DNA from: a virus
Length of the DNA stretch: 24,615 bases
Strand: one strand, 5' to 3'
IMG/VR virus record: IMGVR_UViG_3300023284_000561
Coordinates: 1-24,615 of that record
Of the stretch, positions 1 through 24,615 are shown one piece after another (position 1 is the first letter of the stretch; the number at the start of each line of letters is the position of its first letter). The translations under genes were made by a program, and so were the position numbers. Under the pieces are notes generated by a model, which saw nothing but the letters and a program-made list of their open reading frames with translations, had not been told where the DNA came from and made no database searches.

Positions 1-2
1 GA

Positions 3-131
3 TTTATAAGATTCCACCAAGCAGAGAAAATTGAATATATGGTAACGCGAGAGGTATTAGAGTTTGAAAAAGAAAAAGATGAGCAAAAAATTGATAAATC
101 GATACAGGATTTTTCTGAAAGTGGTATCTAA
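3..131 (+). CDS. C-terminal end of an unknown gene (5' partial)
   Basis: An open frame enters from the left edge and stops with TAA at 129-131, giving the last 42 residues of a protein. The tail is charged and probably helical, rich in Glu, Lys, Asp and Gln with few hydrophobics after residue 20, and ends in EKEKDEQKIDKSIQDF and a short SESGI tail. It lies in the same direction as the three small genes that follow, so it may belong to the same transcript. No family is recognised; function unknown. Confidence 0.5.
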   Translation, partial: FIRFHQAEKIEYMVTREVLEFEKEKDEQKIDKSIQDFSESGI

Positions 132-137
132 AACTAA

Positions 138-200
138 GTCCCTGACCGTGGAAAGCAGGACATCTCTCCCGGTTGTATATGGCTGGGGAAGACTTTTCTA
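138..200 (+). terminator. two hairpins, possible intrinsic terminator
   Basis: In the 93-base gap after the partial gene, GTCCCTG (138-144) can pair with CAGGAC (156-161) with one bulge. A second arm, TCTCCCGG (165-172), pairs with the CTGGGGAAGA segment (183-192) using a G-U pair and bulges, and is followed by CTTTTCT. This resembles a weak terminator or a structured leader before the gene at 225. No further promoter signal is clear here. Confidence 0.3.
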
Positions 201-224
201 ACCTTAATCTAGGAGTAATAAAAA

Positions 225-473
225 ATGAATGTTGAAGATAATCAACAAATGACTGGAAACCTCATAAAACTGATTGAATGGTTAGCTCAAAATGTTTGGA
301 GCGAAAGTGTTTTCTTAGGCCCGTTTCCTTCAACAAATATAGAGATAGAAAATCTCTTAGATAAAATATCTGAATTGTGGAAAATTGATAAAACAGACAT
401 AGCCTACATCTATAACAATTCCGCAGATAAAAGACAGGATCAAGAAGAAAATGAAACCAACCCAAGCGGCTAA
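225..473 (+). CDS. small acidic protein of unknown function
   Basis: This 82-residue protein starts at an ATG preceded by AGGAG at about 9 bases, a good ribosome binding site. It is acidic, has one hydrophobic helix-like stretch (residues 13-28, KLIEWLAQNVWSESVF), and ends in an Asp/Glu/Asn-rich tail. No catalytic motif, membrane segment or metal site is visible. Its 3' end overlaps the next gene by 23 bases, which argues for coupled expression with the helix-turn-helix gene. It may be a partner or regulator of that protein, but this is inference from position only. Confidence 0.55.
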   Translation: MNVEDNQQMTGNLIKLIEWLAQNVWSESVFLGPFPSTNIEIENLLDKISELWKIDKTDIAYIYNNSADKRQDQEENETNPSG

Positions 474-648
474 AATTATCGGATGTGATGTTAGCTCCAT
501 CAGGAGACTAATCCGATCCGGTAAACTCAAAGCAAGAAAGATTGATAGCGAAGATAACCAGCATGGCTACATCTATCTCGTTGATAGAAAATCTGTATTA
601 GCCTATGCTAAAACTTTTCATGGAAGCCGAGGAGTAAAGAGAAAATGA
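451..648 (+). CDS. excisionase-like helix-turn-helix DNA-binding protein
   Basis: This 65-residue basic protein has the pattern of MerR/excisionase-type HTH_17 domains. MKPTQAAKIIGCDVSSIRRL (residues 1-20) reads as helix-turn-helix, IRSGKLKARKI is the wing entry, and a short hydrophobic strand and helix follow (YIYLVDRKSVLAYAKTF, residues 41-57). Proteins of this size and shape are excisionases or small phage repressors that bind DNA by a winged helix. The start at 451 overlaps the preceding gene and has a purine-rich AAGAAG before it. The next gene overlaps its stop (ATGA), so the three genes look like one unit. Whether it acts in excision or in transcription control cannot be told here; no integrase is in the window. 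Confidence 0.7.
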   Translation: MKPTQAAKIIGCDVSSIRRLIRSGKLKARKIDSEDNQHGYIYLVDRKSVLAYAKTFHGSRGVKRK

Positions 649-926
649 AACTAAAAGAAGCTCAAGATTACACAATAAGATTAATACACTTACTAACTGA
701 AGAGGGAAATTGTCTTACGTTCAAAAATAAAATCTTACAAGTCGAAGACGCTATAAATAATTGGGACAAGAAAATCTTTATCTTGAGAACAGTAATAGAT
801 TCTCGAACTCCTGATATTTGTAGAGTTGTAGACGGGTTAGAAGCTAACGCAGAAGCTAACCCCCCACATGATACAGGAGATCCAAATAATTTATGTCGAT
901 GTTGGATTGAAGAGAAATCCTCTTAA
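645..926 (+). CDS. small protein of unknown function
   Basis: A 93-residue protein whose ATG overlaps the stop of the helix-turn-helix gene (ATGA), indicating translational coupling. The first 55 residues look helical (KLKEAQDYTIRLIHLLTEEG and onward). The C-terminal third contains DICRVVDG, a Pro-rich NPPHDTGDPNN turn and LCRCWIEE, so three cysteines sit in the last 40 residues, too irregular to call a zinc site. Its stop at 924-926 overlaps the stop of the convergent glycosyltransferase-like gene on the other strand. No function is recognised. Confidence 0.55.
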   Translation: MKLKEAQDYTIRLIHLLTEEGNCLTFKNKILQVEDAINNWDKKIFILRTVIDSRTPDICRVVDGLEANAEANPPHDTGDPNNLCRCWIEEKSS

Positions 927-1615
927 ATCATTTCATGTTTGAAATTTCTGTTTACCCTACGAAGTCTCAAGAATTCTTTCAGCTTTTCTTGAGACTCTTT
1001 TGATTTCCCACACCAAAATTTCCCAGCCGGACCAAGGTGGAGACAATCCCAATCTGGTCTAATTTTATCCTGTTCCTTCCACTTATTTTGAAACCAACTG
1101 TCGCATCCGCCTGCATGAGTGTGGTTTTGGATGAACCAAGGCTTATCCTTTAATACAGGATCGTCTGCATGGAAAATCTGGGAATATCCTGCGAATTCCC
1201 TCTGCTGCCTATGTCTGGGATAGGTTATCCATTGCTCCTCTGGAGGGATTAAATCGGTCTCTAAACGCATTCGACGTAGGGGAGTATATAACTTGCCTAT
1301 TTCCGGCTGGAACTTCTTAGGGAGAGTTTTTGGAAAGCACACATCAGCGTCCATGATCACCATCCAACCTTCCCGACCGAAAACGTCTAATCCCTCTTCC
1401 ATCGCCCGGAATTTGTTAAAGGATGCCCCATCTTCGTAGAAGGCATCCGTCGTAAATATATGGCAATTGTTATTTCTAGCTACACAAAAAGTTTGATCAT
1501 CGCTATCCGTAGTCACCACCATAACTTCCGAGAAGTGATGCCTGTTGTAGGGCAAAGTCAACGCGAGTATTTCCGAATAGTCCACCGAGACAAGAATTGC
1601 TTTAGGTTTGATCAT
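923..1615 (-). CDS. GT-A type glycosyltransferase-like protein (DxD motif)
   Basis: A 230-residue protein with the layout of a GT-A nucleotide-sugar transferase. It has an N-terminal beta strand (KAILVSVDYSE), a second strand (VMVVTTDSDDQT, 31-42), a conserved-looking segment with ASFNKFRAMEEGL (64-76), then WMVIMDADVCFP with the metal-binding DxD at Asp89 and Asp91. The C-terminal half is rich in His and Trp and could hold the acceptor site (HTHAGGCDSWFQNKW). It is predicted to move a sugar from a nucleotide donor to an unknown acceptor in the cytoplasm. It is the last gene of the minus-strand operon; its ATG lies 2 bases after the stop of the zinc-ribbon gene (TAATTATG). Family assignment rests on motif and fold pattern only. 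Confidence 0.6.
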   Translation of the reverse strand: MIKPKAILVSVDYSEILALTLPYNRHHFSEVMVVTTDSDDQTFCVARNNNCHIFTTDAFYEDGASFNKFRAMEEGLDVFGREGWMVIMDADVCFPKTLPKKFQPEIGKLYTPLRRMRLETDLIPPEEQWITYPRHRQQREFAGYSQIFHADDPVLKDKPWFIQNHTHAGGCDSWFQNKWKEQDKIRPDWDCLHLGPAGKFWCGKSKESQEKLKEFLRLRRVNRNFKHEMI

Positions 1616-1617
1616 AA

Positions 1618-1758
1618 TTAGTTTCTCTCTACAATTTCTCGTTTGAGTTTTTCTAACTCATCATTACAATCTTGGCAGCTTACTATTTTGAAACCCCCAT
1701 ATTCAACTTCAATTTTTATATTCTCACTTCCACAAATCCCACACTTTTCTTTACTCAC
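1618..1758 (-). CDS. 46-residue zinc-ribbon protein
   Basis: This short gene is easily missed because it starts with GTG and is only 46 residues long. The GTG at 1756-1758 overlaps the TGA of the upstream epimerase gene (GTGA) and sits after AAAGGAAAG, a good ribosome binding site. The protein has two CxxC knuckles, C6-G-I-C9 and C28-Q-D-C31, separated by a short beta-rich stretch with YGGFKIVSC, then a charged helix DELEKLKREIVERN. This is the classic spacing of a treble or rubredoxin-like zinc ribbon. Such mini-proteins often bind nucleic acid or a protein partner. The stop is 2 bases before the next ATG, so it is coupled on both sides. Confidence 0.75.
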   Translation of the reverse strand: MSKEKCGICGSENIKIEVEYGGFKIVSCQDCNDELEKLKREIVERN

Positions 1759-3074
1759 AATTCTTTCCTTTCTTCGATCTTACCATCCCAACCAATCTTA
1801 GGCATCAACACATCTTTACAATCCAAGATTCGTTGACGATGAGGGATTAGGTCTTCGATCATTTCTTTGATCTGCCCCCTTAAATCGTTCGTTGGTTTAT
1901 ATCCAAGATCGAATAATTTCTGATGGACAGGATTGTAATAATGCTCCGCTGCTTCGTTGCGGGGATTTTCTAAATGAACGATTTTTGCAGGAAAAGTATT
2001 GTCAATGTTTCCAATCCATTCTTCACTGTTATAAATTATTCTAACAATCTTAGCTAATTGCTCAATCGAATACACTTCCTCGAATTGATTGAAGACTCTA
2101 TATTCTCCCTTCTCTGGTGGATTTTCTAAAGCAAGATTCATGCACTGGATGGAATCCCGTAACGGAAGGAATCCTCTTTTTTGTTTTCCTTCCCCATAAA
2201 CTGTAATTGGTAAACCTGCAACAGCTTGGGCACAAAACCGATTGATTGCCGTTCCAAAGCATTCATCGAAGTCAAAACGAGTTCTTACGTTTTCGTTTGG
2301 GGTAGAGTCTAAAAACGGGGGGGCTTCATCCATTTGCATTTTATGGGCAATAGAACGATCTATTGTTTTCCAATTCATCTCATCTGTTCTAGTTCCATAA
2401 ACTACCCCCTGCATAATATCGGTAGATCGTAACCCCCAATTCCTACAGGCGAATTCTATGTTATTCGAGTCGTGGACTTTGCTTAGGTGATACCAAGAAT
2501 TCGCACGCTTGGGAAAAGTCATACCAGAAATATCTGCAACCCAATCACCACTACCTAAACTTTTAGAATTGTGTAATTGAGAACCTGTTGGAAAATGACC
2601 TTCTGGAATATCACAATCTGGAGTGCCATATTCCCCTAAAGTTCCAAGTTTTATGAGATGAGCGTCAGGGCAAACTTCTTGCATTGCGAAGAGAGTGTTG
2701 AGGGTTCCCAAGACGTTATTGTATTGAGTATGAATTGCTCCGTCCCTGCCCTTCATTGAATAGGGAGCAGAAGGAATCTCGCCCAAGTAAACAATAGCAT
2801 CAGGATTGAATCTTTTTATAAAATCCAAAATTTCTAAATTGTCTGCTGCTAAATCTCCCCCGTGAACTACCAAGGGTTTCCCAAAAATCTTTTCGTAGGA
2901 ATTTTGCCGATGCCAAAGCATTTCAATTGGTATTGCAGATTGTGATCCCTCAGATTTTACGAGTTTCCTCCTTAATTCGTTATCGATACCTGCTACTTCA
3001 TGCCCTTTCGCTCCCAGACTTAACGCAAGAGGGAATCCCAAGTAACCATCAATACCTGTAATCAAAACTCTCAT
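1755..3074 (-). CDS. sqdB: UDP-sulfoquinovose synthase (SQD1/SqdB-type, SDR fold)
   Basis: A 439-residue extended short-chain dehydrogenase. The N-terminal NAD-binding loop is GIDGYLG (7-13). The segments then match SQD1, which makes UDP-sulfoquinovose from UDP-glucose and sulfite using NAD: SAPYSM (102-107), TQYNNVLGTLN (116-126), KLGTLGEYGTP (142-152, catalytic Thr145), YHLSKVHDS (195-203, Tyr195 and Lys199), QGVVYGTRTDE (222-232), RVFNQFEEVYS (326-336) and a C-terminal NPRNEAAEHYYN. Length is a little above the bacterial norm because of an insertion near residues 163-185 and another near 233-262. From memory, plant SQD1 has Gln-Arg before SAPYSM, where this protein has Ile-Pro (100-101). 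GAGGAG precedes the ATG by 7 bases. No dedicated sulfolipid transferase is identified; the product may feed the glycosyltransferases nearby. Confidence 0.88.
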   Translation of the reverse strand: MRVLITGIDGYLGFPLALSLGAKGHEVAGIDNELRRKLVKSEGSQSAIPIEMLWHRQNSYEKIFGKPLVVHGGDLAADNLEILDFIKRFNPDAIVYLGEIPSAPYSMKGRDGAIHTQYNNVLGTLNTLFAMQEVCPDAHLIKLGTLGEYGTPDCDIPEGHFPTGSQLHNSKSLGSGDWVADISGMTFPKRANSWYHLSKVHDSNNIEFACRNWGLRSTDIMQGVVYGTRTDEMNWKTIDRSIAHKMQMDEAPPFLDSTPNENVRTRFDFDECFGTAINRFCAQAVAGLPITVYGEGKQKRGFLPLRDSIQCMNLALENPPEKGEYRVFNQFEEVYSIEQLAKIVRIIYNSEEWIGNIDNTFPAKIVHLENPRNEAAEHYYNPVHQKLFDLGYKPTNDLRGQIKEMIEDLIPHRQRILDCKDVLMPKIGWDGKIEERKEL

Positions 3075-3077
3075 TGT

Positions 3078-3320
3078 TTACTCCTCTATGTCTTGTAGGT
3101 CTAGGTTCATTCTTTTAAGCGGTTTTCCATTTGCTGCTTTTTTTGCAGCCTTATACAATTCTTTTCTAACACTCTTCAAAGCAGATAATTTATAATTTCC
3201 ATACAATTCAGGTGCTCGCCGTTCAATCTCTCTTGCAAAGATTGCTTCAATCTCATCCCAAAATAAGCATAAGGTATCAGGATCAACTTTTGGTTTAACC
3301 ATCTCTGTTAGATTAAACAT
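3078..3320 (-). CDS. small basic helical protein, unknown function
   Basis: An 80-residue protein starting at an ATG with GAGGAG 5 bases before it. The first half is acidic and aromatic (DTLCLFWDEIEAIFAREIER, 20-39). The second half is basic and helical (LKSVRKELYKAAKKAANGKP), ending in an acidic tail. It ends only 3 bases before the sqdB-like start, and that gene's ribosome binding site lies within its last codons, so the two are probably made together. No domain is recognised. Confidence 0.6.
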   Translation of the reverse strand: MFNLTEMVKPKVDPDTLCLFWDEIEAIFAREIERRAPELYGNYKLSALKSVRKELYKAAKKAANGKPLKRMNLDLQDIEE

Positions 3321-3322
3321 TT

Positions 3323-3709
3323 TTACTCCTCTGGTTTTGGCATAACAATATATCCATGCAAGGTTACGTCAACCTTGAAACAACTTGCCATATCGTCTTC
3401 ATTAACGCGAGTCTCCCATTCTTGAATTCTCAACTCTCTTCCATCCTGTAAGTCAATTACAACTTCAGGTATCGGGGATAACCGATTGTAGGTTTCTGTT
3501 CCATTCTTAAACGTGTGAGGACTTCTCATTTCTCTATCTCCGTTAAGGGGGTTGTGGGTCTCTATCCAGTATAGCCTATTTTCCCGATTATTTTTCTTTC
3601 GAGAAAATTGGTAGTCGGTGTTTTTGCAAGAAAAGTTTTTTTCGGTCTGATATTCGCAGAGCGGTCGTTTTAGCGTTGGATCATCACCGGTTCTCCTACT
3701 AATTCCCAT
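3323..3709 (-). CDS. phage protein with duplicated YNRLSxIPE domain
   Basis: The C-terminal 65 residues share a clear domain with the protein at 6707-7156. Common features are F-(K/R)-x-G-x-x-x-YNRLSxIPE, then IDL(Q/E)DGR and IQEW, then a strand ending in hGYI. In this copy the domain covers about residues 67-124. The first 60 residues are basic, low in hydrophobics and unlike the paralogue. An internal ATG at 3527-3529 has GGAG 8 bases before it and would give a 68-residue protein holding just the shared domain; that start is a serious alternative. The long start overlaps the upstream gene by 40 bases and has only AGGG close to it. The function of the domain is unknown. Confidence 0.55.
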   Translation of the reverse strand: MGISRRTGDDPTLKRPLCEYQTEKNFSCKNTDYQFSRKKNNRENRLYWIETHNPLNGDREMRSPHTFKNGTETYNRLSPIPEVVIDLQDGRELRIQEWETRVNEDDMASCFKVDVTLHGYIVMPKPEE

Positions 3710-4098
3710 TTATCCCTTGTAATGTTTCTAATTGTCAGGTTGAAATTGATTCTTGCCATAGCCCCAAACGAATTTTGAGAGTCAACCCAGCCTCGTACTT
3801 TGTAAGTACCATTAGAAATTTGAGTCACTTGTGTAAGGGGATTTTGATAAGTCCCACTAAAAATACTACCCCAATCTGCTGTTCCAGGGGATTTTAACCT
3901 AGCTTCTATGAGTATTTGAGCTTCTGTCCAAGCAGAAATTTTGACATCATCTTGTAGACGCTTTATATTTTTTGATGATCTTTCTGGATCATTAGAAGTG
4001 CAAGATTTAATAAGAAGAAATAAAACCATGGCCCCAAAACCAGCGTAAATTGTCCATTGAGGTATGGTCTTATTTAAGAGTGATTTTTCGGCAGTCAT
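3670..4098 (-). CDS. membrane-anchored protein with C-terminal beta domain
   Basis: A 142-residue protein. I chose the ATG at 4096-4098 because AAAGGTG lies 5 bases before it; a longer frame exists but runs through the leader hairpins. One membrane segment spans about residues 14-31 (WTIYAGFGAMVLFLLI), followed by a Cys at 33 and a charged linker. The exported or cytoplasmic domain contains ARLKSPGTADWGS, then NGTYKVRGWVDSQNSFGAM and a final WELVGEP. The KSPGTA and GWVDSQNSFGA pattern occurs in small anchored proteins of phages and bacteria, as far as I recall, with no settled function. A surface or superinfection role is only a guess. It lies just downstream of a terminator-like hairpin that could control it. 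Confidence 0.65.
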   Translation of the reverse strand: MTAEKSLLNKTIPQWTIYAGFGAMVLFLLIKSCTSNDPERSSKNIKRLQDDVKISAWTEAQILIEARLKSPGTADWGSIFSGTYQNPLTQVTQISNGTYKVRGWVDSQNSFGAMARINFNLTIRNITRDKWELVGEPVMIQR

Positions 4099-4115
4099 GG
4101 CAACACCTTTCATGC

Positions 4116-4139
4116 AAAAACGGGAGAGTCGCGACTCTC
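4116..4139 (-). terminator. intrinsic terminator hairpin before the membrane-protein gene
   Basis: On the minus strand the perfect 16-base palindrome GAGAGTCGCGACTCTC (4139-4124) folds into a hairpin, followed by CCG and five T (4120-4116). It sits 6 bases upstream of the ribosome binding site of the gene starting at 4098. Read-through or prevention of this hairpin would be needed to express that gene from upstream promoters. Confidence 0.6.
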
Positions 4140-4287
4140 GTCGATGCACTTGGGTTACCACACCCACCTACGAAAACAAAAGAACACGACACTCCCGTAA
4201 GAGTGCTGCTCTTTCAATTCGTAGGTGGTGAAATGAGACCCTCTATAATTGGATGTGACGAGAGTCTCTGTGGTAATTTAGTGCATC
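4116..4287 (-). promoter_or_regulatory. structured leader with mutually exclusive pairings (attenuator candidate)
   Basis: Read on the minus strand, segment order is B, A, C, C', B', A', terminator. B (4287-4270) pairs with B' (4161-4143): GATGCAC with GTGCATC and TTACCAC with GTGGTAA, around an internal loop. A (4266-4257, GACTCTCGTC) pairs perfectly over 10 bases with A' (4142-4133). C (4228-4218) pairs over 11 bases with C' (4174-4164) and encloses another imperfect hairpin with loop near 4195-4200. A' contains the 5' arm of the terminator, so A:A' pairing and the terminator exclude each other. B:B' and A:A' cross, which would make a pseudoknot, though with no linker between B' and A' both full helices probably cannot form at once. 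This is the architecture of an attenuator or riboswitch; no known class is recognised. Confidence 0.5.
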
Positions 4288-4321
4288 ACCGAAAGACGAT
4301 CAGATTATTCCATATTGTTGA

Positions 4322-4453
4322 TTATTGTTTCCTCCTCTTGCTTATTCTTCGTTTGGCCAGTTTCAATAACATTTCTCTGCACCAGGTTACAGGCTTTACT
4401 CCGTCAAACTTTGCTCCCTGCTCAATCATCCTCTTTTCTTCATTAGTTAACCG
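4322..4453 (-). pseudogene. 5'-truncated ribbon-helix-helix-like protein remnant
   Basis: The minus frame encodes 43 residues ending at TAA (4324-4322), with an in-frame TAA directly upstream at 4456-4454 and no convincing start. The peptide RLTNEEKRMIEQGAK, followed by a Gly and TWCREMLLKLAKRR, reads as the strand-helix-helix of Arc/MobC-like ribbon-helix-helix proteins, then a basic tail. The in-frame Met at residue 9 would remove the strand and has no ribosome binding site at useful spacing. The lost start abuts the transposase remnant, so a deletion or insertion at about 4455-4470 probably removed it. Confidence 0.45.
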
Positions 4454-4470
4454 TTAAAGACCCCGATAGT

Positions 4471-4773
4471 GGAGCTTCTCCAAAAAGGACAAAGTTGGTT
4501 GGAGAGTTTGATGCCGATACAATTTCAACCTCCAAGATTGAGCGTTGTAATGGCACTCTCCGCAATTTCGTCCGAAGATGTCACCGAAGAACCTACTGTT
4601 TTCCAAAACGGTTAGACAATTTACAATACGCAATCGCATTGCATTTGATGTATTACAATTTCGTCAGAGTACACAAAACTCTTGGAAGTACACCGGGAAT
4701 GAGAGCAGGAATTATTCCTGTACTCTGGAAGTTTGAGGATATGTTCGATGCTCTTTGTGAAAATCTGTACTAA
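4471..4773 (+). pseudogene. IS1-like transposase, C-terminal remnant
   Basis: The frame from 4471 (after an in-frame TAG at 4468-4470) to TAA at 4771-4773 encodes the last 100 residues of a transposase. Recognisable blocks are SKRTKLVGEF, ADTISTSKIERCNGTLR with the acidic residue of the I-E-R-x-N block, RRTYCFPKRLDN, and HLMYYNFVRVHKTLGSTPGM near the end. These match the C-terminal end of the IS1-family transposases common in bacterial genomes. The N-terminal DNA-binding part and the first catalytic acidic residues are missing and no complete terminal inverted repeats were found. A TTG at 4495 could start a shorter peptide, but it would not be functional. The element is therefore a dead insertion scar. 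Confidence 0.8.
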
Positions 4774-4784
4774 GTAATAATCTC

Positions 4785-4807
4785 AAGCGGGAAGGAACCC
4801 GCTTTTC
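4785..4807 (+). terminator. intrinsic terminator after the transposase remnant
   Basis: AAGCGGG (4785-4791) pairs with CCCGCTT (4798-4804) around the loop AAGGAA, giving a 7-pair stem followed by TTC. It starts 12 bases after the transposase stop and fits a terminator that came with the element. Confidence 0.65.
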
Positions 4808-4861
4808 TAAAAACTACCTCCGAAAAATGCTAAAAGCCCCCACTACCAGAAAATTCCAAAA

Positions 4862-4979
4862 TTCTTCTTTTTTCTTACCCTAAAAACTATTTTTATTTTA
4901 TAGTGTATATGGGAAGGTCTTTTTTATTTTATTATTTATTAATACTATATAAGAGTAAGGGAAATTCAAAAAAGAAGAA
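4862..4979. repeat. 12-base inverted repeat around an AT-rich spacer
   Basis: TTCTTCTTTTTT at 4862-4873 is the exact reverse complement of AAAAAAGAAGAA at 4968-4979. The 94 bases between are very AT-rich, include TACTATATAA near 4943-4952, and hold no gene. The arms are low in complexity, so chance is possible. The AT-rich stretch might serve as a promoter for the plus-strand RNA candidate that follows, but no good -35 box is visible. Confidence 0.35.
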
Positions 4980-4984
4980 AGGTT

Positions 4985-5066
4985 CCGCTGTACCTTAAAC
5001 AGTGGTGGAGATCCCTCGGCTATGCCGGGCTCATTACCTCAGAGGGTAAAACCTCTGGGGTTTTTA
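4985..5066 (+). ncRNA. three-hairpin RNA candidate ending in an intrinsic terminator
   Basis: Three consecutive hairpins fill this gene-free stretch. The first pairs CCGCTGT (4985-4991) with ACAGTGG (4999-5005) around a 7-base loop. The second pairs CTCGGC (5015-5020) with GCCGGG (5024-5029) around TAT. The third is a terminator stem at 5037-5060 followed by five T. On the plus strand this looks like a small RNA of about 80-110 bases with a strong 3' terminator. The alternative is that it is the 3' end of the minus operon: read that way, the first hairpin is followed by a T-rich tract at 4979-4968. No known RNA family is recognised. Confidence 0.4.
5037..5066 (+). terminator. intrinsic terminator
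   Basis: CCTCAGAGG (5037-5045) pairs with CCTCTGGGG (5052-5060) with one G-U pair, loop GTAAAA, followed by TTTTTAT. The T tract is on the plus strand and overlaps the stop codon of the minus-strand gene at 5064. Confidence 0.65.
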
Positions 5067-5375
5067 TTTCTCTTCTTGCAACTCACCAAAATTCAATTCA
5101 TTGAAGTCGGTACAACGAACTGTATCTTGGTAATACATTATCTCTTCTTTCCCATCAATTATTCTCTCGCACATTATTTGTCCAAATCGTTTTGGAATTG
5201 GGGATATGATTGTTTCCAATATAAAAGATGGTTCTTTCTTCCAACTGAAATCATAAAAGAATCTCGTCTTCGGTAAATGACCTCTCCACTCTTTAGAGTT
5301 TATAGTCATATAAGCATTGAAGAATTTTCGTAACTCATCCCCGTTTTCGATTTCTTCTCGTCTAATAAATTTCAT
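5064..5375 (-). CDS. small protein of unknown function downstream of radical SAM gene
   Basis: A 103-residue protein whose ATG shares a base with the stop of the radical SAM gene (TAATG), so the two are translationally coupled. It is mixed helix and strand, rich in Phe, Ile and charged residues (KTRFFYDFSWKKEPSFILET, 36-55), with two cysteines (about 69 and 87) and an acidic end. No motif points to a reaction. Its place directly after the radical SAM enzyme suggests it might be a partner or substrate-binding helper; this is inference from position. Confidence 0.6.
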   Translation of the reverse strand: MKFIRREEIENGDELRKFFNAYMTINSKEWRGHLPKTRFFYDFSWKKEPSFILETIISPIPKRFGQIMCERIIDGKEEIMYYQDTVRCTDFNELNFGELQEEK

Positions 5376-6442
5376 TATTTCACTCCCAGATAAACCGTAA
5401 CTTTCTTATTTGGATTCTCTTCTAACTCGTCTCTCCATTCTACCAATTGCACAAGACGATCTTTCTTCTTAGGCTTGTAAATCTCTGCATGGGTTTTGCT
5501 TACCTGCTCCTTACCCGTTTCCGATTGGGCTAATTCTCCATGCCCCCGCAGGGGAACAGAACATTCGTGGCAATGTTTTCTAACCTGCTTGGAAAAATAA
5601 GTTGAGTCCATTCCTTGTTGCCACCAATCAGAATTAACCCCACTTGCTATTAAATCTTTAGGGAAATTTATTTGGGTTCCTGTGTCTGGATAATCTGGTT
5701 CATGTTGGTGGAGCATGGATTGTGCTCCGGCTATCTCGCAGAACCATCCCCGCAATTCATTTCTAAAAACTCCAATCATTGCTGACCAGTGTTTGTTAAT
5801 GTCGCAATTGGAAATCAATTCCCAAGCCTGTTCCTCATCATAAACTTGCCCAGTTCCACCACAACCAGAACAGGAACCAGAATTTCTCGCAGGTCTTCCA
5901 TCTGAGCCTCCTCCCCCACAATCAGAACAGTCGATCTTTAGAATATCTTTCATTGCTACAAAAACTGGGGAATGTCGGGAATCCTCATGTAATCCGAAAG
6001 GTCTGGATTCAGGCCAATCTCTTTTGAATTCGTTGTATGCTGTTTGGTCTAAATGTACGTTAAGATTAGAGCGTTTGGGGTTAAAGGTTTCTCTCATTTT
6101 CTTTCCATGCCCCAAAGGATTATTACACCACAATCCTCGTTGTTCTTTTGGGATATGTTTCTTCATAATATCGCAGAGGGTTTCAAATTCTGGATGAATA
6201 GCGGGATTGCCTCCGAACATTCCAACCGTTCCCCAGTAATCTTTTAACGAGATACAGGCATCCTCGAATTGTTCCGGGGTCATCATTCCCGGTTTTCCTC
6301 CAAGGTTAGAACCTTGAGTACAACCGAAACAGGTTTTATCACACGCCCGCGTAACCCAGATTTGTATTACACCCCCATGAGGTTTTCCAGGTCTCTTATC
6401 TTGAGGAGAATACATCTTCGATAGACATTCTTGCTCGTTCAT
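5375..6442 (-). CDS. radical SAM enzyme with embedded DnaJ-type zinc finger
   Basis: A 355-residue protein. Residues 25-41 (VIQIWVTRACDKTCFGC) end in the radical SAM motif CxxxCxxC (C34, C38, C41), which binds the 4Fe-4S cluster that cleaves S-adenosylmethionine. MFGGNPAIHPEFETLC (75-90) matches the GGE-like and following motifs of the barrel. Residues 172-198 hold two CxxCxGxG repeats (C172-S-D-C175 and C191-S-G-C194), as in the DnaJ cysteine-rich domain, forming a probable single zinc site. The C-terminal part carries C235 and the C291/C294 pair, which may bind an auxiliary cluster. The substrate is unknown. The gene overlaps the next one by TAATG and lies in the glycan cassette, so a sugar or peptide modification is plausible. 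Confidence 0.82.
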   Translation of the reverse strand: MNEQECLSKMYSPQDKRPGKPHGGVIQIWVTRACDKTCFGCTQGSNLGGKPGMMTPEQFEDACISLKDYWGTVGMFGGNPAIHPEFETLCDIMKKHIPKEQRGLWCNNPLGHGKKMRETFNPKRSNLNVHLDQTAYNEFKRDWPESRPFGLHEDSRHSPVFVAMKDILKIDCSDCGGGGSDGRPARNSGSCSGCGGTGQVYDEEQAWELISNCDINKHWSAMIGVFRNELRGWFCEIAGAQSMLHQHEPDYPDTGTQINFPKDLIASGVNSDWWQQGMDSTYFSKQVRKHCHECSVPLRGHGELAQSETGKEQVSKTHAEIYKPKKKDRLVQLVEWRDELEENPNKKVTVYLGVK

Positions 6443-6444
6443 AA

Positions 6445-6714
6445 TTAGACTCTCTTAAATGGAGTTTCATCAAAATTCTTAGGCCACATACCTAAATAGG
6501 CAATAGGTTTGTTATGTGACCTATGGGGAAACTGAGCAACACAATTTGAGTATTTAATTGTCTCATCACACATAGCCTCAATTACATAAAAATCATCTAT
6601 TTCTTCATTGTTTGACCCCCTTATAGCCTTAGCCCGAATAGCATTAACCCACATTTTTAATCGTTCAATTTCTATTTCACATTCTTCTAACAATGGCGAT
6701 ACTGATTCATTCAT
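6445..6714 (-). CDS. small helical protein, unknown function
   Basis: An 89-residue protein. Its first half is an acidic helix (SPLLEECEIEIERLKMWVNA, 6-25); the second half contains IEAMCDETIKYSNCVAQFPH and ends in FDETPFKRV. The ATG lies inside the last codons of the preceding gene (8-base overlap), and its stop is 2 bases before the radical SAM start. No domain is recognised. Confidence 0.55.
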   Translation of the reverse strand: MNESVSPLLEECEIEIERLKMWVNAIRAKAIRGSNNEEIDDFYVIEAMCDETIKYSNCVAQFPHRSHNKPIAYLGMWPKNFDETPFKRV

Positions 6715-7156
6715 ATTTATACTCCTCTTTCAATCTAATAAGACCTTCAAATTCTACTTGTAATTTCTTGCGATCATCGTAGTTTACTTCAACTTTTGGA
6801 TTCCATGTTTTAAGTAGAATGATTCTTTCATCCATTTGTAGAGATTTAGGGCAAGGACAAAGACTATTGAAGGCTTCTCTAAGATTTTCAATCTCTCTTT
6901 CCTCCTTTTCTTTTTTGTGAATGTATCCTTTAGTTACTACCTTCAAAAATCCAGTATAATAATTACCCGAAAATGTATTCCATTCTTGTATCTGAAAAAT
7001 TCTACCGTCCTCTAAATCTATCGGGCCTTCGGGGATTATAGACAATCTGTTATAAACATCCCTACCATCCCTAAATAGTTTTGGTCTCTTCGTATTAGAC
7101 ACAGTTCTATAAGTTGTATTTTCTAAACTCGTAATGTCAACAAAGTTTTCATTCAT
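6707..7156 (-). CDS. phage protein with YNRLSxIPE domain (paralogue of 3323-3709)
   Basis: A 149-residue protein whose residues 25-85 share a domain with the protein at 3323-3709: LFRDGRDVYNRLSIIPEGPI, then DLEDGR and IQEW and a strand ending GYI. The rest is different: a charged linker EKEEREIENLREAF, a short NSLCPCPKSLQ segment with a CxC, and a C-terminal part rich in Lys and Glu. The ATG overlaps the stop of the LicD-type gene (ATGA) and has GGAG 8 bases upstream. Function unknown; two diverged copies in one phage suggest the domain binds something common, such as a virion or host component. Confidence 0.6.
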   Translation of the reverse strand: MNENFVDITSLENTTYRTVSNTKRPKLFRDGRDVYNRLSIIPEGPIDLEDGRIFQIQEWNTFSGNYYTGFLKVVTKGYIHKKEKEEREIENLREAFNSLCPCPKSLQMDERIILLKTWNPKVEVNYDDRKKLQVEFEGLIRLKEEYKYE

Positions 7157-7758
7157 AACTTTTTCTCCAGAAGGTCGAGGGGGATTTTTTCGTTCTTCAT
7201 AAAATCAGGAACACAAACAGTGGATTCCATTAGGGCATGATTCTCGTTGTAGACAGTTAAACAATTTTCTCCATAAATCAATTTAAGATATTGTTCAACA
7301 TCAAAAGGAACCCAAAATTTACTTCCAAATAAAGTAATGTCTCTGAGTATCTCAAACATTTTTGCTTCGTGAACCATCGTTAATTCAGGTAAATTTCTTT
7401 CGTCAAAAGTCCTGCTCGCGAATCTTTTGTCTTTCCATTTTATGTAACCTGTAAAATCTATTCTGCAACCGTATTTTCTCACAGTCATCATCCGAGGTCG
7501 GGTAAACGGTAAATTGAAAGTTTGAATTTCGTACCCCTGTTCTAAAAGATGAAAGCAGAAATCAAGATAAGTATCATATCTGCAATCCTCCCAGAGATAC
7601 CCAAGATCAATATCTTTTTCTGTTGGGGTAAATCCTTTATCCCGATATGCTCCCAAGGCTGTCCCTTGAATCAAAAAGAACGGTATTTCAAAATGATCTA
7701 ACCATCCAGAGAACTCTAACAGTAATTTCTTACCATTTTCTTTATCCATTATTTTCAT
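7153..7758 (-). CDS. LicD-type nucleotidyltransferase-fold protein
   Basis: A 201-residue protein of the LicD/fukutin group within the nucleotidyltransferase fold. The motif FLIQGTALGAYRDKGF (28-43) is followed by EKDIDLGY (47-54), where Asp49 and Asp51 are the metal-binding pair. This fits the GT-x-LGxxR and DxD pattern of enzymes that transfer phosphocholine or a phospho-sugar group onto glycans. Residues 88-105 (RMMTVRKYGCRIDFTGYI) add the strand with a third acidic residue. The ATG has AGGAG about 5 bases before it. With the nearby glycosyltransferases it suggests decoration of a polysaccharide; the transferred group cannot be told from sequence. Confidence 0.8.
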   Translation of the reverse strand: MKIMDKENGKKLLLEFSGWLDHFEIPFFLIQGTALGAYRDKGFTPTEKDIDLGYLWEDCRYDTYLDFCFHLLEQGYEIQTFNLPFTRPRMMTVRKYGCRIDFTGYIKWKDKRFASRTFDERNLPELTMVHEAKMFEILRDITLFGSKFWVPFDVEQYLKLIYGENCLTVYNENHALMESTVCVPDFMKNEKIPLDLLEKKL

Positions 7759-7766
7759 TTTTACTC

Positions 7767-8414
7767 CTAGGGTTTGACAATATAGAATGACCAGTTTTCT
7801 CCAGTTTCGGGAATAAGGTAAATGTCTATATGAATTTTAAGGGATTTAATAAGTTCAAATAATGCCTTGCGGATATTTCTACCGAAGTCATTGTCTATGG
7901 GTGCTCTAACTTTAGGGTCCAAGACTCCTTTTCTTGTAGTAACAATATCGTGACCAGCTAAAAGCCCTCCAGACTTAACTTTAGGATACCAGAGTTTCAA
8001 ATCTAAAGTTATTCCCGGTAATGAGTGATCTCCATCGACGTAAACGAAATCTAAAGAATTATCTTCAAACTTGGGGGCAGCTTCTTCAGATAACATTTTC
8101 AGTAATTTAATTCTAGGAGCAAATTTTGCAGCTACTTTTTCGGTGAGAGAATAATCCAAATCTCTATCAACTCCCAAGCCTCTTAAACATCTTGATTGTG
8201 CTTCATAACCTTCGGGATTATACCAAGGATCAACGCAGAAAAGTTTTTTACCTTCCCAATAAGGCATAAACTTTTCAACGTACATTCCTCTGTGGGTTCC
8301 TACTTCAACTCCTATGTTTGTTAATTTTTGTTGATTAAGGAGAATTCCTAATTTTTCTCTTCCAACAAATCCAGAGGATAAATAAGTTGGTACTGTAATT
8401 TCATCTGTCGCCAT
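7767..8414 (-). CDS. SAM-dependent methyltransferase (copy 1 of a tandem pair)
   Basis: A 215-residue class I methyltransferase. I start it at the ATG 8412-8414, 2 bases after the upstream stop; a longer frame exists only by using TTG. Motif I is EVGTHRG (37-43), followed by FCVDPWYNPEGYEAQ (59-73), then FVYVDGDHS (about 123-131) and GGLLAGHDIV (about 150-159). These match the Methyltransf_24-like group that often acts on sugars or small O-linked substrates. The neighbour at 8417-9010 is a close paralogue with the same motifs. A role in methylating a glycan made by the cassette is likely but unproven. Confidence 0.8.
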   Translation of the reverse strand: MATDEITVPTYLSSGFVGREKLGILLNQQKLTNIGVEVGTHRGMYVEKFMPYWEGKKLFCVDPWYNPEGYEAQSRCLRGLGVDRDLDYSLTEKVAAKFAPRIKLLKMLSEEAAPKFEDNSLDFVYVDGDHSLPGITLDLKLWYPKVKSGGLLAGHDIVTTRKGVLDPKVRAPIDNDFGRNIRKALFELIKSLKIHIDIYLIPETGENWSFYIVKP

Positions 8415-8416
8415 AA

Positions 8417-9010
8417 TTATTCTTTCACCATAAAATAAGACCAAGGGATAAGTTTTTCTTCAGGTATTATATAGATATTCAAATTGTTAATTGTTGCGAA
8501 GTCTCCTACAGCTTTTCTAATTCCAATTCCCCAATCGTCTTCTCCAGCAGCTCCACTAATAATATCATGCCCCGCGATTATTCCTCCCGGTTTAAGTTTC
8601 TCAAACCAGACATCCAAGTCTAATCGAACGGCATCTTCTCTATGATCCCCATCCAGATAAACAAAATCAAAATAATCGTTATCGAATAAGGCTAGAGCTT
8701 CTACAGATAATTTTCTAATCAAGGTAACTCTTGGTTTGAACCTCTCTGCCATTCTCTTAGACCACTCATAGTCGTCTTCTCTATCCTTTCCGTTGCCTGA
8801 AAGATACTTTGCTTGAGTTTCGTATCCGTCCGGTATTGTCCAAGGATCGACACAGCATAATTCTTTCCCTCCCCAAATTGCTAAAAACTTTTCTGCGAAA
8901 TAACCACGATGAGTACCAATTTCGATAGCTCTGCATTTTAGCTTTCTATCGTTTAAGAGTTTGCCTAGATTTTCTCTTCCGATAAATCCAGCAGAAAGGT
9001 AAGTAATCAT
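8417..9010 (-). CDS. SAM-dependent methyltransferase (copy 2 of a tandem pair)
   Basis: A 197-residue class I methyltransferase with the same architecture as the next gene: start segment TYLSAGFIGRENLGKLL, motif I EIGTHRG (30-36), CCVDPW (52-57), FVYLDGDHRED (near 115-125) and GGIIAGHDI. By eye the two copies agree at roughly half of their positions. The C-terminal end here is shorter and lacks the extra KGVLDPKVRAPIDND segment of the first copy. The ATG overlaps the stop of the DNA methyltransferase gene (ATGA). The tandem pair points to gene duplication and probable use on two positions or two substrates. Confidence 0.8.
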   Translation of the reverse strand: MITYLSAGFIGRENLGKLLNDRKLKCRAIEIGTHRGYFAEKFLAIWGGKELCCVDPWTIPDGYETQAKYLSGNGKDREDDYEWSKRMAERFKPRVTLIRKLSVEALALFDNDYFDFVYLDGDHREDAVRLDLDVWFEKLKPGGIIAGHDIISGAAGEDDWGIGIRKAVGDFATINNLNIYIIPEEKLIPWSYFMVKE

Positions 9011-9735
9011 GCTTTCTGTATTCTTTCTTTTGCGATTTGAAAATAATCAGGATCAAGTTCTATCCCAATAAACTTTCTAAAAAGATTTTTACAAGCTACT
9101 CCAGTTGTTCCTGAACCCATAGTAAAATCTAAAACTGTATCCCCCTTGTTGGTATAAGTTTTGATTAGATATTCCATAAGTGCTACGGGTTTTTGTGTTG
9201 GATGTTGTTTCTCTTTATCCCGTATAAATTGAAGAGTATTTAATGGATACCTTGAACCACCTGAAATAGTAGTTGCTCCAGTCTGTCTTCCATAATTTTG
9301 AGTTTTAGTTTTTCCTTGTTTACAGGTATAGGGCTTAAATCCCATTCTCATCTGAGGATTGTATATTGGTTGTTTTTTGTAGAAAACAGAAATACATTCT
9401 GTTGATCTTAGAGGCTGCTTTTTAGAATTCAAAAACCCCGTACCTTGACCTTTATTCCAAATCCAATCATATTTGAAAATACTGAGATTACTCGTTCTTA
9501 GAATACTGCTAAAAGGTTCGCTTCCAAATAAAACAATCCCACCATTTTCTTTTGTTAATCTTCCGATTTGCTTCCACATAGGATCGAGAGGAATAACTGA
9601 ATCCCATTTACATTGAGTTGTTCCGTAGGGAGGATCAGTTAAAACTAAATCAATAGAACCTGTTTCAATTTCTGGCATTTTCTCAAGGCAGTCTCCTAAA
9701 ATAAGTTTGCTCGATCTGTTAGGAATTGGAGGCAT
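9007..9735 (-). CDS. beta-class DNA methyltransferase (N6-adenine or N4-cytosine)
   Basis: A 242-residue enzyme. The catalytic motif TDPPYG (33-38) is near the N-terminus, and the SAM-binding motif DFTMGSGTT (203-211) comes near the C-terminus, which is the beta-class order. GDCLEKMPEIETGSIDLVL (14-32) is the typical approach strand and HPTQKPVALMEYLI (about 177-190) the helix before the SAM pocket. The middle part (WNKGQGTGF and a TRD-like region) sets the recognition sequence, which is unknown. No restriction enzyme gene is nearby, so it is an orphan phage methyltransferase, likely to protect DNA from host restriction or regulate it. It lies unexpectedly between sugar-modification genes. 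Confidence 0.9.
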   Translation of the reverse strand: MPPIPNRSSKLILGDCLEKMPEIETGSIDLVLTDPPYGTTQCKWDSVIPLDPMWKQIGRLTKENGGIVLFGSEPFSSILRTSNLSIFKYDWIWNKGQGTGFLNSKKQPLRSTECISVFYKKQPIYNPQMRMGFKPYTCKQGKTKTQNYGRQTGATTISGGSRYPLNTLQFIRDKEKQHPTQKPVALMEYLIKTYTNKGDTVLDFTMGSGTTGVACKNLFRKFIGIELDPDYFQIAKERIQKA

Positions 9736-9738
9736 CTA

Positions 9739-10794
9739 TTACTTTCTATAACCCAATCGTAACTGTTCAATGTTGTTGGCTAACCTTAAACCAACTGCTC
9801 TAAAATCATAATACTCTTTAACCGCTTCGGAGATTGCGATCTGCTTAAAAGAATTATAACTTTTTGTCTCATCCCTAATCACGTTTCCTAATTCTTTGAT
9901 GGAAATATCGGAAGGAACTCTCACCAAATTATCTTCAATAATCGGTAGCTTATCGTCTTCAGGTAAATCGGTTATTACTTTACATCCACAAGCAGAAGAT
10001 TCGATAAGTTTTCTGAGAGAGTAGCCATATTGACTGGCAGTACAAATCGAGATTTTGTATTGAGAGAGAACTTTAAGAAATTGAGGAGTGACGCAACCCG
10101 TAGAATGATAACCGGGATGCCTGTAATAATTCGTTCCCGGTAACATTCTATGTTGTTTGATAACTTTCATTCTTAAAGGATAAACTGAAGAAACAGCACC
10201 AGAAACCAAACACCATCTACGATCAGAATTAAAAGCAGGAACATGAATAGGATCAATACTATGAGAAGTCCTGATGCAATGTTCCAATCGGATATAAGGG
10301 GCAACCCGTTTAACAATTGTGGGATGATAATAAATTATCCAAGCGTGGACTCCCATTTCATCGGCTGAATTTTTATGGTAAACAGGATTTTGATGAGCAT
10401 CTTTTAGAACAGTTAATTTGAATAAATCTTCTCTTGTTTTCAAGTATTGGATGTTATGGAATTTGAGTCTTGGATTTCCTCTTTGTCTTGCCGTCTTCCC
10501 TTCCCATTCCCTTTTGTCTTGAACAACTACAGTACCCGGATTGGTTGATTCTACAATTCTGGTAACGTCCTGTTCGTTGATTGTGAGATCGGAACCGCAA
10601 AGAAGATAGCCAGCATGATTCAATCCTGTTGTAAGTTGCCATCCAGCATCGGCAGTATGTCTCTTCATAGCCTCTACAGCTAAAAAGATTCTTCCCCCAT
10701 TCCCATTCGGGTAGTAATTGGGGGCGGGGAGTTCAGCTAGATCAGGAGAATGTAATTTTTCAGCTACTTTGGTCGCAATCTGCATCTGAATCAT
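9739..10794 (-). CDS. GT-B type glycosyltransferase
   Basis: A 351-residue protein whose C-terminal half fits the GT-B nucleotide-sugar domain of glycosyltransferase family 4-like enzymes: SICTASQYGYSLRKLIESSA (about 252-271), GCKVITDLPEDDKLP (273-287), and a terminal helix RAVGLRLANNIEQL. The N-terminal half contains LNHAGYLLCGSD and VVVQDKREWEGKT. It overlaps the upstream glycosyltransferase gene by 35 bases, with two possible starts (Met1 and Met4), so both are likely translated together. The sugar donor and acceptor are unknown; it could use the UDP-sulfosugar made by the SqdB-like enzyme, since the sulfolipid transferase SqdX is also a family-4 enzyme, but this is speculative. Confidence 0.68.
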   Translation of the reverse strand: MIQMQIATKVAEKLHSPDLAELPAPNYYPNGNGGRIFLAVEAMKRHTADAGWQLTTGLNHAGYLLCGSDLTINEQDVTRIVESTNPGTVVVQDKREWEGKTARQRGNPRLKFHNIQYLKTREDLFKLTVLKDAHQNPVYHKNSADEMGVHAWIIYYHPTIVKRVAPYIRLEHCIRTSHSIDPIHVPAFNSDRRWCLVSGAVSSVYPLRMKVIKQHRMLPGTNYYRHPGYHSTGCVTPQFLKVLSQYKISICTASQYGYSLRKLIESSACGCKVITDLPEDDKLPIIEDNLVRVPSDISIKELGNVIRDETKSYNSFKQIAISEAVKEYYDFRAVGLRLANNIEQLRLGYRK

Positions 10795-11998
10795 CTTCTA
10801 GGATCGTATCCAAGTGTTGTTTCGCGTTTTCGGTCTTGCCAGTTACAATTCTTCTCGCCCAAGCCCCTAATCTGTTCAGTTTTTCACGTCTTTCCTTGCA
10901 TCCGCAGGGTCTTCCCAGCATTTTTGTGACTCTTTTTTCGGTAATTCCCACCAATTTAAGGGCTTTTGCAACATTATCCCCCAATCCTCCGTTTATTCGG
11001 ACCTTGGCAACCTCTATTTTAGCCGATTCTCGCTCCATATTTGCGATCTGAGACGTTTTCTCGTCTTTTTCGAGTAAATCTAGGGCATCGAACCACTCAC
11101 CCTTAAAAGAGGGGGCTAATGGGTGCTTACGATTGCCTAAAACTGAGGTTTCCCCTGTATGCTGGATGAGGGAAGGGTTATGAACATACTCTTTCCACCC
11201 AACTTTCTTCATCGCGGTTACAACCCCCCCATCAATACTCTTAATTCCCTTTTTTTGGTTCTGGGGTCGTCCTGCCATATGTTCTGATCCCAGAATTTCC
11301 ATCACCGCTTTCTTACTAAACACCAAAGCAACAGCACCCAATCCGTTTTGATTAGATAGGAAGAATCCTGTCATACCTTTCGGAGCTTTACTTTGATTTT
11401 GAGGAAATGTAAGCAGATTCCAATATCCATTGAGAGGATATTTTAGCGTTTCAAGATAATGTCGTAGATTTTTGTATGTTACGAAATCATCTTGGAAGAT
11501 TGAGAAGTAATCTGACTTTGGATTTCTAACGTAGAGTTCCCAAAGAGCCATCACCCAATTTCCATAAGCATTTACCTTGGGATTTCTTACTGTCACTCCA
11601 CCAATCTTACCTTTGAACAGATCGTTTCTCTCGTAAAGTTCTATCGCCTCCTCGTGGGAGCACCCATCAACAAACAGCCAAGGATTTTCAAAACCCGCTA
11701 ATCTTAATGACTCGATTGTTCTGGGGAGTAAGTCTTCTCTGCGAGAAGGGACTGTTGTAATTCCATAAGTCCATTTAACTTTTTTCTTTGGTTGACTCAT
11801 TAATTTTTCTACATAATTTTCTGCTTGAGTTTTTTCTAGTCCTGCGAATTCCCAAACAGGTCTATACTGGTTGTATATTTTTTCCCCATGTTCTCCTTTA
11901 CAAACAGCATGAGACTTCGGATACATTTTATGGTTGTATCGAGGGCAAAGAAAAGAGGGGGCATCGGTTAATGGGCAATCACATTTAGGAGTGGTCAT
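10760..11998 (-). CDS. GT-A glycosyltransferase flanked by Cys-rich domains
   Basis: A 412-residue protein of three parts. Residues 1-50 hold Cys6, Cys8, Cys18 and Cys33 with two His (KCDCPL, FLCPRYNHKMYPKSHAVCKG), a probable zinc-binding head ending in YRPVWE. Residues 75-300 form a GT-A domain, with YGITTVPSRREDLLPRTIES and an acidic FSIFQDDFVTY (Asp170, Asp171) in place of the usual DxD, and a Gly-rich FFLSNQNGLGAVALVFS further on. Residues 330-385 end in NVAKALKLVGITEKRVTK and RPCGCKERREKLNRLG (363-378), a CxC motif seen in many phage proteins as far as I recall. The ATG overlaps the upstream stop (ATGA). Probable sugar transfer onto a phage or host glycan; acceptor unknown. Confidence 0.72.
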   Translation of the reverse strand: MTTPKCDCPLTDAPSFLCPRYNHKMYPKSHAVCKGEHGEKIYNQYRPVWEFAGLEKTQAENYVEKLMSQPKKKVKWTYGITTVPSRREDLLPRTIESLRLAGFENPWLFVDGCSHEEAIELYERNDLFKGKIGGVTVRNPKVNAYGNWVMALWELYVRNPKSDYFSIFQDDFVTYKNLRHYLETLKYPLNGYWNLLTFPQNQSKAPKGMTGFFLSNQNGLGAVALVFSKKAVMEILGSEHMAGRPQNQKKGIKSIDGGVVTAMKKVGWKEYVHNPSLIQHTGETSVLGNRKHPLAPSFKGEWFDALDLLEKDEKTSQIANMERESAKIEVAKVRINGGLGDNVAKALKLVGITEKRVTKMLGRPCGCKERREKLNRLGAWARRIVTGKTENAKQHLDTILEDDSDADCDQSS

Positions 11999-12795
11999 GG
12001 GGCTGTTCCGGGGGTGAATGTGTTACAAGCTCTAAAAAATTGATCTCCAAGTTTTTCATTCCCAGTAATAGGGGGGTCTTCAACACAATCACATCCTAGC
12101 GTTGGTCCCCCTCCCGTAAAGTTAGGACATCCAAAAAATATCCTTTGCCAAAATGTCACCCATTCCCAAACACAAAAATTATCTTCACAATCACTAGGAG
12201 GTCCGGGTGGTCCGGGGGTTCCAGTTCCCGTATCGGTTCCTAAACAAGTTCTGTTGGGAATAATTTCAATTGTTGCAGGCCAATTACATTTCTTTGTCGG
12301 ATCGCCTCCACCATCTTTAATTAGGTTTAAGGTTAATGGTCCTTCACAATCATAATTACAATCTTCAATTTCATAAATTGCTTTTGTTCTACTTGCTCCA
12401 GGGCATCCGATAGAAATAGTTACTGTCCATCGACAAACTGAAACCCCGTCTACTTTAGACGTATAACTTAATGTGAAAGCTAGACTGGAGGCAGAGATCG
12501 GACCACAACATTGAATAGTATCTTCTCCACCCGGAACATCTACGAAAACTCCTCTCCAATAACAAAGATCATCCCAAGTCACATTCCAAAGTTGTTTGTT
12601 AAGATTCTCACACACACAAAGAAAAGGATTCGGGGGAGCAGTAGTTACCCCAACAAATTTTATCCACCAACAAAAAGGGCAATCGGTACAATCACAACAA
12701 CCTGAAGAGGGTGGATCTCCTGTACCTAAAGTTCCAGTACCGGTGTCTTGACAAAGACAATCGCAGTCATTGAAATTTGGTAAGTTAAATCTCAT
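11995..12795 (-). CDS. Cys-rich virion-associated protein with Gly/Thr and collagen-like linkers
   Basis: A 266-residue protein. The start is the ATG at 12793-12795, which overlaps the preceding stop (ATGA); an upstream in-frame ATG would need a long overlap. It has about two dozen cysteines spread along its length, many in pairs (CDCLC, CCDCTDCPFC, CVC, CNYDC). Two low-complexity linkers occur: TGTGTLGTGDPP near residue 18 and TGTGTPGPPGPPSDC in the C-terminal third, the latter collagen-like. Aromatic strands (FCVWEWVTFWQRIFFGCP) alternate with these. No enzyme motif is seen. It lies at the end of the tail gene block, so it may be a tail tip or fibre component stabilised by disulfides or zinc. 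Confidence 0.6.
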   Translation of the reverse strand: MRFNLPNFNDCDCLCQDTGTGTLGTGDPPSSGCCDCTDCPFCWWIKFVGVTTAPPNPFLCVCENLNKQLWNVTWDDLCYWRGVFVDVPGGEDTIQCCGPISASSLAFTLSYTSKVDGVSVCRWTVTISIGCPGASRTKAIYEIEDCNYDCEGPLTLNLIKDGGGDPTKKCNWPATIEIIPNRTCLGTDTGTGTPGPPGPPSDCEDNFCVWEWVTFWQRIFFGCPNFTGGGPTLGCDCVEDPPITGNEKLGDQFFRACNTFTPGTAP

Positions 12796-13448
12796 ACTAC
12801 TGTCGAGGCTCCACAGTCTGCTGCTATGGGCCGCCACTCTTCATTTATTCTTATTGCTACCAACCATGATCCAACGTCTATCTGTAGAATTTCTGTAAAT
12901 CTATTTGTAATAGTAATAATTTCTCCGCTGAATTCTAATCCTCCCGTTCCTGTAGCTGGTTGTTGGAAAACTTTAAGGTTGGCTGTAGACGGATTAGAAG
13001 CAGCATCAGTTGCCCCTAATAAATTTGCTTGCAAAATCCCCTCTTTAACTTGAATTTCAGAAGGGGCATCAGCAATCCAAAATCCAAATTTTGTTTTAGT
13101 TACTAAAATCCAATCCTCTAAAATCTCATTTGTAGATAAGTTATAAACTTTTTGAGTAAATGGGGTTATCGGTACTAAAGTTCCATCCAGAGTCAATCTA
13201 TAAATTGCAGCAATAGCATTACCGGGGGTGTCTCCTTCCCCAGCAACACCAGCAGTGCCTACTCTTGTTAAAGCGGGTATTCCTCCACTAGGAGGTAAGG
13301 CAATATAAACATCTGGAGATTGTATATCGTCTTCAATCTCGGAAGATGGGATTTGAGATGGAGCATTATTTCTCTTATCCCTAGCACTACGAACTAGGTC
13401 ATCTAGGATTCGTTTATCGGCTTCCGTAGGGATAAATGCTCTGACCAT
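12792..13448 (-). CDS. putative tail or fibre structural protein
   Basis: A 218-residue protein. An N-terminal charged helix (TEADKRILDDLVRSARDKRN) is followed by a beta-rich domain: DVYIALPPSGGIPALTRVGT, AAIYRLTLDGTLVPI, VYNLSTNEILEDWILVTKTK and GFWIADAP. The C-terminal end has a Gly-rich linker (QPATGTGGLEFSG) and a final strand pair ending in WLVAIRINEEWRPIAADCG. This beta-rich build with a helical head suits a virion protein. Its start shares a base with the upstream stop (TAATG). No name can be supported. Confidence 0.6.
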   Translation of the reverse strand: MVRAFIPTEADKRILDDLVRSARDKRNNAPSQIPSSEIEDDIQSPDVYIALPPSGGIPALTRVGTAGVAGEGDTPGNAIAAIYRLTLDGTLVPITPFTQKVYNLSTNEILEDWILVTKTKFGFWIADAPSEIQVKEGILQANLLGATDAASNPSTANLKVFQQPATGTGGLEFSGEIITITNRFTEILQIDVGSWLVAIRINEEWRPIAADCGASTVV

Positions 13449-13900
13449 TATTTAGGAATCGCGTTAAGAGTAAATTTTGCTATACCAAACTGACTTCTGA
13501 TAACCAGATTCTTGGAATCGGAAGGAGTAAATCTTACGCTGGTTGTTGGTAGGATCAACCAAGGATGCTTATCATCTTTGTGTTTGACTTCTAGTATTTT
13601 CTTTAAGGCATCTTTAGTCTGTTCTTCGGTAGGGGCTTTGTCGTTAAATGTTCCCTCATTATTTTGGATTATTAAATTGGAACACCCTTCTCCCCCATTA
13701 TCAACTAGATGGCCTAGATCAATTGGTTCCCATTCTTCACCAACTTTTTTTCGTCTGCTATAAATCTGTTCGTCCCTAGTCTTCAGGCTATAGCTAAATT
13801 GGGAAGTGATTTGATCGGGTTCTTCGTTAAAGGCTTGATAGTAAACTTGTTCTACTACAGTGAATTTATCTATTTCTGGTCGGGGGTTAGGGGTTGGCAT
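13448..13900 (-). CDS. phage structural protein of unknown function
   Basis: A 150-residue protein, mostly beta with one helix (TEEQTKDALKKILEVKHKDD, 91-110). Segments include VVEQVYYQAFNEEPDQITSQ and LILPTTSVRFTPSDSKNLVI, ending in GIAKFTLNAIPK. It starts 1 base after the stop of the preceding gene and its own stop overlaps the next start (TAATG). Position behind the tape measure suggests a distal tail or fibre part. Confidence 0.55.
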   Translation of the reverse strand: MPTPNPRPEIDKFTVVEQVYYQAFNEEPDQITSQFSYSLKTRDEQIYSRRKKVGEEWEPIDLGHLVDNGGEGCSNLIIQNNEGTFNDKAPTEEQTKDALKKILEVKHKDDKHPWLILPTTSVRFTPSDSKNLVIRSQFGIAKFTLNAIPK

Positions 13901-13901
13901 T

Positions 13902-14294
13902 TTATTTTAAGAAAGCCTCCACTAAAACTTTGACGGATGCTGTATCTGATTTTACTCTTAGATCATTACTTCCAGAGGCCACATCCGTAGCAAGTCTGAA
14001 GGTGTAGGATTCTCCCGGAAGTAAATCCATCAAGGGAAAGAAGTTGACGGTATCGTGTACTCCAACTTGCACAAAATTTCCTCCTGTAGGTTCAAGATTT
14101 TGAATTCGACACAGACCTGGAGTAGCTATTGCAGAGAGATCGACATTAACTCCCGCTGTTGTAGCTAGAATCTGTCCGGGAGTAGGTCCACCAGCAGCAC
14201 TAACATCAGCTTTGAAACTTGAGGGACGACTGATATAATCCAGACTTCCTACTTGAATTTTTAAGCTGGAATTGATTGTTGATTCGTCTACCAT
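13902..14294 (-). CDS. phage structural protein of unknown function
   Basis: A 130-residue beta-rich protein. It carries LKIQVGSLDYISRPSSFKAD, a Gly/Pro turn, ATPGLCRIQNLEPTGGNFVQ, FFPLMDLLPGESYTFRLAT and a final DTASVKVLVEAFLK. The LLPGESYTFRL block resembles small beta-sandwich proteins of phage tails. No catalytic site and no membrane segment is present. It is packed within the tail gene block. Confidence 0.55.
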   Translation of the reverse strand: MVDESTINSSLKIQVGSLDYISRPSSFKADVSAAGGPTPGQILATTAGVNVDLSAIATPGLCRIQNLEPTGGNFVQVGVHDTVNFFPLMDLLPGESYTFRLATDVASGSNDLRVKSDTASVKVLVEAFLK

Positions 14295-14304
14295 GATCTT
14301 AATC

Positions 14305-15270
14305 CTATAAATCGATAACTGTAGGAATTCCTAGCAGTAAGAAATTTGATTCTGGATAATACTCAATTCTAAAACTATGAGCCTCATCTGTCGTTCCCGT
14401 TCCTGTACCTACTGGATCAATAGGTTCTCCCTTACCATCCAGTTGAGTCCTCATAAGATTACCCCGACAATCGTGGAATCTCTGAAAGTGGAGTGGATTC
14501 AAATTGCTAACCCCGGCATCAATAATCCATTCCGTGCAATCAGAATTCCAACTACCGGATAAAACTTTAGCTCCCTCATCGATAACGTCCCTATCGAAAG
14601 TTAAGGGGTGGGTATCAAAAAAGAAAGAACGAGTATAATAGTAATTACAAGTACCATAAACTTTTCTCTCCCATTGAACATCAGAGAGTTTAACTTTTCT
14701 AGGAGAGAATCCCCATAGAGTTGCATCGTTTACGGTATCGATTATTGGAGAAAAAATAGACGCTTCCAACTTTGCCACGTTCTGTTCTATTCGGATTGTA
14801 TGACGACTCTTATCAAATTCTACTTGTGGTCCTTTAATCGGTTCAAAACTGGAATTTTGAATTACGTTACCAAATCTATCAAAAGAAATTTCTTCTGTAA
14901 ATTTTGAAAATCCCCCACTGACTTTTTGAGGTTCTAGTAAGGGGTCTTCTATAATCTCCTCTTCGCAAGTTGCTCTTCTTAATGTGCTAAATGTCTGAGT
15001 CATCTCCCAATGGAAATTAGGTTCTTTTGTTAATATGGGTTTGATGGTTGCTTCAGGAGTACAAAAAGCCCAAATATCAAGTTCTGTTCCAAAGTTCCAT
15101 TCCGATCCAATTGCCGGAACACTGGGAGTATTTAAGACAGTAAAAGGACCATCAAGTTTATTATCTGAGATAATTAAATGCTTGACTTTATAGACTCTCT
15201 CCCCACTCAGAGCACGAGTCATTGATGCAGGGTAACTTCCCGCTATGCTATCTTTAATACTGGTTGACAT
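14305..15270 (-). CDS. distal tail protein candidate
   Basis: A 321-residue protein just downstream of the tape measure gene, the usual place of a distal tail protein. It is beta-rich with strands YKVKHLIISDNKLDGPFTVL, FHWEMTQTFSTLRR and EISFDRFGNVIQN, and it carries a late GTGTGTTDEAHSFRIEYYPE linker and strand. The Gly-Thr linker matches similar linkers in the Cys-rich protein at 11995-12795. No family can be named safely from sequence alone. GGTGA lies about 10 bases before its ATG. Confidence 0.5.
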   Translation of the reverse strand: MSTSIKDSIAGSYPASMTRALSGERVYKVKHLIISDNKLDGPFTVLNTPSVPAIGSEWNFGTELDIWAFCTPEATIKPILTKEPNFHWEMTQTFSTLRRATCEEEIIEDPLLEPQKVSGGFSKFTEEISFDRFGNVIQNSSFEPIKGPQVEFDKSRHTIRIEQNVAKLEASIFSPIIDTVNDATLWGFSPRKVKLSDVQWERKVYGTCNYYYTRSFFFDTHPLTFDRDVIDEGAKVLSGSWNSDCTEWIIDAGVSNLNPLHFQRFHDCRGNLMRTQLDGKGEPIDPVGTGTGTTDEAHSFRIEYYPESNFLLLGIPTVIDL

Positions 15271-15276
15271 AAATCA

Positions 15277-17610
15277 CTAATCACCTAAATTCAACGGTAA
15301 CAATAAATCAGTTCCTTTTGCTTCTTCCAACTCTACAAGTCTTCTTAATAATTCTGTCTGTTCTTGTCTTTCTGATTTAGGTCCAGTGAATGCTTCTTGA
15401 GGACCAACAAAGTTCTCTCGTCCAATTCCTAATCTTCTCTCTTCTCTCCCAACTGCCCCTAAAGTCTGTCTTCTTTGTTGCCCTCTTTCTTCCTGTCTGC
15501 GTCTGCCAACAATTGCCCCCGCCGTAGCTCCTCCCGGTTGTTGTCTTGCTGTGAATTCTCTAGGGTTAGTTCTCTTTAAGTTTCTTTCAAAATCGGTTAA
15601 TACTCTTTCTTTTGGGGGCAATACTCTGGCTGGTTTTGCTTCTATTGTTCGCTGTTGTTTTTTCTTTTTAATAGCAGCATCAATTGCTTTTACTTGACCG
15701 AACAAATCCTTTTGAATAGTTTTTTGTTCTTTCACAGTAGCCCGAGCATTTTTCAGACTTGCTCTATCATCCGCACTAAGAGTTAAAAATTCTCCTCCGA
15801 ATCCAACTTTCTTTTCAATCTTTAAGACTTCTCTTTCACTCTTGAATCTAATACTAATTGAATTATCCAAATTACGATTTATTGAAGTTCTGGTTTTTTC
15901 TAAATCACTTAAACTTTTCGTGCTATCGATTTGGCTTTTTGTGGACTCTAATAAATTTTCCATTAGCTTATTAAGAAGTTCAACTTGAGGAGCAGAATCT
16001 CTAACAGCCTTACCAAAAATTCCAATCGCATCTGCAATAGCAAAAATGATTGCTACTGCCCCAATAACAAGTAGTCCCTTCAGGGCTAAACCAAAACCAA
16101 CTACACTTGTTTTAGCAAATACAAAAGCTGTAGACATTAACTTAACTGCCCCAGTAATTGCAACAACCGATTGGGCTAGAGTCCCAAAAAGAATAAGTAA
16201 AGGACCAATAGCAGCAGCTATACCAGCAGCAATCAAAATCCATTTCTTAGTTGTAGCGTTTAGTTCAGTCCATTTCGTTGCCGTATCAGCAACAAATTTA
16301 GCAAACTCTTTGAACGCGGGAACCAAAGTTTGACCAATTGAAATAGCAGCAACAACGATTTGATTTTTAACCTTTTTCATTTGGTTAGCAAAAGACTTCA
16401 TTTGTTTGTCGGCTACAGTTTCTGTTGTTCCTCCCGCATCTCTTAAATCTTTTTCATATTGTCTGATCGCCTTACTTGTTCCGAGCAGGGGAAGGATAAC
16501 TCCTTGAACTCTAGCCTCAAATCCTAATGCTGTTAATGTTGCTGCTTTTTGTTGGTCGGACATTCCGGTAAGAGCTTCTTCTAAGTTCCCAATAATGTCT
16601 GCCATATTTCTCATCTTGCCTGTAGAATCAAATACGGTAAATCCAAATTCTTCAAACGCTTCCTGATTATCCTGAGAGGCTTTAGAAAGTAATCGGATCA
16701 TTCTGTCCAAAGCATTGCCCGCAAGTTGGGCTTTGATACCTTGATCGGCTAAGGCTGCGAGAACAGCTACACCTTCTTCAATATCCTTATTAAAGGACTT
16801 TAATGCTGCTCCTGCTTTACTCGTTAAGGCTATTGAGAATTGTTCTACGCTCGCGTTGGCAAGAGTATTAGCCTTTACCAAAACATCAGCAACTCTAGTC
16901 ATGTTCGTTAGACTGACTTGAGCATCCTTAGAAGCTAATCCTAAAGCTGATTGAGCATCAGTTAAGAGATCGGTTGCTTGAGCCATATCAAAGGCTCCAG
17001 CAGTTGCGAACTTGGTGACTAGAGGTAATGCAGCAATCGATCTTTCAGCATCAAAACCCGCACTAGCTAGGAAGAAGAAACTGCGGGCTAATTCCGCTGG
17101 ACCTTGAGCAGATTCTTTAGATAAAGATAAAGCGGCTTCCCTCATTTCTTCAGTTTGAGCTACCGTCACTTTCATAATTGAAGTTGATTCAGTCATTGCC
17201 TGATCAAAACTAGCAAAGGCTTTAATCGATGCTGCTCCCATAAGGACTAAGGGTGCTGTCAATCTAAGCGAAATACTTCTACCTAAAGCAGTTGCACTTT
17301 TCCCCATAGTCTTCATCTTGGTTGAAACAGATTGTATTTTTGCTCCAACACTAGCTAATGCGATTTTTGTTTTTTGGGAAAATTTATTGACTGCTACGAT
17401 AGACTGGTCGTACGGTTTTTTAAGAATTCCACCACTAGCAACACTTCTCTCTACAGATTTAATTTTAGTAGCAACACTAGCCAAAGCTGTATTTGTTTTC
17501 TGTTGGAATTTTTTAGCTCCTGTAATAGCCTTATCGTAAGTTTTCCGAAGAAGAGAACCATCACCCCCTAGCTTTACGATTAAAGGTTGTATTGCCGATC
17601 CAAGAGCCAT
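15277..17610 (-). CDS. tail tape measure protein
   Basis: A 777-residue protein of the TP901 tape measure family. It fixes tail length and passes into the host during DNA entry. Residues 128-400 fit the family core: SIKAFASFDQAMTESTSIMK, ESAQGPAELARSFFFLASAG, ATDLLTDAQSALGL, DQGIKAQLAGNALDRMIRLL, then ALTGMSDQQKAATLTALGFE. Hydrophobic stretches at about 457-485 and 503-532 are typical of these proteins. Residues 20-60 and 62-103 are two similar 42-residue units (both with KFxQKT and ALASVxxKIxSV). Its ATG overlaps the chaperone stop (TAATG). At about 0.15 nm per residue the tail would be near 117 nm. Its C-terminal part (680-777) is basic and Arg/Gln-rich. Confidence 0.93.
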   Translation of the reverse strand: MALGSAIQPLIVKLGGDGSLLRKTYDKAITGAKKFQQKTNTALASVATKIKSVERSVASGGILKKPYDQSIVAVNKFSQKTKIALASVGAKIQSVSTKMKTMGKSATALGRSISLRLTAPLVLMGAASIKAFASFDQAMTESTSIMKVTVAQTEEMREAALSLSKESAQGPAELARSFFFLASAGFDAERSIAALPLVTKFATAGAFDMAQATDLLTDAQSALGLASKDAQVSLTNMTRVADVLVKANTLANASVEQFSIALTSKAGAALKSFNKDIEEGVAVLAALADQGIKAQLAGNALDRMIRLLSKASQDNQEAFEEFGFTVFDSTGKMRNMADIIGNLEEALTGMSDQQKAATLTALGFEARVQGVILPLLGTSKAIRQYEKDLRDAGGTTETVADKQMKSFANQMKKVKNQIVVAAISIGQTLVPAFKEFAKFVADTATKWTELNATTKKWILIAAGIAAAIGPLLILFGTLAQSVVAITGAVKLMSTAFVFAKTSVVGFGLALKGLLVIGAVAIIFAIADAIGIFGKAVRDSAPQVELLNKLMENLLESTKSQIDSTKSLSDLEKTRTSINRNLDNSISIRFKSEREVLKIEKKVGFGGEFLTLSADDRASLKNARATVKEQKTIQKDLFGQVKAIDAAIKKKKQQRTIEAKPARVLPPKERVLTDFERNLKRTNPREFTARQQPGGATAGAIVGRRRQEERGQQRRQTLGAVGREERRLGIGRENFVGPQEAFTGPKSERQEQTELLRRLVELEEAKGTDLLLPLNLGD

Positions 17611-17948
17611 TATTTATTTTCCGCTTTAGTCATTTTAGGTTTAACACTGTGGGCTTCTAAATATCCTCCCCATCGGGATTTAGCGACTGCTGTTCTTTCT
17701 TCTACTGAGAGCTTAGGTTCTTTCTTTTTTTCTCCCTCAAAGATTATCATTTGATGTTCCATCATAATTTTATTTGCGTGTTTAGCCCAACCCTGATGAA
17801 CTCTTTGGGAAACTCTGAGAAGATGGTAATCGGTTAAACTTAGCTCCTTCCATTGTTCTCTATAGAAATAAATCCATCCTAGATATTCCCGATGAGAACA
17901 TTTCTCTAAACACTCTTGTAACAACATTCCTTTTTTGTCTGCGAGCAT
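17610..17948 (-). CDS. tail assembly chaperone extension, made by -1 frameshift (lambda gpT-like)
   Basis: This frame encodes LQECLEKCSHREYLGWIYFYREQW and a basic tail. The REYLGWI(Y/E)F pattern is typical of the second tail assembly chaperone of siphophages. The ATG at 17946-17948 has no ribosome binding site, but the frame stays open upstream to the slip site at 17975, adding LVEHNYGWF. The likely product is a fusion: 173 residues of the upstream chaperone, then 121 of this frame, about 294 residues. In lambda the ratio of G to GT is set by the same arrangement, and GT recruits the tail tube to the tape measure. The stop overlaps the tape measure start. Confidence 0.8.
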   Translation of the reverse strand: MLADKKGMLLQECLEKCSHREYLGWIYFYREQWKELSLTDYHLLRVSQRVHQGWAKHANKIMMEHQMIIFEGEKKKEPKLSVEERTAVAKSRWGGYLEAHSVKPKMTKAENK

Positions 17949-17981
17949 GAACCATCCATAGTTATGCTCTACGAGTTTTTT
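17943..17981 (-). promoter_or_regulatory. programmed -1 ribosomal frameshift signal
   Basis: On the minus strand the heptamer A AAA AAC (17981-17975) lies in the zero frame as tcA-AAA-AAC, one codon before the stop of the upstream chaperone. The -1 frame after it is open into the second chaperone frame. Five bases downstream, GAGCAT (17969-17964) pairs exactly with ATGCTC (17948-17943), loop 15 bases, a plausible stimulatory stem. Confidence 0.82.
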
Positions 17982-18493
17982 GAGTTCTCTTCCCCGCTAG
18001 GTTTAACAAGTTCCCAAAGAGCTTCATAATTGTCATCGTCTTCAACCAATTTTTCAACCCAATCCCTAATTACAGTTAATTGAATTGGGGCATCATCTCT
18101 TTCAAATGCTTTTAGTAATAGGTCTCTTTCTTCGGTGACAACATCGTCTACATTACTGATCTCTTTTAATTTATCAATTAACGTAGATTGAATTCGATCA
18201 GGCCATTTCTTGATAATTTCAAGAGGGACAGGAAGTAATTCGTCAGGTTTACCTTCTACCCGTTTAATCTTTTTCAAACAATAAGAAAGAAGCCTAGTAT
18301 TAACCTCAGCAATTCCAGTAGTTGTGACTGACTGACTTCCTTGATGTAATCTGCTTGTTCTTTGAAGATCATTGTTATAGACGTTAGCAGAACCTCCGCT
18401 AGCCTCTTGTAAGATATAATCTTCCTTATCGATCTTGATAGGAATCTCTGTTAGGGTTGTAGAGAATTCCAATACTTCTACTTTGTCAGTCAT
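17969..18493 (-). CDS. tail assembly chaperone (lambda gpG-like)
   Basis: A 174-residue acidic protein placed between the tail tube and the tape measure genes, the conserved location of the first tail assembly chaperone. It contains VEVLEFSTTLTEIPIKI, a stretch LLPVPLEIIKKWPDRIQSTL (123-140 region) and an acidic C-terminal end (VEKLVEDDDNYEALWELVKP). Its last codons carry the slip heptamer, so a fraction of ribosomes make the longer fusion. Chaperones of this type coat the tape measure during tail assembly and leave before completion. No close sequence name is claimed; context plus the frameshift make the call. Confidence 0.82.
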   Translation of the reverse strand: MTDKVEVLEFSTTLTEIPIKIDKEDYILQEASGGSANVYNNDLQRTSRLHQGSQSVTTTGIAEVNTRLLSYCLKKIKRVEGKPDELLPVPLEIIKKWPDRIQSTLIDKLKEISNVDDVVTEERDLLLKAFERDDAPIQLTVIRDWVEKLVEDDDNYEALWELVKPSGEENSKNS

Positions 18494-18515
18494 TTGGTCA
18501 CTTTCTAAAGGGGGT

Positions 18516-18559
18516 TAAAAGTGGTGGAGGCTCTGAGGAGTAAAAACAGAACCCCCACC
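18516..18559 (-). terminator. strong hairpin terminator between tail tube and chaperone genes
   Basis: On the minus strand GGTGGGGGTTCTG (18559-18547) pairs with CAGAGCCTCCACC (18535-18523) over 13 pairs, two of them G-U, with an 11-base loop. It is followed by ACTTTTAA. It lies 19 bases after the tail tube stop and 30 bases before the chaperone start, and probably lowers expression of everything downstream relative to the abundant tube protein. Confidence 0.7.
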
Positions 18560-18577
18560 CATCGGGAGATAATTCAA

Positions 18578-19057
18578 TTAGTCAGTTCCTACTGACGTTT
18601 TGTAGTTGATAGGAGCTTCCGTATCGTCCGCAGGATCACGACCAATAGGCATGATAGAGATATTAGCTTCGGGCATAGAACCTTCTTCCATGGATTGAGG
18701 ATCGAAAGTTTTTAAGTACCCAAAGAAATCCCAAGTATCGCTGTTAGCAAAGTTGAGAGTAATCGCTTGCTCAACTCCGATAAGAGCAATGATCTCATCG
18801 ATAACTAAAGGATCGTAAGCAACAACAGAGGACATTTCTCTCTGTGTTCTTAACGATCTTGCTGCCGATTGTCTAAGAGCAATATTGTGTTGAGTTGTAA
18901 TGTCAATCTCATCCCCGTTATCCAAACCGAGAGGTTGAGTAGTCATCTCAAAAAAGGCAACCGTTAAATTGGCTGAGAAGGCTATCAACACTTGATAGCC
19001 ATCTTTCAATCTGGTTCCCGCAGGAGTTCCTCTAATTGACGTTGCTGGAACAGCCAT
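18578..19057 (-). CDS. major tail tube protein
   Basis: A 159-residue beta-rich protein directly before the tail chaperones, which marks the tail tube. Segments YQVLIAFSANLTVAFFEMTT, QPLGLDNGDEIDITTQHNIA and WDFFGYLKTFDPQSMEEGSM read as the tube-fold strands and the acidic loop. It forms the stacked rings through which DNA passes. GGAG lies 8 bases before the ATG. It is followed by a strong terminator, consistent with the high demand for this protein. The call rests on position, size and beta content. Confidence 0.78.
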   Translation of the reverse strand: MAVPATSIRGTPAGTRLKDGYQVLIAFSANLTVAFFEMTTQPLGLDNGDEIDITTQHNIALRQSAARSLRTQREMSSVVAYDPLVIDEIIALIGVEQAITLNFANSDTWDFFGYLKTFDPQSMEEGSMPEANISIMPIGRDPADDTEAPINYKTSVGTD

Positions 19058-19095
19058 AATTATTTCTCCGCAAAAAAGGTTAAGTGATTAAAGGT

Positions 19096-19572
19096 CTATA
19101 TAGTTTCTGTGATTGAGGCAATAGCATTTATCGTGAATAAGTTTCTGTCAGTTCTTCCACCTGTTGTTCCCTCCTTCCCCAAAGATAAAATCCCGCTAGT
19201 CCTAGTAATTGAATGGACTAAATAACTACTGGTTGCAGTTCCTGTCGTATCTGCTACCGATACAATATCCTGATTAACTACACTATCGATAGTGTCTAAA
19301 ATGTTTTTTGCTTTCTCCCATCCATTTAGGGGATCAGCATTACGGATCATAATTTGGAACCCGAAAAATTCATTCATCTCCCCGCTGTTTTGATCTCTCC
19401 CCTGTAAAACTGAAGCTGTTGTAAAAACAGAAACTATATTGTCTGGACTATCAGGATCATTTTCTATAAAAATTGGAGATGCTAAATTGTCTGTAGGTAA
19501 TGTCCCTTGATTTAGGGTGATTAACAATCTCCTAATAATTTCTGAAGGTAAATGTGAAAGGTCTCCTGACAT
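19096..19572 (-). CDS. tail terminator protein candidate
   Basis: A 158-residue protein between the neck protein and the tail tube, the place of the tail terminator that caps the tube. It starts with an amphipathic helix (LPSEIIRRLLITLNQGTL, 7-24), then strands such as SPIFIENDPDSPDNIVSVFT and FFGFQIMIRNADPLNG, a helix GWEKAKNILDTIDSVVNQ, and a final strand FTINAIASITETI. This helix-strand pattern fits gpU-type and minor capsid proteins. Its start overlaps the upstream stop (TAATG). Confidence 0.65.
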   Translation of the reverse strand: MSGDLSHLPSEIIRRLLITLNQGTLPTDNLASPIFIENDPDSPDNIVSVFTTASVLQGRDQNSGEMNEFFGFQIMIRNADPLNGWEKAKNILDTIDSVVNQDIVSVADTTGTATSSYLVHSITRTSGILSLGKEGTTGGRTDRNLFTINAIASITETI

Positions 19573-19991
19573 TAAACTTTCCTAGTGAATGCACTGGCTT
19601 TAAGATTTCCAGTATCTACAGGAACCAATTTTTGACTCGCTGCTTGTAACGCTAATCCTGCAACTAATAATCCAGTCTCCAAAACTCCAGATTTTCTATA
19701 CCCCGCCCTTACGATATTTACAAGTTGGCTTCTCATTTCTCTCGCGGGAGTCTCTAAAAACTTAGGTTGTGCTCTACCTTGAGGATCCCAATACTTTCCT
19801 TTCTTAGTCCCCCCTCTTCTTTGTTGCCCTTTTAATTTCATCCCTATTTTTTCATGTACTGGTAAAGCATAATTGGCTGTATACCCTACAATTATCTCAA
19901 CGTCATCTTTTTGTAATGATTTTCTTTCTAACCGAAGAATTGTTTTGATGAGTTTATCAACTCCAATAATTGACCCTTTTTGAACTGCCAT
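19572..19991 (-). CDS. HK97-gp10-like neck or tail completion protein
   Basis: A 139-residue basic protein with the HK97-gp10 layout. An N-terminal helix (KLIKTILRLERKSLQ) leads into VEIIVGYTANYALPVHEKIG, then a basic loop, the core block RAQPKFLETPAREMRSQL, a helix YRKSGVLETGLLVAGLALQA, and the signature PVDTGNLKASAF at the C-terminus. The PVDTGNLKxS motif is diagnostic. Such proteins join the head connector to the tail. GGGGGAG precedes the ATG. Confidence 0.82.
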   Translation of the reverse strand: MAVQKGSIIGVDKLIKTILRLERKSLQKDDVEIIVGYTANYALPVHEKIGMKLKGQQRRGGTKKGKYWDPQGRAQPKFLETPAREMRSQLVNIVRAGYRKSGVLETGLLVAGLALQAASQKLVPVDTGNLKASAFTRKV

Positions 19992-19992
19992 G

Positions 19993-20406
19993 TTAACTCC
20001 CCCTTATCGGTTCTGCCGACCCTTCATAAACTCCATGAAAGATTGCTCCCCCAGTGAGAGTAAATTTATATTCGATTCTGTAACGATTTTCTCCAACTGG
20101 AAAATTACTTCCTGCTATGTCGTCTAGAAAGTTGAATCCCGTAGAGTCCTTAGTCCAAAGTACATTAGTTGTAACTGGGGTATCCAAGATAACGGTAGAG
20201 ATTGTTGGATTGGTTGTAACTGGAGTATCCGGGGTAGAACCATCAAGATCAAAAATCTTTCTTTCAATTGCACTAACATCTGCCTGCTTGATAAAGTTTC
20301 CTTCCCCATCTACGCCCGTAGCCGCACCCGTACCATTCCTAGCAGTAACTCTACCCAAACAGGTAGCATCTCCATCTTCATTCCAATTAACTGGGAATGT
20401 ATTCAT
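19993..20406 (-). CDS. phage structural protein of unknown function
   Basis: A 137-residue protein. The ATG at 20404-20406 shares a base with the preceding stop (TAATG); an upstream TTG is less likely. It is beta-rich: CLGRVTARNGTGAATG, SAIERKIFDLDGSTPDTPVT, VLWTKDSTGFNFLDD, and a final RYRIEYKFTLTGGAIFHGVY. The final block is a repeated pattern in virion-associated proteins, as far as I recall. Its place before the neck protein could suggest a head closure role, but the sequence does not show the fold. Confidence 0.55.
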   Translation of the reverse strand: MNTFPVNWNEDGDATCLGRVTARNGTGAATGVDGEGNFIKQADVSAIERKIFDLDGSTPDTPVTTNPTISTVILDTPVTTNVLWTKDSTGFNFLDDIAGSNFPVGENRYRIEYKFTLTGGAIFHGVYEGSAEPIRGS

Positions 20407-20642
20407 TAACAATCTCTTTGGGCTTGTTGAAATCCTGGATTAAAAACTTCACCTTGTTTATATTCAGGTTTGTAATTTTGACCTTGTTTGAATTCTGGTT
20501 TATAGATTTGGGCTTGAATCATTTTCCCCGGACCAACATCAACCAATGTAGAAATCAAATAACCCATCGTGGGAATAAATTTAGTACCGATAGAAAAAGT
20601 TCCATTGGAATAACCCATAGTGACGATAGATCGGATAGACAT
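20406..20642 (-). CDS. small protein with Tyr-Lys-Pro-Glu repeats
   Basis: A 78-residue protein. The first 40 residues are hydrophobic to mixed (VTMGYSNGTFSIGTKFIPTM, GYLISTLVDVGPG). The C-terminal half is three degenerate 10-residue repeats: IYKPEFKQGQ, NYKPEYKQGE, VFNPGFQQAQ. Repeats of this kind are probably extended and could bind another virion protein. Both ends overlap neighbours by TAATG-type junctions. Function unknown. Confidence 0.55.
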   Translation of the reverse strand: MSIRSIVTMGYSNGTFSIGTKFIPTMGYLISTLVDVGPGKMIQAQIYKPEFKQGQNYKPEYKQGEVFNPGFQQAQRDC

Positions 20643-21955
20643 TATGTCGTCTCCGTTATCGAGGTTGGATCACTGGCATCGTCGTAGGTATAAGTTTTTG
20701 CTGTTGTAGAACCGTCTAATTTCTTGAGTGTTTTCGTTGTTCCTGAACTAGCACTTTCTCCCATATGAGCAAGTATTTCAAAGAATGCTTCCGCTGGTGT
20801 AGGTGCTGCATTTGTTGCCCTATAAGATTCCGTCATGACCGCTGCTAAAAATGCCGAGTCTGTACCTCGCATATCTGTATTTGTTGTTGTGGTTGTTACT
20901 AAAGTTACAAGAGCGACCGTATCCGTAGCAGGATTAAAATCATTTAATGCCCCTATCAAAGTTTGAGTTGCGTCATGTTCTGTTTGACTTAATGCTGCTG
21001 TCATAGGAACCACTGTATTGGCTCCGTCTGTTCCCCTCATATCTGTATTAGTTGTAGTCGTAGTTACGAGAGTGACAAGAGCAACTGTGTCAGTAGTGGG
21101 ATTAAAATCGTTGAGAGCACCTATCAGAGTTTGGGTTGCGTCGTGCTCAGTCTGACTTAACGCAGCGGTCATTGGAACTATGGTATTCGCACTATCAGTT
21201 CCCCGCATATCGGTATTGGTTGTCGTAGTTGTTACTAAAGTTACAACTCCAATTGTTGTTCCCGAAAGAACCACTGTAGATGTTTTATTATCAACATTAG
21301 CCCAATCAATTCCCGCTGTTCCTCCCGAAGAGATGTCGAGATGGAAATCTACTGAGGTTGTTGGTTTAATTCCTTTCTCTGCTAGGACATAAACCTTATC
21401 CCCAACAGCCATCGTAAAGACACCGGGGTCTTCTAGTAATAAAACAGTTTTGGTAGCACCCGTATAAGTATCAACAATTCCTACAGCTTTTTGAACTGCT
21501 GTAGTAGCATCTTCAATTACAATCGTTAATCCTTCATAGGCTTTATCGTCAGCACTTCCTGCGGTTAAAGTAAACGAAGTTTGAGAAGCTAAAGTTGCTA
21601 TTGTTGTTTCTTGAATTAACGATCTATCAGAAGTAACAACATCGTCGATGTTAGAAACCGGGGCATCAATATGAACATGAACATCACTCCATTCTGCTCC
21701 AGCAGCATCTTTACCCTTTACAATAACTTCATCCGCATTCATCTCCGCAGCAGACAAGCTAATTTTAACAATACCGCTATTGGCGGGATCAACCGCAGGT
21801 AAGGTTGCCAAATTTGCCAATGCTCCGAATCCCGTACTGACCTGAAAATCTCCCGCAGCAATAGTAGGATTAGTCAAGAAAACTCCTGCATCAGTGGAAT
21901 CTACGAGACCGACACTAAAAACGTATGCTGTATTTTTCTTAGGTGTTGCAACCAT
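20642..21955 (-). CDS. large Thr-rich repeat protein, probable virion decoration or fibre
   Basis: A 437-residue protein, rich in Thr, Ala, Val and Asp, without Cys. The N-terminal half contains YVFSVGLVDSTDAGVFLTN and beta-rich strands, with a helical-coil segment around NIDDVVTSDRSLIQETTIATL (102-122). Residues 238-293 and 294-349 are two 56-residue repeats with only three differences between them, and a third partial copy covers 350-368. Each repeat holds a run of Thr (LVTTTTTNTDMRGTD). The C-terminal end (TKTLKKLDGSTTAKTYTYDD, then SDPTSITET) resembles the last domain of many phage structural proteins, as I recall. It is likely a collar, fibre or head decoration part. Confidence 0.6.
   Translation of the reverse strand: MVATPKKNTAYVFSVGLVDSTDAGVFLTNPTIAAGDFQVSTGFGALANLATLPAVDPANSGIVKISLSAAEMNADEVIVKGKDAAGAEWSDVHVHIDAPVSNIDDVVTSDRSLIQETTIATLASQTSFTLTAGSADDKAYEGLTIVIEDATTAVQKAVGIVDTYTGATKTVLLLEDPGVFTMAVGDKVYVLAEKGIKPTTSVDFHLDISSGGTAGIDWANVDNKTSTVVLSGTTIGVVTLVTTTTTNTDMRGTDSANTIVPMTAALSQTEHDATQTLIGALNDFNPTTDTVALVTLVTTTTTNTDMRGTDGANTVVPMTAALSQTEHDATQTLIGALNDFNPATDTVALVTLVTTTTTNTDMRGTDSAFLAAVMTESYRATNAAPTPAEAFFEILAHMGESASSGTTKTLKKLDGSTTAKTYTYDDASDPTSITETT
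20852..21244 (-). repeat. 168-base tandem repeat in coding sequence (2.3 copies)
   Basis: The copies are 21077-21244, 20909-21076 and a partial one at 20852-20908. Aligned by hand, the two full copies differ at about 38 of 168 bases yet at only 3 of 56 residues, so the change is almost all at synonymous sites. Confidence 0.75.
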
Positions 21956-21958
21956 TAT

Positions 21959-22348
21959 TTAATCAACCCATTTCGGAGGGTTTTCTAGTTTTGGTTTTTC
22001 TGTTTTTACATTTTCTTCTAAAACAATCGCTTCCATAAAAGGAATAAATTGCTCAAGAACGTCTAAAGATTTTTGAAAAGTATTAGGAGAACCTTTAGGT
22101 TCAATCAAGACCAAACGTAACAATTTCCATTGTTCATCTTCCAGTTCAACCCAATCCCCTACCTTTGCTTTCCTAAATTTTTCTTTAATTATTGATCTTG
22201 CTTTGGTGTAGGCATAACCCGTTCCCATAGCGAGATCACTTAGGACTAATTCCAATAAGTATTTGTAGAAAGACCAAATTTCTTGACGTTCATTTTTACC
22301 CTCGATAGATATAACGAGAATGTCTTTCAAAACTTGAACATATTTCAT
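21959..22348 (-). CDS. phage protein of unknown function
   Basis: A 129-residue protein, started at the ATG 22346-22348, which shares a base with the stop upstream (TAATG). It is helical, with KYVQVLKDILVISIEGKNER, WSFYKYLLELVLSDLAMGTG, KARSIIKEKFRKAKVGDWVE and a final acidic helix FIPFMEAIVLEENV followed by a Pro/Lys tail. No domain is recognised; position among head-tail genes suggests an assembly role. Confidence 0.55.
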   Translation of the reverse strand: MKYVQVLKDILVISIEGKNERQEIWSFYKYLLELVLSDLAMGTGYAYTKARSIIKEKFRKAKVGDWVELEDEQWKLLRLVLIEPKGSPNTFQKSLDVLEQFIPFMEAIVLEENVKTEKPKLENPPKWVD

Positions 22349-22641
22349 TATGGACCTCCCGGTCCCCCTGTTCCTAAACCAAGACAAACATCTAATACGC
22401 CTTGGGCAGTATCTCGGATGGCCTCTTTTGTTGCTAAATCTGCTTCAGCAATAACTCGATCTGCTTCCGCAGCGTCATAAGCATCTTGCTCATCATTGCA
22501 CGGTCCCGGTCCTGCCAAACAAGCAGTTAGAACTCCCTGTGCTGTATCGCGTATAGCCTCAGCAACTTCTAAAACATCTGCTGCGACAAGTACATCACCT
22601 TCAGCAGCATCTAACGCTTCTTGTTCATCTTCGCAAGCCAT
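22348..22641 (-). CDS. 97-residue protein of two Cys-closed helical repeats
   Basis: The start is the ATG at 22639-22641 (TAATG overlap with the upstream stop). The protein is two tandem copies of a 45-residue unit, at 3-47 and 48-92. Each unit begins with C-(E/N)-DEQ(E/D)A, ends in a Gly-rich turn, and holds the identical block EAIRDTAQGVL (28-38 and 73-83). The four cysteines sit at 3, 41, 48 and 86, so each unit has a pair exactly 38 residues apart, at the two ends of one helical hairpin. It ends in TGGPGGP. Unknown function; the cysteine spacing suggests paired disulfides or a metal link in an exported or virion protein. Confidence 0.6.
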   Translation of the reverse strand: MACEDEQEALDAAEGDVLVAADVLEVAEAIRDTAQGVLTACLAGPGPCNDEQDAYDAAEADRVIAEADLATKEAIRDTAQGVLDVCLGLGTGGPGGP

Positions 22642-23045
22642 TATTGCAACGCTTCCTTTCTGTCTTTTATTAAGAGTTTGATTTGATTCTCTTGTAGAAT
22701 CCAATTTCCTTCGTAGGCAACATGGTCTTTGCTGGGTCGATTTCCGTGTTTAGCTATTGCTTCATAAACTCCAAGAGCAAATTTTTCGTGAACTGAGTTT
22801 ACATATCTAGGTTGGGGGTTAACCATAATTGTGTTAACAGGTTCCTTTTCGATTTGAGATTTTGGTGGTGGTCCGAAGACTGCCATAATAACTAAAAATA
22901 CAGAACCAAAAATAGTAAGTACAAAACCTTTCTTGAGTATTTTGATTCCTAAATTTCTTCCAATGATTCCCGCTAGTCCTCCTGAGAATAAAAGGAGCAC
23001 CGATCCGAAGATTGATATGTACCAATTCAAAAGAGAGTGAGTCAT
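22641..23045 (-). CDS. two-TM membrane protein, holin-like candidate
   Basis: A 134-residue protein with two hydrophobic segments, about 9-28 (YISIFGSVLLLFSGGLAGII) and 38-58 (KKGFVLTIFGSVFLVIMAVF), joined by a short basic loop, then a soluble tail with a charged C-terminus. Two-TM phage proteins include class II holins, which make pores for lysis. The soluble tail here is longer than usual for a holin (about 75 residues) and no lysin gene is in view, so the role is uncertain. Its start overlaps the neighbour's stop (ATGA). Confidence 0.5.
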   Translation of the reverse strand: MTHSLLNWYISIFGSVLLLFSGGLAGIIGRNLGIKILKKGFVLTIFGSVFLVIMAVFGPPPKSQIEKEPVNTIMVNPQPRYVNSVHEKFALGVYEAIAKHGNRPSKDHVAYEGNWILQENQIKLLIKDRKEALQ

Positions 23046-23347
23046 TTTAGATACCTCTCAATAATCTGAACTCCAATCGATAACGCGATTACTATAATCA
23101 ATGCTGAACTAGCAATAAAAAGAGTTACTAGGTTTATGTATCTGTTTGTTTTTATTTCGTCTTTGATACCCTTAACTTTTCCGTCTTTACTTCCATCTAT
23201 CTCAGTTCTTATAAAAGAAATTTCAGTATCAATAACATCAAATTTATGATTGTTGATTGCTTCGTTTTGTCTCATACAGGTTTTCATATCATCAAGAGAA
23301 TTAACTGAATCTGCATTCAATCGAGTTCCTTGGTTCTCAGTATTCAT
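23042..23347 (-). CDS. tail-anchored coiled-coil protein (XhlA-like layout)
   Basis: A 101-residue protein with a charged helical N-terminal part (residues 10-60, MKTCMRQNEAINNHKFDVID) and one membrane segment at about 71-95 near the C-terminus, ending ERYLK. The coiled coil plus C-terminal anchor layout matches hemolysin XhlA-type proteins that pair with a small holin in phage lysis modules. It is directly coupled to the two-TM gene (ATGA). The sequence itself does not prove homology. Confidence 0.45.
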   Translation of the reverse strand: MNTENQGTRLNADSVNSLDDMKTCMRQNEAINNHKFDVIDTEISFIRTEIDGSKDGKVKGIKDEIKTNRYINLVTLFIASSALIIVIALSIGVQIIERYLK

Positions 23348-23394
23348 TTAGGTTCCTAACTAACCTGTAAGTTCAAATTCGAGGGTAACTCATA

Positions 23395-24057
23395 TTACGC
23401 TGCTTTTATGCTGTTTGGTATTGGTGGTTCTTCTACTATCGTCGTTCCATTAACGGTCATATCGAAATCACTCACGATATCAGGCTCTGGGTCTTGCCCG
23501 TTGAGAGGCCAATATGATATTTGGTTATCTCTTGTGATTTGACGCGGGTTTGTGCCAAAAGCTAATGCTTGAATTTCATTTGCGTTTAGAATGGCTTCCC
23601 ATAAAGCACAATGTCCTATTTGCCCGTTAAATGGCTCTTCAGTTCCGGCACCTCCAGAACCCGCACCTATTCTAACGGGAATATCAAATGAGATCATATT
23701 TCCTGTATTAGCCGTTGAGTCTTCTTCTACCCCATTACAATAAACTCTTAACTCCGTTCCATCGTATACTCCTGCAATATGATTCCATTCACCAACAACT
23801 AAAGTCGTCGTTCCTTGAACAATATGAGTAACTCCGTCATAGATGGCAAACAGACATTTATCACCACTATTAGTTGATAAAAGGTATTGAAACTCTTGAG
23901 CAGCATCCGACCATTTAGCGAGTATCTTTCCTTCAGCAAAAGTAGAAGCCAAGTTTATCCAAGCCGATAAAGTAACTACATCACCTGTAAGATTTAAAGC
24001 TGATGGATTACCAGCATCTAAAAAATCATTGTTACTGCTGTCGAAGTTTCTGGCCAT
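23395..24057 (-). CDS. LamG/concanavalin-A-like domain protein
   Basis: A 220-residue protein consisting of a LamG-like beta-sandwich. Diagnostic blocks are VVTLSAWINLAS (27-38), ILAKWSDAAQEFQYLLS, GEWNHIAGVYDGTELRVYCN (89-108) and FNGQIGHCALWEAILNANEI, the standard LamG_3 path. Such domains bind carbohydrates and decorate phage capsids or tails. The C-terminal end continues with ISYWPLNGQDPEPDIVSDFD and a short Pro-rich tail. Confidence 0.83.
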   Translation of the reverse strand: MARNFDSSNNDFLDAGNPSALNLTGDVVTLSAWINLASTFAEGKILAKWSDAAQEFQYLLSTNSGDKCLFAIYDGVTHIVQGTTTLVVGEWNHIAGVYDGTELRVYCNGVEEDSTANTGNMISFDIPVRIGAGSGGAGTEEPFNGQIGHCALWEAILNANEIQALAFGTNPRQITRDNQISYWPLNGQDPEPDIVSDFDMTVNGTTIVEEPPIPNSIKAA

Positions 24058-24060
24058 TGA

Positions 24061-24615
24061 TTATTGTCTCACTATTACGCGAAGGACTTGGGCATCATCC
24101 GTCATAGTGTCAGAAGCCAGATCGCCCCGGCGTAGTTTGAATCTATAAGCATCTCCCGCAGCAATAGAATCGGCTTGAGCTTGAGTGAATGTAATTGTAG
24201 TTCGAGTAATCTTACCATTAGTGACATTACATGTTCCCACAGCAGTTCTCTCAGTGGCGAATCCATCCAAGTCTATGTCCTGATCATTAGGTGCTAATCT
24301 TTCAAAGGACACGCCAAACGTAGCATCGTCCGCTACCTGAGTCTCAGACATCCAATCGATATCCATCAAGATATCTCCCTCAGCATAATCCCGAGACATA
24401 ACACTATGGAATATAACGGCCTCTGTCACGGTGTCGTTAAAGGCTAGAATTGGATGACCATTTCTTGAGCTTGCCGCTGCTGGATTGCTTGATGGAAACG
24501 TCGCATCGTTGGCAGTAAACTCTCCAAGATGACCTACAACGCCAACACCTTTCCATATTGTTCCATCGAAAAAGTTAGGAGACTTCGTCGTCCGATTGTA
24601 AAACTCCAATCCTTC
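24061..24615 (-). CDS. virion protein, 5' end beyond the window
   Basis: The frame is open to the right edge, so the N-terminus is missing; the first in-frame start-like codon in the window is a TTG. The visible 185 residues are beta-rich: FHSVMSRDYAEGDILMDIDW, FGVSFERLAPNDQDIDLDGF, RTTITFTQAQADSIAAGDAY and RFKLRRGDLAS, ending VLRVIVRQ. This pattern, with TFTQAQADSIAAGD and a FKLRRG strand, recurs in baseplate or fibre-type proteins in my recollection. Position next to the LamG gene supports a surface role. Confidence 0.55.
   Translation of the reverse strand, partial: EGLEFYNRTTKSPNFFDGTIWKGVGVVGHLGEFTANDATFPSSNPAAASSRNGHPILAFNDTVTEAVIFHSVMSRDYAEGDILMDIDWMSETQVADDATFGVSFERLAPNDQDIDLDGFATERTAVGTCNVTNGKITRTTITFTQAQADSIAAGDAYRFKLRRGDLASDTMTDDAQVLRVIVRQ

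Follow-up and report, generated by a model that had tools for sequence, protein, structure and literature searches.

Between a NikA-like gene remnant (stop codon at 4322) and the gene of a 142-aa membrane protein (ATG at 4098), a 24.6-kb virus record carrying tail and glycan-modification genes contains a spacer crowded with inverted repeats, and the question is whether this spacer encodes an RNA that controls transcription of the gene behind it and, if so, through which pairings. The whole stretch of DNA analyzed (24,615 nucleotides) is called here the window. A preliminary description had proposed an attenuator-like RNA on the minus strand and had judged its repeats to be far beyond chance. 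For the stretch as a whole this judgment was borne out: positions 4301 to 4116 of the minus strand have a minimum free energy of -89.2, compared with -54.6 +/- 4.3 in shuffled sequences (z -8.1, with 0 of 200 shuffles as low), and they rank first among 516 segments drawn from both strands (z -6.7; the next different place reached -4.1). Isolated repeats of 10-11 bp are no rarity in the window, and it is their clustering that is unusual.

The best fold is nested (Table 1). P1 and P2 form a stem that opens into a three-way junction with P3 and P4, after which come a local hairpin, the U-run and, 17 nt farther on, the ATG. The repeats listed in the preliminary description were found again: the 10-base pair 4266-4257/4142-4133 (arms A and A', 10 of 10 pairs), the perfect hairpin before five T, and the 11-base arm that is the base of P4 (11 of 11). 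The pairing of 4287-4270 with 4161-4143 (B and B') exists as well, but it resolves into two 8-bp helices, P1 (4287-4280/4150-4143) and P2 (4276-4269/4162-4155), split by AAA opposite CCCA. The AAA of this internal loop occurs in five members of the family described below and is replaced by other A-rich sequence in two more.

Table 1. Parts of the structured leader RNA and its neighbors in the window (minus-strand features; coordinates in plus-strand numbering)
Feature	Position	Strand	Remarks
Whole structured leader RNA, extended P1 to U-run	4116..4301	-	
P1 5' strand GATGCACT	4280..4287	-	
P1 3' strand AGTGCATC	4143..4150	-	
A-rich internal loop AAA	4277..4279	-	faces CCCA 4151-4154
P2 5' strand TTACCACA	4269..4276	-	
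P2 3' strand TGTGGTAA	4155..4162	-	
P3 hairpin 4268-4260/4243-4235	4235..4268	-	holds arm A of the preliminary description; optional in the family
P4 hairpin	4164..4228	-	base 4228-4218/4174-4164; distal 4216-4207/4186-4177, 4206-4200/4195-4189
PT 5' arm = distal 3' strand of P4	4185..4198	-	complementary to 4133-4120 as well
PT 3' arm	4120..4133	-	extends into first U-run base
Local terminator-like hairpin GAGAGTCG/CGACTCTC	4124..4139	-	8+8 perfect; 3 nt from U-run
U-run TTTTT	4116..4120	-	
Downstream gene, 142-aa single-membrane-span protein	3670..4098	-	phrog_13160; WVDSQNSFG motif
NikA-like ribbon-helix-helix gene remnant	4322..4450	-	weak, 14.3 bits; ends ~20 nt before RNA

Searches of Rfam 15 (4227 families at the gathering score) gave no match for the window or for L085, L086, L087, L089, L095, L099, L101 and L108, in agreement with the earlier statement that no known class is recognized, and permissive Rfam searches of the window region, L080 and L095 returned chance-level matches or none. 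At the DNA level, no sequence similar to the window RNA was found in searches of phages and plasmids. The relatives of the tape-measure, epimerase and membrane proteins were too distant, none of them carried the RNA, and no leader resembling it was found with the relatives of the membrane protein. Exact P4 and P1 patterns gave zero or chance-level matches. A retron, an HDV-like ribozyme and a phi29 pRNA were each considered and rejected, the window having no reverse transcriptase and no Rfam match.

Relatives were obtained with a covariance model built from the window sequence alone (R1), which produced one full-length match in about 890 genomes of three phyla, in the Verrucomicrobiota genome G385 (33.7 bits, E value 8.9e-5 per genome). 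This score by itself is modest. The match shares AAAYTACCAC...GTGTGGTARCC with the window, its P1 is different yet paired, and its U-run is followed by an ATG. The pattern of letters common to the window and G385 led to G931 and G1044, with 0 matches for the reversed control pattern, and a looser pattern, whose reversed control also had 2 matches, led to G1105; R1, which has knowledge of the window sequence only, scores G1105 at 34.9 bits. A similar pattern applied to viral contigs yielded 32 stretches, six of which were kept (L087, L089, L095, L099/L111 and L108). In all six, a U-run follows the core at a distance of 17-29 nt and has strong long-range pairing next to it (PT, described below), and several have P1. 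The remaining pattern hits lack the fold, none having a strong PT and most having no U-run, which is a clean separation. A second covariance model, built from six sequences (R2), recovered L099 (E value 2e-6) and L111 (7e-6), neither of which was used to build it, and weakly L108 (0.012); it missed L087/L089 and L095, whose membership is based on the pattern and PT, plus P1 for L095. G912 (L083, 28 bits) was discarded as a chance hairpin in which P2 is not kept, and L101/L112, L120 and L121 were excluded for a missing U-run or for their coding context. The family consists of 10 sequences in about nine unrelated backgrounds, together with one duplicated copy, and is spread over Verrucomicrobiota genomes and phage contigs. 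The best reading of these comparisons is that the RNA represents a new family of putative conditional-terminator leader RNAs without an entry in Rfam.

Conservation of the helices was assessed by strand permutation among the nine independent members. For P1, the members' own partners give -112.6 against -46.4 +/- 10.5 for permuted partners, with 0 of 20,000 permutations as good, and the own partner ranks first in seven of the nine; L087 and L108 are without P1. Permuting the halves of P4 gave 11 of 20,000. In an alignment of six sequences (A6), 94% of cells are paired compared with 69.5% after shuffling, and 39 of 53 pairs are changed on both sides, figures that lean towards the structure because A6 was fitted to it. 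Since TACCAC and GGTGTGGTARCC served as the search key, their constancy is likewise partly imposed. The second copy in G1105 is the unbiased case. There, a unit of 355 bp that includes about 220 nt upstream of the RNA is duplicated with 86% identity (L122 5055-6483, minus strand), the homology ending just past the U-run and two different genes lying downstream. The RNA parts are 87% identical (18 substitutions in 139) and differ by three compensatory double changes, namely T-A to C-G and C-G to T-A in P2 and G-C to A-T in P4; the search-key letters themselves have changed to TCACTAC/GTAGTGA with their pairs kept. This comparison involves no alignment fitting and is the cleanest covariation evidence. 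P1, P2 and P4 have been kept through compensatory changes, P1 with the two exceptions given above, and the covariation check proposed for B:B' (P1 and P2) gave a positive result, as did the comparison for the 11-base arm.

The distal 3' strand of P4 has a second complement in all members, a stretch of about 14 nt ending at the U-run (PT; -13.6 to -25.7 kcal/mol). PT is present in nine of nine independent members, whose own strands give -182.1 compared with -116.0 +/- 11.7 when permuted (0 of 20,000 as good). In the window it consists of 4198-4192/4126-4120 and 4190-4185/4133-4128, and this repeat (4198-4185/4133-4120, 13 pairs), which the preliminary description did not contain, is the conserved alternative pairing. 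Because one strand serves both, P4 and the long-range terminator compete, and because the PT loop of 38-60 nt encloses the 3' strands of the P4 base, P2 and P1, PT and P1-P2-P4 would be mutually exclusive. As far as the comparison of members goes, it is the distal P4 3' strand, and not A:A', whose competition with the terminator is conserved. The 5' leader is predicted to combine a terminator with a mutually exclusive alternative fold, in the manner of attenuators and riboswitches, and to that extent folding and conservation support what had been proposed. In the P1-P4 fold of G385, L095 and L099, the U-run has no strong local hairpin in front of it, which leaves PT as the sole good terminator stem. 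In the window, G931, G1044 and the first G1105 copy (a), the U-run is preceded by a local hairpin as well, which could terminate in either state. The P1-P4 fold is better than PT by 8-25 kcal/mol in eight of ten members, PT being preferred only by L087/L089, and a switch at equilibrium would in those eight stay in one state.

Six members have a start codon 10-25 nt past the U-run: the window (17 nt), G385 (14), G1044 (11 or 26), L087 (25), L089 (19) and L095 (10 or 40). The distance is 62 nt in G1105 a, 51 nt in G1105 b and 67 nt in L099, and many of these start codons have a Shine-Dalgarno-like sequence. The short gaps leave hardly any room for a promoter, so the gene is probably reached by read-through, except where the RNA itself contains a promoter. 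The genes themselves are varied: a membrane protein in the window, a secreted protein in G385, a lipoprotein in L099, an XRE regulator followed by TerB in G1044, a membrane protein and a secreted protein in G1105, replication genes in L087 and L089, where the RNA stands at the head of the replication operon, and in L095 a gene without assigned function followed by Hsp70. They have no function in common, and in G1105 a relative of the G385 secreted protein (33% identical) is encoded 4.3 kb beyond the RNA. Since the downstream gene varies among members, the supposed link to a membrane-protein gene does not hold as such and is reduced to a link with a gene just downstream. L108, flanked by opposite-strand genes, has no same-strand gene of at least 60 aa just downstream. 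Among the neighbors are a relaxase gene upstream in L095, a zincin metallopeptidase (ArdC-like) gene in G1044 and the NikA-like remnant in the window, which suggests accessory or mobile DNA.

We favor, with a probability slightly above one half (about 0.52), the view that the RNA is the 5' leader of the gene behind it and acts there in cis as a conditional terminator. Transcription would first yield the conserved fold P1-P2-(P3)-P4, which would sequester the distal 3' strand of P4 and let polymerase read through. Where this fold is unmade or opened, the PT strand would pair with the 14 bases ending at the U-run, and the resulting long hairpin abutting the U-run would stop transcription. The balance might be tipped by a ligand, a protein or a translation event. 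Such a terminator would account both for PT having been kept despite changes of letters and for genes starting right after the U-run. Against it stand the greater stability of P1-P4 over PT in eight members, the local hairpins of four members, the lack of a shared function among the downstream genes and the position of L108. A trp-type leader peptide was looked for by eye; the peptides of L087 and L089 differ, and no equivalent was seen in the window, G385, L095 or L099. Short open frames with a Shine-Dalgarno start lie before the RNA in L087 and L089. The L087 frame has its stop codon just after the PT 5' arm, a position that would allow control by the ribosome, and the L089 frame does not fit. 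More tentatively, these RNAs may form a novel switch class that senses a ligand or a factor; carried by phages and by accessory elements in several groups of bacteria, it would respond to a common host signal by permitting read-through past the built-in long-range terminator into the accessory gene that follows.

A rather unlikely alternative, although the most serious one, is a free-standing small RNA with its own intrinsic terminator that acts in trans, its place before genes being incidental. All members end in a U-run, the core is very stable, the downstream genes are varied, L108 lies between opposite-strand genes, and the G1105 unit ends just past the U-run, all of which such an RNA would explain; it would not explain the spacing of only 10-25 nt to the start codon in six members, nor the conservation of PT where a local hairpin would suffice, and no common target or loop sequence was seen among the members.

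It seems improbable that the RNA is a processive antiterminator of the kind of put (HK022), EAR, conAn2 (pLS20) or canT (Tn916), which would modify polymerase to pass terminators. Both put and conAn2 are phage or plasmid RNA elements that relieve termination. The present RNA is found in phages, beside mobilization genes and upstream of a terminator, and the position at the head of the L087/L089 replication operon would also suit this explanation. The put RNA is short and is not known to have a built-in terminator conflict. The conserved PT, however, speaks for a terminator built into the RNA and not for a polymerase that has been modified, and R2 finds no sequence-structure similarity in HK022 or within positions 1-50000 of pLS20. 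Precedents exist in other mobile elements (PMC11658703). Fragments of 341-452 nt were used to study one of them, the canT RNA of conjugative Tn916, which acts processively on unrelated terminators (PMC11658703); set beside it by description, the present RNA would likewise be a cis-acting mobile-element RNA controlling passage through a terminator.

Very improbable is a DNA element, such as a transfer or single-strand origin, a mobile-element end or a REP-like repeat, whose inverted repeats fold as DNA. IS1-like and NikA-like remnants do adjoin the RNA, L095 and G1044 have the relaxase and zincin genes, and G1105 has its duplicated unit, which is without evident terminal repeats. Against this, 53 of 514 pairs in the members' folds are G-U (8 of 65 in the window, where the plus strand would read A-C), the plus strand folds more weakly (-73.5, z -5.5), the U-run exists on one strand only, the window has no second copy, and no target-site duplication was seen. 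The version in which A:A' is the antiterminator is hardly credible, since in spite of its perfect 10-bp complementarity forcing it costs about 16 kcal/mol (-73.6 compared with -89.4), arm A is already used in the local P3, both P3 and A are absent or different in relatives, and the pairing is not kept there.

The conditional terminator that we favor resembles the riboswitches and attenuators with intrinsic terminators in its conserved multi-helix core, in the start codon just downstream, and in the strand that pairs either with an arm of the core or with the strand before the U-run; it differs in having no Rfam class, a P4-to-terminator loop of 38-60 nt and no common gene pathway. Palindromic candidate RNAs of 109-132 bp have been reported from Bacteroidetes of human microbiomes, one of them (HMP_4078) near phage domains (PMC8040213). 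Their likeness to the present RNA is one of description, and identity is neither claimed nor excluded. The present family combines strong comparative support with the lack of an Rfam entry and with a switch that is simple and can be tested. Its confirmation would add a regulatory RNA common to phages and bacterial accessory genes, provide a handle on the signal to which such genes respond, and account for a set of highly structured spacers that precede membrane, secreted and replication genes unrelated to one another.

Several other features of the window were recorded. An IS1-like transposase C-terminal remnant (rve_3/DDE_Tnp_IS1, weak) lies at 4466-4773 on the plus strand, with relatives 38-54% identical in several phyla, and a possible right end, GGTAGTG, near 4846 resembles a terminal repeat found in L044. 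Within the membrane-protein gene, a promoter-like TTGACA-17-TATATT (11 of 12; 3941-3969, plus strand) is aimed antisense through the RNA region. Two proteins without a family match (3323-3709 and 6707-7156, minus strand) share ..YNRLSxIPE..IDLxDGRxxxIQEW.. and are paralogues in the phage. Finally, two neighboring genes for similar methyltransferase-like proteins (7767-9010, minus strand) belong to a row of glycan genes that also includes LicD, radical SAM and epimerase genes.
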